A stretch of DNA of 64,000 bases from Robiginitalea marina (GTDB taxonomy: Bacteria; Bacteroidota; Bacteroidia; Flavobacteriales; Flavobacteriaceae). A program made the position numbers and the translations under genes. The notes under the pieces were generated by a model. It ran no database searches and had not been told where the DNA came from. It was given only the letters and a program-made list of their open reading frames with translations. Within the stretch, counting starts at the first letter, position 1. Every line of letters begins with the position of its first letter. This document shows positions 1 through 64,000 of this stretch, piece by piece. Where the stretch lies: positions 310,001-374,000 of the forward strand of contig NZ_JAMXIB010000002.1 in the NCBI RefSeq assembly GCF_024006985.1, read 5' to 3'.

Positions 1-1
1 G

Positions 2-682
2 CGCTCTGATGAACTCCTCAGGAATATCCTGCCCGAAGAGACCGCTCAGGAACTCAAGGAATACGGCCGTGTTAAGGCAAAGAAATTCGAATCGGTTAGT
101 GTCCTGTTCGCCGATTTTGTAGGGTTTACGAAGTATTCGGAAAAAATGAGCCCCGAGGACCTGGTAAAGACAGTAGATTATTATTTCTCCCGATTTGACG
201 AGGCCGTGGAGGAATACGGCCTGGAGAAAATCAAAACGATGGGAGACTGCTATATGTGCGCCGGAGGGCTCCCTTTTCCCGCAGAGGATCACGCTGTAAG
301 AATGGTCCGCCTGGCACTTGAATTCCTGAAGATCGTCTCAGAAGAGGGGTACGCGGACGTCACCGGTTTTGAGGTTCGCATCGGAATCCATACCGGACCG
401 GTGGTTGCCGGGGTGGTTGGAACCAAAAAATTTGCCTACGACATCTGGGGAGATACCGTCAACATCGCCTCCCGAATGGAATCTACTTCCCAGCCCGGAA
501 AGATCAATGTCTCCGAGGATACCTTCCTTTTGATCAAAGAACATTTTCACTGCGAATTCCGTGGCATGGTGGAGGTCAAGAGCAAGGGGATGATGAAAAT
601 GTATTTTGTGGAGGAACGCGCTGCAGCAAATGTGGATGTAGACCTGGAAGATCCGCTTAAAGCAGGGGAGGTCGGCCGTTAA
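2..682 (+). CDS. Class III adenylate/guanylate cyclase, C-terminal part (5' end outside window)
   Basis: The open frame runs in from the left edge, so only the catalytic end is visible. It begins with a short helical linker (LLRNILPEETAQELK), the usual lead-in to a class III nucleotidyl cyclase domain. The domain follows with VSVLFADFVGFT, which holds the first metal-binding Asp, then KTMGDCYMCAGG, RIGIHTGPVVAGVVG and WGDTVNIASRME. Family knowledge says this domain makes cAMP or cGMP from ATP or GTP as a dimer. In Bacteroidota such domains usually sit behind TPR, 7TM or sensor regions, but the N-terminal part here is unseen. The first internal ATG (146) lies inside the catalytic core and is not the start. 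A hairpin terminator follows directly. cAMP versus cGMP specificity was not resolved. Confidence 0.9.
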   Translation, partial: RSDELLRNILPEETAQELKEYGRVKAKKFESVSVLFADFVGFTKYSEKMSPEDLVKTVDYYFSRFDEAVEEYGLEKIKTMGDCYMCAGGLPFPAEDHAVRMVRLALEFLKIVSEEGYADVTGFEVRIGIHTGPVVAGVVGTKKFAYDIWGDTVNIASRMESTSQPGKINVSEDTFLLIKEHFHCEFRGMVEVKSKGMMKMYFVEERAAANVDVDLEDPLKAGEVGR

Positions 683-696
683 AGGCCAACATAAAA

Positions 697-728
697 AAAG
701 CACCGGGATTACCGGTGCTTTTCTTTCC
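697..728. terminator. Bidirectional intrinsic terminator between cyclase and yajC
   Basis: A 10-bp stem (AAAGCACCGG/CCGGTGCTTT, arms 697-706 and 712-721) closes a 5-nt loop. It has an A-run on the left and T-rich sequence on the right. It lies between two convergent genes and could end transcripts from both sides. Confidence 0.8.
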
Positions 729-743
729 ATTTAAGAAGGAGTA

Positions 744-1034
744 CTATTGCTTCTTGGCCGGTGCGTTCAGTTTTTTGCTCAGTTCCATGGAAATGGCTGA
801 GCGGTCAAACTTAAGGCGTCCTGCCATGGTTTCAATGATGCAGGAAAAATCACTGTCATTGAGGTCCACCACTTTGCCGTGAAGGCCGCTTTTGGTAATG
901 ACCCGGTCACCCCTTTTGAGGGATTCCACAAATTTCTTTTCATCTTTCTGCCTTTTTACCTGGGGACGTATCATAAAGAAATACGCCACGGCAAAAATGA
1001 GCAGCAAGGGAAGGAACTGTCCTAGTTCACCCAT
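744..1034 (-). CDS. yajC: Preprotein translocase subunit YajC
   Basis: This 96-residue protein has one N-terminal membrane helix (about 7-22, LLLIFAVAYFFMI) followed by the family hallmark RPQVKRQK. A short beta-rich cytoplasmic part follows (RGDRVITKSGLHGKVVDL). YajC associates with SecDF at the Sec translocon in the inner membrane. Length and layout are normal. It is the last gene of a minus-strand run nusB - DUF1573 lipoprotein - yajC, and this order is common in Flavobacteriia. It is preceded by 32 bp after the DUF1573 stop, so co-transcription is likely. Confidence 0.95.
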   Translation of the reverse strand: MGELGQFLPLLLIFAVAYFFMIRPQVKRQKDEKKFVESLKRGDRVITKSGLHGKVVDLNDSDFSCIIETMAGRLKFDRSAISMELSKKLNAPAKKQ

Positions 1035-1066
1035 GGGTTTATTTTAAAGTGTTTATGAGTCCGGAC

Positions 1067-1549
1067 TTAATTTGCAACGGGGCCGAGGGAAGCCGATGCA
1101 CCATCCTTTGCCTGTACGAAAGCCTTGATGCGAAGCATTTCCTGGCCTTTGGCCGTATTGGTGCTCAGCGTTACGGTCTTCATGACCTGGTTCAGGCCGG
1201 AGCCATTGAATTTCACTACCAGTTGTCCTTTTTCCCCGGGCTGGATCGGCACGTTTTTCGGATAGTCCGGAACCGTACAGCCACAACTGCTGGTGGCATT
1301 GGTGATGATCAAAGGGGCATCCCCGGTGTTTGTGAAGACAAATGTGTGCTCCTGGGGGGTACCCTGCTCAATAGTGCCGAAATCGAATTCCGCTTCCTCG
1401 AAGGTCATGGCAGGAAGGCTTTTAGAGGCTTCATCGCGCTGGGCTGCAGCAGCTACATTCCCTTCATCGATCTTTTCAGAGGCTTTCTCCTTGCAGGAAA
1501 CCAGGGTTGCCAGGGCAAAAACCCCAAGAATGACGGTTGCTTTTCTCAT
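1067..1549 (-). CDS. DUF1573 domain lipoprotein
   Basis: The chosen start (MRKATVILGVFALATLVSC) gives a clean lipoprotein signal with the lipobox Cys at about residue 19; an upstream in-frame Met would add ten charged residues. The mature part holds one DUF1573 Ig-like domain (about residues 55-150) with TFVFTNTGDAPLIITN and the typical SSCGCTVPDYP segment. The family is widespread in Bacteroidota and has no firmly assigned function; an envelope location follows from the signal. It sits between nusB and yajC and is probably co-transcribed with them. Confidence 0.88.
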   Translation of the reverse strand: MRKATVILGVFALATLVSCKEKASEKIDEGNVAAAAQRDEASKSLPAMTFEEAEFDFGTIEQGTPQEHTFVFTNTGDAPLIITNATSSCGCTVPDYPKNVPIQPGEKGQLVVKFNGSGLNQVMKTVTLSTNTAKGQEMLRIKAFVQAKDGASASLGPVAN

Positions 1550-1596
1550 GGTGCTTTTATTTTTTTTGCTTTCAGGCAAAACTACGGAATATTTGT

Positions 1597-2541
1597 TTAT
1601 AACAGGCCCCTGCCCGTTTTTTTGAGCCGTCCGGATTCCCGGTACTCCCTGATTAATTTATCGAGGACGCCGTTGATGAAAATACTGCTTTTGGGGGTGG
1701 AGTACTCTTTGGCGATCTCCAGGTATTCGTTAATGGTGACCCGTTCCGGGATAGACGGAAAATAAAGCAACTCTGCAATAGCCATTTTCAGGAGGATGGC
1801 ATCCATTTCTGCAATGCGTTCCTTGTCCCAGTTCGGGGTCTTGCCCTCCATTTCCTTTTCCAGGTCTGCCCCCCTGAGGAGGGTTTTATCCAAAAGCTCC
1901 CGGGCAAATTCCATGTCTTCCTCGTTTTTCAGGAGGGGAGGAAGGAAATAGGTGTGGGGCGTGCCGGGTTTCATCTTCCTCAATTGCTTCAGCAGGAAGG
2001 TATTTACCAGCGGGAGGTCGTCTACCCAGGTAATCCCTTCGTCCTCGAGGAAGTCATAAATCTTCTGGTTGGGGGCAATGATCTCGCGGAAGGCCACCGT
2101 CAGGAATTCCCGGTCAGCCTCATAGGAAGCCGGCGCATTCGCGTATTCCCGGTAAAGCGGGCTTTCCAGGATGTCTTTCAGGACGATTTTTACGTATTCC
2201 TCATTCAGGTACCATTGGCGCAACTTGCGCTTGGCCAGGGCATCTTTCAACAAGGGGTTTTCAGCAAGCTGCAGGAATAATTGGTTCTCGCTCAGGCGCA
2301 AGGGGTTGCCCACTTCGTCATCAGGGGATTTGAGGTATTTCCGGGACCCCTTCTGCACGCGTTCCGCAGCCAGATGATGCAATTCCCTCAGCAGGCTGAG
2401 CATCAGCAGGTACAGGGTAAAGGTCTGGGCGATACTCTGGTTGAGAAATTTTTGCTGCGTTTCCAGGGAGCCTTCCCTGGAGAGTGCCAGGGCGTAGATG
2501 CACTGCATTACCTTAACCCGGATTTGCCTTCTTGTGAGCAT
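1597..2541 (-). CDS. nusB: Transcription antitermination factor NusB (long Bacteroidota form)
   Basis: NusB binds boxA RNA with NusE/S10 and supports antitermination on rRNA operons. The N-terminus MLTRRQIRVKVMQCIYAL and the C-terminal half (WDKERIAEMDAILLKMAIAELLYFPSIPERVTINEYLEIAKEYSTPKSSIFINGVLDKL) are diagnostic. At 314 residues it is about twice the length of E. coli NusB, because a long helical insertion (about 60-190) separates the two halves. This long form is usual in Bacteroidota. It is the first gene of the run with DUF1573 and yajC, and a TAnnTTTG box lies 30 bp upstream. Confidence 0.95.
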   Translation of the reverse strand: MLTRRQIRVKVMQCIYALALSREGSLETQQKFLNQSIAQTFTLYLLMLSLLRELHHLAAERVQKGSRKYLKSPDDEVGNPLRLSENQLFLQLAENPLLKDALAKRKLRQWYLNEEYVKIVLKDILESPLYREYANAPASYEADREFLTVAFREIIAPNQKIYDFLEDEGITWVDDLPLVNTFLLKQLRKMKPGTPHTYFLPPLLKNEEDMEFARELLDKTLLRGADLEKEMEGKTPNWDKERIAEMDAILLKMAIAELLYFPSIPERVTINEYLEIAKEYSTPKSSIFINGVLDKLIREYRESGRLKKTGRGLL

Positions 2542-2570
2542 GCAAAGAACTTTGAAGCGATAAACGAGGG

Positions 2571-2578
2571 CAAAAATA
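2571..2578 (-). promoter_or_regulatory. -7 box for the nusB operon
   Basis: On the minus strand these bases read TATTTTTG, a full match to the Bacteroidota -7 consensus TAnnTTTG, about 30 bp upstream of the nusB ATG. A good -33 TTG is not evident. Confidence 0.45.
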
Positions 2579-2661
2579 GCAATCTATTTCGAACGGAAGG
2601 TAAAATTCCCATTATCATTCCGGGAATCTTTCCGGTAAGACCGCGATACCATCCAAAGCCC

Positions 2662-2669
2662 TATCTTTG
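2662..2669 (+). promoter_or_regulatory. -7 box for the ABC exporter gene
   Basis: TATCTTTG matches TAnnTTTG and lies 46 bp before the ATG at 2716, in the divergent intergenic region shared with nusB. No clear -33 TTG was seen. Confidence 0.45.
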
Positions 2670-2715
2670 TTCCCAGGGAATCCAAATATCCCCATAGGGG
2701 AAGCTTCCCGGCCTT

Positions 2716-4470
2716 ATGAAAGAACTCCGGCACCTAAACAAATACTTTCGGAAATACAGATCCAAACTGCTGGTGGGCATCCTGATTACCATCATCGCCC
2801 GGGTCTTCCAGCTCGTCATGCCCTCGTATGTCAAGAATATCATTGAAGTAGTCGAGCAATACCTGGCTGCCGAAATTACCGAAGCTGTTGCCCGACAGCA
2901 ATTGCTGTGGTTTATAGGAGTCATCATAGGGGCTGCCCTCCTCTCCGGCTTTTTCACCTTCCTGATGCGCCAGACCATCATCAATGTTTCGCGCTATATT
3001 GAATACGATCTTAAAAACGAGGTGTTTGACCATTACCAAAGGCTCAGCCTGAATTTTTATAAAGCCAACCGCACCGGTGACCTGATGAACCGCATCAGCG
3101 AAGACGTGAACCAGGTGCGGAACTATGCAGGCCCGGCCATCATGTACGGGATCCAAACCCTCACCCTGTTTGCCTGCCTGGTCCCCCTGATGTTTATCAA
3201 GGCCCCCACCATGGCCTTTTACGCGCTCGTACCCCTTCCGGTGCTTTCGGTCCTCATCTACTGGATCAGCCGCATTATCCACAAACGCAGTACCCGGGTA
3301 CAGGCTTTCCTGTCGGACCTCTCCACCTTCGCCCAGGAAACGTTTTCCGGCATCTCCGTGATCAAGGCCTACATCATGGAACCCCACATCAATGGACAGG
3401 CAAGGGCACTTTCCCTCGAAGGCCGGGCGAAGAGCATGGACCTCGCCCGGGTAAACGCCTGGTTTTACCCCATGATGATCCTGCTGATCGGGGTCAGCAA
3501 TGTGTTTGTGATCTATGTGGGGGGCAAACAGTACCTCTCGGGGGCCATCGACTCCATCGGTACCATCGCCGAGTTCATCCTCTATGTGAACATGCTGACC
3601 TGGCCGGTAGCCATCGTGGGCTGGCTGACCTCCGTAGTGCAACAGGCAGAGGCTTCCCAGAAACGGATCAACGAATTTTTGCAACAGCAACCGGAAATAC
3701 AAAACCTCAATCCGGAACCAACCCCCATAAAGGGAAAAATCACCTTTGACCGGGTCAGCTTCACCTATCCCGACACCGGCATTGAAGCCCTGCACGAGGT
3801 TTCCTTTGAAGTGGAACCCGGCCAGACCCTCACCATTCTGGGCAAGACGGGGTCAGGCAAATCGACTATCCTGGATCTTATCGCCCGGCTCTACGATGTC
3901 AGTTCCGGGGAAATCCGCGTCGATGACCGCCCCGTGAGGGAACTCAACCTGAAATCGCTCAGGGAAGCCATAGGGGCAGTGCCCCAGGACGCCTTTTTGT
4001 TTTCGGATACCATTGGGAACAACATCCGGTTTGGGAAAGAGGAAGCCGGGCAGGACGAAATTGAGGCGGTAGCCAAAATGGCCGTAGTGCACGACAACAT
4101 TACCGGGTTTGCCAAAAAATACGACACGGTTTTGGGAGAGCGGGGCATCACCCTGAGCGGAGGGCAAAAGCAGCGGGTTTCCATTGCCAGGGCCCTGCTG
4201 AAAGACCCGGTCATCTACCTCTTCGACGACTGCCTCAGTGCCGTGGATACCGAAACCGAAGAAGCTATCCTGGCCAACCTCAAAAAGGCCTCCCGACACA
4301 AGACCACCCTGATTGTAAGCCACAGGGTTTCCTCTGCCATCCATGCCGACAAAGTCATTGTGCTCGACCAGGGGAGGGTCTTGCAAGAGGGGACACACGA
4401 GGAACTCCTCGCCCGGGATGGCTACTACAAAGAGCTTTATATCAACCAGCTATCGGGGAAAGAAATCTAG
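2716..4470 (+). CDS. ABC exporter, fused permease-ATPase half-transporter (MdlB/MsbA-like)
   Basis: This 584-residue half-transporter has an N-terminal six-helix exporter domain (about 15-310) and a C-terminal nucleotide-binding domain (about 340-580). Visible motifs are Walker A GKTGSGKST, signature LSGGQKQR and Walker B VIYLFDDCLSAVD, then the H-loop IVSHR. The residue after the Walker B Asp is Asp rather than the usual catalytic Glu (DDCLSAVD). The same DD form occurs in MdlB-like heterodimer partners. That may mean it pairs with another subunit, although no partner gene is adjacent. The substrate is unknown; multidrug or lipid export is the family role. It diverges from nusB. Confidence 0.9.
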   Translation: MKELRHLNKYFRKYRSKLLVGILITIIARVFQLVMPSYVKNIIEVVEQYLAAEITEAVARQQLLWFIGVIIGAALLSGFFTFLMRQTIINVSRYIEYDLKNEVFDHYQRLSLNFYKANRTGDLMNRISEDVNQVRNYAGPAIMYGIQTLTLFACLVPLMFIKAPTMAFYALVPLPVLSVLIYWISRIIHKRSTRVQAFLSDLSTFAQETFSGISVIKAYIMEPHINGQARALSLEGRAKSMDLARVNAWFYPMMILLIGVSNVFVIYVGGKQYLSGAIDSIGTIAEFILYVNMLTWPVAIVGWLTSVVQQAEASQKRINEFLQQQPEIQNLNPEPTPIKGKITFDRVSFTYPDTGIEALHEVSFEVEPGQTLTILGKTGSGKSTILDLIARLYDVSSGEIRVDDRPVRELNLKSLREAIGAVPQDAFLFSDTIGNNIRFGKEEAGQDEIEAVAKMAVVHDNITGFAKKYDTVLGERGITLSGGQKQRVSIARALLKDPVIYLFDDCLSAVDTETEEAILANLKKASRHKTTLIVSHRVSSAIHADKVIVLDQGRVLQEGTHEELLARDGYYKELYINQLSGKEI

Positions 4471-4535
4471 GAAAATCTTGGTGGATTCTTATTTTTTTCA
4501 CATTTTTGATTTCTTTAACAAAACCGAGCCCAACC

Positions 4536-4910
4536 ATGAGTGAGAAAGATTTAATGGACCAGGAAGAGATACATTCAAAGGTTTTGAGAGCCGGACGGCG
4601 GACCTATTTCTTCGACGTTAGAAGTACAAAAGCAGGGGATTACTACCTGACGATTACCGAGAGTAAAAAATTCACCCACGAAGATGGGTCCTTCCATTAC
4701 AAGAAACATAAAATTTACCTCTACAAGGAAGACTTTGACCCCTTCCGTGAAATCCTCGAGGAAATGATGGATTACATCATCAACGAAAAGGGGCAGGAGG
4801 TCATCTCTGAGCGGCACCAAAAAGATTTCAGGAAAACAGAATTTTCTGAGAACGGTTCCCTCGAAGCCTCCCCGAGCAGCTTTACCGACCTTGATTTTGA
4901 CGATATCTGA
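4536..4910 (+). CDS. PUR-alpha family (DUF3276) nucleic-acid-binding protein
   Basis: I chose the start at MSEKDLMDQEEIHSK because the ten residues read upstream look non-coding. The 124-residue protein contains one PUR repeat: VLRAGRRTYFFDVRSTKAGDYYLTITESKKF, then HKIYLYKEDFDPFREILEEMMDYI. Bacterial PUR proteins of this size dimerise and bind single-stranded nucleic acid; Borrelia BpuR is the best studied. The acidic C-terminal tail is typical of flavobacterial members. It stands alone downstream of the exporter, with 65 bp between them. Confidence 0.85.
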   Translation: MSEKDLMDQEEIHSKVLRAGRRTYFFDVRSTKAGDYYLTITESKKFTHEDGSFHYKKHKIYLYKEDFDPFREILEEMMDYIINEKGQEVISERHQKDFRKTEFSENGSLEASPSSFTDLDFDDI

Positions 4911-5018
4911 TCCCGCTTGGGGAAGGGCATACAGTCAAAAAAAAGAAGGCATTTTTCCCAGGCTAAAACGTTATCTGCGATTCCCGTGTCTGAACGGGCT
5001 AAATGCGGCTCATCCGGG

Positions 5019-6062
5019 TCAGCCCCTCCATTTTACATAGGCCAGGTTGTGCAGCACCAGCAGGATCACGGCCGGCGAGGCGGTGCCGGGTCCGCCAAGG
5101 GTCGCCAAAACGGCAAACAGCAAAAACAACCAAACCGGGTAGGCAAGCAGGGCGTATAGAAACCGGAAGGTTCCCATAAATTCAGGCTCCCATACCTTAG
5201 GCTTTATCCAAAGGGCCCAGGGGAGCCAAAATGGGGCATTAAGGCCCCTGAACACAAGGTCCCAGGCCCGGCCCCAAAAAGGATGCCGGGTGCGCCGGGG
5301 CAGCTTTGGGCCCGGAGCCCCCTGAAGTATTTGGTTAACCGCCGCAGGATTGAGGAAATCAACCCCCTGTCGCTCCAGCTCCCCAATCCACCGGGAATAG
5401 TCTTCCCCTGGCGGGATGTGGGTGGTCAGGTGGGTAAGCTCCTCGAATACCCGGTCTTTCAGGGCCGTGGCCATGAGGATATTCCCTTCCCCGCCCAGGT
5501 ATTCCTTAAGGGCGAAGGGCTTCCCGAAATAAAAAGCCACGCGGTCCGGGAACCGGTCGGCCTGTTCGTAGTTCAGGCCGGCGGGTACCAGGTAGAGGTC
5601 CAATCCGGGGTCCCGGGCAAGGGCGTGCTCCAAAATCCGGGTAAACCCCTTGCTCAGGGGACGAACCTGCCGCCTGAGGTTATGGTTTGCCTCGGGGAAG
5701 AGCAAAACATGTTCACCCCTTGAAAATAGTTCCGCACAAAGGGCAAAGACTTCCTGGTTGCGCTGGAGGGTTTCCCTGCCATCGCGCAGGCGGTAAATCG
5801 GCAGCATCCGCAAGCCCCTGAAAAAACTTCTCAGGAGCGGGTTTTTAAAAACGTCGGAGCGGGTCAGGAAATACGGTCGGCGGGCACGTGCATAAGCCGC
5901 ATACAACAACGGATCGAGCAGGGCATTCTGGTGGTTGAGCAAAAGCATAACCGGCTTTGAGGCGGGTATCCCGGCGATCCCCTCCATGCGGATTTCACGG
6001 AAATAGCAAAAAAACCCGGCCCTGATAAGCCGCTTGAGCAGGTCATAGAGCCAGTTCCTCAT
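5019..6062 (-). CDS. Lysophospholipid acyltransferase family protein (PlsC-like)
   Basis: The start MRNWLYDLLKRLIRAG overlaps the upstream transporter stop as ATGA (6059-6062), which favours this start over an in-frame Met 12 codons earlier. The acyltransferase domain begins with PVMLLLNHQNALLDPLL. The His and Asp are five residues apart (HQNALLD), one more than the textbook HX4D, and I believe this is usual for this Bacteroidota subfamily. A later block, LLFPEANHNLRRQVRPLSKG, fits the substrate-binding FPE(G) motif. Two hydrophobic helices lie near the C-terminus (about 300-345). It probably transfers acyl groups to glycerophosphate-type acceptors at the inner membrane. The acceptor was not resolved. 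Confidence 0.82.
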   Translation of the reverse strand: MRNWLYDLLKRLIRAGFFCYFREIRMEGIAGIPASKPVMLLLNHQNALLDPLLYAAYARARRPYFLTRSDVFKNPLLRSFFRGLRMLPIYRLRDGRETLQRNQEVFALCAELFSRGEHVLLFPEANHNLRRQVRPLSKGFTRILEHALARDPGLDLYLVPAGLNYEQADRFPDRVAFYFGKPFALKEYLGGEGNILMATALKDRVFEELTHLTTHIPPGEDYSRWIGELERQGVDFLNPAAVNQILQGAPGPKLPRRTRHPFWGRAWDLVFRGLNAPFWLPWALWIKPKVWEPEFMGTFRFLYALLAYPVWLFLLFAVLATLGGPGTASPAVILLVLHNLAYVKWRG

Positions 6063-6976
6063 AATATGGATTCCTTTTTGGTAGGGACCCACCCCCATAG
6101 GGAAGCCAGGGCCAGGCCGGAAACCAGGTGCCAGATCCCCCAGAAGGCCGCCAGCAGGGCCATTCCTCCGAGGCCATCGAAGAACGTGAAGATAAGCAGC
6201 AGGCCCAGGCCGGAATTCTGTATACCGGTTTCAAGGGTAATGCTCCGGATATCTTTCCCCGGGAGGCCCAGGGCATGGCCTGTGGCAAAACCGGTCGCCA
6301 GGGCGGCGAGGTTGTGGAACAACACCAGGGCGAAGACCATGGCCACGTATTCCTGGAACACCCCCCGATTGTTATAGAGGGCCAGGAAAATGAGAAGCAG
6401 GAAAAACAGGAGGGAAATACTTTTGAACACCTTTCCCAGGCGCGCCGCCACCAGGGGTTTCCAGGCCCTTACGGCCATGCCGGCAGCCAGGGGGACGGCC
6501 AGCAGGAGGGCTACCAGGCGGATCATTTCCCAAAGGTCAATATGCACTTCCTTCAACAGGAGTTGCGTGGGCCCGTACAGGCCGCCCCACAGCTTCAGGT
6601 TCAGGGGTGTCAGGATTACGGCAAAGAGCGTGGCCAGGGCGGTAAGGCTCACCGACAGGGCTGTATTGCCCCCGGCCAGGTGGACCATGAAATTCGAAAC
6701 GTTACCCCCCGGGCAGGCCGCGACCAGGACCATTCCCAGGGCAAAACTCGGCAGGGGTTCCCACCACCAGACCAAAAGGAAGGTAAGGGCGGGCAGCAGC
6801 AGGAACTGGCAACACACCCCTGCCAACACGGACCTTGGATTTTTCAGCACCTCCCGGAAATCCGACGGGCGCACCTGCAGGGCGATGCCGAACATCACCA
6901 GGGCCAGGGCCGCGTTAAGGGTCCACAGGGCCTCGTGGTCAAAATCGATGCGAATCTGGTCTATCTGGTTTTCCAT
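6059..6976 (-). CDS. Bile acid:sodium symporter (BASS) family transporter
   Basis: This 305-residue membrane protein has about nine to ten hydrophobic helices. It carries the BASS hallmarks VAACPGGNVSNFMVHLAGGN (the crossover motif near residues 85-104) and ITLETGIQNSGLGLLLI (near 230-245), both part of the sodium and substrate sites in solved relatives. The family couples sodium import to organic anions such as bile acids, pantoate or pyruvate. The substrate cannot be read from sequence. It is the first gene of a two-gene operon with the acyltransferase (ATGA overlap) and diverges from the thioredoxin-like gene. Confidence 0.88.
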   Translation of the reverse strand: MENQIDQIRIDFDHEALWTLNAALALVMFGIALQVRPSDFREVLKNPRSVLAGVCCQFLLLPALTFLLVWWWEPLPSFALGMVLVAACPGGNVSNFMVHLAGGNTALSVSLTALATLFAVILTPLNLKLWGGLYGPTQLLLKEVHIDLWEMIRLVALLLAVPLAAGMAVRAWKPLVAARLGKVFKSISLLFFLLLIFLALYNNRGVFQEYVAMVFALVLFHNLAALATGFATGHALGLPGKDIRSITLETGIQNSGLGLLLIFTFFDGLGGMALLAAFWGIWHLVSGLALASLWGWVPTKKESIL

Positions 6977-7128
6977 CGGCGACGTAAAGGGCGGCTTCCC
7001 GAACGATCCGACCCCATCGGGAACCCGGCCAAAAGAAACCGCTTTCCCTCCGGGAGAAGATAGGAAGACGGGTACGAATACGCAAGTATTTAATACCTTT
7101 AAGGTATGTAACCCAAAAAACCTGCCAG

Positions 7129-7695
7129 ATGGCCAGAACCCCCAGCAATATGCTCCCTTTGGGCACCCCGGCCCCGGATTTCCGCCTTCCGGATACCGTA
7201 AGCGGCCGGCAAGTAAGCCTGGAGGAGCTGAAGGGCAGGAAGGGAACAGTAATCATGTTTCTGTGTAACCACTGCCCATTCGTAAAACACGTGAATTCTG
7301 AACTGGTACGCCTGGCAGGGGATTATATGGCCCGGGGTATCCGCTTTGTGGGCATTTCCAGCAATGATGTGGAAAATTATCCCGAGGACCACCCCGACCT
7401 GATGAAAAAAACGGCGGTTCGCGAAGGGTACCCTTTCCCCTACCTCTACGATGAAACCCAGGAAACCGCCCGCAAATACGATGCCGCCTGCACCCCTGAT
7501 TTTTACCTTTTCGACAGGGAGCTTTCCCTGTTCTACCGTGGCCAACTCGACGATTCCCGGCCGGGTAATGGCATCCCGGTAACCGGGAAGGACCTGGAAA
7601 ACGCCTTGCAATGCCTGCTCTCAGGACGGCCGGCCCCGGATCCCCAGAAACCAAGCCTGGGATGCAATATCAAATGGAAGGAAGGTTCGCTTTAG
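7129..7695 (+). CDS. Thioredoxin-fold protein (peroxiredoxin-like, CxxC)
   Basis: This 188-residue protein opens with the AhpC/TSA-type segment GTPAPDFRLPDTVSGRQVSLEELKG. A redox motif CNHCPFV follows (Cys 46 and Cys 49), then ISSNDVENYPEDHPDLM and the cis-Pro region CTPDFYLFDRE. This layout is the PRX-like family in which a CxxC replaces the single peroxidatic Cys. No signal peptide is present, so it is cytoplasmic. A second Met at residue 8 is an alternative start. Its end overlaps the next gene by 22 bp, which suggests coupled translation. Confidence 0.87.
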   Translation: MARTPSNMLPLGTPAPDFRLPDTVSGRQVSLEELKGRKGTVIMFLCNHCPFVKHVNSELVRLAGDYMARGIRFVGISSNDVENYPEDHPDLMKKTAVREGYPFPYLYDETQETARKYDAACTPDFYLFDRELSLFYRGQLDDSRPGNGIPVTGKDLENALQCLLSGRPAPDPQKPSLGCNIKWKEGSL

Positions 7696-8267
7696 GGCAG
7701 GACCCTGCGGATTCCCGGGCGGCATGGAACTTCCTGCCGGTATCGGAGGGGGACCTCCCCGCCTATGTGGCTACGGGGACCAGGGCCTACACGGACCACT
7801 ATTGCCATCTCTGGCCCGGGGGCAACCCCAGGCCTTACCTCTCGCGGAACTTCACCCTCCCTTTGGCCCGGAGCCAGTTACGGGACCCGGCCTGCAGGCT
7901 GTGGCTGATCCGGGAAGGGGACCAGGCTGCAGGAATTTGCAAACTCGTCCTGGACAGGGACCTCCCGGGATCCCCTCCGGGCCGGTCGGTTTTCATCGAA
8001 AAGGTCTATTTTATCAGGTCTTTTACCGGCAGGGGCATGGGAACGGCCCTGCTGGGCGAAATCGGGCGTTTCGCCGGGGAATCGGGCCGGGATGTGCTGT
8101 GGCTTGAGGCCATGCAAAAGGGTCCCGCCCTTGCCTTCTACCTTAAAAATGGTTTTGTACGGGTCAGCCAGACCCGGATACCCTACCCTGAAGTGCTTCC
8201 CGATGAAAAAATGATGTGGGTCCTCAAACGGGAACTCAAGGGGTCAGGACTTCCATCCCCTCGATAG
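7674..8267 (+). CDS. GNAT family N-acetyltransferase
   Basis: The frame contains a GNAT core: VFIEKVYFIRSFTGRGMGTALLGEIGRFA is motif A, with the acetyl-CoA pyrophosphate loop R-x-x-G-x-G (TGRGMG). WLEAMQKGPALAFYLKNGFVRV follows as motif B. I chose the ATG at 7674, inside the end of the preceding thioredoxin gene; 7662 is also possible. The acceptor (amine, peptide or small molecule) cannot be told. The 3' end overlaps the convergent DinB-like gene by 24 bp. Confidence 0.8.
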   Translation: MEGRFALGQDPADSRAAWNFLPVSEGDLPAYVATGTRAYTDHYCHLWPGGNPRPYLSRNFTLPLARSQLRDPACRLWLIREGDQAAGICKLVLDRDLPGSPPGRSVFIEKVYFIRSFTGRGMGTALLGEIGRFAGESGRDVLWLEAMQKGPALAFYLKNGFVRVSQTRIPYPEVLPDEKMMWVLKRELKGSGLPSPR

Positions 8268-8789
8268 AAGAAGGTTATCAATGTGCGCGTAATGGTGGTT
8301 CCCGTGCCAGGCATATCGGCCAATATTCTCCAGCAAGGTAGTCTCTCCGCTTTCCGGGTGCCGGAAGCGCCGCAGGAGCTGGCCCGCATCGAGTTCCCTT
8401 AGCAGGTAGACCAGGCGCGAATGTACGGCCTCCAGGTGGAATAGCGACAGGGAGATCGGCCCTTGTGTGGCGTCCGGGAGGGCCGCCCAGGCCTTTTCAT
8501 CATAAACCTTGATGAGCGGTACATCCTCGGTCAGGGCCCATTTAAAGCGCATGTAACTGTTGTGGTGGCTATCGGCCAGGTGGTGGACCACCTGCCTTAC
8601 CGTCCATCCCCCGGGGCGGTAGGGGGTCTCCAGGATGTGGCCATCCAGGGGAAGCACGAGGGCCGAAAGGCGGGCCGGGAGGCCCTCGAGTTCGGAAATC
8701 CAGGCATCCTGTATTTCCCGGGTAATGGAATCCGGGGGGTGGAACTTCCCTATCGGGTACCGCAGGGGATCAGGGGATGGAAAATCCAT
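8244..8789 (-). CDS. YfiT-type DinB-superfamily metal-dependent protein
   Basis: The start MDFPSPDPLRYPIGKF fits the family better than an in-frame Met 12 codons upstream. The protein (181 residues) is a four-helix DinB/YfiT-like bundle. Its candidate metal-ligand His residues occur in VRQVVHHLADSHHNSYMR and YAWHGNHHYAHI. Relatives include bacillithiol S-transferase-like YfiT and YfiT-type putative hydrolases that bind Ni or Zn. A thiol transferase or detoxification role is inference. The gene is convergent with the GNAT gene (24-bp overlap) and divergent from the peroxiredoxin. Confidence 0.8.
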   Translation of the reverse strand: MDFPSPDPLRYPIGKFHPPDSITREIQDAWISELEGLPARLSALVLPLDGHILETPYRPGGWTVRQVVHHLADSHHNSYMRFKWALTEDVPLIKVYDEKAWAALPDATQGPISLSLFHLEAVHSRLVYLLRELDAGQLLRRFRHPESGETTLLENIGRYAWHGNHHYAHIDNLLLSRGWKS

Positions 8790-8876
8790 AGGGTTCAGCT
8801 TTACCGGGATTGCTCCCAAAATCAAAAGTATTGATAATTTTTGTAGCTGTGTTTTTTATATTCCTATTTATCCTAT

Positions 8877-8884
8877 TACTTTTG
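8877..8884 (+). promoter_or_regulatory. -7 box for the 1-Cys peroxiredoxin
   Basis: TACTTTTG matches TAnnTTTG, 22 bp before the ATG at 8907, in an AT-rich divergent intergenic region. The -33 element is unclear. Confidence 0.5.
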
Positions 8885-8906
8885 TAGGTTTAAAAACAAC
8901 AACTCC

Positions 8907-9545
8907 ATGACACCATTAAGACTGGGGGATACCGCCCCCGATTTTACCGCCGAAAGTACCTTCGGACCCCTCCACTTCCACGCCTACCTGGGCACGAGTT
9001 GGGGTATCCTGTTTTCACACCCGGCCGACTTTACCCCGGTTTGCACCACCGAACTCGGTACGGCCGCCAAATTCAAAGAGGCCTTCGATGCCAGGAACGT
9101 CAAGATGGTGGCCCTGAGCGTGGACGGGCTGGCTTCCCACAAAGAATGGATCCGCGACATTGAAGAAACCCAGGGCACCGAAATGAACTTTCCCATTATC
9201 GCCGATGAAGACCGCAAGGTGTCGAACCTGTACGGGATGATACACCCTAATGCGAGCGATACCCTAACCGTGCGTTCGGTATTTATTATAGACCCGGATA
9301 AAAAAATCAGGCTCACCCTCACCTACCCGGCCTCCACGGGAAGGAATTTTGAGGAATTGCTCCGGGTGGTGGACTCCCTCCAGCTTACCGCCTACCACAA
9401 GGTAGCCACTCCTGCCAACTGGAACCGGGGAGAACGGGTGGTGGTCAGCCCGGCCATCCCCACGCAGGAGGCCAGGAACCTTTTCCCCGCCGGGGTCGAG
9501 GAAATAAAGCCGTACCTGCGACTGACCCCGGACCCGGGCCGGTAA
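8907..9545 (+). CDS. 1-Cys peroxiredoxin (Prx6 type)
   Basis: This 212-residue protein reduces peroxides. The peroxidatic Cys 46 lies in SHPADFTPVCTTEL, and I see no second Cys, so it is the 1-Cys Prx6 subfamily. The long C-terminal dimerisation part (TPANWNRGERVVVSPAIPTQEA) is typical of Prx6 and absent from the short Tpx/BCP forms. There is no export signal, so it acts in the cytoplasm. It has its own promoter box and is a single-gene unit. Confidence 0.93.
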   Translation: MTPLRLGDTAPDFTAESTFGPLHFHAYLGTSWGILFSHPADFTPVCTTELGTAAKFKEAFDARNVKMVALSVDGLASHKEWIRDIEETQGTEMNFPIIADEDRKVSNLYGMIHPNASDTLTVRSVFIIDPDKKIRLTLTYPASTGRNFEELLRVVDSLQLTAYHKVATPANWNRGERVVVSPAIPTQEARNLFPAGVEEIKPYLRLTPDPGR

Positions 9546-9621
9546 CCCCGTCCATTGAGGCGCTAAATCGCTTATTTTGAAAGTATTTCCAAAAAGAGGG
9601 CCTAAGATGGATTATTAAACG

Positions 9622-9629
9622 TACCTTTG
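9622..9629 (+). promoter_or_regulatory. -7 box for the cold-shock gene
   Basis: TACCTTTG matches TAnnTTTG 27 bp before the ATG at 9657. The predicted leader is only about 20 nt and AT-rich, unlike the long thermosensing leader of E. coli cspA. Confidence 0.5.
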
Positions 9630-9656
9630 TGGCCTAATCATTTTATATATTTTTTT

Positions 9657-9851
9657 ATGAGTACAGGAACAGTTAAATTCTTCAACGAGTCCAAAGGATA
9701 TGGATTTATCACAGAAGAAGGTTCAAAGGAAGATCATTTTGTACACCACTCCGGCCTTATTGACGAAATTCGCGAAGGTGATGTTGTAGAATTTGAGCTG
9801 CAACAGGGAAGAAAAGGGTTAAACGCCGTAGATGTTAAGGTTATAGACTAA
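9657..9851 (+). CDS. Cold-shock domain protein (CspA family)
   Basis: I chose the start at MSTGTVKFFNESKGYGFI; the ten residues read upstream are leader sequence. The 64 residues form one cold-shock OB fold with RNP1 KGYGFI and an RNP2-like HFVHHSGL. EGDVVEFELQQGRKGLNAVDV completes it. Such proteins bind single-stranded RNA or DNA and act as RNA chaperones. RNP2 reads HFVHHS rather than the common VFVHFS, a mild variant seen in Bacteroidota. A strong intrinsic terminator follows, so the gene is monocistronic. Confidence 0.95.
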   Translation: MSTGTVKFFNESKGYGFITEEGSKEDHFVHHSGLIDEIREGDVVEFELQQGRKGLNAVDVKVID

Positions 9852-9871
9852 CGACATTCGTATTCTTTGTT

Positions 9872-9902
9872 AAATCCCCGGCAATGCCGGGGATTTTTTT
9901 TT
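9872..9902 (+). terminator. Intrinsic terminator of the cold-shock gene
   Basis: An 11-bp perfect stem (AAATCCCCGGC/GCCGGGGATTT) with an AAT loop leads into a run of about nine T. It lies 20 bp after the stop. Confidence 0.92.
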
Positions 9903-9944
9903 GTCACTTACCCGGGGGGCAGGAACCTCCCGCCGTAGCCCGGG

Positions 9945-10877
9945 TTACAGAATCGCCTCCAGGGAAACCTCGAAGATCAGGGTAGCGTTAGGTGGGATTA
10001 CCCCCCCGGCACCCCGGGACCCGTACGCCAGCTCAGGGGGCAGTATAAGGCGGGCGCGGTCGCCCACGCGGAGCAACTCAATGCCCTCATCCCATCCCCG
10101 GATTACCTGGCCCTCGCCAAGCAGGAATTCAATGGGCTCTTTCCTGCGAAAGGAACTGTCAAAAACGGTCCCATCGGGAAGGGAACCCTCATAATTCACA
10201 GAGACCCGGTCGCCCCGGGTGGGCCTTGCACCATCACCTTCCTCCAGGATTTTGTATTTCAGGCCGCTCGGGGTAGTCTCGAAGCCTTTGGAAAGTTCCT
10301 CCAACCGGGCTTTCCGGGCTTCCGCTTCGCGGGCCTGGCGTTCTTCCCCGCCCCTGACGAAAGCCTCAAAGGCCGCCGGAGCATCCCAGCCCTGGGCGGC
10401 TTCCCCTACCCTGACGATTTCCAGGGAAACGATCCGGTCCCCCTGCCGGATGGCGTCAACCACATCCTGCCCATGGGTCACATGCCCAAAAACCGTATGC
10501 TTCCGATCCAGCCAGGGGGTGGGCACATGGGTGATAAAGAACTGGCTTCCGTTCGTGCCGGGGCCGGCGTTGGCCATGGAAAGCACCCCGGGGCTGTCGT
10601 GCCTGAGGTCGGGGTGGAATTCGTCATCGAATTTGTAGCCCGGGTCCCCGGTTCCCGTTCCGGAAGGGCATCCCCCCTGGATCATGAAGTCGGGGATGAC
10701 CCGGTGAAAACTAAGCCCGTCGTAGTAGGGCTGCCCCGGTTTTTTTACTTTGTTTTTAAGGGTTCCCTCTGCCAGGCCGACAAAATTGCCCACCGTACCG
10801 GGGGTTTTATCGTGGGTAAGCAGAACGAGGATTTCCCCTTTTTCGGTGTTGAATTTTGCGTAGATTCCGTCTTGCAT
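9945..10877 (-). CDS. Dual-family peptidylprolyl isomerase (cyclophilin-FKBP fusion)
   Basis: This 310-residue protein joins two unrelated prolyl isomerases. Residues about 1-155 are a cyclophilin ([50 protein letters not shown]). A charged helical linker (about 165-200) follows. Residues about 205-310 are an FKBP domain ([50 protein letters not shown]). Cyclophilin-first fusions of this size are known from Flavobacterium as dual-family immunophilins. No signal peptide is seen, so a cytoplasmic folding role is likely. It lies 54 bp downstream of the M28 peptidase gene on the same strand. Confidence 0.92.
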
Positions 10878-10931
10878 GCCTTAATGATTTTGAGGGCAAA
10901 GGTAGCGAATTTCCGCGGGCTCCGGGGCCCG

Positions 10932-12389
10932 CTAGCGCCCCCGGATAATGGGCTGGGGACCTGTGCCGTACCGGTCCACCAGGTACACCAGGGAAGCCAT
11001 GGTGGCCGCCCCGAGTTCCAGTTCCCGTTTATTGACGGCCTCAAAGGTGTCATTCTCGGCATGGTGGTAATCGAAGTAGCGCTGGGAATCGGGGCGTAAC
11101 CCTGCCAGCACCAGGCCTTCAGATTTCAGCGGCCCAATATCGGCCCCGCTGCCCCCCCTTTCGAACTGGTGGACCAGATAAGGCTCAAACAGCGGTTTCC
11201 ATCGGGCGATATGGGCAAACTCCTCATCCGTGCAGTCGAAAGAAAAGCCCCTTGGGGTAAAGCCCCCCGCATCGCTTTCGAGGGCAAAAAGGTGGCGTTC
11301 GTTTTTCTCCCGGGCCTCCTCTGCGTATTTCCGCCCCCCCCTCAGGCCATTTTCCTCATTCATAAACAGGACGACCCGGAGGGTCCTCCGGGGGCGGTAG
11401 CCCACGGTTTTAAACAGGCGGAGCACTTCCATGCTCTGTACACAACCCGCCCCGTCGTCGTGGGAACCATCGCCCAGGTCCCAGGAGTCGAGGTGCCCGC
11501 CGACTACGATAATATCTTCCGGGGATTCGCTGCCCCGGATTTCCCCGATTACATTATAGGACTCCACATCGGGGAGTTGCCGGCAATTCTGCCGGAAATA
11601 GAACCGGATATCCGGGTTCAGGGCAAGGGTGGTGCTGAGCAATTCGGCCCCGTTGGTGCTGATGGCGGCAGCAGGGATGCGTTCGCTCAGGGATAATTCG
11701 CCGTAGCTCATGGAACCGGTATGCGGATAATCGTCCTGACGGAGGTTCATCGAGCGGACAATAACCCCTGCCGCCCCGTATTTTGCTGCTTCTTCCGCCC
11801 CGGAATACCGCTGGTCGACACAACCCGAATACGACTGGAAGGTATTGATCAGGGTTGGGTCCATCGGGCGGTTGTAAAAAACGATCTTTCCCTCGATGGC
11901 TTCCCGTCCCAGCCGTTCCAGGTCCTCTACCCCGCGCACCTCCACGACCGGGGCCTTAAGCCCTCCGCCCGGGGTGGCTACAGACCCGCCCAGGGCACAG
12001 ATCGGCACGTTGGTCGTTGCCCCGGGTTCGGTTTCGATATAGGCGAATTCAGGGGTTCCCCGCACCCATTTGGGCACCATTACAGGCTGCAGCCAAACCC
12101 GGTCGAGCCCCAGGGCCTCGAGTTCTTTCCGGGTGTAATCCACCGCCTGCTGGGCCTGGACAGAGCCGGAAAGCCGCCCCCCGATCTGGTTGGAGAGGTA
12201 ATTCAACCATTCATACGATTTCCCCTGGGTCAGGGAAGCAGTATAAAGGCTGCGGAGCATTTCTTCATCGGCCTGCTGGGCGTTGAGGCCCAGGACCCCG
12301 CTGGCGACCAGGGCCATCCCCAGCAATATCCCTGCCCGCCGCTTTCTTTGCACCCCGGGCGATGCCGGGTAATATTTCTCAACTTCCAT
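10932..12389 (-). CDS. Exported M28 family Zn peptidase with PA-like insert
   Basis: A positively charged N-terminus and hydrophobic segment (RKRRAGILLGMALVASGVLGLNAQQ) act as an export signal. The mature part resembles carboxypeptidase Q/aminopeptidase M28. An inserted PA-like domain (about 125-260) precedes the catalytic segments VVGGHLDSWDLGDGSHDDGAG, FMNEENGLRGGRKYAEE, LESDAGG and DYHHAENDTFE, which supply the zinc ligands and catalytic Glu. It likely trims peptides in the periplasm or outside the cell. Its ATG directly abuts the TAG of the upstream ppk2 gene with no spacer, so the two are surely co-transcribed. Confidence 0.9.
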   Translation of the reverse strand: MEVEKYYPASPGVQRKRRAGILLGMALVASGVLGLNAQQADEEMLRSLYTASLTQGKSYEWLNYLSNQIGGRLSGSVQAQQAVDYTRKELEALGLDRVWLQPVMVPKWVRGTPEFAYIETEPGATTNVPICALGGSVATPGGGLKAPVVEVRGVEDLERLGREAIEGKIVFYNRPMDPTLINTFQSYSGCVDQRYSGAEEAAKYGAAGVIVRSMNLRQDDYPHTGSMSYGELSLSERIPAAAISTNGAELLSTTLALNPDIRFYFRQNCRQLPDVESYNVIGEIRGSESPEDIIVVGGHLDSWDLGDGSHDDGAGCVQSMEVLRLFKTVGYRPRRTLRVVLFMNEENGLRGGRKYAEEAREKNERHLFALESDAGGFTPRGFSFDCTDEEFAHIARWKPLFEPYLVHQFERGGSGADIGPLKSEGLVLAGLRPDSQRYFDYHHAENDTFEAVNKRELELGAATMASLVYLVDRYGTGPQPIIRGR

Positions 12390-13301
12390 CTATCCTTCGT
12401 TTTCCAATTTTTCAATATAATGATCGAGGTTTTTCTTTACCTCAGGGGCCAGTTCAGGTTCCCTGATGTCGGTATACCCCTGCAGGACGTCGAGCAGGAT
12501 ACCAGCCACAATGACCCGTGCGCCTTCCTTGCTGTCGGAGGGGATAATATACCAGGGCGCATGGTCCTTTGTGGTACGGCGGATGGCTTCTTCATAGCAC
12601 GCCTGGTAGGCATCCCACTGTTCCCGCTTGTCGAGGTCGCCCGGGGAGAACTTCCAGTTTTTCCGGGGCAGGTGCAACCGCCTCAATAACCGTTTGCGCT
12701 GCTCTTCTTTGGAGATGTGCAAAAAAAACTTAAAGACCAGGGTCCCGTTATCTGCCAGGTGCTTTTCAAAATCATTGATCTGGCGGAAGCGTTTATCCCA
12801 GAAGGCATCGTCGATGTCTTCAAGGGAATCCACGCCCGGAAGGAGCTCGCCAAGCAGGTATTCCGGGTGTACCCGGGTCACCAAAACGTTTTCGTAATGG
12901 GTCCGGTTAAAGACCCCGAACTTGCCGCGTGCCGGCAGGGCCAGGTAATGCCTCCAAAGGTAATCGTGCTTGCGCTCGAGGTCCGTGGGTACTTTAAAGC
13001 TGTGCACCACCACCCCTCGGGCATTGAAATCCTTGAACACTTCCCGGATCAGACTGTCTTTCCCCGAGGTGTCCATCCCCTGAAGGCAAACCAGCACGGC
13101 ATATTTACCATGGGCATACATCCGGTCCTGGAAGTCGCCCAATTCCTCCCTGATGTTCTCCAGCCTTTTTTTGAGTTTTTTTTCACTTAGCCCGAAATCC
13201 TCAAAGGTCGCCCGGGACGCAAGGGACACCCCGGGGTGGGCCAGATAATGCGATGAGACCAGCTTTTCCATGGCCTTAAGATAAAATAATTTGTCAAGCA
13301 T
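12390..13301 (-). CDS. ppk2: Polyphosphate kinase 2 family protein (class III-like)
   Basis: The start MLDKLFYLKAMEKL fits the family; an upstream in-frame Met adds 35 implausible residues. The P-loop GMDTSGKDS (75-83) is followed by FNRTHYENVLVTRVHPEYL and an Arg-rich lid (RRLHLPRKNWKFSPGDLDKREQW). FNR(S/T)HYE is typical of class III PPK2, which can phosphorylate AMP and ADP with polyphosphate. The precise nucleotide use is inference. It heads an operon with the M28 peptidase and the immunophilin. Confidence 0.88.
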   Translation of the reverse strand: MLDKLFYLKAMEKLVSSHYLAHPGVSLASRATFEDFGLSEKKLKKRLENIREELGDFQDRMYAHGKYAVLVCLQGMDTSGKDSLIREVFKDFNARGVVVHSFKVPTDLERKHDYLWRHYLALPARGKFGVFNRTHYENVLVTRVHPEYLLGELLPGVDSLEDIDDAFWDKRFRQINDFEKHLADNGTLVFKFFLHISKEEQRKRLLRRLHLPRKNWKFSPGDLDKREQWDAYQACYEEAIRRTTKDHAPWYIIPSDSKEGARVIVAGILLDVLQGYTDIREPELAPEVKKNLDHYIEKLENEG

Positions 13302-13467
13302 GTGCCACTCCCCGGATAAAAAGTACCATTGGGCGATAGGGGCCGGAGCGCCCTTTCCAAAGGCCGGGAAGAACGGGCGGCTGGTCGAAAAAATTCGGCC
13401 CGCCATTGAAGAGAGGGTACTTTTAACTTACCCAAATCCGGACCTCCGTGTCCAAAAAACTTATGCT

Positions 13468-14163
13468 ATGTCGTTGCTAACCCGCCTTTTGGGCCTGGGA
13501 GGATGTTTCTTCCTGCTGGCCGCTGCCCCGGACAAGGCCTGCCTGAATACCGAGACTGCCCTTTCCGGGACCAGGTCGCTTACCGAAAAAGCCCTTGCAG
13601 AAAACGACCTCAACCTGGTGAGGTATCACACCTACAAGGCCCTGAATACTTTGGAAAAGACCAGGGAAACCCTGAAGGCGTGCGGTTGTGAATACGCCCA
13701 GAAAAACCTTGCCGAAAGCCTGGAAAACCTGAAACTGGCCACCCGGGTCACCACCCTGCAGGGCGCCCGGATCCCCCTTGTGCGGGCCCTGGACTATATC
13801 GATTCCGGACTGGATGCCCTCAGGGAACACGGAACGGTGCACAAGCACCCCGACCAGGAAGGTCGTTTCCGCGCCGGGCAGGGCCCCAGGATGGACCAGG
13901 GCCCGGTTAAAAGGCTGCTGGAGGAAGAAAAAGCCCTGGAAGCCAAAATCAACAACGCCCTGGTGAATTATGAAAAATCGCTCCGGGAAATCGTTGCCGG
14001 GGTTCCCTGTGAGGAAGCCCTCGATTTTGTGCGCCGCATCTACAGGCACTGCGAGAAACAACTACAGGACGGGGACCTGACGGCCGCCCAGCGCTACTAC
14101 AGCCTGCGGACCCGGGAAATCACGGAGATCGCCCTGTACCAACTGGAGCCCTGCAATCCGTAA
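13468..14163 (+). CDS. Exported helical protein of unknown function
   Basis: I do not recognise this protein. The start at MSLLTRLLGLGGCFFLLAAAPDKACL gives a good export signal with cleavage after AAA or nearby. The mature 200 residues are almost entirely predicted helix. They are rich in Leu, Ala, Glu and Lys, with ALNTLEKTRETLKACGC and QKNLAESLENLKLATRV, and later EEKALEAKINNALVNYEKSLREIV. Four Cys residues (two in ACGC, one in VPCEE, one in RHCEK) may form disulfides. A helical-bundle periplasmic protein is the most that can be said. It diverges from ppk2 and converges on the response-regulator gene. Confidence 0.75.
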   Translation: MSLLTRLLGLGGCFFLLAAAPDKACLNTETALSGTRSLTEKALAENDLNLVRYHTYKALNTLEKTRETLKACGCEYAQKNLAESLENLKLATRVTTLQGARIPLVRALDYIDSGLDALREHGTVHKHPDQEGRFRAGQGPRMDQGPVKRLLEEEKALEAKINNALVNYEKSLREIVAGVPCEEALDFVRRIYRHCEKQLQDGDLTAAQRYYSLRTREITEIALYQLEPCNP

Positions 14164-14170
14164 GGGGGCC

Positions 14171-15340
14171 TTACTTGCTGGCGAAAAGGCGGACATCCTC
14201 CGGACTCACCTCTTTTCCCCCCAAAATAATAAGGCGCTCCACTACGTTGCGCAATTCCCGGATATTCCCGGTCCAGTCGTACTGCTGAAGCAGGGCCACG
14301 GCCTCTTTTGAAAAGGGTTTTGGGGCGATGCCCTGTTCTTCGCCGATCTTCCCGGAAAAATGTGAAATCAGCAGGGGGATGTCCTCACGACGCTCATTCA
14401 GGTCGGGAACGCGGATCAGGATAACGGCCAGGCGGTGATAGAGGTCTTCCCGGAACCGCCCCTCTGCGATTTCCTTCTGCAGGTCCTTATTGGTGGCAGC
14501 CACCACCCTTACATCGACCTTGATGTCCTTGTCGGAGCCCACCCTGGAAACCTTGTTTTCCTGCAGGGCGCGGAGTACCTTGGCCTGGGCCGACAGGCTC
14601 ATGTCCCCGATCTCATCCAGGAAGAGGGTCCCCTTATCGGCTGCTTCAAATTTCCCGGCCCGGTCGCGGACGGCTGAGGTGAAGGCCCCCTTCACGTGCC
14701 CGAACAATTCGCTTTCGATGAGTTCTGAGGGAATCGCCGCACAATTCACTTCCACAAAGGGCGCGGTGGAGCGCCCGCTCTTTTCGTGGATCCAGTGGGC
14801 CACCAGTTCCTTCCCGGTCCCGTTGGAACCGGTGATCAGCACCCTGGCATCGGTAGGGGCCACCTTTTCCACCATCTCCTTGATGTTTTTAATACCGGGG
14901 CTCTCGCCGATCATTTCATAGTTCTTGCTCACCTTTTTTTTGAGCATCTGGTTGGCCACAACCAGTTCCTTGCGATCCAGCGCATTGCGTACCGTGGTTA
15001 GCAACCGGTTGAGGTCCGGGGGTTTGGAAATATAATCAAAGGCACCCAGGCGCATGGTCTGCACGGCGGTATCGAGGTCCCCATGCCCGGAAATCATGAT
15101 AAAGGGTACTTCGGGCTTTAACCGGCGGGCCTCCTGCAAGACTTCCACCCCGTCCATCCTGGGCATCTTGATGTCGCAGAGCACCAGGTCATAGTCCGAT
15201 TTGCGGAGGCGATCGAGTCCTTCAACCCCGTTTTCGGCCTCTTCGACCTGATAGGATTCGTTTTCCTCGCGGAGAATCCTGACCAACACCCTACGGATGG
15301 CAGACTCATCTTCAATCACTAGAATTTTTGACATTGGCAT
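14171..15340 (-). CDS. NtrC-type sigma-54 response regulator without DNA-binding domain
   Basis: Residues 1-120 are a receiver domain with phospho-acceptor Asp 56 (LVLCDIKMP). Residues about 142-370 are a sigma-54 AAA+ domain with Walker A GSNGTGKE (171-178), ELFGHVKGAF, Walker B LFLDEIGD and the sensor region DWTGNIRELRNVVERL. Two things are odd. The sigma-54-contact loop reads GAFTSA instead of GAFTGA. The protein stops at residue 389, just after the AAA+ lid, so the usual Fis-type helix-turn-helix is missing. It could activate sigma-54 promoters from solution, as FlgR-like regulators do. No histidine kinase gene is adjacent. Start at 15334 (MSK) is equally possible. Confidence 0.9.
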   Translation of the reverse strand: MPMSKILVIEDESAIRRVLVRILREENESYQVEEAENGVEGLDRLRKSDYDLVLCDIKMPRMDGVEVLQEARRLKPEVPFIMISGHGDLDTAVQTMRLGAFDYISKPPDLNRLLTTVRNALDRKELVVANQMLKKKVSKNYEMIGESPGIKNIKEMVEKVAPTDARVLITGSNGTGKELVAHWIHEKSGRSTAPFVEVNCAAIPSELIESELFGHVKGAFTSAVRDRAGKFEAADKGTLFLDEIGDMSLSAQAKVLRALQENKVSRVGSDKDIKVDVRVVAATNKDLQKEIAEGRFREDLYHRLAVILIRVPDLNERREDIPLLISHFSGKIGEEQGIAPKPFSKEAVALLQQYDWTGNIRELRNVVERLIILGGKEVSPEDVRLFASK

Positions 15341-15532
15341 GGTATGAGTTTGGAGCCCCGGGTACCTGCACCGGGGAGAAGCCCTTTATTTATGGGATTT
15401 ACGGCGCAACGTTTCCGTTATTGCCTGACCTTTTGCCACCGGGCGGAGCCCGGCCTGTTAGCAAAACGACATTTCGTCTTCAAAATTATGAACTTCTGCC
15501 CCATCCAAAGAAGGAAATGGGGAGAAACCTCC

Positions 15533-16405
15533 CTAATCCAGTTTATAGAGGACCGGATTAAAGGCTTTGGAGGCCACCAGGACCCGGTCACCCACTGCGA
15601 GGGCCCTGACCTCTGACGGCAGGGCGACCACCTGTACCACCTGGTCCTGGACCTGCACCGTTACCAGGAAGAGGAACTCCTGGGGTTGAATGCCCAGGAC
15701 TTCCCCGGTAAATTTGAACTTCCCGCTTATCCGATCGCTCTGGAATACTTCTGAAGGCGTGCCTTCCCTGACCACCTGACCCTGTTCCAGGACCAGTACG
15801 CGGTCGCAGAGCTTATGGATTTCCCCCAGGTCATGGCTGATCAGCAGGGTGGTCAACCCGTATTCCCGGTGGACCCGGAGCAGGTAATCCTGAAGTTTCA
15901 GGCGGATTTTCAGGTCCAGGGCTGCCAGGGGTTCATCCAGCAACAGGAGTGATGGTCGGCCCACCAGGGCCCGGGCCAGGGCGACCCGCTGTTTCTGCCC
16001 CCCCGATAAGGTACCCGGCCTTTGGTGTTGCAACCCGCCAAGTTCCACCAGGTCGATCAGTTCGTCAACAACGGCTTTTTGGTCCTTAGGCGCCCCAAAT
16101 TCGAGGTTCTGGCGGACGGTGAGGTGGGGAAAAAGGGCGTAATCCTGGAAGACAAAGCCCAGGCCCCGTTGCTGGGGCCTCAGGTTGATCCCGGAGGTGG
16201 AGTCAAACCATACATTACCCCCTACCTCAATCCGGCCGGCATCAGGGGCCATCAGGCCGGCCAGCATTCGAAGGGTGGAGGTCTTTCCCGCCCCTGATGC
16301 CCCGTAAAGGGCCAGCAGTTGCCCGCGGGGCACCTGCAAATCCATTCGGAATTGCATCTCACCCCCGGCGGCCCGGAGCCTTTTATCGATTTGGCAGGAG
16401 ATCAT
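15533..16405 (-). CDS. modC: Molybdate ABC transporter ATP-binding protein
   Basis: The ATG overlaps the modB stop as ATGA (16402-16405), which fixes the start (MISCQIDK). Walker A is GASGAGKTS, the signature is LSGGQKQRVALARAL, Walker B is LLLLDEPLAALD and the H-loop is LLISHD. A C-terminal TOBE-like domain (about 225-290, VQVQDQVVQVVALPSEVRALAVGDRVLV) is typical of ModC. It energises molybdate (or tungstate) uptake with ModB and ModA encoded just upstream. Confidence 0.92.
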   Translation of the reverse strand: MISCQIDKRLRAAGGEMQFRMDLQVPRGQLLALYGASGAGKTSTLRMLAGLMAPDAGRIEVGGNVWFDSTSGINLRPQQRGLGFVFQDYALFPHLTVRQNLEFGAPKDQKAVVDELIDLVELGGLQHQRPGTLSGGQKQRVALARALVGRPSLLLLDEPLAALDLKIRLKLQDYLLRVHREYGLTTLLISHDLGEIHKLCDRVLVLEQGQVVREGTPSEVFQSDRISGKFKFTGEVLGIQPQEFLFLVTVQVQDQVVQVVALPSEVRALAVGDRVLVASKAFNPVLYKLD

Positions 16406-17073
16406 TTCCAAAAGCGTTTAATATACCCCCCATTGACCAGGTACACCAGCAGCAGGATACAAAAGGTGATTACAAAAAGGACTGCAGAGTAAAAATTGGC
16501 CGCCCCGTAATTGAGGGCCTCCACCTCATCGTAGATGGCAATGGAGGCTACCCGGGTCCTTCCTGGGATGCTGCCCCCGATCATAAGGACTACCCCGAAT
16601 TCCCCGACCGTGTGGGCAAATGCCAGGACGATCCCGGTCAGCAGGGAGGGCTTTATGTTCGGGAGCAGGACCCTGAGCAGCGTTTTCTTTCGGGAAACCC
16701 CCATAACGTAGGCCGCCTCCTTCAGGGAGGCGGGCAGGGCCGAAAGCCCTGATTGTATGGGGTGTACCATAAAGGGAAGGCTGTAGATCACGGAAGCCAG
16801 TACCAGGCCGGGGAAGGAAAAAACGAGTTGCAGCCCCAGCCACTGGTCGAGCCATTGGCCGAAGGCATTGCCCGGGCTGAAGGCCAGGAGGAAATAAAAC
16901 CCCAGTACGGTGGGGGGCAATACCAGGGGCATGCTTACCAGGGTCTCCACCACGGGTTTAACCCGCGACCGGGAAGCGGAGAGCCACGCGGCCAGGGGGA
17001 TGGAAACCCCCAGCAGGATGAGCGTGGTGATCGATGCCAGCTGGAAGGTCAGGATTAGCGGGTCCCAGTTCAT
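16402..17073 (-). CDS. modB: Molybdate ABC transporter permease
   Basis: This 223-residue protein has about five membrane helices and the binding-protein-dependent permease block KEAAYVMGVSRKKTLLRVLLPNIKPSLLTGIVLAFAHTVGEFGVVLMIGG, which contains the EAA loop that docks on ModC. Length and motif match ModB. It overlaps mop by 4 bp upstream and modC by 4 bp downstream, so translation is coupled through the operon. Confidence 0.93.
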   Translation of the reverse strand: MNWDPLILTFQLASITTLILLGVSIPLAAWLSASRSRVKPVVETLVSMPLVLPPTVLGFYFLLAFSPGNAFGQWLDQWLGLQLVFSFPGLVLASVIYSLPFMVHPIQSGLSALPASLKEAAYVMGVSRKKTLLRVLLPNIKPSLLTGIVLAFAHTVGEFGVVLMIGGSIPGRTRVASIAIYDEVEALNYGAANFYSAVLFVITFCILLLVYLVNGGYIKRFWK

Positions 17074-17471
17074 AGGGGCGAAAGCATTACTTCGTTGGTT
17101 TTGATCAGGGCCACCGCGGGGTACTGCTCCCGCAATCCCAAACCGGTGAGGGCACCCGTGGGCACAAGGGCGGTTACTTCCCCCGCCGGGGCCTGCAGCA
17201 CGGCACGGCTGAGCAGGGTTCCCTGCTCCAGACGGGTGAGGGTGCCCGGGATGCGGTTCAGGATGCTGACCGGTAGGGATCCCCCCACCCCCAGGATCAC
17301 CTCCGTTTCCTTGAACAGGGCGGCCACCGGGCGGCCCACTGCAAGCCAGGGTGCTGTCTGCGGGGTCTCAATTACCAGGGCATACAGGAAAATCCCCCCG
17401 ATATCCACCCCTACCATCGACAGGTGTCCCGCGGTTTCAATAGAGCCAATATGTCCGTTAAAACTATTCAT
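17070..17471 (-). CDS. Molybdate-binding Mop/TOBE domain protein
   Basis: This 133-residue protein appears to hold two Mop (TOBE) units. The first is NSFNGHIGSIETAGHLSMVGVDIGGIFLYALVIET and the second is SILNRIPGTLTRLEQGTLLSRAVLQAPAGEVTALVPTGALTGLGL. Mop proteins (molbindins) bind molybdate in the cytoplasm and buffer or sense it. The gene sits between modA and modB with overlaps of 8 and 4 bp, which strongly supports a molybdate role. There is no helix-turn-helix, so it is not a full ModE. Confidence 0.83.
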   Translation of the reverse strand: MNSFNGHIGSIETAGHLSMVGVDIGGIFLYALVIETPQTAPWLAVGRPVAALFKETEVILGVGGSLPVSILNRIPGTLTRLEQGTLLSRAVLQAPAGEVTALVPTGALTGLGLREQYPAVALIKTNEVMLSPL

Positions 17472-18222
17472 TTACGGTGTACCCATAGCGTTTCAGGATC
17501 GCTTTAGCCTCCGTCGAAAATACAAAAGTATAGAATGCCAGCGCGCGTTGCGGGTCCCGGTCCGGATGGCGGACCAGTACAATTCCCTGGGCGATGGGCT
17601 GGTAAAGCCCCGGGTCTATGGCTATCCAGGCCCCCTGGTCTCGCATTTCCGGGGAACGCACCACCGCGAGGGCCGTAAAGCCAATTTCCGCAGCCCGGGA
17701 GGTGATGAACTGGTTGGTTTGGGAGATGCTTTCCCCATAGACCAGTTTGTTGCGCACAGGTTCGAGGAGCCCCGTCCGTTCCAGCGTTTCCATGGCTGCC
17801 TGCCCGTAAGGGGCGGTTTTGGGGTTGGCCAGGGCGATGTGGCGCACCGCATCGGAAGTGAGTACCTCCAGGGAAGGCTCAAGCCCTTCCTCAAGCGTCC
17901 AAAGCACCAATTTGCCATAGGCGTATACCTCCGGAGGCAGGGTTGCCAGGCCGCTGGCCTCAAGGTCCCTGGGGTATTTCAGGTCGGCGGAAATAAAGAC
18001 GTCAAAGGGCGCGCCCTCCCTGATCTGGGCGGTGAGCTTCCCCGAGGAGCTTACCACCAGCTCACAGGGGATCCCGGTCTGTTCGGTAAATGCACCTGCA
18101 ATTTCTTCCATGGCATATTGCATATTGGCGGCTACGGCGAGGGTAATTCCCTCCCCGGTTTTGCGAGGGCCGCAGGAGGCCGCGAGGATCAAAAGGATGG
18201 AAATCAGGAATTTTTGTGCCAT
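17464..18222 (-). CDS. modA: Molybdate-binding lipoprotein ModA
   Basis: The start MAQKFLISILLILAASC gives a lipoprotein signal with Cys 17; the 45 upstream in-frame residues are not signal-like. The mature protein carries the ModA pattern LAVAANMQYAMEEIAGAF and LVVSSSGKLTAQIREGAPFDVFISAD, then IALANPKTAPYGQAA. It captures molybdate in the periplasm and delivers it to ModBC. It leads the mod operon and starts 49 bp after the mscS gene on the same strand. Confidence 0.92.
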   Translation of the reverse strand: MAQKFLISILLILAASCGPRKTGEGITLAVAANMQYAMEEIAGAFTEQTGIPCELVVSSSGKLTAQIREGAPFDVFISADLKYPRDLEASGLATLPPEVYAYGKLVLWTLEEGLEPSLEVLTSDAVRHIALANPKTAPYGQAAMETLERTGLLEPVRNKLVYGESISQTNQFITSRAAEIGFTALAVVRSPEMRDQGAWIAIDPGLYQPIAQGIVLVRHPDRDPQRALAFYTFVFSTEAKAILKRYGYTVNE

Positions 18223-18271
18223 GGTCTGTCGGAAATCAGGGTACAACGCTTTTGCCGGGTCCGCAGACCCG

Positions 18272-19219
18272 TCACGCCCCCCGGTCTTCAGTATTCTGTT
18301 TTTGGGTTCCCGGATTTCCCGCCACCTGCAGGGGGGTATGGGCAAAGAAATGCACATCCCGCTGCGGGAAGGGAATAGTCACCCGGTTCTCCCTGAAGAG
18401 TTCATCGATGCGGTAACGGATCAGGCTTTTCAGCCTGGGGTCCGAAAACACATCTGAAATATGGAAATGGGCTGAGAACAGCAGGGCCGAATCGCCAAAG
18501 TCATCGAAAAGAACAAAAGGTTTGGGCGATTTCAGCACCCCCTTTTGCTCCTCCACGGCCTGCAGCAGCAGACGGGTAACCAGTTTCACATCGCTTCCAT
18601 AGGCCACCCCTACTTTTACGGACTCCCGGGTACTCTTATGGTTCTGGGTGTAATTATACACCAAATCCTGCATGAACTTGTGGTTGGGGATCACCAGTAC
18701 CTTGTCGTCCCGGGTCTGGGCCAGGGTCGTGCGGAGCCGTATCTGGGAAACCTTGCCCACGCGCCCCTCGATTTCCACCACATCCCCTACCCTCAGGGAT
18801 TTGTCCACTACGATCATAATGCCCGAGAGGATGTCGAGGAAAAGATCCTGCAGGGCCAGTCCAAGCCCTACGAAAAGGGCAGCGGAAGCGGTTATCAGCA
18901 GGGTGATGTCTATGCCTGCTGCACTCATAGTGAGCAGGATCACCACTACATAGATCAGGTAGCGGATGTATTTGAATATGGTGATGAATTTCAGCTTGTC
19001 TTCCCCTTCCATCCGGCGGGTAAAGAGTTTCCGCAGCTGGCTCATCAAAAATTTGGTGGCGATCAGGGAGAAGACCACCAGCAGAAGCAGTCCCACCGTG
19101 ATATCGATGGCATTCGTACCCTCCCCGATATGCAGGCCCATATTAAGGATTTCCCGTACGGTGGACCAGAGGTCTTTTTCAATGAATTCGGTAACCTGTT
19201 CTACTTTATCCTGGGCCAT
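18272..19219 (-). CDS. Small-conductance mechanosensitive channel (MscS family)
   Basis: Hydrophobic segments near residues 40-58, 90-110 and 115-140 precede the MscS core. TM3 and the beta domain read SAALFVGLGLALQDLFLDILSGIMIVVDKSLRVGDVVEIEGRVGKVSQIRLRTT, followed by VLVIPNHKFMQDLVYNYT. At 315 residues it is close to E. coli MscS (286). The channel gates under membrane tension to release osmolytes. Its ATG is 4 bp after the ABC permease stop, which suggests shared transcription with that exporter. Confidence 0.92.
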   Translation of the reverse strand: MAQDKVEQVTEFIEKDLWSTVREILNMGLHIGEGTNAIDITVGLLLLVVFSLIATKFLMSQLRKLFTRRMEGEDKLKFITIFKYIRYLIYVVVILLTMSAAGIDITLLITASAALFVGLGLALQDLFLDILSGIMIVVDKSLRVGDVVEIEGRVGKVSQIRLRTTLAQTRDDKVLVIPNHKFMQDLVYNYTQNHKSTRESVKVGVAYGSDVKLVTRLLLQAVEEQKGVLKSPKPFVLFDDFGDSALLFSAHFHISDVFSDPRLKSLIRYRIDELFRENRVTIPFPQRDVHFFAHTPLQVAGNPGTQKQNTEDRGA

Positions 19220-19223
19220 GGGG

Positions 19224-20588
19224 TCAGTATTTTAACCATTTGAACAATTCTTTGTAGGTCGGCTTTTTCCCATACATCAAAATCCCCACCCGGTAGATTT
19301 TTGCCGCCAGGTACACAATAGCCAGGAAGGTCAGTACCAGGAGCAGTATGGATAGCAGGAGCTGCCAGAGGGGGACCCCGCCCTCCCCGATCCCCCCGGG
19401 CAGGCGCATCAGCATCACGATGGGCGAGGTCAGTGGAAAAATGGAAAAGCCCACGGCTATGGGTCCGTGCGGGTTGGAGAACACCGAGAAAAAACCGACG
19501 TAAATAGCGAGCATCAGGGGGAGGATAATCGGAAAAATGAACTGCTGGGTATCCGTCTCGTTGTCTACCGCAGCCCCGATAGCCGCATATATGGAAGCAT
19601 AAATGAGGTACCCCAGGATAAAATACACCAGGAAAAAGAAGACCAGCATCCCCATAGGTATTTTAAGCAATTCCCCCACCACCAGGAGGGTTTCCTCCCC
19701 GACCTTTACATCACCTGAAGCCAGAGCCTGTTCCATACCCGGGGCGAAAGCGCCTTCCATGCCAGGGGCCAGTCTGGCCTGCCCCATCAGCAGGCCGGGG
19801 TCGAGGTCCATGAACACCAGGGCCCCGACCAGCAGCAGGGTGGCCGAAAAGATCCAGATCACGAACTGGGTAATCCCTGCCAGGGAAGTGCCGATAATTT
19901 TGCCCAGCATCAGTTGGAAAGGCTTTACGGAGGAGATGATCACTTCAATGATGCGACTGGTTTTCTCCTCGATCACGGACCGCATCACAAAGCCCCCGTA
20001 AATAATGATGAACATCATGATCAGGTACCCGAACCCCCCGCCCACCAGCGCCTTGAACTCGTTTATCCCCTTGGCGCTTCGCTCCCCGGAAAAAGTGGCG
20101 GTGTTCAATTCGAAACCGCTCCCCAGGCGGGCATACTGGTCCGGGCTCATCCCGGCCTGTTCGAGCCGGAATTCCCGCAGGCGGTTTTCCACAATTCGCT
20201 CGATGCGCTCCAGCACCAGGGTACTTGGGGCCTCCCTGGTATAAAAATAAGCCCCTTCAGCAACCCGCTCCAGGGAATTGCCCGCGGGCAGGTAAAACAG
20301 CCCGTAATAGCCCATGGCCAGGGTACTGTCCTTGGCCGCTTCCAGGGAAAGGCCCTTAAGGGCGACAAAGGAAACCCCGGGTTTGGGAAGGAAATCATCC
20401 TTCAGGAAGGTGCTCTCATTCAGCACGGCCACAATGCGCTTTTCGTTATCGTTTACCCGGGTCAGGTAGGCGATCAGGACTACCATCCCCACCAGGAGGA
20501 TGGGGCTGAGGAAGGTCATCACCACAAAGGATTTGTTTCGCACCTTGGCCAGGTATTCCCGCCGGATGATCAGGCCCAGTTTATGCAT
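19224..20588 (-). CDS. ABC-2 type exporter permease (NatB-like)
   Basis: The start MHKLGLIIRREYLAKVRNKSFVVMTFLSPILL is standard for this family and overlaps the stop of the upstream ATPase gene by 8 bp. The 454-residue protein has one N-terminal helix, a long extracytoplasmic loop (about 45-180), and a cluster of helices from about 185 to the end, including EEKTSRIIEVIISSVKPFQLMLGKIIG. NatB-type permeases export sodium or unknown solutes with a NatA ATPase. Substrate is not assignable. Confidence 0.87.
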   Translation of the reverse strand: MHKLGLIIRREYLAKVRNKSFVVMTFLSPILLVGMVVLIAYLTRVNDNEKRIVAVLNESTFLKDDFLPKPGVSFVALKGLSLEAAKDSTLAMGYYGLFYLPAGNSLERVAEGAYFYTREAPSTLVLERIERIVENRLREFRLEQAGMSPDQYARLGSGFELNTATFSGERSAKGINEFKALVGGGFGYLIMMFIIIYGGFVMRSVIEEKTSRIIEVIISSVKPFQLMLGKIIGTSLAGITQFVIWIFSATLLLVGALVFMDLDPGLLMGQARLAPGMEGAFAPGMEQALASGDVKVGEETLLVVGELLKIPMGMLVFFFLVYFILGYLIYASIYAAIGAAVDNETDTQQFIFPIILPLMLAIYVGFFSVFSNPHGPIAVGFSIFPLTSPIVMLMRLPGGIGEGGVPLWQLLLSILLLVLTFLAIVYLAAKIYRVGILMYGKKPTYKELFKWLKY

Positions 20589-21516
20589 GAGCTTCCTGTT
20601 TTTTAACCGTTTGAATAAAAATTTCGTTGGCCGAGGGGATGACCTCCTGAAAGGAGGAAATGGCCCCTCCCTCGGACAGGTACCCCAGCAGGGCGGCCTG
20701 CCCCCCACCCTCGAGCTGTACAGTAAATTCCCAGGTGTTCTCTTCCGGGTCGAATACCGGGTCCATCAGGGGCATCCGCTCTTGCAGGCCATCCAGGGTG
20801 GCCAGGGCTGCCCTCGGCGTCCACCGGATCCGGAACCGGTTGAGCTTATAGGCCTTTTTGATGTCCGACAGCCGGCCCTCCAGGATCATCCGGGAACGAT
20901 GGATCAGGGCAATGGACTCGCAAAGCTCCTCCACGGATTCCATGCGGTGGGTAGAGAAAATAATGGAAGCCCCCTGTTGCCTGAGCTCCAGAATCTGGTC
21001 TTTGATCAGCGCGGCGTTGATGGGGTCAAACCCGCTGAAAGGTTCATCGAAAATGAGTAGTTTGGGTTTATGCAGTACGGTAACGATAAACTGGATTTTC
21101 TGGGCCATCCCTTTGGATAGCTCCTGTACCTTCCGGTTCCACCAGTCACCGATCTCCAGTTTTTCGAACCAGTAGGCCAGTTCCCTGCGGGCCTCGATTT
21201 TGGAAAGGCCTTTGAGTTGGGCCAGGTAAAGGGCCTGTTCTCCCACCTTCATGCTCTTGTACAGGCCGCGTTCCTCGGGCAGGTACCCAATCCGGGCCAC
21301 ATCCTGGGGCTGCAGGGGCTTCCCATCGAAAAGCACTTCCCCCTGGTCGGGATAGGTAATCTGGTTGATGATGCGGATCAGGGTGGTTTTTCCGGCCCCG
21401 TTGGGGCCCAGCAGGCCGTAGATGGTATGGCGGGGCACCTCCAGGGAAACCCTGTCGAGCGCTTTGAACTCCCCAAACGACTTGCTGACTTCCCTGATCG
21501 AAAGGATGGGATCCAT
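20581..21516 (-). CDS. ABC exporter ATP-binding protein (NatA-like)
   Basis: The start MDPILSIREVSKSFGEFKAL is preferred over an in-frame Met 11 codons upstream. Walker A is GPNGAGKTT and Walker B is LLIFDEPFSGFDP. The signature region reads LSKGMAQKIQFI, where the second position G of LSGG is K, as is common in this ABC-2 family. The C-terminal part (about 215-312) resembles the DUF4162 extension of exporter ATPases. It is the partner of the permease encoded immediately downstream. Confidence 0.9.
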   Translation of the reverse strand: MDPILSIREVSKSFGEFKALDRVSLEVPRHTIYGLLGPNGAGKTTLIRIINQITYPDQGEVLFDGKPLQPQDVARIGYLPEERGLYKSMKVGEQALYLAQLKGLSKIEARRELAYWFEKLEIGDWWNRKVQELSKGMAQKIQFIVTVLHKPKLLIFDEPFSGFDPINAALIKDQILELRQQGASIIFSTHRMESVEELCESIALIHRSRMILEGRLSDIKKAYKLNRFRIRWTPRAALATLDGLQERMPLMDPVFDPEENTWEFTVQLEGGGQAALLGYLSEGGAISSFQEVIPSANEIFIQTVKKQEAHA

Positions 21517-21640
21517 AAATGCCTTTTTGCGGTGCCTAAAGATAGGCATTAGGGATTACTTTCCTTATGGGCGCCGGGCAGTAGGCTGCCTGCTCCGACC
21601 CCGGGAACCACCTGTTTTTAAAAAGGGACCCCCCGAAAAC

Positions 21641-21676
21641 AAAAACCCACCCTTAAACGGGACGTCTAAGGATGGG
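21641..21676 (-). terminator. Intrinsic terminator downstream of dnaJ
   Basis: On the minus strand a 10-bp stem (CCCATCCTTA/TAAGGGTGGG, one G-T pair) runs into TTTTTG. It lies about 90 bp after the dnaJ stop. Confidence 0.7.
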
Positions 21677-21768
21677 AAAAAAATTGCTATGAAAAAGAAA
21701 ATTAATATTGGAGTCCCAATATCAAGTCAAATATACATTTTTTATTTAAATCGAAAAGCATTATTTCG

Positions 21769-22884
21769 TCAGGAGAACATATCCTTGACCTTTTCAAAGA
21801 AGGATTTATCGGATTTTTCCGGCCTGGGTTCGAACTTTTCATCGGACTGCATCCGCTCGAAAAACTCCCGCTGTTCCTTGTTGAGTTCCTTGGGGGTCCA
21901 GACATTCACATGCACCAGCAGGTCTCCTGATCCATACCCGTTCAGGTTTTGGATCCCCTTGTTGCGAAGCCTGAGGATTTTGCCTGACTGTATGCCGGCC
22001 TCGAGCTTGATCCGGACCTTTCCCTCCACAGTGTCGATTTCCTTGGAAGTCCCCAACACGGCATCGGGGATACTAATATACAGGTCGTAGTGCAGGTTGT
22101 CCCCTTCGCGCTTTAGCGTAGGGTGTTCTTTGGTTTCAATGGCTACCAGCAGGTCGCCGGGAATACCATCGCCAGGGGCATCGTTCCCCTTGCTGCTCAC
22201 TTTGAGCTGCATGCCCGATTCCACCCCGGCCGGGATTTTGATTGAAACGGTCTCTTCCCGGAAATGCAGGCCGTGGGCATCGGCATCGGCAGGCTTCTTT
22301 TCGATGACCTGGCCAGCCCCCCCACAGGCGGAACAAGTGGTGGCCGTTTGCATACGCCCCAGGATGGTGTTGGTGATACGGGTTACCTGTCCGCTACCCC
22401 CGCATGAGCTGCAGGTGGTATAGGTGACCCCGGGGGCCTGGACCTTCCTTTTTACCTTGACCTTTTTTTCGACCCCTTTGGCTACTTCTTCGAGGGTAAG
22501 GGTAACCCTGATGCGCAGGTTGCTTCCCTTGACCCTGCGCTGGCCCCCGCCAAACCCCCCGAAACCGCCAAAGCTTCCGCCAAAGGCGCTCCCGAAGATA
22601 TCGCCGAATTGGCTGAAGATGTCTTCCATATTCATGCCACCGGAACCGAATCCTCCGTTCCCTTCGAAGGCTGCGTGGCCATAGCGATCGTACCGGGCCC
22701 GTTTATCGGGGTCGCTGAGCACTTCATAAGCCTCCGCCGCCTTTTTGAAGTTTTCCTCTGCCCCCGCATCGCCGGGGTTGCGGTCGGGATGAAATTCAAT
22801 GGCCTTTTTGCGGTAGGCCTTTTTTATATCAGCCGCCGCAGCGCTTTTATCAATACCGAGTATTTCGTAGTAATCCTGCTTCAT
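21769..22884 (-). CDS. dnaJ: Chaperone DnaJ (Hsp40) with two-motif zinc finger
   Basis: The J domain (1-70) has [35 protein letters not shown] with the HPD triad that stimulates DnaK. A Gly/Phe-rich stretch (about 75-115) follows. The zinc-binding region has only two CxxCxGxG units (CSSCGGSG and CSACGGAG) instead of four, so only one zinc centre can form. The C-terminal substrate domains ([14 protein letters not shown] and later) are complete. To my knowledge the two-motif form is usual in Flavobacteriia. It follows grpE with a 4-bp gap. Confidence 0.95.
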
Positions 22885-22888
22885 GTCC

Positions 22889-23443
22889 TTAGTTTCCTAC
22901 CACTACTTTGGGGTGCCTGATGACCCGGTCGCCAAGCTTGTACCCTTTTTCGATCACATCGATGACCTTTCCCTTCAGGCTTTTCTTTGGGGCCGGGACC
23001 TGGGTAACGGCCTCGTGGAGGTCAGCGTCGAACGCATCGCCCACCCGGGCCTCAATGGGCTCGAGACCTTTGGCCCGCAGGGTATCGCGGAATTTGTTGT
23101 GGATCAGCACCACCCCTTTAAGGAGTTCGTCTTCCCCGGCCCGCTCCAGTTCGCGAATGGCGCGGTCAAAATCATCGAGCACGGGGAGCAGGGCGGTCAT
23201 GAGTTCCTGTCCGGCGGTCTTAAACAATTCCAGCCGCTCCCGGGTAGTCCTTTTTTTGTAATTCTCAAATTCTGCAAAAAGCCTCAGGAACTTGTCTTTT
23301 TCCTTTTCAAGCGCTTCGCGGAGTTCCCCTTCGGAATCCTGCTGCCCCTGGTCTTCGGTATCCCGCTTCGGGGCCTCCCCCCGGGATCCCTCTTCCTGCC
23401 GGGTCAGGTCTTCCATTTCATCGGTATCGTTGGTAGTGCTCAT
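22889..23443 (-). CDS. grpE: Nucleotide exchange factor GrpE
   Basis: This 184-residue protein has an acidic, poorly ordered N-terminus (about 1-40), a long coiled coil ([31 protein letters not shown]), and the beta domain with [41 protein letters not shown]. GrpE releases ADP from DnaK. It is upstream of dnaJ in a two-gene heat-shock operon with no hrcA or dnaK in the window. Confidence 0.95.
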
Positions 23444-23571
23444 GCGCGGTCGATTTTACAGCTTTTCACAAAGACGGCAAAAGTACTGCCATTTCCCGAG
23501 AAATGTCAAAATGTCACGAAAAAACGTCTCCCATAAAGGCTTGTGCGCGAGAGCGGGGCTATTTTTTCAGG

Positions 23572-24480
23572 CTAAGTCAGTAAGGCTTGCAGGGCCTGGT
23601 GGATATTGGCGTACCGGAAGGTAAAACCTTCCATTTCAATCTTTTCAGAGCTGACACGCTGGCTGGCCAACAACAAGGAGGCCATTTCTCCCAGCACCAG
23701 CTTCAGGCCCCAGGCCGGCACCCCGGGCATCCAAAGGGGTTTGCCCAGCGTGGCTGCCACTTCCTGGGTGAGCTTCTTATTGGTGACCGGGTTGGGGGCC
23801 ACCGCATTAAAGACCCCTTCGAGGGACTCCTCCAGGGAAAACCGTATCAGGCGAACCAGGTCGTGCAGGTGGATCCAGGATTGCCATTGCTGCCCGCTCC
23901 CCAGGGGTGCCCCAAGTCCCCAGCGGATCGGGCGGATTATTTGGGGCAGGGCCCCGCCTTTGACAGACAGCACCAGCCCGATCCGCAAAATCCCCCTGCG
24001 GATGCCCAGGGCATCGAATTCCCGGGCTGCACGTTCCCATTTCTCCACGGTTTCCCCAAGGAAGCCGGAGGCGGTTTCCGTGCAGGTTTCCGTATAATAA
24101 TGGCTCAGGGAATCGGGGTAGATCCCGATAGCTGAGGCAGAAACCAGGTATTCCACCGTATGCAATTCCAGGGACGAAAGCCCCTTGTAAAGGGTCTGCA
24201 GGCTATCGGTTCGGCTGTTTTGTATTTCCGCCCTGTAGGCCGGGGTCCAGCGTTTGGCAATGGAAGCCCCCGCGAGGTTTACGATATGGGTCACCCCCAG
24301 AAAACACTCCGGGTCGATCTGGTTCTGGGAAGGATCCCAGAAAAACCCGCGGTAGTCGGCTTCCTGGCTGATCTTTCCTTTTCGCGTGGTGAGGTAATGC
24401 ACGGAGATCCCATCCGCGCGAAGGGAAGAAACCAGGGCCGAGCCCACCAGACCGGTAGCGCCTGTAATAAGTACTTTCAA
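23572..24480 (-). CDS. TIGR01777 family NAD(P)-dependent epimerase-like protein
   Basis: This 302-residue SDR-type protein starts with the Rossmann loop ITGATGLVGSALV. THIVNLAGASIAKRWT and EYLVSASAIGIYPD follow. The C-terminal DUF1731-type end reads PVTNKKLTQEVAATLGKPLWMPGVPAWGLKLVLGEMASLLLASQRV. The family (E. coli YfcH relatives) has no confirmed substrate. It is probably cytoplasmic and single-gene. Confidence 0.88.
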   Translation of the reverse strand: MKVLITGATGLVGSALVSSLRADGISVHYLTTRKGKISQEADYRGFFWDPSQNQIDPECFLGVTHIVNLAGASIAKRWTPAYRAEIQNSRTDSLQTLYKGLSSLELHTVEYLVSASAIGIYPDSLSHYYTETCTETASGFLGETVEKWERAAREFDALGIRRGILRIGLVLSVKGGALPQIIRPIRWGLGAPLGSGQQWQSWIHLHDLVRLIRFSLEESLEGVFNAVAPNPVTNKKLTQEVAATLGKPLWMPGVPAWGLKLVLGEMASLLLASQRVSSEKIEMEGFTFRYANIHQALQALLT

Positions 24481-24540
24481 AACAAAGTTTTTCCAAAAAT
24501 ACCCTTTTACCGGCGGGGAGCCATTCCTTTTTAAAGGGAT

Positions 24541-25206
24541 TTAACACTTCTGCGCCCGCAGCATCTCCCGCTTGCCCGGGGGGCCGGGAAGCCGCTCCGT
24601 GCGGAATCCAACGGCCTGCATTGCCCTTCGCACACTGCCCCGGGCCGAGTAGGTCACCAGGAATCCCCCGGGCCGCAGGGCCTGATACATGCGCGCAAAA
24701 ACGTCTTCAGTCCACAGTTCGGGTTGCACCCGGGCCCCAAAGGCATCGAAGTAGACCAGGTCAAAGGCCGGCTGGGAGGAGAACTCGCGAAAATCTGTGA
24801 GTATCTTGTGAAGGGTGAATTCAGGGGTAATGGGGCATTGCTGGCCCCACGGGGCGCGGTGCAGGGCATGGAAAAGGGCTTCCCCCTCAGCGCCTTTTCC
24901 GGCCAGGGCCCCGTATCCCAGGGCCTGCCACTCGGCCTCACCAACAGGGAAAGCCTCCAGGGCGGTATAGCCCACCGAAAGGTCCAGGTCAGGCGCCTCA
25001 AGCAGGGTTACCAGGGCATTCAGGCCGGTGCCAAAGCCGACTTCGAGGATGTCCACCGATCTGCGGGAAAAGTTATGCAGCCCGTGGCGGATGAAGACGT
25101 GGCGGGATTCCTGCAACGCCCCGTGAAGGGAATGGTACTGTTCCTGCCATTGGGGCAATTGGATGGTCATGGACCCATCGGCCGTACGGACGATCCGACG
25201 CTCCAT
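24541..25206 (-). CDS. mnmD: tRNA (mnm5s2U34) methyltransferase, stand-alone MnmD
   Basis: This 221-residue SAM-dependent enzyme matches the MnmD half of E. coli MnmC. It has RRSVDILEVGFGTGLNALVTLLEA (SAM motif I), PAFDLVYFDAFGARVQPELWTEDVFARMYQALRPGGFLVTYSARGSVRRAMQAVGF and the C-terminal PGPPGKREMLRA. It methylates nm5s2U34 to mnm5s2U in the wobble position of some tRNAs. The FAD-linked MnmC2 half is absent, which is normal for stand-alone forms. The gene starts one base after the stop of the upstream DUF4920 gene. Confidence 0.88.
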   Translation of the reverse strand: MERRIVRTADGSMTIQLPQWQEQYHSLHGALQESRHVFIRHGLHNFSRRSVDILEVGFGTGLNALVTLLEAPDLDLSVGYTALEAFPVGEAEWQALGYGALAGKGAEGEALFHALHRAPWGQQCPITPEFTLHKILTDFREFSSQPAFDLVYFDAFGARVQPELWTEDVFARMYQALRPGGFLVTYSARGSVRRAMQAVGFRTERLPGPPGKREMLRAQKC

Positions 25207-25207
25207 C

Positions 25208-25711
25208 TTACCGGAAGATGCGAACCCCGGAGGCTTCGAAGCCCATCTGCATTTCAGGGCCCCTGATTGCTGCGATCAACGAATCGGGCTGGCCGGCGTC
25301 CTGTGCCATGTGCCTGCGTTCCGCCTCGTCGACTTCTGAAACATAAGCCTTGCCTTCCACCACTACTTTGCCACCGCTGATGTCCTTGGGCACGAAGAAC
25401 CCGTAGTCCTTAAATCGGACCATTACAGTCTTTTCGTCGGGCAGGGCCAGGCGCATCCAGCACCCTTTCATCTGACACACCGAAACGACCTCCCCCTCAA
25501 ACCGGGTCAGGACGGTATCCCCGGGTTTGATCTGCCCGTACAGGTCGGCCATCGCCCCTTCGGCAAGTACTTCCCCATCGGAAACCGGGGCGCCGGCCGT
25601 GGTGAAAACAGGTCCTTCTTCCGGGGATTCCGGCTGGGGTGATTGCGTTTTTGTTTCCTTGCAGGCCGTAAAAATCCAGAGAATCACAAGTAAAATGTTA
25701 ATTTGTTTCAT
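25208..25711 (-). CDS. DUF4920 domain lipoprotein
   Basis: The start MKQINILLVILWIFTAC gives a lipoprotein signal with Cys 17. The mature part has a linker rich in Pro and Glu and then a DUF4920 domain. Its OB-like pattern is GDTVLTRFEGEVVSVCQMKGCWMRLALPDEKTVMVRFKDYGFFVPKDISGGKVVVEGKAYV, including the conserved CxxxGCW. Function is unknown; OB-like folds with a paired Cys suggest ligand or metal binding. It precedes mnmD by one base and is divergent from ilvE. Confidence 0.85.
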   Translation of the reverse strand: MKQINILLVILWIFTACKETKTQSPQPESPEEGPVFTTAGAPVSDGEVLAEGAMADLYGQIKPGDTVLTRFEGEVVSVCQMKGCWMRLALPDEKTVMVRFKDYGFFVPKDISGGKVVVEGKAYVSEVDEAERRHMAQDAGQPDSLIAAIRGPEMQMGFEASGVRIFR

Positions 25712-25817
25712 TTTCTTCCAAATATCTTTTCTAAGCACAAAACTCCGAATTTTAAAGGGAAAAATGCAAGGGGTCGTGGTTTAATTTCCGTAAATTTAGG
25801 CCGCTAAAAAAGGCTTT

Positions 25818-26885
25818 ATGGATTTATCAACCGTACAGATTCCCGTGGAGCGGGTTGCGCATTCAAAACGATCGGAAGTGGATTTTAACCACCTGCCCTT
25901 TGGCAAGGTGGTCACCGACCATATGTTCATTTGTACTTTCCGGGACGGCTCCTGGCAGGACCCAAGGGTAGTCCCCTACCAACCCATTTCCCTGGATCCG
26001 TCAGCCAAGGTTTTTCACTACGGCCAAACCATCTTCGAAGGCATGAAGGCCTACAAGGATACAGAGGGCAAGGTATGGCTGTTCCGCCCCGAGGACAACC
26101 AGAGGCGCCTTAATATCTCCGCCAAACGGTTGGCCATCCCGGAAGTCCCGAAAGAAATATTTATGGAAGGGCTCAAAACCCTCCTTAAAACGGACCAGGA
26201 CTGGATCCCCACCGCCCCGGGAAGTTCCCTGTACATCCGCCCCTTCGTCTTTGCCTCCGGCAAAGGCTTCCACGCGTCCCCGGCGGATGAGTACACCTTC
26301 ATTATAGCCTGTTCCCCTTCCGGGCCTTACTTCTCCGGAAAGGTCAGCGTTCGGATCGAGGAAACCTACTCCCGGGCAGCGGATGGAGGGGTTGGTTTCG
26401 CCAAAGCCGGGGGGAACTACGCCGGGCAGTTCTACCCCACCCAGCTGGCCATGGCCGATGGGTTCCAGCAAGTGGTCTGGACCGATGACCACCACCACGA
26501 ATTCATCGAAGAAGCCGGCGCCATGAACATATTTGTGCGCATCGGCAACACCCTGCTTACCAGCCCCACCTCCGACCGGATCCTGGACGGGGTCACCCGC
26601 AAAAGCATCCTGCAACTTGCAGAAGACGAAGGCATCCCGACAGAGGTTCGTAAAATCAGGGTAAGGGAGTTGGTGGAGGCTTCGCAGAACGGGACCCTGA
26701 AGGAACTCTTCGGGGCCGGAACGGCAGCGGTGGTTTCCCCCATCAGCAGCTTCGGGTACCAGGGCAAGCGGTACGAACTGCCGGATCTGGAAAACAGCTA
26801 TGCCTCCCAGTTCAGGAAACGCATCACGGATATCCAGTATAACCGGGCGAAAGACCCCTTTGGCTGGCGCTTTCCAGTCGAATAG
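25818..26885 (+). CDS. ilvE: Branched-chain amino acid aminotransferase
   Basis: This 355-residue PLP enzyme transfers the amino group between Glu and branched-chain 2-oxo acids. Key segments are VFHYGQTIFEGMKAYK, LYIRPFVFASGKGFHASP, the PLP lysine in VGFAKAGGNYAGQ, FIEEAGAMNIFV and ILDGVTRKSILQLAEDEGI. The length matches the longer (class II-like) BCAT form common in Bacteroidota. It is monocistronic with an intrinsic terminator directly after the stop. Confidence 0.94.
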   Translation: MDLSTVQIPVERVAHSKRSEVDFNHLPFGKVVTDHMFICTFRDGSWQDPRVVPYQPISLDPSAKVFHYGQTIFEGMKAYKDTEGKVWLFRPEDNQRRLNISAKRLAIPEVPKEIFMEGLKTLLKTDQDWIPTAPGSSLYIRPFVFASGKGFHASPADEYTFIIACSPSGPYFSGKVSVRIEETYSRAADGGVGFAKAGGNYAGQFYPTQLAMADGFQQVVWTDDHHHEFIEEAGAMNIFVRIGNTLLTSPTSDRILDGVTRKSILQLAEDEGIPTEVRKIRVRELVEASQNGTLKELFGAGTAAVVSPISSFGYQGKRYELPDLENSYASQFRKRITDIQYNRAKDPFGWRFPVE

Positions 26886-26888
26886 AGC

Positions 26889-26917
26889 AAAAAGCCCGCA
26901 AAAGCGGGCTTTTTTTA
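26889..26917. terminator. Intrinsic terminator after ilvE, probably bidirectional
   Basis: A 9-bp stem (AAAGCCCGC/GCGGGCTTT) with an AAAA loop runs into seven T. An A-run on the left would serve the convergent gene that ends at 26915. Confidence 0.9.
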
Positions 26918-27301
26918 TTTTTCGAGGATAGCCTGAATATCGGGGCTGAAATACCCCGGCCCTTTGAGCACTTTCCCGTCTTCCCTGTAAATCGGTTTCC
27001 CGTCGGGGCCCAGTTTGCTCATGTTGCTCCGCTGGATCTCCTCGAAGACTGCTTCAATTTTATGTTGCATGCCGTGTTCGAGGATCGTCCCGCAAAGGAT
27101 GTACAGCATATCGCCCAGGGCATCGGCCACTTCGGCCAGGTCCCCCCGGCAGGCGGCATCCAGGTATTCTTCATTCTCTTCGCGCATCAGCTTGTAGCGG
27201 AGCAGGTTGGTCGCCAGGCCGAGGTCGGCGCGGGGTTGCTCCGAAATCCCAAGGCCAAAGGCGTTGTGAAATTCTGCTACCGCTTCGATCTTGCGTTTCA
27301 T
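26915..27301 (-). CDS. MazG-like nucleoside triphosphate pyrophosphohydrolase
   Basis: This 128-residue all-helical protein has the metal-binding pattern EENEEYLDAACRGDLAEVADALGDMLYIL (EExxE followed by ExxD), typical of the MazG/HisE superfamily. The C-terminal part (NMSKLGPDGKPIYREDGKVLKGPGYFSPDI) matches the phosphoribosyl-ATP-pyrophosphatase-like subgroup often found in phages and Bacteroidota. It hydrolyses an NTP to NMP and pyrophosphate, with the natural substrate unknown. The stop overlaps the ilvE terminator. Confidence 0.85.
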   Translation of the reverse strand: MKRKIEAVAEFHNAFGLGISEQPRADLGLATNLLRYKLMREENEEYLDAACRGDLAEVADALGDMLYILCGTILEHGMQHKIEAVFEEIQRSNMSKLGPDGKPIYREDGKVLKGPGYFSPDIQAILEK

Positions 27302-27342
27302 AATTGGGGGGAATTGGGTTATTTTGCGCTAAAATAACAAAT

Positions 27343-27531
27343 ATGTTTACCCCAGGACAACTTGCCTTTGCCCTTCTTTTTCTCCTTGCCTTTATTGCCG
27401 TTATGGTGCGGATGTACCGCAAGGACCGGGCCTGGCACCGGGCGCATTACCGGGGGGCCGGGTGGGTGCTGGTGTTCTTCCTCCTTTTTATAGGTATCCT
27501 CCTGATCCTTAAATACCTGCTCAAACCGTAA
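27343..27531 (+). CDS. Small two-helix membrane protein
   Basis: The start MFTPGQLAFALLFLLAFIAVMVRMYRKDR is preferred over the non-coding-looking upstream extension. The 62 residues hold two membrane helices (about 6-22 and 42-60) joined by a basic loop (RMYRKDRAWHRAHYRG). I recall similar short proteins in many Flavobacteriaceae, but no function is known. It diverges from the MazG-like gene. Confidence 0.72.
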   Translation: MFTPGQLAFALLFLLAFIAVMVRMYRKDRAWHRAHYRGAGWVLVFFLLFIGILLILKYLLKP

Positions 27532-27613
27532 TCCAAAAGGTTCCATTTACCACAAAATCCCGACCATTGACAACCTTTTACGGACCTGCAACCGTATATT
27601 ATAAGAATTCACG

Positions 27614-27621
27614 TACTTTTG
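27614..27621 (+). promoter_or_regulatory. -7 box for the small ORF at 27653
   Basis: TACTTTTG matches TAnnTTTG, 31 bp before the ATG at 27653. It supports a separate transcript for the small ORF and probably fluC. Confidence 0.45.
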
Positions 27622-27652
27622 CGTTAACCTTTTTAAACAATCTGTTTCCAAG

Positions 27653-27832
27653 ATGTTGCTCTTTCTAGGGATTTTAGCCTTCCTTCTCCTCATTAATATC
27701 CTCTTGCTGGTATTCAGTAATTCCCTGCGGTGGACCCCTGCCAAAAAAGGGCCTGAAAGCCGTAGCGAAGCCCCGGGGCCCCAGGTCTATTCCATCGGTA
27801 ACCTCGATTCCAAATACCAGGAAGCTGTATAG
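27653..27832 (+). CDS. Small membrane protein (59 aa)
   Basis: A short open frame of 59 codons encodes MLLFLGILAFLLLINILLLVF, one strong membrane helix. A polar tail follows, rich in Pro and Ser (WTPAKKGPESRSEAPGP), ending in NLDSKYQEAV. A TAnnTTTG box stands 31 bp upstream and fluC follows 81 bp later on the same strand. Codon use fits the neighbours. The function is unknown, and it could be an inner-membrane accessory peptide. Confidence 0.6.
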   Translation: MLLFLGILAFLLLINILLLVFSNSLRWTPAKKGPESRSEAPGPQVYSIGNLDSKYQEAV

Positions 27833-27913
27833 GTATATTTTTATTGGATTCACGGGGAAATATGGCTCCGGCAGTGCCCTCTTCCCTGCCGCGCGCGGTA
27901 AATACCCAAGAAT

Positions 27914-28285
27914 ATGAAACAGGTCCTTCTGGTTTTCCTCGGTGGAGGAGCGGGCAGCGCCCTCCGGTTCCTGCTCAGTAATTACCTCAATCCAAACGGT
28001 TCCCAATTCTATACCGGTACCTTCGTGGCGAATGTCCTGGGGTGCCTACTGCTGGGCTTTATCCTGGGTAGCTCGGCAAAAAACAACTGGCTCTCTGCGG
28101 AAACCACCCTTTTGCTGGGGGCGGGTTTTTGCGGGGGCTTCACTACCTTTTCAACCTTCAGCTTCGAGCAATATGCCCTCCTGAAATCAGGCAATGCTTC
28201 CCTTTTCCTCATCTATGCCTTCGGGTCCCTGGCTACCGGCCTTCTGGCTGTTCTCCTGGGGGTCTGGCTTTCCCGTTTCTCCTGA
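27914..28285 (+). CDS. crcB: Fluoride channel FluC (CrcB)
   Basis: This 123-residue protein has four membrane helices. It carries the Fluc motifs GGGAGSALRFLLSNYLN near the N-terminus and LLGAGFCGGFTTFSTFSFEQYALL in helix 3, which lines the fluoride pore. Fluc channels work as antiparallel dimers that expel fluoride from the cytoplasm. The length is standard. No fluoride riboswitch could be recognised upstream. Confidence 0.94.
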   Translation: MKQVLLVFLGGGAGSALRFLLSNYLNPNGSQFYTGTFVANVLGCLLLGFILGSSAKNNWLSAETTLLLGAGFCGGFTTFSTFSFEQYALLKSGNASLFLIYAFGSLATGLLAVLLGVWLSRFS

Positions 28286-28442
28286 AGCCACTTTTATAAA
28301 TTTATATTTTTATCAACGATTTTGTTGATTTATCAACATTTTTATGCCTAAATGCAGCCTTTTTGTGCGTTTTATTCATTAAAAAATCGAAATAACCAAT
28401 AATAATTTAACAGATTAATACATTACATTGCTTATAGCATGT

Positions 28443-28465
28443 ATACCCCTATTTTTTAGGGGTAT
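28443..28465. promoter_or_regulatory. Distal nitrogen-locus dyad (CCCC-N9-GGGG)
   Basis: This is a perfect 9-bp inverted repeat, ATACCCCTA/TAGGGGTAT, with a TTTTT spacer, upstream of the PII-amt genes. It is followed by a T-run, so it could also terminate the fluC transcript. The same dyad type recurs 53 bp downstream and in the glnN/glnA intergenic region, which favours an operator role. Confidence 0.6.
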
Positions 28466-28496
28466 TTTTTTTTATTCCTTTAAAAATACCCTTAGT

Positions 28497-28517
28497 ACCC
28501 CCTATTTTTTAGGGGGT
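28497..28517. promoter_or_regulatory. Proximal nitrogen-locus dyad (CCCC-N9-GGGG)
   Basis: ACCCCCTA/TAGGGGGT (8-bp arms) surround a TTTTT spacer. Its centre is about 25 bp upstream of the -7 box, so it sits where a -33 element would be. No TTG is found there, which would fit activator-dependent transcription. Confidence 0.6.
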
Positions 28518-28531
28518 TATTTTGTTTGACA

Positions 28532-28539
28532 TATATTTG
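28532..28539 (+). promoter_or_regulatory. -7 box for the PII-amt operon
   Basis: TATATTTG matches TAnnTTTG, 25 bp before the ATG of the PII gene. The -33 position is occupied by the proximal dyad rather than TTG. Confidence 0.55.
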
Positions 28540-28564
28540 GGCCGTTCAACACAAAATTGTTCCT

Positions 28565-28903
28565 ATGAAAAAAGTGGAAGCTATCATTCGAAAATCGAAG
28601 TTCGATGAGGTCAAAAAGGCACTCCATGCGATTGAAGTGAACTTCTTTAGTTACTGGGATGTGACCGGGGTTGGAAACGAAAAGCAGGGACATATATACC
28701 GCGGTATCTCCTACAGCACTTCCGACATCCAAAGGCGCTACCTGGTCATCGTCGTCTCGGATGAATTCCTGGAACGGACGGTGGAGACCCTGCTGGATTC
28801 AGCCCATACCGGGAACGTCGGGGACGGCAAAATTTTCGTCTCCGAAGTGCTGGAAGCCTACCGCATCCGGACCCGGGAAAACGGATACGAAGGCATTAAT
28901 TAA
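28565..28903 (+). CDS. PII family nitrogen regulator
   Basis: This 112-residue signal protein has the PII fold MKKVEAIIRKSKFDEVKKALHAI, a T-loop (about 36-53) and the C-terminal signature TGNVGDGKIFVSEVLEAYRIRTRE. In the T-loop, HIYRGISY keeps a Tyr at position 50, about where Tyr51 of GlnB is uridylylated, but the loop is one or two residues shorter and otherwise divergent. PII proteins sense ATP, ADP and 2-oxoglutarate and plug Amt channels. The amt gene lies 25 bp downstream, so this is GlnK-like by context. An in-frame Met 13 codons upstream is rejected because it overlaps the promoter. Confidence 0.92.
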   Translation: MKKVEAIIRKSKFDEVKKALHAIEVNFFSYWDVTGVGNEKQGHIYRGISYSTSDIQRRYLVIVVSDEFLERTVETLLDSAHTGNVGDGKIFVSEVLEAYRIRTRENGYEGIN

Positions 28904-28928
28904 GATCCCCTAAAAAACATTTACCCTT

Positions 28929-30173
28929 ATGGACAACGCAACCTTTACTGCAAATAATGTCTGGATGATGGTCTGCACGGCCCTGGTTTTCTTCATGCAT
29001 ACCGGTTTTGCCCTGCTGGAGATCGGGCTGACCCGGCAAAAGAATACCATCAACATCCTCTTCAAGAATATATTCATCATAACCACCGGGCTGCTGATGT
29101 ACTACATCGGCGGGTTTAACCTCATGTACCCGGGCGACTTCAACGGCTTTCTCGGATTTTCCGGGTTCGGGCTTCAGACCGATGCGGCAGGCCTGACCCC
29201 GGAATACGCCAGCGGGGGATATACCTACTGGACCGATTTCCTGTTCCAGGGCATGTTTGCCGCCACGGCAGCCACCATAGTATCGGGGGCGGTGGCAGAA
29301 CGGATCAAAATCGGGCCGTTCATGGCATTCACCATCTTCTATGTGGGCCTGGTATACCCCATAGTAGGGTCCTGGCAATGGGGCGGCGGCTTCCTTTCCA
29401 CCCTTGGGGGAGAAGATGCCGGGTTCCATGATTTTGCGGGTTCCACCCTGGTGCATTCCGTAGGCGGATGGGGTGCCCTGATGGCGATATGGCTGCTTGG
29501 GGCGCGAATCGGCAAATTCAACGAAGACGGAAAACCCAGGGCCATCCCGGGGCATAACATCCCCCTGGCCACCGCCGGGGTACTCATCCTCTGGCTGGGC
29601 TGGTTTGGGTTTAACGGGGGTTCGGTGCTCTCCGCCGACCCTGCCCTGACTTCCCTGGTGCTGACCACTACCAGTCTGGCGGCAGCGGCGGGAGGCCTGG
29701 GGGCATTTATCGTCTCCACCCTCGCCTACCGCAATTACGACCTCACCATGTTCCTGAACGGTATCCTGGGCGGGCTGGTCGGGATCACGGCAGGGGCCGA
29801 CCTGATGTCGCCCAATGAGGCCGTGCTCATTGGCCTTATTGCCGGGGCCATCATCGTGGGTGGCGTTGCCCTGATTGACCGGCTGAAACTGGATGACCCC
29901 GTTGGGGCCGTTACGGTCCACCTGATCTGCGGCATCTGGGGAACCCTGGCTGTGGGCCTTTTCGGCGACAAGGCGGGAATGGACCAACTGCTCTACCAGC
30001 TGGCCGGAGTGGGCAGTGCCGGGGTATTCTGCGTCCTCTCGGCATTCCTGATCCTCTTTGCCCTAAAGAAAACAACCGGGATTCGGGTTTCAAGGGACGA
30101 GGAACTGGAAGGCCTCGACCTCCACGAACACGGGATGGATGCCTATCCCGATTTCCGGATGAACCAACATTGA
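28929..30173 (+). CDS. amt: Ammonium transporter (Amt)
   Basis: This 414-residue protein has about eleven membrane helices. Conserved blocks are MHTGFALLEIGLTRQKNTINILFKN, MFAATAATIVSGAVAERIKI, STLVHSVGGWGAL (first pore His), WLGWFGFNGGS and VTVHLICGIWGTLAVGLF (second pore His). It brings in ammonium. It is coupled to the upstream PII gene, the classic glnK-amt pair, and the cytoplasmic tail EELEGLDLHEHGMDAYPDF is typical. No signal peptide is predicted, unlike E. coli AmtB. Confidence 0.95.
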   Translation: MDNATFTANNVWMMVCTALVFFMHTGFALLEIGLTRQKNTINILFKNIFIITTGLLMYYIGGFNLMYPGDFNGFLGFSGFGLQTDAAGLTPEYASGGYTYWTDFLFQGMFAATAATIVSGAVAERIKIGPFMAFTIFYVGLVYPIVGSWQWGGGFLSTLGGEDAGFHDFAGSTLVHSVGGWGALMAIWLLGARIGKFNEDGKPRAIPGHNIPLATAGVLILWLGWFGFNGGSVLSADPALTSLVLTTTSLAAAAGGLGAFIVSTLAYRNYDLTMFLNGILGGLVGITAGADLMSPNEAVLIGLIAGAIIVGGVALIDRLKLDDPVGAVTVHLICGIWGTLAVGLFGDKAGMDQLLYQLAGVGSAGVFCVLSAFLILFALKKTTGIRVSRDEELEGLDLHEHGMDAYPDFRMNQH

Positions 30174-30310
30174 TCGGCGCCCGCTTCCCTATGAATTAAG
30201 CTGGTCCTTTTTCAGACTCAAACCTTTTCGGGGTCCCCTCTGACATGACATCAAATCCTGATGCAGGAACCCCCTTTTTAAAATTTTACTAACCCTTAAA
30301 ACCAGAAATC

Positions 30311-31063
30311 ATGTTAAACAAGAGAACGATTACCGCTTTGGTCCTGTTGGGCACACTGGCCTCCGCCCAAACCGCAACGGCACAGGATGAAACTGAACTG
30401 GCCGACAAAGTGAGTGTAGGCCTTAGCCTGAACCACGACGCTTTCTTTGGATTCAATCCGATGATGACCCTGGGCTACAGCCTCAGCGACACGGATGCGC
30501 TTACCTTTTACGGGATTCAATGGGGGGCCGGAACCGGTTCCGCCTGGGGGCAGTGGACTGAATTCGGTATCGGGTACAACAAAACCGTGGGCAGCTTCGA
30601 CATCAACCCCCAACTGGGCTTTACCATGGGGAGCCTGCTTTCAAGCGGTGCTGCGCAACCCGGTATTGTCGGCGACGGCATCGTGCCCAACCTCACCGTA
30701 AACCTGGGTACGGACCTTTTGGAAGGCCAGTTTTACCTGGGGTATTATGCAGCGCTGTCCGATAAGACCGAACAGGGCCAGGCCACAAACAATTACCTGC
30801 ACTACTGGTTGAACCTGGGGGTTAAGGTCTCCGGCTTTTTCTCGGTGGGCGGCCATTTTGAAGAACTGTTCCTCTCAGGCGGGGACATCAATGGAGGGGG
30901 AGACCTCGACCGGGTCGATGGCTATGTCTGGCTGGGGCCCTATGTGCAGTTTCAGAAGGGCAATGCGGGCCTCCGGTTTTCCTTTGGCGGCAACCTTGCC
31001 GATGAAGACGACCGCTTTGCCCCCAACGACTTTTATAAGCTGTCCTTCTTCATGACCCTGTAA
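30311..31063 (+). CDS. Outer-membrane beta-barrel protein downstream of amt
   Basis: A Sec signal (MLNKRTITALVLLGTLASAQTATAQ) leads into 225 residues of alternating short hydrophobic strands with aromatic girdles (LTFYGIQWGAGTGSAWGQWTEFGIGYNKT). The chain ends in Phe-Phe-Met-Thr-Leu, so a small outer-membrane barrel is likely. It seems to match a Bacteroidota family (perhaps DUF6733) often found after amt, but the name is recalled, not checked. Its position after PII-amt suggests passage of a nitrogen source or a role under nitrogen limitation. Confidence 0.75.
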   Translation: MLNKRTITALVLLGTLASAQTATAQDETELADKVSVGLSLNHDAFFGFNPMMTLGYSLSDTDALTFYGIQWGAGTGSAWGQWTEFGIGYNKTVGSFDINPQLGFTMGSLLSSGAAQPGIVGDGIVPNLTVNLGTDLLEGQFYLGYYAALSDKTEQGQATNNYLHYWLNLGVKVSGFFSVGGHFEELFLSGGDINGGGDLDRVDGYVWLGPYVQFQKGNAGLRFSFGGNLADEDDRFAPNDFYKLSFFMTL

Positions 31064-31194
31064 CCTCTGGGTTGAAAAAAGGATCTCCCAAAGCCCTGGC
31101 CTTCCCGAATCCCATTTTGGGAACGGACGATCAGGAATGGATGGCCATAGGCGGGAAAAACTCCTGAAAAGCCCTCCTGCTGCCCGAAAAAAGG

Positions 31195-31230
31195 AATTCC
31201 CCGAGGCCTAAAGCCACGGGGGATTTCATT
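31195..31230. terminator. Bidirectional terminator after the barrel gene
   Basis: AATTCCCCG/CGGGGGATT with an inner GGC/GCC stem is followed by T-rich sequence on the right and preceded by an A-run on the left. It lies between convergent genes. Confidence 0.75.
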
Positions 31231-31909
31231 TTTTAAAGCTTTTTACCCCGGCACGCACCTCGGTTTCAAGGTGGTTGACCTCAGGGACTATGGGGCAGGA
31301 ATATTTGGGGTTGTACGCGCAATACGGATTGTAGGCCTTGTTGAAATCCAGCAGGAGGGAATCCCCCCGGGGGATCCTCAGGTCGAGGTAACGCCCCCCT
31401 TCATAGGTGCCTTTGCCGTTGGTAAGGTCCGTAAACGGAAGGAAAAGGTAATCCTCATACCCCTTTTCCAACAAGAGCTCCGGGCTCTGGTAAACCTCCA
31501 GGGTAAAGGCCTGCCCGTTCAGTTCAAAGGTGAGGTAGCCATAGCGGCGCTCGCGGGCAACCTCCATGGTGCTGGTGGGCATTTCAAACGGAAGGGCTTC
31601 CGGGGTGCGCTGCAGGCGGGCCCAGGTGCGAAAGATCGTGTCTGCCGGATAGAATTCCAGCCCGTTGAAGTTTTTGCGGTACCGGTCCGGGAGTGGGGAT
31701 GCTTCCGGATCCCTGAAGGTAGAATTGAGGGAGGCCTGGAATTCGCCGATATCGGCCAGGGCGTCGTTGCCCGAGGGCCATTGCCTGACCTGTTCATCGT
31801 GGTATCGCCTGCCGTCCCGGCAGCCTGAAACCAGGGCCGTCAACAAGAGGGCAACCGAAAGGAAAAAAGGGAAGGCAGGGGACAAAAAAGTCAGGCCGCG
31901 GGATTGCAT
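31226..31909 (-). CDS. DUF1684 domain lipoprotein
   Basis: The start MQSRGLTFLSPAFPFFLSVALLLTALVSGC gives a lipoprotein signal; 33 upstream in-frame residues were dropped. The DUF1684 pattern is clear: FYPADTIFRTWARLQRT, YGYLTFELNGQAFTLEVYQ, FLPFTDLTNGKGTYEGGRYLDLRIPRGDSLLLDFNKAYNPYCAYNPKYSCPIVPEVNHLETEVRAGVK. The family is frequent in Bacteroidota and its biochemical role is unknown. The compact beta-rich domain with invariant N-P-Y-C-A-Y-N suggests an enzyme or ligand binder in the envelope. Confidence 0.87.
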   Translation of the reverse strand: MQSRGLTFLSPAFPFFLSVALLLTALVSGCRDGRRYHDEQVRQWPSGNDALADIGEFQASLNSTFRDPEASPLPDRYRKNFNGLEFYPADTIFRTWARLQRTPEALPFEMPTSTMEVARERRYGYLTFELNGQAFTLEVYQSPELLLEKGYEDYLFLPFTDLTNGKGTYEGGRYLDLRIPRGDSLLLDFNKAYNPYCAYNPKYSCPIVPEVNHLETEVRAGVKSFKK

Positions 31910-32014
31910 AACGTAAGCTTTTGGGCAAGGGTGGTCCAAAAATACAACATGCCGGGCATTCCGCCTCAACCCCCCAACGCCAGGCAGTGGGACGGGCAGC
32001 CTTTCCATTCTCCT

Positions 32015-33427
32015 TTATTCCATGTCATAACGGGCCGCCCTGAGGTATTTTTCAATCAGCTGGTTGTATTCCGGGGTTATCCGCAACAGGGCGGTGTGGG
32101 GCAGGCTGTACAGGCGCTGGGCATCCTGGTAGCCCTTCCTGAGGAGTTCCTCGAGGTAAAAGTTGGCGGTCCCGAAATCCCCATATTTGGCGGTCAGGGA
32201 AACGACCTCCAGGTAATTCCCGAAATCCAGGGGCGCAGTCAGCGTTTTGAGCATGTACAGGAAAATAAGGGCATCCTCGTCGGGCTGCTCCGCCCTTGCC
32301 TCCCTGAGGATATAATCATCCACCAGGGCATTGAGATATCCCTCCAGGCGGTGTCCAAGCAGGCGTTCTTCGAGATTCGTGCTGCCTTTCATGCCGTTGA
32401 TCTGGTCTGCCTGGTATTTCCACCAGCCCAAATTATTCAGGTTGAAGGCTGCGATGTCCTGGTCCAGGTAGTCGAAGTATTCGTATCTCTGGGTATTCTC
32501 TTTCTGGATAGCCGCATGCCATTCCTTTTGTTTTTCCTTATACCCTGGGCTCCGCCTTATGGCTTTTTCCTTTTCCCTGAAGGGGCCGGTTTCCGCAATG
32601 CCTTCAAACAGGGCCTGGGCACCCTGCAACTGATCATGCGCAAGCAGGTACGCGCCCTGGTCCTCCAACCCCTGTACATAGGCGGTAAACGCCTGGTAGG
32701 TGCGGGCAATGTCGACAGAATCCCCGAAAGTCCGTTTGTCCCGGATCGCCAGGAGGCTGAGCGTTTGCAGGCCCAAATCCAGGTCCTCCCGGGTAGGCCA
32801 TCCCCCGTTCCCGGTATGGAAAATCATATGGTTTGGGAACTTGAGCTTATCCAGGATTCCCTCATCATTCCGCAGGTCGTGGTACTGGAAATCCCCTTTC
32901 CCCATGATCCCGACAATGTGGAACTTTTTCACTTCGAGGCTCAGGGCAATGTCCGGAACCCGGGAAGCAATCACCAGCCCGCCCCGTACCGCCGGGACCA
33001 GGGCCGGGTATATCAGGGCAAGTTCCCCCCCGTCCCGGTACCCCGCCGTGTATATCCGTTCGGGATCCAGGGGCAGCATATCCAATAGGCTTACCAGGCT
33101 GCTGCTGATTTTAAGCACTTTCGAGGCAAGGGACACGGTGTCGTGCAATTCCCTGTTCGCCGCTAAAACATATCCGTTGGCATCCGCAGCCCTTTTGAGG
33201 TAGCGCATGGCCTGGAGGGATTCCCCTTCGTCATCACAAATAAAGAGCAGGGGCCAGGTTTTGGAAGGGTCAAAGTCTTCAGGGAGGTACAACCGGAGGT
33301 GGCTGGCCACGGAATCCTGTACGGGCAGCGAATCCAGGACTACACCCCTCCTGAGGACCAGGTCCTGGCTATGCAGGCCGGGGCCCAGGCCGCATAAAAC
33401 GACGAGAAAAACCAGCATTTTCTTCAT
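32015..33427 (-). CDS. Exported alpha/beta-hydrolase-like protein, nucleophile Ser not evident
   Basis: A Sec signal (MKKMLVFLVVLCGLGPGLHS) precedes an N-terminal alpha/beta-hydrolase fold (about 40-230) similar to esterase/PHB-depolymerase domains: LRLYLPEDFDPSKTWPLLFICDD and DPERIYTAGYRDGGELALIYP. The nucleophile elbow reads G-Y-R-D-G-G, with Asp where Ser is expected, so it may lack esterase activity. The C-terminal half (about 250-470) is helical and TPR-like. The function is unknown. Confidence 0.7.
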   Translation of the reverse strand: MKKMLVFLVVLCGLGPGLHSQDLVLRRGVVLDSLPVQDSVASHLRLYLPEDFDPSKTWPLLFICDDEGESLQAMRYLKRAADANGYVLAANRELHDTVSLASKVLKISSSLVSLLDMLPLDPERIYTAGYRDGGELALIYPALVPAVRGGLVIASRVPDIALSLEVKKFHIVGIMGKGDFQYHDLRNDEGILDKLKFPNHMIFHTGNGGWPTREDLDLGLQTLSLLAIRDKRTFGDSVDIARTYQAFTAYVQGLEDQGAYLLAHDQLQGAQALFEGIAETGPFREKEKAIRRSPGYKEKQKEWHAAIQKENTQRYEYFDYLDQDIAAFNLNNLGWWKYQADQINGMKGSTNLEERLLGHRLEGYLNALVDDYILREARAEQPDEDALIFLYMLKTLTAPLDFGNYLEVVSLTAKYGDFGTANFYLEELLRKGYQDAQRLYSLPHTALLRITPEYNQLIEKYLRAARYDME

Positions 33428-33527
33428 AACAAAACCCTATCAAAAACCCGGCCAAGCTGAAAGCGATCCGCGGCCTGCTGAAAATACAACCCTAAATTAA
33501 ACAAACTGAAGGCAATCTCCATTAAAA

Positions 33528-34016
33528 TCACCCCTTTTTCCCACCCTCGGGAAGGGAAGCCCCCCGGGTCGTCCGCTTTCCTATAGGCGCATTGGAAATG
33601 ATCTCCGAAAGGATAATGTGGGTGCGGGTCTCGCCGTACTGGATCAGTTGGTCGATAAATTTTTCCAGGTGGAACTGGTCGCGGAAGACCACTTCCATAA
33701 TAATGTTCTCATTTCCAGTAATCCGGTAACAGTTAATGACCTCCTCCAGGTTCCTGACGTAATCGAGGAATGGCTTCAACTTGCCCATAAAGGCCCGCAG
33801 GGTGATGATGGCCTTGAGCTGATACCCCAGCCGGGTATGGGAGACGCTGGTCCAGTACCCTTCAATCACCCCTTCATCTTCCATCCGCTTCACCCGTTCG
33901 GTTACCGCCGGGGGAGTCAGCCCGACCTGTCTGCCAATTCCCGCCAGGGAGGCCCTGGCATTTTTTTGCAAGGCCCCGAGGATCTCGAGGTTTAGCTGAT
34001 CCAGTTTAAATTCCAA
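33528..34016 (-). CDS. Lrp/AsnC family transcriptional regulator
   Basis: The N-terminal winged helix-turn-helix (LDQLNLEILGALQKNARASLAGIGRQVGLTPPAVTERVKRMEDEGVIEGY) and the C-terminal RAM domain (LKAIITLRAFMGKLKPFLDYVRNLEEVINCYRITGNENIIMEVVF) are complete. Such proteins form octamers and respond to amino acids. The 110-bp AT-rich divergent region shared with the gene at 34129 carries repeated A/T tracts and is a plausible operator zone. Confidence 0.92.
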   Translation of the reverse strand: MEFKLDQLNLEILGALQKNARASLAGIGRQVGLTPPAVTERVKRMEDEGVIEGYWTSVSHTRLGYQLKAIITLRAFMGKLKPFLDYVRNLEEVINCYRITGNENIIMEVVFRDQFHLEKFIDQLIQYGETRTHIILSEIISNAPIGKRTTRGASLPEGGKKG

Positions 34017-34128
34017 TATATTATTGTTTATATTTTTTATTTATTAAAGCAATATACCAATTACAGCTTAAAATAAAAATTAAACTTCCACCGGTTCATG
34101 GTAATTTTATGGAAAATTGCTACCGAAA

Positions 34129-34521
34129 ATGTCTTCAAATCGTTTAATCAAGCTGCCGGTTTACCGAAAGGCCCTGGAGCTGCAGGCCATGAGCCAGGCG
34201 ATTGCCCTGTGCGTCTCCCGTCGCCAGGACCTGCCTGCCCTGTATGCCTCAGAAAGCCTCAGGGACCAGGTCGCCGGTTCGCTGCTGACCGACTCCCTGC
34301 TCATCCCGGAGCAGATCGCCCTGGCCATGAATACCCGTTCCCTTGCCATCCGGGAACACAGCCTGCACTTTATCCATATTATGACCCGAAACCTGGCCAG
34401 TTACTGCAAAGGCCTTGAAATGGACGGGGTAAGGGAAAAAGAATACCTCGACCTGCTGCGGCAGGAGCTCCGGCTGTTCCGGCTTTCCTTCCGGAACTGG
34501 CGCAAAAGCCTGGGGTACTGA
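34129..34521 (+). CDS. Helical protein of unknown function (four-helix-bundle-like)
   Basis: I do not recognise it with certainty. The start MSSNRLIKLPVYRKALEL gives 130 residues. They are nearly all helix, with four amphipathic stretches and many Arg and Leu. The opening is reminiscent of the four-helix-bundle '23S rRNA insertion protein' family, but similarity is weak. It is divergent from the Lrp gene and convergent with icmF. Confidence 0.65.
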   Translation: MSSNRLIKLPVYRKALELQAMSQAIALCVSRRQDLPALYASESLRDQVAGSLLTDSLLIPEQIALAMNTRSLAIREHSLHFIHIMTRNLASYCKGLEMDGVREKEYLDLLRQELRLFRLSFRNWRKSLGY

Positions 34522-34539
34522 CCCAGGAGCCCGCATTCC

Positions 34540-37500
34540 CTACATATTCCGACGATACTGTCCGCCCACTTCGAACAGGGCCCGGGTAATCTGCCCCAGG
34601 GAACAGTATTTGCAAACTTCCATCAGGACCTCAAACATGTTTTCGTTCCTAATGGCAGCCTCCTTCAGGCGTGTAAGCCATTCGGCAGCCGTTCCGGCAT
34701 TCCGGGCATGCACGCGCTCCAGGGTTTCGATCTGCGCCATTTTTTCCTCCTCAGTGGCCCGGATGACCTCTGCCGGGAGGATGGTGGGCGAACCTTTGGA
34801 ATTCAGGAAGGTATTTACCCCAACGATCGGGTAAGCCCCTGAGTGTTTCAGGGTTTCATAGTGGAGGCTTTCTTCCTGGATGCGCGAGCGCTGGTACATG
34901 GTTTCCATGGCGCCGAGCACCCCGCCCCTTTCGGTGAGCCGGTCAAACTCATAGAGCACGGCTTCCTCCACCAGGTCGGTGAGCTCATCGATAATGAAAG
35001 AGCCCTGCAGGGGGTTTTCGTTCCTGGCCAGCCCCAGCTCCTTGTTGATGATCAGTTGGATGGCCATGGCCCGCCGGACCGATTCCTCGGTGGGGGTGGT
35101 AATGGCCTCGTCATAGGCGTTGGTGTGGAGGGAATTGCAGTTGTCGTAAATGGCATAGAGCGCCTGCAGGGTGGTCCGGATATCGTTGAAGTCAATTTCC
35201 TGGGCATGCAGGCTCCGCCCCGAAGTCTGGATATGATACTTCAGCATCTGCGCCCTGGCATCGGCCCCGTACTTTTCGCGCATGGCCTTGGCCCAGATCC
35301 TGCGGGCCACCCGCCCGATGACCGCGTATTCGGGGTCGATCCCGTTGGAAAAGAAAAAGGAGAGGTTGGGCCCGAAGCTGTTGATGTCCATCCCCCGGCT
35401 CAGGTAATACTCCACATAGGTGAACCCGTTGGAAAGGGTAAAAGCCAGCTGGGTAATGGGGTTGGCCCCGGCTTCGGCAATGTGGTACCCTGAAATGGAC
35501 ACCGAATAGAAGTTGCGGACCTCGTGGTCGATGAAGTATTCCTGGACATCCCCCATCAGGCGCAGGGCGAATTCGGTGGAAAAGATGCAGGTGTTCTGGG
35601 CCTGGTCTTCCTTGAGGATATCGGCCTGCACAGTACCCCGCACCTGCCTTAGGGTCTCTTCCCGGATTTGTTCATACACCGCGGCAGGAAGTACCTGGTC
35701 GCCCGTGACCCCAAGGAGCATGAGCCCAAGCCCGTCGTTCCCTTCGGGCAATGCCCCCCGGTACACCGGGGGTTCCTCCCCCCTTTCCGCAAAAAGCTCC
35801 CGGATCCTGGCCCTGACTTCCCCTTCCAGGCCCTGCGCCAGGATATATTTTTCACAATTCTGGTCGATGGCCGCATTGAGGAAGAAGCCGAGCAGCATGG
35901 GCGCCGGGCCATTGATGGTCATGCTGACGGAAGTCATGGGATCGGTGAGGTGGAAACCGGAATACAATTTCTTGGCGTCGTCCAGGCAGCAGATCGAAAC
36001 CCCGGCATTGCCGATCTTCCCGTAAATATCGGGCCGGTGCCCGGGGTTGTGCCCGTAAAGGGTAACGGAATCAAAAGCCGTGGAGAGGCGTTTGGCCGGC
36101 ATATCGAGGCTGAGGTAGTGGAACCTCCGGTTGGTGCGCTCGGGCCCTCCTTCCCCGGCAAACATGCGGGTAGGGTCCTCGCCCTTCCGCTTGAAAGGGT
36201 AAAGCCCGGCCGTATAGGGAAACCCGCCGGGGACGTTTTCCTGTAACAGCCACCGGAGGATATCGCCCCAACTCCGGTAACGGGGCAGGACCACCCTGGG
36301 CACCTGCAGGTGCGACAGCGACTCCGTATGGGTCTCGATTTCCACCTCCCGGTCCCGTACCTCAAACCGGAAGACGGGTTCCCGGTACTTTTGTCGGAGC
36401 CCTGCCCATTCCAGGAGTTGGTCCCAATGATGAGGATTCAGGTCCTTGCGCACGGATTCAAACTGTCGGAGCAGGGCCTCCAACAACCCGCGGGCTTCCC
36501 CGTCGGGGAGGGCCTGCAGGAAGGTATCGGCATCGATGCCACTGGGGGTCAGGCAGGGCAGGGCTTGGGGATCCGGGTCGATACCGGAAAGGGTAAGGGC
36601 AGCCAGGTAAAGCCCGTAAAGCCTTTCGGCCACCCCCACCTGGGCAGCCACCATTTCGTCATACGCGCGGTTGCTTTCGGCGATTTCAGACAGGTATCGC
36701 GTGCGCGCCGGCGGGATGATGAAGATCTTTTCCGGTTCGGCCCCCGGGTCAGCAGGCAACGCCCCCGCCCAGGATACCCCCCGGTCCGCAAGGCCCTGGA
36801 TTACGGCCCGGTAGAGCCGGTTCATCCCGGGATCATTGAACTGGGAGGCTATGGTGCCATAAACCGGCAGGGAGTCCAGGGCTGCCTCCCAGAGGCCGTG
36901 GTTACGCTGGTATTGCTTTTTCACGTCCCTAAGGGCGTCGGCGGCCCCCCGCTTGTCAAACTTGTTGATGGCTACCAGGTCGGCGAAATCGAGCATATCG
37001 ATCTTCTCGAGCTGGGTGGCCGCCCCGAATTCCGGGGTCATCACGTAGAGCGACAGGTCGGAGTGTTCGAGGATTTCTGTGTCGGATTGGCCGATCCCCG
37101 AGGTCTCCAGGATAATCAGGTCAAAGCCGGCTGCCTGCAACACGGAAACCGCCTCTTTGACGTATTTCGAAAGGGCCAGGTTCGACTGGCGGGTGGCCAG
37201 GGACCGCATGTAGACGTTGGGGTGGTGGATGGCGTTCATCCTGATACGGTCACCGAGCAAAGCCCCGCCCGTTTTCCGTTTGGAAGGGTCCACCGAGATG
37301 ATCCCCAGGGTCCGGTCGGGGTACTGGTTCAGGAAGCGGCGGACAAGCTCATCGACCAGGCTGCTCTTCCCCGCCCCGCCCGTGCCGGTAATCCCCAGGA
37401 CAGGGGCAGGCTTTTCCGGTACTGGCAGGTCCTTCTGGATCTGCCAGTATGCCCCGGGCCGGTTTTCGGCCAGGCTGATCAACCGCGCCAGGGCGCGGGG

Positions 37501-37998
37501 GTCCTTCTCCTTCAGCAAGGCATCCAGGGGCTTTCCTGCCGGCAGGGGGAGGTCGGCAACGGGGTAATCAGCCCCCGAAACCAGGTCGTTGATCATGCCC
37601 TGAAGGCCCATTTCCCGCCCATCGTCCGGGGAGTAGATCCGCGCAATCCCATACGCCATAAGGGCTTCAATCTCCCCGGGCAGGATTACGCCCCCTCCCC
37701 CGCCATAGATCCGGATATGGCCTGCACCCTTCTCCTGCAGCAGGTCGTGCATGTAGCGGAAGTACTCGTTATGCCCGCCCTGGTAGGAGGTCATGGCAAT
37801 GGCATTGGCATCTTCCTGAATGGCGCAATCGACCACTTCGGCCACCGAACGGTCATGGCCCAGGTGGATGACCTCAACGCCGGTGGACTGGATGATCCGG
37901 CGCATGATATTGATTGCGGCGTCATGCCCGTCAAAAAGGGAGGCAGCGGTTACGATGCGGATTTTATGGGTGGGAGAATACGGGGGGTGGGCGTCCAT
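34540..37998 (-). CDS. icmF: Fused acyl-CoA mutase IcmF (B12 domain - G-protein chaperone - mutase)
   Basis: This 1152-residue fusion has three parts. Residues about 10-140 are the cobalamin-binding domain with [13 protein letters not shown]; the lower-ligand motif is DxHxxA rather than DxHxxG, as I recall for IcmF. Residues about 195-420 are a MeaB-like GTPase with P-loop GTGGAGKSS (205-213) and a switch region. Residues from about 560 are the TIM-barrel mutase ([29 protein letters not shown]). IcmF interconverts isobutyryl-CoA and n-butyryl-CoA, and related forms use pivalyl-CoA, so it may take part in branched-chain or fatty acid catabolism. No neighbouring pathway genes narrow this. Confidence 0.92.
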
Positions 37999-38295
37999 GA
38001 AAGTGTCCGGTTAAAACACCTGCAATTTACCGAAAATGAAAAGAAAGTCCATCCCCGTTCAGGATATAATAATTCCGGGGCCCGTTTTGGCCCGCTCATT
38101 CCTGATTTGTCAATGGTTGTCAGGGCATAACGGCAAGCCCGACATGCCCTTCCCGAAGGGTTATTGAATCCGAAGACATACTAAAGAGCTGAATTTTAGC
38201 GTTATACTTCCAGTATAGCGCAAAACATAATGCGGCCCTAACTTTTTGATAACCTCAGGCTCCCGCATAATGTTGAAATTTGCACCAGATTATTT

Positions 38296-38358
38296 GAGTT
38301 AGTCTTTTGAGTTAGTTAGTTAGTCTGGAAGCCCCGCCCTGGAGAAGGCGGGGTTTTC
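38296..38358 (+). ncRNA. Possible small transcript ending in an intrinsic terminator
   Basis: Within the 523-bp gap 37999-38521, a GTTAGT-rich stretch (GAGTTAGTC at 296-304, then GTTAGTTAGTTAGTC) is followed by a GC-rich hairpin CCCCGCC/GGCGGGG and TTTTCTT (38332-38360). No gene on the plus strand ends just upstream, so the terminator may belong to an unannotated RNA. Its 5' end is not visible. The rest of the gap shows no ORF. Confidence 0.3.
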
Positions 38359-38360
38359 TT
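38332..38360 (+). terminator. Orphan intrinsic terminator in the icmF upstream gap
   Basis: CCCCGCC/GGCGGGG stem with an 8-nt loop, then TTTTCTT. There is no protein gene upstream on this strand. Confidence 0.75.
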
Positions 38361-38497
38361 ATTTCGGGTGCCCTGTACCCGTGCGCTGCCGCAGGCTATT
38401 TGCCGACCACTCAAGGAAACCCCGGGGATTTAGATAAATAACCTTATTTTTAGTTAAATCGCCATGCAAGGCGACATCTAAAACCGTGTTTTCCCCG

Positions 38498-38505
38498 TAT
38501 ATTTG
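38498..38505 (+). promoter_or_regulatory. -7 box for the small ORF at 38522
   Basis: TATATTTG matches TAnnTTTG, 16 bp before the ATG at 38522, which would leave a leader of only about 10 nt. Confidence 0.5.
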
Positions 38506-38521
38506 ATAAAAACAGGTTGCC

Positions 38522-38716
38522 ATGGAAAAACAATATTGCAAAGTGGGTTCCAGCCATCCGCTGGATGAAGGGGTTCAGGGAATCACCCTCCTCGAAACCC
38601 AGTTGCAGCATTTTATGCGGAAGGCCTCTGAAGCGGCACGCGCCGATTCCCGGATGAAGGATTTCTTCGAAAGCAAAATCTTAAAAATCCAGAAGCAACT
38701 TCAGGAGTTTGCCTAA
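38522..38716 (+). CDS. Small hypothetical protein (64 aa)
   Basis: I do not recognise it. The 64 residues are polar at the start (MEKQYCKVGSSHPLDEG) and then form one or two amphipathic helices (GITLLETQLQHFMRKASEAARADSRMKDFFESKILKIQKQLQEF). A full TAnnTTTG box just upstream supports expression. Its stop overlaps the pyrF stop by 4 bp in convergent arrangement. It is probably cytoplasmic. Confidence 0.6.
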   Translation: MEKQYCKVGSSHPLDEGVQGITLLETQLQHFMRKASEAARADSRMKDFFESKILKIQKQLQEFA

Positions 38717-39537
38717 AGGCCTGCCGCCTTAAGGATCGCGGCCATCTCCATCTGGAGGGTTGCTGCCGCTTTTGTCGCTGCGGCGGCAAAATCTTCCCCC
38801 TGCGAGGCGTATATGATACCCCGGGATGAGTTGACCAGCAGCCCTACCCCATCGGTCATCCCATAGCGGCATACTTCCTCCAGGCTTCCGCCCTGGGCCC
38901 CGACCCCTGGGATCAGTAAAAAAGCATCAGGCACAACTTCCCTAACCTTACTGAGGTACGACGCCTTGGTCGCCCCAACCACATACATAAGCCTTTCAGG
39001 ATGACTATATTCCCTGCTTTGCCGCAGCACGCGCAGGCAGAGTTCCTCGGTCCCGCAGGGCAGCGTCTGGAAGTCGAAGGCCCCGGGGTTGGAAGTCAGG
39101 GCCAGCAAGATGACAAACCGGCCTTCGAAGGCCAGGAAGGGCTCCACCGAATCCCTGCCCATATACGGGGCAACCGTGAGGGCATCAAAATCCATCCCTT
39201 CGAAAAATGCACGGGCGTAGCGGCCTGAAGTATTGCCGATGTCGCCCCGCTTGGCGTCGGCTATGGTGAAATGGTCCGGATAATGGGTGTTGAGGTAGGC
39301 AATGGTCCTTTCCAGGGACGCCCAGCCGCGGCTTCCCCCGGCCTCGTAGAACGCCGTATTGGGCTTATACGCCACGCAGAGGTGGTGGGTGGCATCGATT
39401 ACCGCCTTATTGAAGGCAAAGACGGGGTCTTCCTCCCCCTGCAGCCCCGCGGGGAGTTGCTGCGGGTCCGTATCCAGGCCGATACACAGGAAACTGCGCT
39501 TGGCCAGGATTTGTGCCAGTAGGTGTTCGGTGCTCAT
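38713..39537 (-). CDS. pyrF: Orotidine 5'-phosphate decarboxylase (type 2)
   Basis: This 274-residue enzyme makes UMP from OMP. It has the type 2 layout: FLCIGLDTDPQQLP, FNKAVIDATHHLCVAYKPNTAFYEA, the catalytic ADAKRGDIGNTSGRYARAFF (Asp-Lys-Asp network), DALTVAPYMGRDSVEPFL and FLLIPGVGAQGGSLEEV. It starts 6 bp after the prfA stop on the same strand, so co-transcription is likely. Confidence 0.95.
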   Translation of the reverse strand: MSTEHLLAQILAKRSFLCIGLDTDPQQLPAGLQGEEDPVFAFNKAVIDATHHLCVAYKPNTAFYEAGGSRGWASLERTIAYLNTHYPDHFTIADAKRGDIGNTSGRYARAFFEGMDFDALTVAPYMGRDSVEPFLAFEGRFVILLALTSNPGAFDFQTLPCGTEELCLRVLRQSREYSHPERLMYVVGATKASYLSKVREVVPDAFLLIPGVGAQGGSLEEVCRYGMTDGVGLLVNSSRGIIYASQGEDFAAAATKAAATLQMEMAAILKAAGL

Positions 39538-39543
39538 CTCAGA

Positions 39544-40620
39544 TCAGAATGCCTCGGAGGCCTCCTTTAGTTTTTCGGTGTTGTGGACCAGCATCAGTTC
39601 GTCGATTATGCGCTGCAGGTCCCCGTTGATGATATTCTGCAGGTCGTAGAGGGTCAGGCCGATCCGGTGGTCGGTGACCCGCCCCTGTGGGTAGTTGTAG
39701 GTGCGTATCTTGGCCGAACGGTCGCCGCTGCTGACCTGGGAATTCCGGCGGGCAGCATCCTCTTCCTGTTTCTTGGCCAACTCCATGTCGTACAGGCGCG
39801 AGCGGAGCACCCTAAACGCCTTGTCCTTGTTTTTATGCTGTGATTTTTCGTCCTGGCACTGGGCCACGATCCCGGTCGGGAGGTGGGTCAGGCGGACGGC
39901 CGAATAGGTGGTGTTCACCGATTGGCCCCCGGGTCCCGAGGAACAGAAATAGTCGATGCGGACGTCCTTCGGGTCGATGTGCACCTCGAATTCCTCGGCC
40001 TCGGGGAGTACCATCACCGTGGCGGCGCTGGTATGTACCCGGCCCTGGGTCTCCGTCTGGGGCACCCGCTGTACCCGGTGCACCCCGGCCTCGAACTTCA
40101 GGGTCCCATAAACATCTTCCCCCGTCACCTCGAACTGGATTTCCTTATACCCCCCGCTGGTACCCTCACTGAAATCGAGCACGTGGGTCTTCCACCCCCG
40201 AGATTCACAGTATTTGGTGTACATGCGGTAAAGGTCCCCGGCAAATATACTGGCTTCGTCGCCCCCGGTACCCGCGCGGATTTCCATCACCACGTCCTTG
40301 GCGTCTTCCGGGTCCTTGGGGATCAGGAGCATCTTGATTTCCTCTTCCAGGACGGGAAGGGCCTCACGGGCCTCCTCCAACTGCAGTTTTGCCATTTCGG
40401 CCATCTCAGGGTCGCCCCCATGGGAGAGGATTTCCTCGGCCTCCCGGAGGAGGTCCTTCAATTCCAGGTACCGGCGGCGCCGGTCCATGATGACTTTAAG
40501 GTCCTTGTACTCCTTGTTGAGTTGGACGTATTTCTTCTGGTCTGTAATGATGTCGGGTTGGATGATCAGGTCCGAGACCTCATCAAACCGCTGTTTTACG
40601 ATGTCGAGCTTTTCGAGCAT
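39544..40620 (-). CDS. prfA: Peptide chain release factor 1
   Basis: This 358-residue protein terminates translation at UAA and UAG. It has the helical domain 1, a PxT-type codon-reading region ([18 protein letters not shown], with the PET triad) and the catalytic GGQ in [27 protein letters not shown]. The C-terminus is normal. It is followed by pyrF. Confidence 0.96.
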
Positions 40621-40760
40621 AGCCTCCTGAATTCCCCGCGAAGGTACGATTTTTTAGGGGGATTTTCCAGGCATCCCCCAGGCGGGAAAACAGGCCACCG
40701 GTACCCGGGGCGCCTTGAAGCAAAGGGCAAAGTAACGGCCGAAGCAGGGAACCCCGGGGC

Positions 40761-41192
40761 TTAATCGAACACCCTCAGGAGGTTGCCGCTCAGCGTGGTA
40801 TTGAAGATTTTCAGGGGGTTTTGGGTAATGGCATTCAGGGGGGTGCCGTCCTGGGCAAACCGCGACCCGTGCACATAACACTCGAAGATGCCCCCCTGGA
40901 TGTCGACAAAAGACACCCCGGGGTTCTGTTCGTGGCTGCAAATGCGGCTGGCTGCCACGAATTGCCCTTCGAGGTTGCGGGCCACCACCACATCATTGCG
41001 GACGATGAAATCCCCCGGGTCCTGCAGGGCGGTGCCGTCAGGGCCGCTAAGGTCGATGGTAAAGTCGACGCCCGTGGGGACTTCCTCCCCTCCCCCGGGT
41101 TCCCCGTCTTTTGAACATCCCTGCAAACAGGGAAAGGTAAGGGCGAAAGCCGCCCCGGCCCCCAGGGACCTTAAAAATGCTTTCCGTTCCAT
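40761..41192 (-). CDS. Rieske [2Fe-2S] lipoprotein
   Basis: The start MERKAFLRSLGAGAAFALTFPCLQGC combines a Tat-like n-region with a lipobox ending at Cys 26. The mature protein has a Rieske motif with C-S-H (ASRICSHEQ) and C-Y-V-H (FECYVHGSRF). These supply two Cys and two His for a 2Fe-2S cluster. At 143 residues it is a small stand-alone Rieske protein, not part of a bc complex in this window. An electron-carrier role in the periplasm is inference. Confidence 0.85.
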   Translation of the reverse strand: MERKAFLRSLGAGAAFALTFPCLQGCSKDGEPGGGEEVPTGVDFTIDLSGPDGTALQDPGDFIVRNDVVVARNLEGQFVAASRICSHEQNPGVSFVDIQGGIFECYVHGSRFAQDGTPLNAITQNPLKIFNTTLSGNLLRVFD

Positions 41193-41256
41193 AGGCTTTT
41201 GTATTGGGGATGCCCCCACCTTTACAAAAACGTCCGGAACCTCGATTTCGTGTGCT

Positions 41257-42435
41257 TCAGTACTGAAACGTGCCGTAAGGGGTCTTCAGGGTCAGCTTTT
41301 TGGAAGGGGCCGCTTCCACGCGTCCGACCACCCGGGCTTCCACCCCGAAAGATTGGGAGAGGGCGACCAGCCCTGGGGCCAGGGATTCGGGAACGTAGAG
41401 CTCCATGCGGTGGCCGCAGTTAAAGACCTGGTACATTTCCTTCCAGGAAGTGCCCGATTCCCGCTGGATCAGTTCAAACAGCGGGGGCACCGGGAAAAGG
41501 TTGTCTTTGATGACGTGCAACCCTTCTACAAAATGCAGGACCTTGGTCTGAGCCCCGCCACTGCAATGCACCATGCCGTGGATGTCCGAAGGGCCATAGG
41601 CCTCCAGTACCTTTTTGATGATGGGGGCATAGGTGCGGGTGGGCGACAATACCAGGTGGCCGGCATCCAGCGGGGTGCCGGGGACCGGGTCGGTCAGGGC
41701 GGTGGACCCGGAATAGACCAGGGCTTCCGGGATTTCCGGGTCGAAGCTTTCGGGGTACTTGCCGGCCAGGTCGCGGGCGAAGACGTCGTGGCGGGCCGAG
41801 GTGAGGCCATTGCTCCCCATGCCCCCGTTGTACCCGGTTTCATAGGTGGCCTGCCCGAAGGACGCCAGGCCCACGATCACGTCCCCTTCCCGGATGCGGG
41901 CATTGTCGATCACCTGGTCGCGCCGGATGCGGGCCGTAACGGTAGAATCGACGATTACGGTCCGTACCAGGTCGCCCACATCGGCCGTTTCCCCCCCGGT
42001 GCTGTGGATGGTAATACCCCATTGGTGGAGGTCGGCGATCAGTTCTTCCGTGCCCCGGATGATGGCCGCAATCACCTCCCCGGGGATTTTGTTGGCGTTC
42101 CGCCCGATGGTGGAACTCAACAGGATGTTGTCGGTAATCCCCACGCACAGCAGGTCGTCGAGGTTCATCACCAGGGCATCCTGGGCGATCCCCTTCCAGA
42201 CGGACAGGTCTCCCGTCTCCCGCCAGTACATATAGGCCAGGGACGACTTGGTGCCCGCCCCGTCGGCGTGCATCACCAGGCAGTACTCCGGGTCGCCGGT
42301 GAGGTGATCGGGGACAATTTTGCAAAACGCCCTGGGAAACAAGCCCTTATCGATATTCGCGATGGCTTTGTGCACCTCTTCTTTGGTGGCGGAAACCCCG
42401 CGTTTCGCATAGCGGCCGGAATGGTTCTGATCCAT
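41257..42435 (-). CDS. purM: Phosphoribosylformylglycinamidine cyclo-ligase (PurM)
   Basis: The start MDQNHSGRYAKRGVSATKEEVHKAI is chosen because 68 upstream in-frame residues look non-coding. The 392-residue protein forms aminoimidazole ribotide in purine synthesis with ATP. The PurM/AIRS family pattern is visible in EYCLVMHADGAGTKSSLAYMYWRE, HSTGGETADVGDLV, GSNGLTSARHDVF and HCSGGAQTKVLHF. It is longer than the E. coli enzyme (345), as usual for the Bacteroidota form. Confidence 0.9.
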   Translation of the reverse strand: MDQNHSGRYAKRGVSATKEEVHKAIANIDKGLFPRAFCKIVPDHLTGDPEYCLVMHADGAGTKSSLAYMYWRETGDLSVWKGIAQDALVMNLDDLLCVGITDNILLSSTIGRNANKIPGEVIAAIIRGTEELIADLHQWGITIHSTGGETADVGDLVRTVIVDSTVTARIRRDQVIDNARIREGDVIVGLASFGQATYETGYNGGMGSNGLTSARHDVFARDLAGKYPESFDPEIPEALVYSGSTALTDPVPGTPLDAGHLVLSPTRTYAPIIKKVLEAYGPSDIHGMVHCSGGAQTKVLHFVEGLHVIKDNLFPVPPLFELIQRESGTSWKEMYQVFNCGHRMELYVPESLAPGLVALSQSFGVEARVVGRVEAAPSKKLTLKTPYGTFQY

Positions 42436-42518
42436 GGGTACGTCAGGTTGGGATGGGGCAAAAATACGCCAATTGGAGGGAACCCCCCGGGTTTCCCCCT
42501 GAAAAAGGCGAAATGACC

Positions 42519-44720
42519 CTACTTCAAAAACAACAATTCCCGGTAGCGGGCCAGGGGCCAGTAATCGTCGGCTACCAGGCGTTCCAGCCGGTCGCTGTGG
42601 TGGCGGATCTCCTCGAAAAAGGGTAAAACGGCCTCGCAATAGGCCTCTGCTTTTTTAGGGACTTCCCTAAGGGTATTGGCCCTTTTGCGCGCCTCCGTCA
42701 TGGCTTCGGTTTTCTGGTGCAGCGCCTGCAAGTGCTCCGACAGCTGCTCCAAGAGGGCCAGCTGGGCCCCGGCCATTTTCTTGTGGGCAGCCCCGTAGAC
42801 CTCCTTCAGCCCGGCGATGTTTTCGAGCAACTGGTTCTGGTACCCGACCACGGCGGGGATAATGGAGTGATATACAAGTTCCCCCAGCACGCGCCCCTCG
42901 ATCTGCCGGTTGAGGATGTAGGTTTCCAGTTCCACCTCGTAACGGGCCAGGAGTTCCTTTTCGGTGAGCACCCCCAGGGAAGCAAACAGCTCCCGGGTTT
43001 CAGGGGCAGTCAGGACCTTCATGGCCACGGGGGTGGTTTTGTTGTTGCTCAGCTTGCGCCGGGCGGCCTCCTTTTCCCACTGGGGGCTGTAGCCGTCCCC
43101 ATCGAACCGGATGCGCTTGCTCGATTTGATGTATTCCCGAAGCACATTAAAAATGGCCTCGTCCTTTTTCAATTTTTTCTTTTCGATCAGCTGGTCCACG
43201 GCAGCCTTGAATTCATTCAGCTGCCGGGCCACGATGGTATTTAGCACCGTCATGGGCCTCGCGCAATTTGCCCGGGAACCCACCCCCCGCATTTCGAACT
43301 TGTTCCCGGTAAAGGCAAAGGGGGAGGTCCGGTTGCGGTCGGTGTTGTCGAGAAGGATTTCCGGGATCTTGCCCACCACGTTGAGCTTAAGCTCGGTTTT
43401 CTCTTCCGGGGACAACTTCCCCTGTGAAACCCCCTCCAGTTCATCCAGCACTGCGCTCAGCTGGGTGCCGATGAAGATGGAGATAATGGCCGGGGGCGCC
43501 TCATTGGCCCCCAGGCGGTGGTCGTTGCTGGCCGAGGCGATGGAGGCGCGAAGCAACTCCTCATAACGGTCGACGGCCTTGATGGTGTTCACAAAAAAGG
43601 TGAGGAACTGCAGGTTCTTCATGGGGGTGGACCCCGGGCTCAGCAGGTTGGTGCCGGTGTCGGTGCTCAGCGACCAGTTGTTGTGCTTGCCCGATCCGTT
43701 GATGCCCTCAAAGGGTTTTTCGTGAAACAATACCCGCAGCCCGTGCCGGTCGGCCACCTTATCCATTACGTCCATCAGCAGCAGGTTGTGGTCCACGGCC
43801 AGGTTGGCCTCCTCAAAAACGGGGGCCAGCTCGAACTGGTTCGGGGCCACCTCGTTGTGGCGGGTTTTGACCGGGATGCCCAGCAGCATGCATTCCTGCT
43901 CCAGGTCGCGCATAAACTGGAAGGCCCTGCCCGGGATGACCCCGAAGTAGTGGTCGTCGAGTTGCTGGCCCTTGGCCGCCGATTGGCCCACCAGGGTGCG
44001 TCCGGCCAGGAGGAGGTCTGGCCGGGTCTGCGCCAGGGCCTTGTCGACCAGGAAGTACTCCTGCTCCCAGCCCAGGGTTGCAATAACCTTGTTCACGTTC
44101 TTGTCGAAGTAGCGGGCCACCGCGGTGGCTGCAACATCCACGGCGTGGAGTGCCCGTAGCAAAGGGGTCTTGTTGTCGAGGGCTTCCCCGGTGTACGAGA
44201 CGAAAACCGTGGGAATGCAAAGGGTGGAGCCGTAAATAAAGGCCGGGGAAGTCGGGTCCCAGGCCGTATAGCCCCGGGCTTCAAAGGTATTGCGGATGCC
44301 CCCGCTTGGAAAGCTCGAGGCATCGGGCTCCTGTTGCACCAGCTGGCTTCCTCCGAATTTCTCAATGGCCCGCCCATCGGGGAGCAGGTCGAAAAAGGCG
44401 TCGTGTTTCTCAGCCGTTGCCCCGGTAAGGGGCTGGAACCAGTGCGTATAATGGGTGGCCCCCATGGAAATGGCCCAGGCCTTCATGGCTTCGGCCACCT
44501 GGTCGGCTATTTTCCGGTCTATCTTGGTCCCGGAAAAAATAGCGGCCTTCACGCTGGCCAGGGCATCGCGGGTCAGGTATTGCAGCATGCGCTCTTCATT
44601 GAAAACGCGTTGGCCGAAGTACTCGGAACGGCGGACGCCCTCTTCCTTAATGGGGGCAACGGGGGCCCGGGAGGCAAAATTGGCCTGGTTTCTTTGGGTG
44701 TTCATCATGGATTTATTCAA
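42519..44720 (-). CDS. glnN: Glutamine synthetase type III
   Basis: At 733 residues this is the large GSIII form. The N-terminal part contains GVRRSEYFGQRVFNEERMLQYLT. The catalytic core has FRNRTSP-like NRTSPFAFTGNKFEMRGVGSRANCARPMTVLNT and GINGSGKHNNWSLSTDTGTNL, with ATHYTHWFQPLTGATAEKHDAF before it. It condenses Glu and ammonia with ATP. An alternative start at 44705 (MNTQRNQ) is possible. It is divergently transcribed from a GSII gene, sharing a 193-bp control region with dyads also seen before PII-amt. Confidence 0.94.
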   Translation of the reverse strand: MNKSMMNTQRNQANFASRAPVAPIKEEGVRRSEYFGQRVFNEERMLQYLTRDALASVKAAIFSGTKIDRKIADQVAEAMKAWAISMGATHYTHWFQPLTGATAEKHDAFFDLLPDGRAIEKFGGSQLVQQEPDASSFPSGGIRNTFEARGYTAWDPTSPAFIYGSTLCIPTVFVSYTGEALDNKTPLLRALHAVDVAATAVARYFDKNVNKVIATLGWEQEYFLVDKALAQTRPDLLLAGRTLVGQSAAKGQQLDDHYFGVIPGRAFQFMRDLEQECMLLGIPVKTRHNEVAPNQFELAPVFEEANLAVDHNLLLMDVMDKVADRHGLRVLFHEKPFEGINGSGKHNNWSLSTDTGTNLLSPGSTPMKNLQFLTFFVNTIKAVDRYEELLRASIASASNDHRLGANEAPPAIISIFIGTQLSAVLDELEGVSQGKLSPEEKTELKLNVVGKIPEILLDNTDRNRTSPFAFTGNKFEMRGVGSRANCARPMTVLNTIVARQLNEFKAAVDQLIEKKKLKKDEAIFNVLREYIKSSKRIRFDGDGYSPQWEKEAARRKLSNNKTTPVAMKVLTAPETRELFASLGVLTEKELLARYEVELETYILNRQIEGRVLGELVYHSIIPAVVGYQNQLLENIAGLKEVYGAAHKKMAGAQLALLEQLSEHLQALHQKTEAMTEARKRANTLREVPKKAEAYCEAVLPFFEEIRHHSDRLERLVADDYWPLARYRELLFLK

Positions 44721-44782
44721 GATCAGGAGGTAAAATTACGGATTTCACAAAAACAAATTTCGATTTTTTATAAAACCATACC

Positions 44783-44800
44783 CCCCTCCCAAAAAGGGGT
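44783..44800. promoter_or_regulatory. Nitrogen-locus dyad in the glnN/glnA region
   Basis: CCCC-N9-GGGGT has the same arm sequence and identical 9-nt spacer as the two dyads before PII-amt, although the spacer bases differ. It lies between the divergent synthetase genes and could act on both. Confidence 0.45.
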
Positions 44801-44832
44801 CTGTTGATAATTTTATCGCTTTTTTTGATAAC

Positions 44833-44840
44833 TACCCCTA
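44833..44840. promoter_or_regulatory. Nitrogen-locus half-site before glnA
   Basis: TACCCCTA is identical to the left arm of the distal PII-amt dyad. It is 52 bp from the CCCC of the first site, matching the 53-bp spacing in front of PII-amt. The right arm is absent. Confidence 0.4.
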
Positions 44841-44871
44841 ATAATTGCTGCACCCAGTTCATAAATAATAT

Positions 44872-44879
44872 TATTTTTG
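44872..44879 (+). promoter_or_regulatory. -7 box for glnA
   Basis: TATTTTTG matches TAnnTTTG, 34 bp before the ATG at 44914. A TTG lies 24 bp upstream of it, slightly far for a -33 element. Confidence 0.5.
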
Positions 44880-44913
44880 TGCCTCGATACATGAACCCAA
44901 AGTAAACCCTTCA

Positions 44914-45942
44914 ATGATGAACAAAGCTAAGTTAGAGTATATCTGGCTGGACGGTTACCAGCCAACTCCCAACATGAGGAGCAAAACGAAGATCGAGACG
45001 GATTTCAGCGGGAAGCTGGAAGACTGCCCCATCTGGTCCTTCGATGGAAGTTCCACCCAGCAGGCGGAGGGCGGCTCCTCGGATTGTCTCCTGAAGCCCG
45101 TGTCCATCTATCCGGACCCGGCCCGGGAAAATGGCTACCTGGTAATGTGCGAAGTCCTGAGCCCGGACGGCACCCCCCACCCCACCAATTCCCGCGCCAC
45201 CATTGACTCGGATGCCGACGGGGATTTCTGGTTTGGCTTTGAGCAGGAATATTTCATCATGGACACCCATACAGACCTGCCCCTGGGCTTTCCCCCCGGC
45301 GGGTATCCCGGGCCGCAGGGCCTCTACTATTGTTCTGTAGGGGGCAAGAATACCCACGGGCGCGAACTGGTGGAACGCCATGCCGATTTCTGCCTGCAGG
45401 CAGGCCTCAATTTCGAGGGTATCAACCAGGAAGTGGCTTGCGGACAATGGGAATTCCAAATTTTTGCCAAGGGCGCCAAAAATGCCGGTGACCAGGTGTG
45501 GGTGGCCCGCTACATGCTCGACCGCCTTACCGAGGAATACGGATGGTACATTGAATACCACCCAAAACCCATCAAGGGGGACTGGAACGGAAGCGGGATG
45601 CACGCCAACTTCTCCAATACCCTGCTGAGGACCTGCGGATCCAGGGAAATTTACGAGAAGGTATGCGAGGCTTTCCGGCCGGTACGGGAGGAACATATCG
45701 CCGTATACGGAGCGGATAACGACCAGCGACTGACCGGGAAACACGAAACGGCTTCCATACACGACTTCAGCTACGGGGTTTCCGACCGTGGCGCTTCCAT
45801 CCGCATCCCGATCCTGACCGTGGAACGCGGCTGGAAAGGCTGGCTCGAAGACCGCCGTCCGGCGTCCAACGCCGACCCGTACAGGGTTGCTGCGCGCATC
45901 ATCAAAACCGTGGAAGGGGCCAACATCCAGGTGACTGCCTGA
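44914..45942 (+). CDS. glnA: Glutamine synthetase type II (eukaryote-like)
   Basis: This 342-residue enzyme is the short GSII form found in eukaryotes and some bacteria. It has LEYIWLDGYQPTPNMRSKTK, IWSFDGSSTQQAEGGSSDCLLKPV (beta-grasp), WFGFEQEYFIM, GINQEVACGQWEFQI, GDWNGSGMHANFS (ammonia/ATP loop) and SDRGASIRIP. Assignment to type II is clear from length and these motifs. It is divergent from the GSIII gene. Having both types next to each other suggests use under different nitrogen or feedback conditions. Confidence 0.94.
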   Translation: MMNKAKLEYIWLDGYQPTPNMRSKTKIETDFSGKLEDCPIWSFDGSSTQQAEGGSSDCLLKPVSIYPDPARENGYLVMCEVLSPDGTPHPTNSRATIDSDADGDFWFGFEQEYFIMDTHTDLPLGFPPGGYPGPQGLYYCSVGGKNTHGRELVERHADFCLQAGLNFEGINQEVACGQWEFQIFAKGAKNAGDQVWVARYMLDRLTEEYGWYIEYHPKPIKGDWNGSGMHANFSNTLLRTCGSREIYEKVCEAFRPVREEHIAVYGADNDQRLTGKHETASIHDFSYGVSDRGASIRIPILTVERGWKGWLEDRRPASNADPYRVAARIIKTVEGANIQVTA

Positions 45943-45963
45943 AACCCTTTGCCAGGAATAAGG

Positions 45964-45993
45964 AACCCCGCTCAAAAAGGCGGGGTTTTTTTA
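45964..45993. terminator. Intrinsic terminator after glnA
   Basis: AACCCCGC/GCGGGGTT with an 8-nt loop leads into seven T. It overlaps the stop region of the convergent exchanger gene. Confidence 0.9.
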
Positions 45994-46932
45994 TGCCTGC
46001 AGGGTAAAGAAGAGGAACAGGACATAGGTCCCGAGGAGCACCAGGCCATTTTTCCAGTCGAGGCGGAGGCCCTTGGGGAGGAAAACCATGGGGAGCACAA
46101 GGAATGCAAAAGCCAGCATCCATACGAGGTCTTCGGCAATCAGCCGGTCATCCACCACCCGGATGGGGGTGACCAGGGCGGTAATGCCGAGCACGCCCAG
46201 GAGGTTGAAAATATTGGACCCGATCAGGTTCCCGACCGAGATGGCCTTTTCCCTGCGCACCATGGCGATGACCGAAGCTGCGAGTTCCGGGATGCTTGTG
46301 CCCACTGAAACTATCGAAATACCGATCACCCTGTCGCTTACTTCAAAATAGGAGGCCAGGCCCACGGCACCTGAGATCAACAATTCGGAGCCACCCCAAA
46401 GGGCCACCCCCCCCGCGCCGAGGAAAAATACCGTCTGGTAAAGCGGGAGCAGGGTCACCACCTCGGGGAGGGCTTCCACAATAGCCGGTTTCTGGAAACG
46501 CAGCAGGAAGATCAGGAACAGGAATAGGGAAGATACCATAATGATGCCTTCCGTCCGGCCCAATACCCGATCGGGCGCCACAAAGGCAAAAAACAGCAGG
46601 GATGCCGCCATCATCACCGGCCAGTCGGTAAAATAAAAACTGCGGCGGATTTCCATACTGCCGATCAACAGGGTTATCGCCAGGACCAACCCCAGGTTGG
46701 CGATGTTTGAACCCACCACGTTGCTCAGGGCCAGGTCAGGGAAGCCCCTGAGGGCCGCCTGTACGCTTACAATGAGTTCAGGGGCCGAGGTGACAAAGGA
46801 AACGACGGTCATCCCCACGACGATTTTGGGGATATTCAGCCGGAAAGAAAGGTCCACAGACCCTTTCAACAGGAAATTACCCCCCAGGATCAGCAGGGAT
46901 AAACCCACCGCGATATAGATAAAGTCAGCCAT
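45991..46932 (-). CDS. CaCA family sodium/calcium antiporter (YrbG-like)
   Basis: The start MADFIYIAVGLSLLILGGNFLLKGSVDLSF is preferred to a Met 18 codons upstream. The 313-residue protein has ten helices with two inverted alpha-repeats. The first is VVSFVTSAPELIVSVQAAL with NVVGSNIANLGLVL. The second is IVSVGTSIPELAASVIAMV with NLIGSNIFNLLGVLG. These repeats line the ion path. It exchanges sodium (or protons) for calcium. Confidence 0.93.
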   Translation of the reverse strand: MADFIYIAVGLSLLILGGNFLLKGSVDLSFRLNIPKIVVGMTVVSFVTSAPELIVSVQAALRGFPDLALSNVVGSNIANLGLVLAITLLIGSMEIRRSFYFTDWPVMMAASLLFFAFVAPDRVLGRTEGIIMVSSLFLFLIFLLRFQKPAIVEALPEVVTLLPLYQTVFFLGAGGVALWGGSELLISGAVGLASYFEVSDRVIGISIVSVGTSIPELAASVIAMVRREKAISVGNLIGSNIFNLLGVLGITALVTPIRVVDDRLIAEDLVWMLAFAFLVLPMVFLPKGLRLDWKNGLVLLGTYVLFLFFTLQA

Positions 46933-46984
46933 ACAAAAAGCTGTAAATATAGTGTAGGGACAGGCAAATCCCCGGGGGGCAAAC

Positions 46985-47040
46985 AACTATTTTTATAGTT
47001 TTTTAACTATATTTTTAGTTTCACAACTAATATTTTAGTT
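46985..47040. promoter_or_regulatory. Three-palindrome BlaI-type operator array
   Basis: Three 16-bp palindromes of form AACTA-N6-TAGTT start at 46985, 47005 and 47025, exactly 20 bp apart. The first and third have 6-bp perfect arms (AACTAT/ATAGTT, AACTAA/TTAGTT) and the middle one 5-bp arms. They end just upstream of the -7 box of the BlaI-type gene, so a repressor there would block its own operon. Confidence 0.85.
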
Positions 47041-47048
47041 TATGTTTG
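47041..47048 (+). promoter_or_regulatory. -7 box for the BlaI/BlaR operon
   Basis: TATGTTTG matches TAnnTTTG and directly abuts the third operator palindrome, 20 bp before the ATG at 47068. Confidence 0.6.
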
Positions 47049-47067
47049 CGTGAAATCGAATATAGCC

Positions 47068-47433
47068 ATGCAACGACTCACCCAACGGGAAGAAGAAATC
47101 ATGAAGCTGCTCTGGAAGCTGGAAAAAGCTTTTGTAAAGGAGTTGCTCGAGGCCTTCCCCGGCAAACGAAAGCCCCATTACAACACCCTTTCCACTATGG
47201 TGCGCAACCTGGAGGAAAAGGGTTTTGTGGGCCATGAAGCCTTTGGAAATACCCATCGCTACTTCCCCCTGGTAAGCCGGGAGGCGTATCGCAGGGAATT
47301 TATCGGGGAATCCATTGCCGATTATTTCGACCACAGCTACAAGAGCCTGGTCTCCCATTTTGCCCGGGAGGAAAAAATCTCAGCCGATGACCTGCGGGAG
47401 ATTATCGCCCTGATCGAAAAACAAAAGAAATGA
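47068..47433 (+). CDS. BlaI/MecI/CopY family repressor
   Basis: I use the ATG at 47068; a GTG at 47050 is possible but lies in the leader. The 121-residue protein has the winged helix typical of BlaI: LTQREEEIMKLLWKLEKAFVKELLEAFPGKRKPHYNTLSTMVRNLEEKGFVGHEAFGNTHRYFPLVSREAYRR. A C-terminal dimerisation helix follows (about 85-121). It represses its own operon, which includes the membrane peptidase overlapping it by 4 bp. Induction by proteolysis, as in BlaR1/BlaI, is expected by analogy. The operator array just upstream supports autoregulation. Confidence 0.93.
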   Translation: MQRLTQREEEIMKLLWKLEKAFVKELLEAFPGKRKPHYNTLSTMVRNLEEKGFVGHEAFGNTHRYFPLVSREAYRREFIGESIADYFDHSYKSLVSHFAREEKISADDLREIIALIEKQKK

Positions 47434-49331
47434 CTGATATGGAAGCGTACCTGTTGAAAGCCTCGGCCATCCTCGCCCTCTTCCTGCTGGTCTACCAGGC
47501 CCTGCTCAGGAGGGAAACCTTTTTCAGGGTCAACCGGTTTTTCCTGCTCAGCGGGATTTTCGCAGCCCTCCTCCTCCCCCTGGTGACCCTGCGGGAAGAG
47601 GTTGCCATCCCCCTGGAGCTGATGGCCGGGACACCGGCCTCCGCCATGCCGGACATGGACAATACTGAATCCCGGGTGGGGTTAAGGACTCTGCTATTTG
47701 GCGCTTACCTGCTGGGCATGCTCTTTTTCCTGGGCCGCACCGCAAGGCAACTCCTGGGGGTGCTGAAGCTGATGAAAGGCCCCCGCAGTATCCGAAAAGA
47801 CGGCGTGGTCCTACGGCCTACCGAACAGGTCGTCGGGGCGCCTTTTTCGTTCCTGAAGCATATCTTTTACAACCCGAAGGCGCACGACCCGGCCGAGTTC
47901 CAACAGATCCTGGAACACGAAAAAGTGCATGCCCGCCAGTGGCATACCCTCGACATCCTGCTGGCCCGGGCTGCAGCCGTGGCCCTCTGGCTGAACCCCC
48001 TGGCCTGGATCTACCAGAAAACCATACAGGAAAACCTGGAATACCTGGCCGATGCCGGGGCCCTGCGGCACCTGCCCTCGCCCAGGGAATACCAATACAC
48101 CCTGCTGAAGGTCTCCGGGAACCCGATGAGCCCTTCCCTGGTCAACGCTTTCAACAGTCCAATCCTCAAAAAACGAATCGTTATGTTACACCAAACCCCA
48201 TCCAAAACCATCCATTTGCTGAAGTACCTGTTGATTGTGCCGGTCCTGGCCCTGTTCCTGATGGCCTTCAACCGCGAGACCGTCTATGTGCCACAACTGG
48301 ATTCCGCCCAGGAGCTCATCACCCCTGGGGAGAAAACCATTGAGGTGACCATCGACAAAAATACCTCGGATGCCGAATTGCTGGAACTCAAGGAAAAAAT
48401 GGCTAAAGACGGGATCGACTTCTCTTACACCACCGTCCGGAACGGGGCCGGGGAGATCATTGACCTGTCCTTTAATTTCAGCGGCAAGGCCGAAAACGGA
48501 AACCCCTTCAGCGGCAGTTACAATTCGGATTCAGAGGAGCCCATTAAACCCGTATTGATCTATATCAATTCCGAAGGGGGTGTCTTCTTTGGGGAAGCCA
48601 GTACCTACAGGAAATTCAGCAGTGGCAAAGAAGTTCATTTCACTACAGGATCTGGCGAGAAGATGATCTGGGTACAGCGCTCCGGGGAAGAAGATGGACC
48701 GTTGTTTGGAACCCGGATGGCGCCGGGGAATCAGGTCATTATCGTGGACGGAAAGGAGGTCGACGAAGTGAAAGGGGAAAAGGCCTATCTCAGGCAACTT
48801 GAGGAACGGGAAAAAATGATGATCCTCACGATGGAAGACGCCAAAACAATAGAGGTACGTGAGAAGGACGGCGAGAAAGTCATCCTTGTGGACGGGAAAG
48901 AAGTGAGCCGTGAAGAACTCCGCGAGCAGGGCGAGGCCAACAAGATCTTTGTGAAAATGCTTGAAACGGACATTACTTCAGAGGCGGACATCCAAATCCA
49001 TAACATCGAAGTACAGGAAGACGGGAAGACCGAAAGGATCATCAGGATGTCGCCTGATGCCAAGGACTCGGTTCGCTACAGGGCCATTGTGATTGATTCC
49101 GAAAAATCGGGGGATTTCCCCCACGGGAAACAATCAAAAATGAGCTTTTATTCCACTGGAAACAACCCCCTGATCTTTATCGATGGAAAAAAGGCCAGCA
49201 AAAAAGATATGAAGGGCCTGGCCCCGGACCAGATTGAATCCATCAATGTCCTGAAAGGGGAAGCCGCCCTTGAAAAGTACGGGAAAAAAGCGGCTGACGG
49301 GGTGATTGAAATTACCACCAAAAAGCAGTGA
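47430..49331 (+). CDS. BlaR1-type M56 membrane metallopeptidase with TonB-plug-like tail
   Basis: The ATG overlaps the repressor stop as ATGA. Residues 1-260 form the M56 membrane domain: helices at about 8-24, 38-52 and 88-102, the zinc motif HEKVH (163-167), and a further helix near 228-245 (LLIVPVLALFLMAF). The extracytoplasmic part (about 260-633) has no penicillin-binding sensor motif. Instead it has repeated segments such as IIVDGKEV and ILVDGKEVSREEL. It ends in IFIDGKKASKKDMKGLAPDQIESINVLKGEAALEKYGKKAADGVIEITTKKQ, like the plug-start of TonB-dependent receptors. It probably senses an envelope signal and cleaves the repressor, but the signal is unknown. Confidence 0.88.
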   Translation: MTDMEAYLLKASAILALFLLVYQALLRRETFFRVNRFFLLSGIFAALLLPLVTLREEVAIPLELMAGTPASAMPDMDNTESRVGLRTLLFGAYLLGMLFFLGRTARQLLGVLKLMKGPRSIRKDGVVLRPTEQVVGAPFSFLKHIFYNPKAHDPAEFQQILEHEKVHARQWHTLDILLARAAAVALWLNPLAWIYQKTIQENLEYLADAGALRHLPSPREYQYTLLKVSGNPMSPSLVNAFNSPILKKRIVMLHQTPSKTIHLLKYLLIVPVLALFLMAFNRETVYVPQLDSAQELITPGEKTIEVTIDKNTSDAELLELKEKMAKDGIDFSYTTVRNGAGEIIDLSFNFSGKAENGNPFSGSYNSDSEEPIKPVLIYINSEGGVFFGEASTYRKFSSGKEVHFTTGSGEKMIWVQRSGEEDGPLFGTRMAPGNQVIIVDGKEVDEVKGEKAYLRQLEEREKMMILTMEDAKTIEVREKDGEKVILVDGKEVSREELREQGEANKIFVKMLETDITSEADIQIHNIEVQEDGKTERIIRMSPDAKDSVRYRAIVIDSEKSGDFPHGKQSKMSFYSTGNNPLIFIDGKKASKKDMKGLAPDQIESINVLKGEAALEKYGKKAADGVIEITTKKQ

Positions 49332-49621
49332 TCCCCGGCGGAGGCCAGCCAGATTACGCCCAAGGCCTGGCCTGGAAACAGGGTCCCGGGAAGTGCAAAA
49401 AGACAAAAGCATACGAAACAGGGGGAAAAAGGTCCTTTTCCCCCTTGGTTTTCGAAAAACCAGGGAAAAACCCCCTACAATTATTACAGTATATAAGCAT
49501 AATGCCTTATTAAAATTCCATTTAACAATCATTTACAAGGTTTCATGCTTTTTATTTACAGGTTAAAATGTTTTAAGACTTACAATAGTGTACGCAACTT
49601 CGCAGATTTTCCCCGATTTCC
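49332..49621. other. Intergenic stretch without genes
   Basis: The gap between the M56 gene and the tiny ORF is 368 bp (49332-49699). Its left part (about 49332-49621) is AT-rich in the middle and shows no ORF, RNA fold or clear repeat; the right part holds the putative promoter described separately. Confidence 0.6.
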
Positions 49622-49653
49622 TTGGAGGGTACCCGGCCGTTCCGATATATTCG
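49622..49653 (+). promoter_or_regulatory. Putative promoter of the tiny ORF at 49700
   Basis: TTG (49622-49624), 21 bp, then TATATTCG (49646-49653), one mismatch from TAnnTTTG. The predicted start is about 40 bp before the tiny ORF. Confidence 0.4.
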
Positions 49654-49699
49654 CCCCACAATCAGAAACAAGCAACCCAATCAAAAAAACGTTACCATC

Positions 49700-49762
49700 A
49701 TGATCGCTCTGGCAAAATTTGTTCTTTCCCTTTTGCTCACCCTCATATTGGCCCTCTTCTAA
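49700..49762 (+). CDS. 20-residue hydrophobic peptide
   Basis: ATG ATC GCT CTG GCA ... encodes MIALAKFVLSLLLTLILALF, a single membrane helix with one Lys. It has its own promoter-like element 46 bp upstream and is followed 25 bp later by a perfect 10-bp terminator hairpin, so it forms a complete transcription unit. It resembles the very short single-helix peptides found as type I toxins or membrane-protein regulators. No antisense RNA is evident. Function unknown. Confidence 0.45.
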   Translation: MIALAKFVLSLLLTLILALF

Positions 49763-49787
49763 GTTGAAGGGAAAAACTTCGGATTAC

Positions 49788-49820
49788 AGGCCTTCCCGTT
49801 CCAAGGGAAGGCCTTTTATT
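49788..49820 (+). terminator. Intrinsic terminator after the tiny ORF
   Basis: Perfect 10-bp arms AGGCCTTCCC/GGGAAGGCCT with a 7-nt loop lead into TTTTATTTTT. Confidence 0.88.
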
Positions 49821-49846
49821 TTTCGGGAAAGGGTATCTTTGGCAGT

Positions 49847-49999
49847 ATGAAAAGAATGCTGTTCCGCCTCCTGGCCCGCCTCAACCGGTGGTTCCTGCCG
49901 TCCTTCAGCAAAAAACGGCTGGACCTGGCCAAAGCCAAAAAATGGCAACTGGCCCTTATCGGCTGGCGCTACTATGTCACAAGCCGTGCCCTGGACTAA
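49847..49999 (+). CDS. Small basic conserved protein (50 aa)
   Basis: Encodes MKRMLFRLLARLNRWFLPSF followed by KKRLDLAKAKKWQLALIGWRYYVTSRALD. I recall near-identical 50-residue proteins in many Flavobacteriaceae, usually with the signature L(D)LxKAxKxQxAxIGWRxxVTxxALD. They are often labelled 'SsrA-binding protein' in databases although far too short to be SmpB. It is basic and amphipathic, and a membrane- or ribosome-linked role is guesswork. Its stop overlaps the apt stop by 4 bp in convergent order. Confidence 0.72.
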   Translation: MKRMLFRLLARLNRWFLPSFSKKRLDLAKAKKWQLALIGWRYYVTSRALD

Positions 50000-50508
50000 T
50001 AGGTGATAAGGGCTTTAAGTGGGAAACCCCTGAGTTTGTCACGACCTTTAAGGAACCCCAGTTCGATCAGGAAATTGCACTGCACTACCTGGCCGCCAAG
50101 GCCTTCGACCAGGTCGCAAATCGCCCGGGCCGTGCCCCCGGTGGCCAGCACATCGTCGTGCACCAGCACCCGGTCGCCCGGGGAGATGCTTTCCGCGTGG
50201 ATCTCCAGGGCATCGGTGCCGTATTCCAGTTCGTAGTCCTGCCTGCGGGTCGGACGGGGGAGCTTCCCGGGCTTGCGGGCAGGGACAAAACCGGCCCCCA
50301 GGCGTTCGGCCAGCAACAGGGCAAAGAAAAAGCCCCGGCTCTCGATGCCCACCACCTTGTCTACCCCAAGGCCCTCGGCGAACTGCCACAGTGCCCGCGC
50401 GGCTTCCTTCAGGGCCACCGGGTCTTCCAGCAGGGGGGTAATATCCTTGAAAACCACCCCCTTCTGAGGAAAATCGGGAACTTCCCTGATGTAGTCATTA
50501 AAATTCAC
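49996..50508 (-). CDS. apt: Adenine phosphoribosyltransferase
   Basis: The family start is NFNDYIREVPDFPQKGVVFKDITPLL, and the codon there is GTG (50506-50508), so I call a GTG start giving the usual 170 residues. Upstream ATGs would run into leader sequence next to tRNA-Arg. The PRPP loop VLVHDDVLATGGTARAICDLVE and the phosphate loop KVVGIESRGFFFALLLAERLGAGFVPARKPGKLP are intact. It salvages adenine to AMP. Confidence 0.93.
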   Translation of the reverse strand: MNFNDYIREVPDFPQKGVVFKDITPLLEDPVALKEAARALWQFAEGLGVDKVVGIESRGFFFALLLAERLGAGFVPARKPGKLPRPTRRQDYELEYGTDALEIHAESISPGDRVLVHDDVLATGGTARAICDLVEGLGGQVVQCNFLIELGFLKGRDKLRGFPLKALITY

Positions 50509-50588
50509 GGAAATCAACGGTTGGTTATTTTGCCCTAAATGTAAAAAGAAATATATTTGCATCCCCTTAGTTAAGGGAACACATTCCC

Positions 50589-50662
50589 GGCCACGTGGCG
50601 CAATTGAATAGCGCATCTGATTACGGCTCAGAAGGTTCCAGGTTTGAATCCTGGCGTGGTCA
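50589..50662 (+). tRNA. tRNA-Arg (anticodon ACG)
   Basis: The 7-bp acceptor stem is GGCCACG (589-595) with CGTGGTC (655-661) and discriminator A662. The D-stem is GCGC/GCGC, the anticodon stem TCTGA/TCAGA, and the loop TTACGGC gives anticodon ACG (50623-50625), read as ICG after deamination of A34. The T-stem is CCAGG/CCTGG. The 3' CCA is not encoded. Its 3' end is repeated at 52,017-52,043. Confidence 0.97.
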
Positions 50663-50667
50663 CTTAA
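50641..50667. repeat. Direct repeat copy 1 (intact tRNA-Arg 3' end)
   Basis: The last 22 nt of tRNA-Arg plus CTTAA form one copy of a 27-nt direct repeat that matches 52017-52043 at 25 of 27 positions, including 20 identical nt at the right end. This is where tyrosine-recombinase elements usually integrate (att site). Confidence 0.8.
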
Positions 50668-50679
50668 GGATGAAAGCTC

Positions 50680-50706
50680 GCCCGCAAGGCGGGCTTTTTT
50701 CTTTTC
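50680..50706 (+). terminator. Intrinsic terminator after tRNA-Arg
   Basis: GCCCGC-AAG-GCGGGC followed by six T and CTTTT. Confidence 0.88.
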
Positions 50707-50745
50707 GAACAAGGCGCAAGCTCGCTTGCATGTCGCAGTGAGGAA

Positions 50746-50831
50746 AGAAAAAGAAGCCAGCCATGGGCTGGCAGCTTTTCATGTAGACTACGGGACCGCC
50801 AGGAAAACCGAGCGAAGCGAAGGTAATCCTG
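50746..50831. repeat. Palindromic repeat unit A1
   Basis: GAAAAAGAAGCCA, a variable hairpin, AGCTTTTCAT, TAGACTACGG, then CGAGCGAAGCGA and GTAATCCTG. The same ordered blocks recur at 52240-52328. Non-coding. Confidence 0.7.
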
Positions 50832-50904
50832 CTGTAGACATGAAATCTTTATGTTATTTTACACTGAATTCCTGATCTATGATTGGGATTTGGATACAAA
50901 CGTA

Positions 50905-51534
50905 TTATTCATCGAAAAGATGATCCAGGTTAATGAAATAAGACTCTTTTTTTCCCTTATCATCATACCTGGAAAAGCCAACCAAATAGTGAAAACGACC
51001 GAAAGAACGATATGGCCAATGATATTTTCGGCCTTTAAGTTCGACCCTTAGTTCACCAAAAACATCGAGGCTCCCTTTGAGCATCTCAGGATTCGTATTT
51101 TGAGCAGTCTTCTGAAGTTTTTTATCCCAATGTAGGTCTCCGTAAAAGACAAAATAATCATAGGGATTTTTCTCGGTGGCGGAAGCTAAATGAAAATAAT
51201 TAAACGAAGATTGAACAACCTTTAAATTAGGAATTCCAATACCGAGGGCATCAAAAGGAACCTCAAAAAGTTCAAATTCCATTGTTTTTAGTGTATGTTC
51301 TAAATTATCCGAAAGCGAACTAGAATAGTCATAGGAATCTGCTGGAATGAAATACATCTCCTGAGGAATTCCATCAAGTCTAGATCGATTATCGAAACAA
51401 AATGATGAAAAGATTAAAAAACCCTTTTCAGTATGTATTTCAGTTAACAAAGTAGGAGGTTTATTTTGTCCATTTAAACTATCATTCCAGAGCAAAGAAC
51501 TATAAACCAACAGAAAAAGTATAATTATCCGCAT
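50905..51534 (-). CDS. Exported protein of unknown function in AT-rich segment
   Basis: This 209-residue protein starts with a Sec signal (MRIIILFLLVYSSLLWNDSLNGQ). The mature part is mixed alpha/beta with many aromatic residues (YDYFVFYGDLHWDKK, YHWPYRSFGRFHYLVGFSRYDDKGKK). I do not recognise it. The codon use is AT-rich, unlike the core genes around it. It overlaps the upstream truncated gene by 10 bp (ATGCGGATAA), so the pair was once an operon. It lies inside the segment bracketed by the tRNA repeats. Confidence 0.7.
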   Translation of the reverse strand: MRIIILFLLVYSSLLWNDSLNGQNKPPTLLTEIHTEKGFLIFSSFCFDNRSRLDGIPQEMYFIPADSYDYSSSLSDNLEHTLKTMEFELFEVPFDALGIGIPNLKVVQSSFNYFHLASATEKNPYDYFVFYGDLHWDKKLQKTAQNTNPEMLKGSLDVFGELRVELKGRKYHWPYRSFGRFHYLVGFSRYDDKGKKESYFINLDHLFDE

Positions 51535-52019
51535 GGATCATAAGTGATTGCGTTGGCTGCTGTTTGAGGATGGTTAGAACCTAATTGATCTATTGTACCC
51601 AATCCATTCGTGAGATCGATCCAAGTAGCTCTTAATTGGTTAATGAAATAACGCTGATAATCACTTTGCCTTAAAGTTGGGTTTTTTCGAAAATATCGCT
51701 TTAAATCCGTAATAGCAATATATAAGGCTCCTGCTGCTAGTTCCCGTGCCATATTTCTAGTAAAGAGTAAATCGCCGTCTATATTATATTTAGGCAATCC
51801 AAAAGTTAAACTAGAATAGCTCACCGTAGAATAATTTGTGTCAAAAATATTGCTGAGATCAGTATATGCTAGGTTTTGTTCAAAATTCTTAAGTCTACTT
51901 TCCTGCCATAACTCACTATCAGTAACAGAATTAAAGCTGAAATTCTTATCGCAGGGAATAGCAAATCCTACACCACCACCACCACCAGCACTTGGACTTG
52001 CATCTATAGTGCCGAGGGT
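51525..52019 (-). pseudogene. 5'-truncated gene cut at the tRNA-Arg repeat
   Basis: An open frame of 164 codons runs back from the stop at 51525 to an in-frame TAA at 52020-52022 that lies inside the tRNA-like repeat. No ATG occurs in the first 120 codons, and the first GTG is at 51822-51824. The frame includes a Gly-rich linker (SAGGGGGVGF) and later NMARELAAGALYIAITDLKRYFRKNPTLRQSDYQRYF. The protein therefore seems to be the C-terminal end of a longer one whose 5' part was removed at the junction. The Gly-rich linker plus a folded tail is compatible with the end of a large secreted or toxin-like protein, but that is speculation. Confidence 0.65.
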
Positions 52020-52043
52020 TTAGATCCTGGCGTGGTCACTTAA
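52017..52043. repeat. Direct repeat copy 2 (tRNA-Arg 3' fragment)
   Basis: The sequence matches the 3' end of tRNA-Arg and following CTTAA at 25 of 27 positions. The rest of the tRNA is absent. It is followed by its own terminator hairpin, as the intact gene is. This is consistent with the distal att site of an integrated element or a partial tandem duplication. Confidence 0.8.
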
Positions 52044-52048
52044 AGCGC

Positions 52049-52080
52049 AAACCCCGCTCGTTCGAGCGGGGTTTTGTTTT
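52049..52080 (+). terminator. Terminator after the tRNA fragment
   Basis: AAACCCCGCTCG/CGAGCGGGGTTT palindrome followed by TGTTTTT, the position a tRNA terminator would hold. Confidence 0.85.
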
Positions 52081-52456
52081 TCGGGGAACCGTCGAAAGCT
52101 TGCTTTCGTAAGGGAACCCGGAAAATAAAACCGCACCGCCAGGGGCGGTGCTGGGTTTGCATTTTCAGGCGGGAGCACTTTCAGGATCACGAGCGCAGCG
52201 AGTACTCCTGGGAAACCACTTGCTTGCCGAAGAGAAGGCGGAAAAAGAAGCCAAACGATAGTTTGGCGAGCTTTTCATTTAGACTACGGAGCTTCACAGG
52301 ATCACGGAGCGAAGCGACGTAATCCTGGGCCGGTGCTGCGTTTGCTATCCCTCACGCATATTCGGGACAAGCTTTCAGGCGGGAGCACAAAGGAAAACCG
52401 ACCCCGTCCCGATAGCTATCGGGATCGGGGGAGGTACTCCTGGCCCTGAAGTCCAC
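52081..52456. repeat. Cluster of palindromic non-coding repeats
   Basis: No gene lies in 52043-52521. The stretch holds unit A2 (52240-52328, same blocks as 50746-50831), two copies of a second motif that starts CAGGCGGGAGCAC and ends TACTCCTGG (52167-52213 and 52378-52443), and a near-perfect 29-bp palindrome around 52412 (CCCGATAGCTATCGGG core). Blocks such as GAGCGAAGCGA and TAATCCTGG recur. They look like interspersed repeats following tRNA-type ends. Confidence 0.7.
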
Positions 52457-52521
52457 AGTTGGCAGTTTCTCAATTTGAAAATTTGAGAATTTGAAAATGG
52501 GTAGGTGGGTTCCCAGGAAGT

Positions 52522-53796
52522 TTAAAACATATATTTGACCATAAACTGCAGGCGTTTTCCGGTACCACTGTTCCCATCCACATTTGTGCGTTTTAACATC
52601 ATGAATTCTACCCCCATATTTACCTTTTTATAGGGAGACCAGATCAGGTTCACATGGCCGGATCCCCCTCCTTTGAGGTTATTCGGATCCCGGAATTCAC
52701 TCGGATCAATGCCGAACCAAGCTGTGTTAACAGAAGTCACAAGTGTGGGGGATATATTAAAGGCAAATCCACCTAACAGGTTCCAGGCCGGCATGGTTTT
52801 CAGGTTTCCTTCCGGGTCGAGTACCGCTGAGGCCTGCGTGCCAACGGTCGCAACGATCTGGCTGCCCCATCCCTGTCCGTAAGAGGACAGCCAGTTGAAA
52901 TAGTGCCTTTTTGCACCCAGGTACTTCCGTCCGCTAAAACTAAAACCCCATCCAATGGCCGTATCGTCCGGATTATCATCTTCTCCGTCCCACCTGAGTT
53001 GAAAAACGGATGCCCCCAGAAACAATCGGCCCCCATCTTTCAAACCCTTTGTAACATTTCCCACAACCATCGGAAGTATCTGGCTGGCTTTTCCCACCTG
53101 CCCGTTCGGATCAATACCCGGAAATTCGAGCATTTCAACAGCAACTGCATATTTATACGTGTCGGTTATATGGTCTTCAAAACGGATCTGGGCCCTGCGG
53201 CTCCCCGTCAGTGCATCCCCGGCCGCAAAGTCTATGGTTGAGGGTACGGCATATAAATCACTTTGAGTCCCCCAGGTCCGTCCCACCAACAGCCGTCCCA
53301 CTACGCCATAAAAATGCCGCAACCTTGGCGTTTGGTTAAATGGTCCCCTGTCCAGGTTATAGAAATCAAATTCAAAAAATACCCGCATGGGCATACCGGT
53401 TTCCGTCAGTGTGCGGATATCCACATTTAGGCGGGATTCCCTGGCATGCATGTTCATGTAGCCGTCTTGTAAGGGCCTTCCGTCACCAGGTACAGGTACA
53501 TTTTGTATTTCATATTGAAAACGATCATACCCTCCGTCAAAATCCTGGATATAATCCAGTTTGACATATCCGCCGATAGCCATACGCGCTTTCGTGCCGA
53601 ATAGAGGCCATGAGTTTGGAAATGTGTCGTCCACCAGGTCCTGCCCGGTTGTCGCGATGACGTTGTCCCTGAAATCATCAATGCGATCCTGTTTTTTATC
53701 CACTGTCTTAATAGAATCCTGGGGATTCCAGTCCTGGGCATAGGTCAGCTGTAATCCACACAGGATCAGCGCAACCAATAGATGTTTTTTCAGCAT
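52522..53796 (-). CDS. Outer-membrane porin, DcaP/OprO-like
   Basis: The start MLKKHLLVALILCGLQLTYAQ gives a Sec signal; 26 upstream in-frame residues were dropped. After a short N-terminal helix (SIKTVDKKQDRIDDFRDNV) comes a long beta-barrel ending in FMVKYMF. Typical segments are MAIGGYVKLDYIQDFDG, ESRLNVDIRTLTETG, RHFYGVVGRLLVGRTWGTQSDL and TGSRRAQIRFEDHI. DcaP-type porins form trimers for small acidic solutes. It follows the hydrolase cluster on the same strand and may admit its substrates. Confidence 0.85.
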   Translation of the reverse strand: MLKKHLLVALILCGLQLTYAQDWNPQDSIKTVDKKQDRIDDFRDNVIATTGQDLVDDTFPNSWPLFGTKARMAIGGYVKLDYIQDFDGGYDRFQYEIQNVPVPGDGRPLQDGYMNMHARESRLNVDIRTLTETGMPMRVFFEFDFYNLDRGPFNQTPRLRHFYGVVGRLLVGRTWGTQSDLYAVPSTIDFAAGDALTGSRRAQIRFEDHITDTYKYAVAVEMLEFPGIDPNGQVGKASQILPMVVGNVTKGLKDGGRLFLGASVFQLRWDGEDDNPDDTAIGWGFSFSGRKYLGAKRHYFNWLSSYGQGWGSQIVATVGTQASAVLDPEGNLKTMPAWNLLGGFAFNISPTLVTSVNTAWFGIDPSEFRDPNNLKGGGSGHVNLIWSPYKKVNMGVEFMMLKRTNVDGNSGTGKRLQFMVKYMF

Positions 53797-53971
53797 TAGA
53801 GCAGTTATTAGATTAAAAATGCAGTATTCTTTCAAACAATTTTCACGTATGGGTTTGTGATCAATCTCAAACAAAAAACATCCGGTTAAGGGCTTTCTTC
53901 AAAAGCCTGGCGATCCGCTTATGTCTGCCGACTTATTCTTGTCTTATTTCTTTTTAAAGCTTTCAATAACA

Positions 53972-54398
53972 CTATAAACTGCGTTCGGGTCTCACAATGG
54001 TGTAACCAATCATTATTCCCACAAGGATAGTCATGGCTACAACAAACATTTGAAAAAACTGTTGCACGCCTAGAGCCATCCCTGATACTACTTCGCCCAA
54101 AGGTTGGGGGTATTTGGTCAATGGCGTCAATATGAACAGAAGCCTCTTTAAAAGAAAAGGTCCCGGTTTCCACCTCGTTCAACTCATTGCCAGGTCGGGC
54201 AAGCCTGACTAAATCAAAATCCGGAGGTGTTGTAGCCATTATTTCTACACGCTGTGGTGAATCCGTCGTTTCCCGCAAACCAAAGCTAATTTCTACCGGT
54301 TTAGATTTAAATTCAGCCTGATAGCAAAAACCTTTGGCCAAGCAGGTTAGTAAAGATTCCAATCTGCCCGATGTAGAGCCCTGTTTATGAGCGGCCAA
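53972..54398 (-). pseudogene. Frameshifted small gene with C-terminal membrane helix
   Basis: Reading from 54398 (TTG), one frame gives a plausible soluble part (AAHKQGSTSGRLESLLTCLAKGFCY, then RVEIMATTPPDFDLVRLARPGNELNEVETGTFSFKEASVHIDAID). After about 54110-54140 that frame becomes nonsense. The next frame then reads LTKYPQPLGEVVSGMALGVQQFFQMFVVAMTILVGIMIGYTIVRPERSL with a stop at 53972-53974 and a clear membrane helix. The two parts join well with one frameshift. I cannot exclude sequencing error or unrelated small ORFs. Not a recognised family. Confidence 0.35.
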
Positions 54399-54480
54399 GC
54401 CAACTTTTATGATAAAACGTCAGGCATCGTCAAAGGAAACCTTTGACGATGCAGAAAACGTTTTCTCTTTGCCGACCCGG

Positions 54481-55989
54481 TTAATTGTCGAATACCGATC
54501 CGGAGAGATCGAACTCGTCGACCGCCCCGTCGCCCCGAATGAAGATCCGGTGGTTGAATCGCACATAGTTCAGTTCTCCAGACGGATCTTTGAGCAATTC
54601 GCCAAGGGATCCCTCGTTCGGGCCTTCGGTGATGATAAAATAGCCCTCGGCCGTGTTGGCCACATTGGCAGGCGCGGGATCCGCTCCTTTGGTCAATGCG
54701 GAGAACTGGATAAACACATATTTGTCACCCTCTTTCCGGATCTCGATGTTTTGGGAATTGCCCTTGAAGACGCCGACAAAGGGGTCGAGCACAGACGGAT
54801 CAACGCCCGCTGCGACCGGAGACTTGGCCTCGATTTTCGTGAAGGCTTTGACCATTGCGTTCGCAACTTTCTTGTAGGCCTCGACTCCGCGATCACTGTG
54901 GACCAAAACCACCACGGCAAAGTCGTGATCCGGGATAAGCTGCAGAAAAGAACGTGTGCCGGGCCAATTCCCCCCGTGGCTGGGACTGATGACCCCGTCG
55001 TAGTCGTGGACGAACCAGGTCAGCCCGGTAAAGTCGCCGGCCTCCGCCTCGACTGCCGGAGCGTGGGCGTAGTCCAGCGCTTCCCTGGACAGCAGCTGCT
55101 TGCCGGAGGCGTCCTTGCCGTCCAGCTGAAAGCGGGCGTATTTCAGCATGTCGGTAACCGTAGACCGGATTCCGCCGGAGGCTGCGGACTCTCTTATCAT
55201 CGGAATGTAGTACGGCTTTAGATCACTGATGCTGCCTTCCCCGTAGATCGGCGGATGACCCCATGCGTAGTTATTAGCCGGAGGAGTGGTGTCGTAATTA
55301 AAGGATGACGCATCCATGCCGAGCGGGTTGAGCAGGTGCTCTTCGATCAGGGTCTCGATCGGCTTTCCGCCGACATGCGACACCACATGGGTAGCAAAGG
55401 TGATACTGGTGTTGTTGTACATCCAGGTTTGATCGAACGGATAGATCTGCTGGATGTAAGCCCCCTGGAGCATGACCTTCTCGGAAATGGATCCACCCGG
55501 GGGAACGGGCAAGAACCCATGGTCGCCATACCAGCCAGCGCGATGGTGGAACAGGTCAACGACCCGCGCTTTCGAAGTCGCCTCGGGATCCGCGACCCTC
55601 CACCACGGCAGGATGTCGACGACACGGGCGTTCAAATCCAGTTTGCCCTGTTCGGACAGCTGCATGGCCACCGTCGAAAGGAAGGTTTTTGTCACAGAGC
55701 CAATTTGGAATTGCGTATCAGGGGTAACCGCCTCGTCGGTGCCTACCTTGGTGACGCCGAGGCCGGCGCTGTAGGAGTTGGGCCCGTGGATGACACCGAC
55801 AGCAAGTCCCGGTATGCGCATTTCCTTGATCAGTTCAGCAGTTTCGGCGATGACCGCATCAAAGGTCACCTGGCCCTCCTTCTTCGTCATTGTCACTTTG
55901 GACGGTGGCTTTTTCTGAGCAAGTGCCGGTTGAACCGCAAATAATGCCGAGATCATTACGGTAAATAATAGTTTAATTTTTTGTTTCAT
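54481..55989 (-). CDS. Exported serine hydrolase, class C beta-lactamase/MlrB-like fold
   Basis: A Sec signal (MKQKIKLLFTVMISALFAVQPALAQ) precedes a serine beta-lactamase/PBP-type domain: Ser-Val-Thr-Lys (98-101, QIGSVTKTFLS) and Tyr-Asn-Asn (191-193, WMYNNTSITF). A His-Gly-Gly at SHGGNWPG stands where KTG is expected. A C-terminal beta domain (about 400-502, FVGVFKGNSQNIEIRKEGDKY) matches the lipocalin-like tail of many class C-related esterases and D-aminopeptidases. MlrB of the microcystin pathway belongs to this fold. The base composition is higher in GC than the neighbouring amidohydrolases, and the first 74 nt nearly match those of the class A gene upstream. Confidence 0.85.
   Translation of the reverse strand: MKQKIKLLFTVMISALFAVQPALAQKKPPSKVTMTKKEGQVTFDAVIAETAELIKEMRIPGLAVGVIHGPNSYSAGLGVTKVGTDEAVTPDTQFQIGSVTKTFLSTVAMQLSEQGKLDLNARVVDILPWWRVADPEATSKARVVDLFHHRAGWYGDHGFLPVPPGGSISEKVMLQGAYIQQIYPFDQTWMYNNTSITFATHVVSHVGGKPIETLIEEHLLNPLGMDASSFNYDTTPPANNYAWGHPPIYGEGSISDLKPYYIPMIRESAASGGIRSTVTDMLKYARFQLDGKDASGKQLLSREALDYAHAPAVEAEAGDFTGLTWFVHDYDGVISPSHGGNWPGTRSFLQLIPDHDFAVVVLVHSDRGVEAYKKVANAMVKAFTKIEAKSPVAAGVDPSVLDPFVGVFKGNSQNIEIRKEGDKYVFIQFSALTKGADPAPANVANTAEGYFIITEGPNEGSLGELLKDPSGELNYVRFNHRIFIRGDGAVDEFDLSGSVFDN
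55916..55989 (-). repeat. 5'-end cassette, copy in the class C-like gene
   Basis: The first 74 nt of the coding region (signal peptide) match 57032-57105 at about 64 positions, with no indels and the ATGs in register. Confidence 0.85.
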
Positions 55990-56106
55990 GGTTTCTCTTT
56001 ATTAAATACTTGTAATAAAGTTTATCTAATGTGTGTGCCTAAGGCCTTGGTTCAGAGGTGACTATAGGCGCCGTCCGCTGCAACGAATTGATAGGCACGA
56101 TAAAGC

Positions 56107-57105
56107 TTATTTGTCTTCTGACTTTAAATAATAAAAGTCATATAAAGTCCGGGTAACTTCCGCAATGGCCCGATCACGATCAGCTTCTGAGGTTGTACTG
56201 CTTTTGGTGAATACCACAATCGCAAAACGTCGGCCGTCGGGTAGCGTGATATAGCCGACGTCGTTGGCCACGCCCCCTATGGTTCCGGTCTTGTTCGCTA
56301 CGGGCGTTCCCTTGGGCAGCAGCCCCTTGAGCCGGCCAGAGCCCGTGCGCGTGCGCGACATGACATTAATCAAGAAGTCGCGGCTCTCGGAGCTCGTCGC
56401 TTTGCCACCGTCAATGGCAAGCAGGAGCTGCAGCATCGCAAGGGGCGTTGCTTGGTCACGTGGATCTGCCTCGAAGTCCAGATTGCGGTCACCCTGGATC
56501 TTCAAGAGCTCCGGCCGGGCCTTGAAGACCTCTGTGGCGAGTTTATGCGTGGCCGGTCCCGGCAAACCATAGAACTCCCCGATGATCTCGCCTGTCGGCC
56601 GATCGACTCTGAAATCGCTGATCCCAATCCTGCGCAGATATTTGGTCACTGCCGCGGGGCCACCGGCCAGCCCCATCGAGATGTCGGTCGCCGTGTTGTC
56701 GCTCTCCGTGATCATCACCTCGATCAGGTTCGCGATCGACAACTGGAGCCCAGGGTGAACGAATCTGCCATTAAGCGCAGCGTCCCCGATCATCATCATA
56801 TCGAGTGTGACATCGACCATCTGGTCGAGCCGCAGCTCCCCCCTGTCCACGCGATCCAGCACGGCAGCGGCAATCGCAACCTTGTAGGTACTCGCCATCA
56901 CAAACTGTTCATCTCCGTTTATGGTAATCTTCTTATCCGAACCAATTTCCTGTGCCGCCACTCCAATGCGACCCGCTAACTTCTCTGTGAGTTTCTCGAT
57001 CTTCTGAGAAATAGCTTCAGCATTTTGTTTTTGAGCAAATGCCGGTTGAACTGCAAATAATGCCGAGATTATTACAGTAAATAATTGTTTCATCTTTCTC
57101 TTCAT
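56107..57105 (-). CDS. Class A beta-lactamase-like enzyme with altered omega region
   Basis: A Sec signal (MKRKMKQLFTVIISALFAVQPAFAQ) leads into a class A fold: nucleophile S-T-Y-K (72-75), S-D-N (135-137) and K-T-G (272-274). The distance from SDN to KTG is about 137 residues rather than about 104. The extra residues fall in the omega region (about 170-220, EFYGLPGPATHKLATEVFKARPELLK). The usual E-x-x-L-N with the deacylating Glu166 cannot be found; Thr 171 aligns there, with Glu 173 or 177 nearby. Beta-lactam hydrolysis is plausible but may be slow or changed. It lies 46 bp downstream of the MlrC-like gene. Confidence 0.86.
   Translation of the reverse strand: MKRKMKQLFTVIISALFAVQPAFAQKQNAEAISQKIEKLTEKLAGRIGVAAQEIGSDKKITINGDEQFVMASTYKVAIAAAVLDRVDRGELRLDQMVDVTLDMMMIGDAALNGRFVHPGLQLSIANLIEVMITESDNTATDISMGLAGGPAAVTKYLRRIGISDFRVDRPTGEIIGEFYGLPGPATHKLATEVFKARPELLKIQGDRNLDFEADPRDQATPLAMLQLLLAIDGGKATSSESRDFLINVMSRTRTGSGRLKGLLPKGTPVANKTGTIGGVANDVGYITLPDGRRFAIVVFTKSSTTSEADRDRAIAEVTRTLYDFYYLKSEDK
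57032..57105 (-). repeat. 5'-end cassette, copy in the class A-like gene
   Basis: Signal-peptide coding sequence matching 55916-55989 at about 64 of 74 positions. Confidence 0.85.
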
Positions 57106-57151
57106 CTTTCTTTTCTTTTAAATATTAATCATTGCGTTTAATCGATTTGTA

Positions 57152-58816
57152 TTAATCTCCTATACTAAAAGTTGCGTTTTCGTCTAGAGGGTAGATAGGA
57201 TACTTGAGCTGGGTATGCTCAAAAAGCGTAATATCACGGCTAGTGGTTCCTGGAACATCTGCTAGCAGTAACTTGTCGGTGAAGTTTTCATAGAATGCTC
57301 TAAAGTGCATCCCGCTTTTGACACCTATAACGTCATATTCCTGAATGATGATGCCATGTGGCCGTCCCTGCGTATCATCATAGGTCTGGCATAGGCCGGA
57401 AATAACGATAACATCCACCGTATTCTCAGCTTCGATGACTAACCTGGCGGTAGGGCCAAGCTGGAACGGGCCGTTGAAAGCGGTGCCCCCGCGAACGGTC
57501 TCATTCCCATCCGAAAGAGACTTGACATAGGCTTTGGTCTTAATCGGTTCACCCGCCAATGTCTCATATTTGCCCCCGAGGCTCACATCGATTGTTGCTC
57601 CTACACCGGCAGCGACTGCTGCCTTTGCGGTTTCTGGATCGTGTATGGACATGAAAGCGACTTTCCCCAGGCCCTTTGTCTCCATCAGGGCCTTCAGCAG
57701 GTGGGTGCCGCCACCTCCGGCACCACCTCCAGGGTTGTCTGCCGCGTCCCCAATCACTATAGGGGTATGGTCTATGATATCGCCTTTTGTTGGCAATTTA
57801 CGCACATAGTGGCCGTCCTTTTCGAGCATGGCCAGCACAGTGCTCATCGTTTTGTCCAAAGTTTCTAAAGGGATGATGGACTCTTTCCTATGGTCCCATA
57901 TCCACTGCGCCAGTTCGTCCACCAGTTCTTCTGCCAGCTTGAGGTTATTTTCGGTAGTGACCATTGGGTACACGCCACAAAAATTGCTGTCCTGATATGG
58001 GAAACCATGCATCACAGAGCAGTTGAGAACACCGGGCCTTTTTTCTATTTCAATGCACTTTTCTTTAAGTCGATTGGCAAAGGTTCCCTCCTCTTCGGTA
58101 TTACTCATCCCCATCATCAGGGGCACTTTGCGATAGGCGGGGGTAGGATGTGATTCTCCTGCAAGGATGGCAGCGCCACGATACATCGCATCACGTGCGC
58201 ATGCATTCATATCCATATGAGGATATTCTTTGCAGGCACTGAAGAAATTCATATTATCCTTCATTTTATCGGTGATCTTGCCATGCAGGTCACCGCTCCA
58301 GACAATTATCGTGTCCTTTCCGACTAATTTTCTTACTGACTCCGCTAAGTCCCCTTCAAGATCGTTCGTGCTTTTTACCATGCCGGCACCGTGTACACCA
58401 AGGTAGACGATGTCCATCGGCATCTGTGATTTCAGCGTGTCCATGATATCCTTTTTCGCATCTTTCCAAGCCTGATCACTCACTGTGCTAAAGCACCAGT
58501 CTATGTAGTACATAACGCCTGGCAGCAGCTCCCATCCCTTCTCTTCACAAACATCTACCGCACCGCCAATAGCAGTCCCTTTCAACATATTCTTAATTTG
58601 ATCACCCCGGAACGTGCGCATTCTGTCGAGCGTGGTTTCGCCCATACCTTCGGTGAGGTAGGTGTTGGTTTCATGGAAAAAACCAACATAGGATACTCTC
58701 AATTTTTTACTTTCTTTTAATGTGTTTTCATTGTTTAAAGAGAAGGAAAGTAGAGGTGCTGATGCTGCAGCAACACCTGCAGCACTGGATAGCGTAACAA
58801 ACTTTCTTCTTTTCAT
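57152..58816 (-). CDS. M81 family metallopeptidase (MlrC-like)
   Basis: A Tat-like signal (MKRRKFVTLSSAAGVAAASAPLLSF) precedes a 525-residue M81 (DUF1485) protein. Metal-site segments are FFHETNTYL, VYLGVHGAGM, WSGDLHGKIT and EYPHMDMNACARDA. A Gly-rich turn NPGGGAGGGGTHLL and a C-terminal domain (MlrC C-terminus, FHGF-like block near GMHFRAFYE) follow. MlrC finishes microcystin breakdown by cutting the tetrapeptide. Most family members act on unknown substrates. The start overlaps the upstream amidohydrolase stop (ATGA), so the two are translationally coupled. Confidence 0.88.
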   Translation of the reverse strand: MKRRKFVTLSSAAGVAAASAPLLSFSLNNENTLKESKKLRVSYVGFFHETNTYLTEGMGETTLDRMRTFRGDQIKNMLKGTAIGGAVDVCEEKGWELLPGVMYYIDWCFSTVSDQAWKDAKKDIMDTLKSQMPMDIVYLGVHGAGMVKSTNDLEGDLAESVRKLVGKDTIIVWSGDLHGKITDKMKDNMNFFSACKEYPHMDMNACARDAMYRGAAILAGESHPTPAYRKVPLMMGMSNTEEEGTFANRLKEKCIEIEKRPGVLNCSVMHGFPYQDSNFCGVYPMVTTENNLKLAEELVDELAQWIWDHRKESIIPLETLDKTMSTVLAMLEKDGHYVRKLPTKGDIIDHTPIVIGDAADNPGGGAGGGGTHLLKALMETKGLGKVAFMSIHDPETAKAAVAAGVGATIDVSLGGKYETLAGEPIKTKAYVKSLSDGNETVRGGTAFNGPFQLGPTARLVIEAENTVDVIVISGLCQTYDDTQGRPHGIIIQEYDVIGVKSGMHFRAFYENFTDKLLLADVPGTTSRDITLFEHTQLKYPIYPLDENATFSIGD

Positions 58817-60156
58817 TTGTTTAAATTGTTTTTATATAGAACACCGTCTTTCATGATCACCTTAAATTTATTTTCGGGATCGGCAACTAAATCGATGTTC
58901 TCTAAAGGATTGCCATCCACCAATATCAGATCCGCATAAGCACTCTCTTTGATAACTCCTATGGGGTGTGGATAGGGGTCCCGAGGGCCGCAGAGTTTCA
59001 CCAATTCGGCATTGACAGAAGTGGCCATTTTCAGGATTTCGTAGGGGGTGTACCATCTTTTCAGTTTAGCAAGTAATTTCCCTTGCTTTTCGCCCAACCT
59101 GGCATCGAAGAGAATGTCAGTACCGAATGCGGTTTTCACTTTATATTTTTTGGCTAAAGCAATCGCATTGTCGAGACCATCCGTTACTTCAACAAATTTT
59201 GCTGTGCTTATCGGGTCTTCAAATCGAATGGCATCTTCATCATTTATGATGGGTTGCATGCTAAACCATGCACCTTTCTCGGCCATGAGTTTAGCGGTTT
59301 CTTCGGTGATGAGAAAAGCATGTTCGACGGATTTTGCCCCAGCCCTTACCCATATTTGAATTGCATCATCAGTATTGGCATGTATGGCGACATAGGTGTT
59401 CCAACTTGCGGCGACCTCAACCATAGCCTCGGCCTCAGCCTTGGTATATTGGGTAACATCGAGCGGGTCATACAAAGAAGATACTCCACCGCCAGCCATC
59501 ACTTTGATTTGGGTAGCACCCATTCTCAATGCTTCACGGGTTCTTTTTGTTACTTCCGGCACTCCATCCGCAATGATTGTATGGCCTGTTCTCTGAATGT
59601 AATCTAATGCTTGATCCGGGTTAGAAGGAACTGCATTGGGCGCCAGAAAATCGCCATGCCCCGAAGTTTGGCTAATCGTGGGTCCTGAAGGGTATATCCT
59701 GGGGCCAATAATGGTGCCCTCATCTATCGCCCTTTTTACACCAAAAGAATTGCCGCCAACATCTCTCACCGTAGTAAACCCTCTTAACAGGGTTTTTCCT
59801 GAATGGTGGCCTGCATTGATTCCGAGGTGAGCTAAATCTGCATTCAAAAGTTTGCTTATCGACCAGAAATTAAATACAGTATGCCAATGGTTGTCGATGA
59901 GACCGGGCATGAGTGTCATGCCCTGCCCATCAATAATGCTGACATTATCGGTTTGCACAACCATCAATGGTTCTTTTGATATTTGCTTGATGAGGTTGCC
60001 CTCTACCAAAACATCTGCCTTGAACCGTTTATCGGATAGTCCATCAAAGACTTGGACATTGGTAAACAAGGTGATTTGCTTTGGTTGTTCCTGAGCAAAC
60101 AGCCCTAAACTGAAGAAGCAAAGGATACATGCGAGTAGCGATTTTTTCATTTTCAA
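58813..60156 (-). CDS. Exported amidohydrolase (imidazolonepropionase/prolidase-like subgroup)
   Basis: A Sec signal (MKMKKSLLACILCFFSLGLFAQ) precedes a metal-dependent amidohydrolase TIM barrel: GLIDNHWHTVF (H-W-H metal pair), GFTTVRDVGGN, IAIHANTDDAIQIWVRAGAKSVEHAFLI (metal His) and TAFGTDILFDARLG (metal Asp). The C-terminal beta part is GVIKESAYADLILVDGNPLENI. This subgroup includes dipeptidases and Xaa-Arg/Xaa-Pro-type enzymes from metagenomes. The exact bond cut is unknown. It overlaps the MlrC-like gene by 4 bp. Confidence 0.87.
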   Translation of the reverse strand: MKMKKSLLACILCFFSLGLFAQEQPKQITLFTNVQVFDGLSDKRFKADVLVEGNLIKQISKEPLMVVQTDNVSIIDGQGMTLMPGLIDNHWHTVFNFWSISKLLNADLAHLGINAGHHSGKTLLRGFTTVRDVGGNSFGVKRAIDEGTIIGPRIYPSGPTISQTSGHGDFLAPNAVPSNPDQALDYIQRTGHTIIADGVPEVTKRTREALRMGATQIKVMAGGGVSSLYDPLDVTQYTKAEAEAMVEVAASWNTYVAIHANTDDAIQIWVRAGAKSVEHAFLITEETAKLMAEKGAWFSMQPIINDEDAIRFEDPISTAKFVEVTDGLDNAIALAKKYKVKTAFGTDILFDARLGEKQGKLLAKLKRWYTPYEILKMATSVNAELVKLCGPRDPYPHPIGVIKESAYADLILVDGNPLENIDLVADPENKFKVIMKDGVLYKNNLNK

Positions 60157-60224
60157 AGACTCTTCAGCTTATTGATTATTTAGCTTTTTGAGATACTATG
60201 GCGCTCTTAATTATTAAAGTTGTA

Positions 60225-61862
60225 TTACTTTAAAGCAGCTCCACTGAAATCAGCAGGTGAGGCATAGAAAGCTTTTTCCCAATTTTCGACAGATAATGGT
60301 TCAAAACGTCCTTTTTCTTCAACCTCAAAACGAATAGGTTGACCCGCATCAAAGCGTTTTATAGGTTCTGAATCTCTCATTACAATGATGCCATTTACTA
60401 TCACATGAGGGATCCCGGTTGATGGAAGGGTACCTTTGGCATAAGTAGAGTTATCAGTTACGGTTTTAGGATTGAAAATGGTAATATCAGCTACCATACC
60501 CTCTTGTAATCTTCCTCTCACTTGCATGGCTTTAAGACCCATTTTCCCTAAAGGATTTGCGTAGTTATAGCTGGTCATAGAAACAGCCTGCATCAATGGG
60601 ATATTGTTTTCTCTTGCTAAACGTAAAACTTTGGCAAAAGAACCAGCTAAGCGCGGGTGGGTATTCGGAAAGTCTTCGTAGGGAGTTTCCCATGTAAGTC
60701 CATCATCGGGTATGAAAGGCATACCGTCGCTACCTATGGCCACTCCTTTCATTTTAATCCAATTCACTATCCATTCCTCTTTGCTTTTGTAAACAAGCAC
60801 TAAACGGGTAGGCTCTTTCTTCAGCATTTCTTCTCGTGTTTCTTGGGTGTAAAATTCTCCAGTTTCCACGTCTTGAAGGGTTTCTTCATATTTATTGCCA
60901 AGTGCATTTACCCAAATCTCCGGCTCCAAGAATACTGCGTTTAGGGCTGTTGAGCCAGCAGCATACGGATATATTTCTCCCCATACATTGTTGCCCTTTC
61001 CTTGCATTCTAAGCAGTAGTTCATAGACCAAGTTATAACCAGGGTTATTGAAATGAAGTGCATTGGCCGGGGCACCTAATGCTGAAGCATTGGCGAGCAT
61101 TTCCTGAATACCTAAGGTTTCTTCTACATCCGACCCGGGTGTCAATCTAAAATGCATACCTATTTGACGACCGTAGGCTCCGGCAAGTTTTTGAAGTTCA
61201 AAAATTTCTCTAGAGGAAACCCCTTCACGCATATAGCCAACAGTAGAACCGATACCTATGCCTCCTTTACGCAATCCTTCATCCATCATTTTGAGGATTT
61301 CATTGGCTTGTTCAAGACTTGGACGGGTCTTTGACCATCCTTCTTTTCCCGATCGTGTACCAACCGCATCCAAAGTGTAATATCGTTTCCAATCTTTGAA
61401 TTCATCTAACACCGCGGCACGAACTAATTCATGGGCAACGGCTACTCCATAATTGACCGGAGCGTTGCCTTCTCTTTGTTTATAAAATTTGTCGATTTCC
61501 GGACCGAATCCTCCAACCTCTAAATCTAAAAGAGTTGTGCGACCATCACGCAACATGAGACGATAGACATACGGCTCAATAGTATGTTGATGGCCGTCGA
61601 TAAACCCAGGTGCTACCACATGGTCTTTGGCATCAATGGTTTCTTTTCCAGAGATTTCAGCTTCTGTGATGATCGCAATTTTACCGTCTTTAACTCCGAC
61701 GTTTCTGATGCCGTCAAAATTGGTTTCCGGATCCATGACACGACCATTTAAGATGACTATGTCAAATTCCTGATTGGGGTCAGCCCCTTTTTCTGTGGAT
61801 TTCTGATTACAGCTGCTGAAAATAAGTGCAGATATCAAGAGGGTTAAAAGAGTTTTTTTCAT
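60225..61862 (-). CDS. N-acyl-D-amino-acid-deacylase-like amidohydrolase lipoprotein (copy 1)
   Basis: The lipoprotein signal MKKTLLTLLISALIFSSC is followed by the amidohydrolase beta-sandwich (DIVILNGRVMDPETNFDGIRNVGVKDGKIAIITE) and APGFIDGHQHTIEPY with the metal H-x-H. Later metal sites are IGMHFRL and VAIGSDGMPFIPDDG. The layout is that of D-aminoacylase/dihydroorotase-type enzymes, which remove acyl groups from D-amino acids. Substrate not proven. It starts 24 bp after a paralogue, whose first 89 residues are about 87% identical and whose middle is much more different. Confidence 0.86.
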   Translation of the reverse strand: MKKTLLTLLISALIFSSCNQKSTEKGADPNQEFDIVILNGRVMDPETNFDGIRNVGVKDGKIAIITEAEISGKETIDAKDHVVAPGFIDGHQHTIEPYVYRLMLRDGRTTLLDLEVGGFGPEIDKFYKQREGNAPVNYGVAVAHELVRAAVLDEFKDWKRYYTLDAVGTRSGKEGWSKTRPSLEQANEILKMMDEGLRKGGIGIGSTVGYMREGVSSREIFELQKLAGAYGRQIGMHFRLTPGSDVEETLGIQEMLANASALGAPANALHFNNPGYNLVYELLLRMQGKGNNVWGEIYPYAAGSTALNAVFLEPEIWVNALGNKYEETLQDVETGEFYTQETREEMLKKEPTRLVLVYKSKEEWIVNWIKMKGVAIGSDGMPFIPDDGLTWETPYEDFPNTHPRLAGSFAKVLRLARENNIPLMQAVSMTSYNYANPLGKMGLKAMQVRGRLQEGMVADITIFNPKTVTDNSTYAKGTLPSTGIPHVIVNGIIVMRDSEPIKRFDAGQPIRFEVEEKGRFEPLSVENWEKAFYASPADFSGAALK

Positions 61863-61886
61863 TTTACAGAGGGTATATGGTGTTTT

Positions 61887-63596
61887 TTAATCTTTTTTAT
61901 CCAAAACTTTTCCAGCACCAGAGTCATCCTCTAAATGTATCTCTGTTAGCTCAGGATTTAAACCAATAGTATGTTCACTTAACCATTTTTCTTGATTAAT
62001 TGGTGTAAACCTTCCCCTGGCTTCGACCGGAAAACGAATTTCCTGTCCTGGTTTTACGGGCAGTATTTCATTGTTTTTTACCACGATTACGCCATTCACA
62101 ATTACATAAGGGATGCCGCTGGTAGGGGTACCATGTTCGCCTACTTTGAAACTTGAGTTATCCGTAATGGATAGAGGATCAAAAATGGTGATGTCGGCAA
62201 TTTTTCCAACCTGAATTCTGCCGCGTTCCTTCATGGCTTCAAGCCCGGTATCTCCCAGGTGTTTGGCTGGCCAGTAACTGGCTTGCGATATAGTAAACAT
62301 CAATGGCACACCCTGTTCACGAGCCATTCGGAATGCAGCACCATGCGAACCAGAGGTACGAGGGTGGCCTCGGTATTCAGTCCAATCCGCATCCCATGGC
62401 AACAAATTACCATCCGCGCCAACGCCTGCCATCGCATCGCTCGCAATAGTCATGTGAGGAATTGCCAACCAGTGATTCATCCACGCTTTTCGATAAGGAA
62501 ATTCAACCACAACCGATCTTCCCGGATCCTTTTTCATCAGTGCAGCGTACGTTTCGTTGGTAAGGTATTGATCATCAACAGGGTCGTAGATGGTTTCTTC
62601 GTATTTATAACCACGCTTTTCTATCCATTCCGAAGGGCTTAAGAAAGCAGCTGTAATCGCTGTTGATCCGGCAGCATAGGGATAATATTCAGACCACATG
62701 TTCAATCCTTTATCTCTTGCCAATTGCAATTTTTCTTCAATTTCCCACCAACCATAATCATTGTTATGCGCCATCAATAACGGAGCGTCTAACAACATTG
62801 CATTGGTAAACACCTCGTCGAAGGCTATTGGAGCTTCAGTGGGTGTCTCTGATAAAAGATGATACCTGGTATGAACAGAGGTAAGACGGCCATGGTTCGC
62901 TCCGGCCCGTTGTGCTGCAAAAAGTTCGTAGCTGGTCATTCCCTTGGCCATATATGCGCCGGGAACAGCAACACCAATGGCTCCTTGTCGCAGATCTTCA
63001 TCCAGCAAAGCCATCACTTTATTCATTTCCTCGATAGTGGAATTGGTTTCTGCCCATCCTTGAACGCCATCTGTCAAAGCTTTGGCTGCGTAGGTTGGAA
63101 CAGTAGAAAAATCAACTGGACCGCTAAGTTCCGCATCAGGATCATGCACAGCCATTCTATTAAATAACAAGCTGGCTGTTGTACCGTAGTTGACTTGCCA
63201 CCCTGTCTTTGCTTTTTCGTCGTACCACGCTTTTACATTGAACGAACCGGCTTCAAGGTCCATACCTGTAGTGACACCGTCTCTTAATGCCATTTTGGTA
63301 GCGAAGACGTCGGTGGCATGGTAGTGGGTATCAATAAAACCGGGTGCAACCACATGCCCGCTGGCATCAATGGTTTCTTTACCATTAATCTCACTTTCGG
63401 TAATAATGGCAATTTTACCGCCTTTCACACCTACATTTCTGATACCGTCAAAATTGGTTTCCGGGTCCATGACGCGCCCGTTGAGGATGACCACGTCAAA
63501 TTCCTGATTGGGATCAGCCCTTTTTTCAGTGGTTGTCTGATTACAGCTGCTGAAAATAAGGGTAGAAATAAAGAGGGTTAAAAGTGCTTTTTTCAT
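61887..63596 (-). CDS. N-acyl-D-amino-acid-deacylase-like amidohydrolase lipoprotein (copy 2)
   Basis: This lipoprotein (MKKALLTLFISTLIFSSC signal) is a paralogue of the next gene. It has APGFIDTHYHATDVF (metal H-Y-H), LTSVHTRYHLL, LLMAHNNDYGWWEIEEKL, and MTIASDAMAGVGADGN with the metal Asp. It ends with the family C-terminal strand region (ADITIFDPLSITDNSSFKVGEHGTPTSGIPYVIVNGVIVV) and a 35-residue acidic tail. A D-aminoacylase-like role is inferred from fold and motif order. It lies 20 bp after a small protein gene on the same strand. Confidence 0.86.
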   Translation of the reverse strand: MKKALLTLFISTLIFSSCNQTTTEKRADPNQEFDVVILNGRVMDPETNFDGIRNVGVKGGKIAIITESEINGKETIDASGHVVAPGFIDTHYHATDVFATKMALRDGVTTGMDLEAGSFNVKAWYDEKAKTGWQVNYGTTASLLFNRMAVHDPDAELSGPVDFSTVPTYAAKALTDGVQGWAETNSTIEEMNKVMALLDEDLRQGAIGVAVPGAYMAKGMTSYELFAAQRAGANHGRLTSVHTRYHLLSETPTEAPIAFDEVFTNAMLLDAPLLMAHNNDYGWWEIEEKLQLARDKGLNMWSEYYPYAAGSTAITAAFLSPSEWIEKRGYKYEETIYDPVDDQYLTNETYAALMKKDPGRSVVVEFPYRKAWMNHWLAIPHMTIASDAMAGVGADGNLLPWDADWTEYRGHPRTSGSHGAAFRMAREQGVPLMFTISQASYWPAKHLGDTGLEAMKERGRIQVGKIADITIFDPLSITDNSSFKVGEHGTPTSGIPYVIVNGVIVVKNNEILPVKPGQEIRFPVEARGRFTPINQEKWLSEHTIGLNPELTEIHLEDDSGAGKVLDKKD

Positions 63597-63616
63597 TTTA
63601 CAGGTGTTTTCAAATG

Positions 63617-63889
63617 CTAATAATCTCTTTCAAGTAAGTGGGGTTCCCGAATAAGGGAGATAAGTACCAGCCGATGGTCATAGAGTATATTGATGATGCC
63701 ACATAATTGGGCCTGATCCAGGACATTCACGATTATTGAAGTGGAAACCCTTCCTTCACCTTTATCTTCAACGCGTTCCACCACCCCCTCAAAGCGCTCC
63801 AGTATATCCTCACCTATGTTCCCCAGGACCGTGATTCGATAGGTGCCAGGGCCTGAAAACTGAATATTATCGGTATATGGATAAGACAA
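63617..63889 (-). CDS. Small cytoplasmic protein at the head of the hydrolase run
   Basis: The 90 residues start MSYPYTDNIQFSGPGTYRITVLGNIG and continue LERFEGVVERVEDKGEGRVSTSIIVNVLDQAQLCGIINILYDHRLVLISLIRE. I recall a family of about 90-residue proteins with this pattern (GPGxYRIxVLG and LDQAQLxGxLNxLY) in Bacteroidota and other phyla. No function is known to me. Lack of a signal peptide makes it cytoplasmic, unlike the following genes. It is 20 bp upstream of the amidohydrolase. Confidence 0.65.
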   Translation of the reverse strand: MSYPYTDNIQFSGPGTYRITVLGNIGEDILERFEGVVERVEDKGEGRVSTSIIVNVLDQAQLCGIINILYDHRLVLISLIREPHLLERDY

Positions 63890-64000
63890 GGTGCTGATGA
63901 TCTGTATGCCCTAAAGGTATTGATCGAAATCCGTCAGCAATAGCCACTAAAGTGGACTTCTTTCCTGTGAAAAGCGGACATTCAATAAGGAGAAGAGATA

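Follow-up and report, generated by a model that had tools for sequence, protein, structure and literature searches.

Within the 64,000-nucleotide stretch of the Robiginitalea marina genome analyzed here (the window, to whose first letter all coordinates refer), the intergenic region between two divergent genes carries three exact copies of the palindrome AACTA-N6-TAGTT. Their starts, at 46985, 47005 and 47025, confirm the initial annotation in describing a triple palindrome that advances twice by exactly 20 bp. The distal site 1 (AACTATTTTTATAGTT, 46985–47000), the middle site 2 (AACTATATTTTTAGTT, 47005–47020) and the proximal site 3 (AACTAATATTTTAGTT, 47025–47040) are all exact matches and, as palindromes, are assigned to neither strand. 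Directly after site 3 comes a perfect TAnnTTTG promoter box, the −7 box, on the plus strand (TATGTTTG, 47041–47048). The last palindrome had been described as ending at the −7 box, with 47048 as the end of the array; the contact with the box is real, but site 3 itself stops at 47040, and 47048 is the last base of the box.

The ATG of a plus-strand gene encoding a 121-residue repressor of the BlaI/MecI/CopY family lies 28 bp past the array, at 47068 (47068–47433; PF03965, E = 4.8e-31). Its end is overlapped by a second plus-strand gene, which encodes a 633-residue M56 metallopeptidase with a TonB-receptor plug-like C-terminus (47430–49331; PF05569, E = 2.4e-09). On the opposite side of the array, a Na+/Ca2+ antiporter gene is encoded divergently on the minus strand (45991–46932; PF01699, E = 1.9e-59), with its ATG 52 bp from site 1. 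Beyond the antiporter we recognized by eye two different glutamine synthetase-like genes arranged head to head (42519–44720, minus strand; 44914–45942, plus strand).

The array stands out against several background models. In dinucleotide shuffles of the window, 0.03 exact matches are expected, and none of 100 shuffles reached three. Under a Markov model fitted to the AT-rich array itself, one site per 135-bp intergenic region has P = 0.0014, and a 20-bp pair appeared in none of 400,000 trials. A genome search for the motif, which the initial annotation had suggested as a means of defining the regulon, recovered the three array sites and no further exact copy in the 3,249,261-base genome; nor does the rest of the genome contain a second 20-bp pair at up to three mismatches. 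One-mismatch sites occur at 30 places, 27 of them outside the array, compared with 119 for a backwards-pattern control, and these additional candidates were rejected as being at chance level.

The repressor just downstream of the array is the sole PF03965 (Penicillinase_R) gene product of the R. marina genome. The domain match (107.9 bits) covers residues 4–117 of 121, and profile matches to MecI (1okr/1sax, 8.8e-18) and BlaI (1sd4, 1e-12) extend along the full protein. The TACA/TGTA operator is absent at the window's array, where all sites are AACTA-N6-TAGTT; TACA/TGTA is an operator trait of the studied BlaI/MecI/CopY members, not the domain that defines the family, and within Flavobacteriaceae a different repressor clade does have sites of the form TCTACA-N2-TGTAGA. 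The CopY/TcrY equivalog model (TIGR02698) scores the repressor at 47.5 bits, below its cut-off of 121.95, and the protein lacks a C-terminal Cys-X-Cys, having no cysteine anywhere in its 121 residues. Its partner had been called BlaR-type. This description holds for the protease, which has the PF05569 domain and an HExxH motif in the form HEKVH, but no penicillin-binding sensor domain was detected: at E ≤ 0.001 the C-terminus matches only a Plug domain (PF07715, 2e-05), and the NCBIfam model blaR1_generic, whose cut-off is 400 bits, scores 18.

In Flavobacterium psychrophilum, the flavobacterial sigma-A consensus TAnnTTTG is located at −12 to −5 (PMC9723704). Transferring this placement to the window predicts a transcription start at about 47053, and with it positions of −68 to −53, −48 to −33 and −28 to −13 for sites 1, 2 and 3. 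To compare promoters, we used 74 orthologs, obtained by a protein search of 120 Flavobacteriaceae genomes and taken together with their upstream DNA. The proximal site abuts the −7 box in 57 of the 65 array-bearing orthologs. In 64 of 72 ortholog promoters, a −33 TTG made up of the last two T of site 2 and the G that follows stands 19–20 bp ahead of the −7 box. The corresponding triplet in the window is TTT (47019–47021), which is poor relative to the ortholog TTG, and we therefore refer to the R. marina promoter as predicted.

The spacing of the sites is strict. A 20-bp pair is present in 65 of the 74 orthologs and three sites at 20/20 in 51, while pairs at all other steps between 16 and 30 bp were absent; in the other nine orthologs, no 20-bp pair passed the cut-off. 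The distance from array to ATG, by contrast, ranges from 13 to 117 bp, and this combination of a fixed step with a variable leader argues that the step is selected and not merely inherited. The same conclusion follows from the position-by-position conservation of the arrays, in which the half-sites are nearly invariant whereas the six inner (N6) and four linker (N4) bases vary, so that the step is not just carried along with the sequence.

Beyond the family, a scan for the 20-bp pair across 84,980 species returned at least 119 stretches, and all 80 titles among the matches listed are Bacteroidota, ranging from Flavobacterium to Chitinophaga, Sphingobacterium and Alistipes. A BlaI start adjoins 130 of 149 arrays examined, which comprise the listed matches and further loci. 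Ahead of BlaI-M56 operons, the array is conserved widely among Bacteroidota, and its grammar provides a search pattern for such switches across the phylum. Nor is the motif confined to autoregulation, since 19 of the 149 arrays have no adjacent BlaI start.

Comparison strongly supports the proposal, already made in the initial annotation, that the sites are operators of the adjacent BlaI and serve autorepression: most arrays stand at BlaI starts, the step is fixed by clade, and the proximal site keeps a constant junction with the −7 box. Very probably, the palindromes are bound by dimers of this BlaI, which would repress its own blaI-M56 operon until relieved by the M56 protease. We strongly infer autoregulation of the operon from the promoter overlap and from precedent in the BlaI family. 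Under this model, one repressor dimer would occupy each palindrome through its AACTA/TAGTT half-sites. Dimers on sites 2 and 3 would mask the −33 region together with the spacer that leads to the −7 box, with site 1 extending the array upstream; RNA polymerase would be blocked and blaI-M56 expression kept low. Activation of the M56 membrane protease from the periplasmic side would presumably lead to cleavage of the repressor, directly or indirectly, and hence to induction of the operon, including fresh repressor and protease. The 20-bp step would probably combine fixed neighbor-to-neighbor packing of dimers with the 20-bp spacing between the −33 and −7 elements. The fixed contact of the proximal site with TAnnTTTG among the orthologs supports this model, as does the constant position of their −33 TTG at the edge of site 2.

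How the dimers relate to each other on the DNA is less straightforward. The initial annotation envisaged three dimers on one face, about two helical turns apart. At 10.5 bp per turn, 20 bp corresponds to 1.90 turns, not exactly two, which leaves successive sites approximately −34 degrees apart, so the same-face arrangement is approximate. In a sister clade described below, an equally strict 18-bp step places the sites approximately −103 degrees apart, indicating that a simple same-face rule is not general. Cooperative packing of the dimers is nonetheless plausible, as site 1 holds to the 20-bp step although it contacts no promoter element. We consider it somewhat unlikely that the three sites are instead bound independently, with the step retained because each site must end on −33 or −7 and the distal site adding occupancy only. 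Independent binding would fit the finding that, in most orthologs, site 2 ends on the −33 TTG and site 3 on the −7 box, with a 20-bp spacer between the two elements; it would also fit CopY of Streptococcus pneumoniae, whose two neighboring operators are bound without cooperativity (PMC7253601). Such a constraint would not explain why site 1, which is off any promoter element, keeps a distance of exactly 20 bp to site 2 in most orthologs, nor why the 18-bp sister clade is equally strict on the same kind of −7 box.

The antiporter raises a different issue. A divergent antiporter gene accompanies the BlaI-M56 operon at 57 of 92 ortholog loci (among L018–L117); with its ATG close to site 1 in the window, the gene may share the control region. 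A reading in which the array controls both divergent genes, with the antiporter co-regulated and ion homeostasis as the output of the operon, strikes us as improbable. In the g121 genomes (most of L060–L076), no antiporter was found beside the operon, yet the 20-bp array stays with BlaI, which argues that the array belongs to BlaI; moreover, the window has no perfect TAnnTTTG directed toward the antiporter, and the array keeps its fixed junction with the −7 box of BlaI. That the palindromes serve another regulator or element, and stand beside BlaI by coincidence or in some other function such as forming hairpins, is very improbable, for although the 19 arrays away from a BlaI start could be cited in its favor, the step tracks the BlaI protein clade, the majority of arrays adjoin a BlaI promoter, and among the exceptions several stand at other predicted promoters that have this −7 box; in L253, BlaI lies just downstream, behind tonB. 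As targets of BlaI, non-BlaI arrays at the same type of −7 box would be consistent with a wider regulon.

Many of the genomes that carry the 20-bp clade also encode a second repressor, 41–48% identical to the first. Promoters of this sister clade (L121–L153) share with the window the AACTA/TAGTT half-sites, an abutted −7 box of the same TAnnTTTG type and the repressor-M56 operon, but their two sites are set at an 18-bp step in 30 of 33 cases and at 20 bp in none. Often a third site follows the −7 box, 23–34 bp further down, its distance varying between promoters. The sites themselves also differ, base pair 6/11 being A6/T11 in 57 of 62 sites of the 18-bp clade versus 8 of 133 of the 20-bp clade, and so do the repressors, with Ala37/Ile47 in place of the His37/Asn47 of the 20-bp clade. 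The M56 partners diverge at their C-termini: in the 18-bp members scanned they end in TonB_C, whereas the plug-like C-terminus is found in the window's partner and in the strongest other match of the 20-bp clade. Two sister-clade loci, L123 and L130, have longer leaders between the 18-bp array and the ATG, containing an inverted repeat and a phrase near TGAACTTGTTTCAGTATCTCA; this segment resembles a small repeat element that has been inserted.

In a tree of 154 BlaI repressors, the window's 20-bp clade forms one branch (83 of 92 rows; support 100/96), the 18-bp rows a separate branch (38 of 40; 100/98) and rows with the operator TCTACA-N2-TGTAGA a third (12 of 12; 100/99). In this third clade (L154–L165), the −7 box (TACATTTG or TATGTTTG) apparently lies inside the operator. 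Operator step co-varies with repressor clade. Because step, base pair 6/11 and residues 37/47 all differ between the 20- and 18-bp clades, both spacing and sequence separate the paralogs, and the idea of spacing alone as a paralog code is weakened accordingly. Genomes with a single BlaI gene gave no support for a relaxed avoidance of A6/T11 (Fisher p = 0.73). The A6/T11 sites of the 20-bp clade (distal sites of L032, L045, L083, L089, L091, L093, L108 and others) usually have TCGTT as their second half-site; TCGTT instead of TAGTT would also spoil such a site for the 18-bp repressor, and shared ancestry is possible. Clade-specific spacing of multiple dimers offers a clean natural experiment in how a repressor family diversifies without cross-talk.

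The protein family, the M56 partner and autoregulation are of already known kinds. In staphylococci, autoregulation by BlaI/MecI together with BlaR1/MecR1 is the textbook model, and the operators are of the TACA/TGTA type. The window resembles that system in that its repressor aligns lengthwise with MecI and its gene adjoins an M56 protease gene; it differs in its AACTA/TAGTT sites, its plug-like C-terminus and an operon without a beta-lactamase or PBP2a gene. A second point of reference is provided by the CopY/CopR operators of the cop operons of S. pneumoniae, E. hirae and L. lactis, whose repressors belong to the same Pfam family. The CopY consensus is a 16-bp dyad, RNYKACANNTGTMRNY (PMC7253601), matching the sites of the window in length and in its CTA/TAG register, with outer letters that agree with AACTA/TAGTT; two such operators lie close together on the promoter from which the repressor itself is expressed (PMC7253601). 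The inner CA..TG of CopY sites is replaced in the window by free AT-rich bases, up to three sites are arrayed at an exact 20-bp step, and an M56 protease partner is encoded where CopY has copper-binding repressor tails and a pump. BlaI-M56 pairs are common in Bacteroidota but appear uncharacterized in the literature searched. That search, mostly without subscription papers and therefore weak evidence, returned no report of a Bacteroidota BlaI operator, of the 20-bp grammar or of the 18/20 paralog split.

Some arrays point toward the TonB system. Among the genes headed by arrays of AACTA sites at 20 bp located away from BlaI are tonB (L183, L224) and exbD (L239), mostly with a TAnnTTTG box next, and in L253 tonB lies between the 20-bp array and BlaI. 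These placements are a hint that the switch family is tied to TonB energy transduction. Considered together with the plug or TonB_C tails of the M56 proteins, they suggest that the switches may report on the TonB system. With more doubt than confidence, we propose that BlaI-M56 paralogs in the same flavobacterial cell are insulated by a two-part code, consisting of the 20- or 18-bp step and of base pair 6/11 as read by His37/Asn47 versus Ala37/Ile47, and that the switches may report the state of TonB energy transduction, not beta-lactams. The TonB-type domains on BlaI-M56 pairs provide a testable lead to the sensed signal. Two 20-bp arrays in Alistipes (L175:6374-6409 and L235:2896-2931) have neither a BlaI start nearby nor a TAnnTTTG box; the genes behind them are unrelated, one glycosyltransferase-like and one dehydrogenase-like, and these arrays possibly represent a different system or promoter type.
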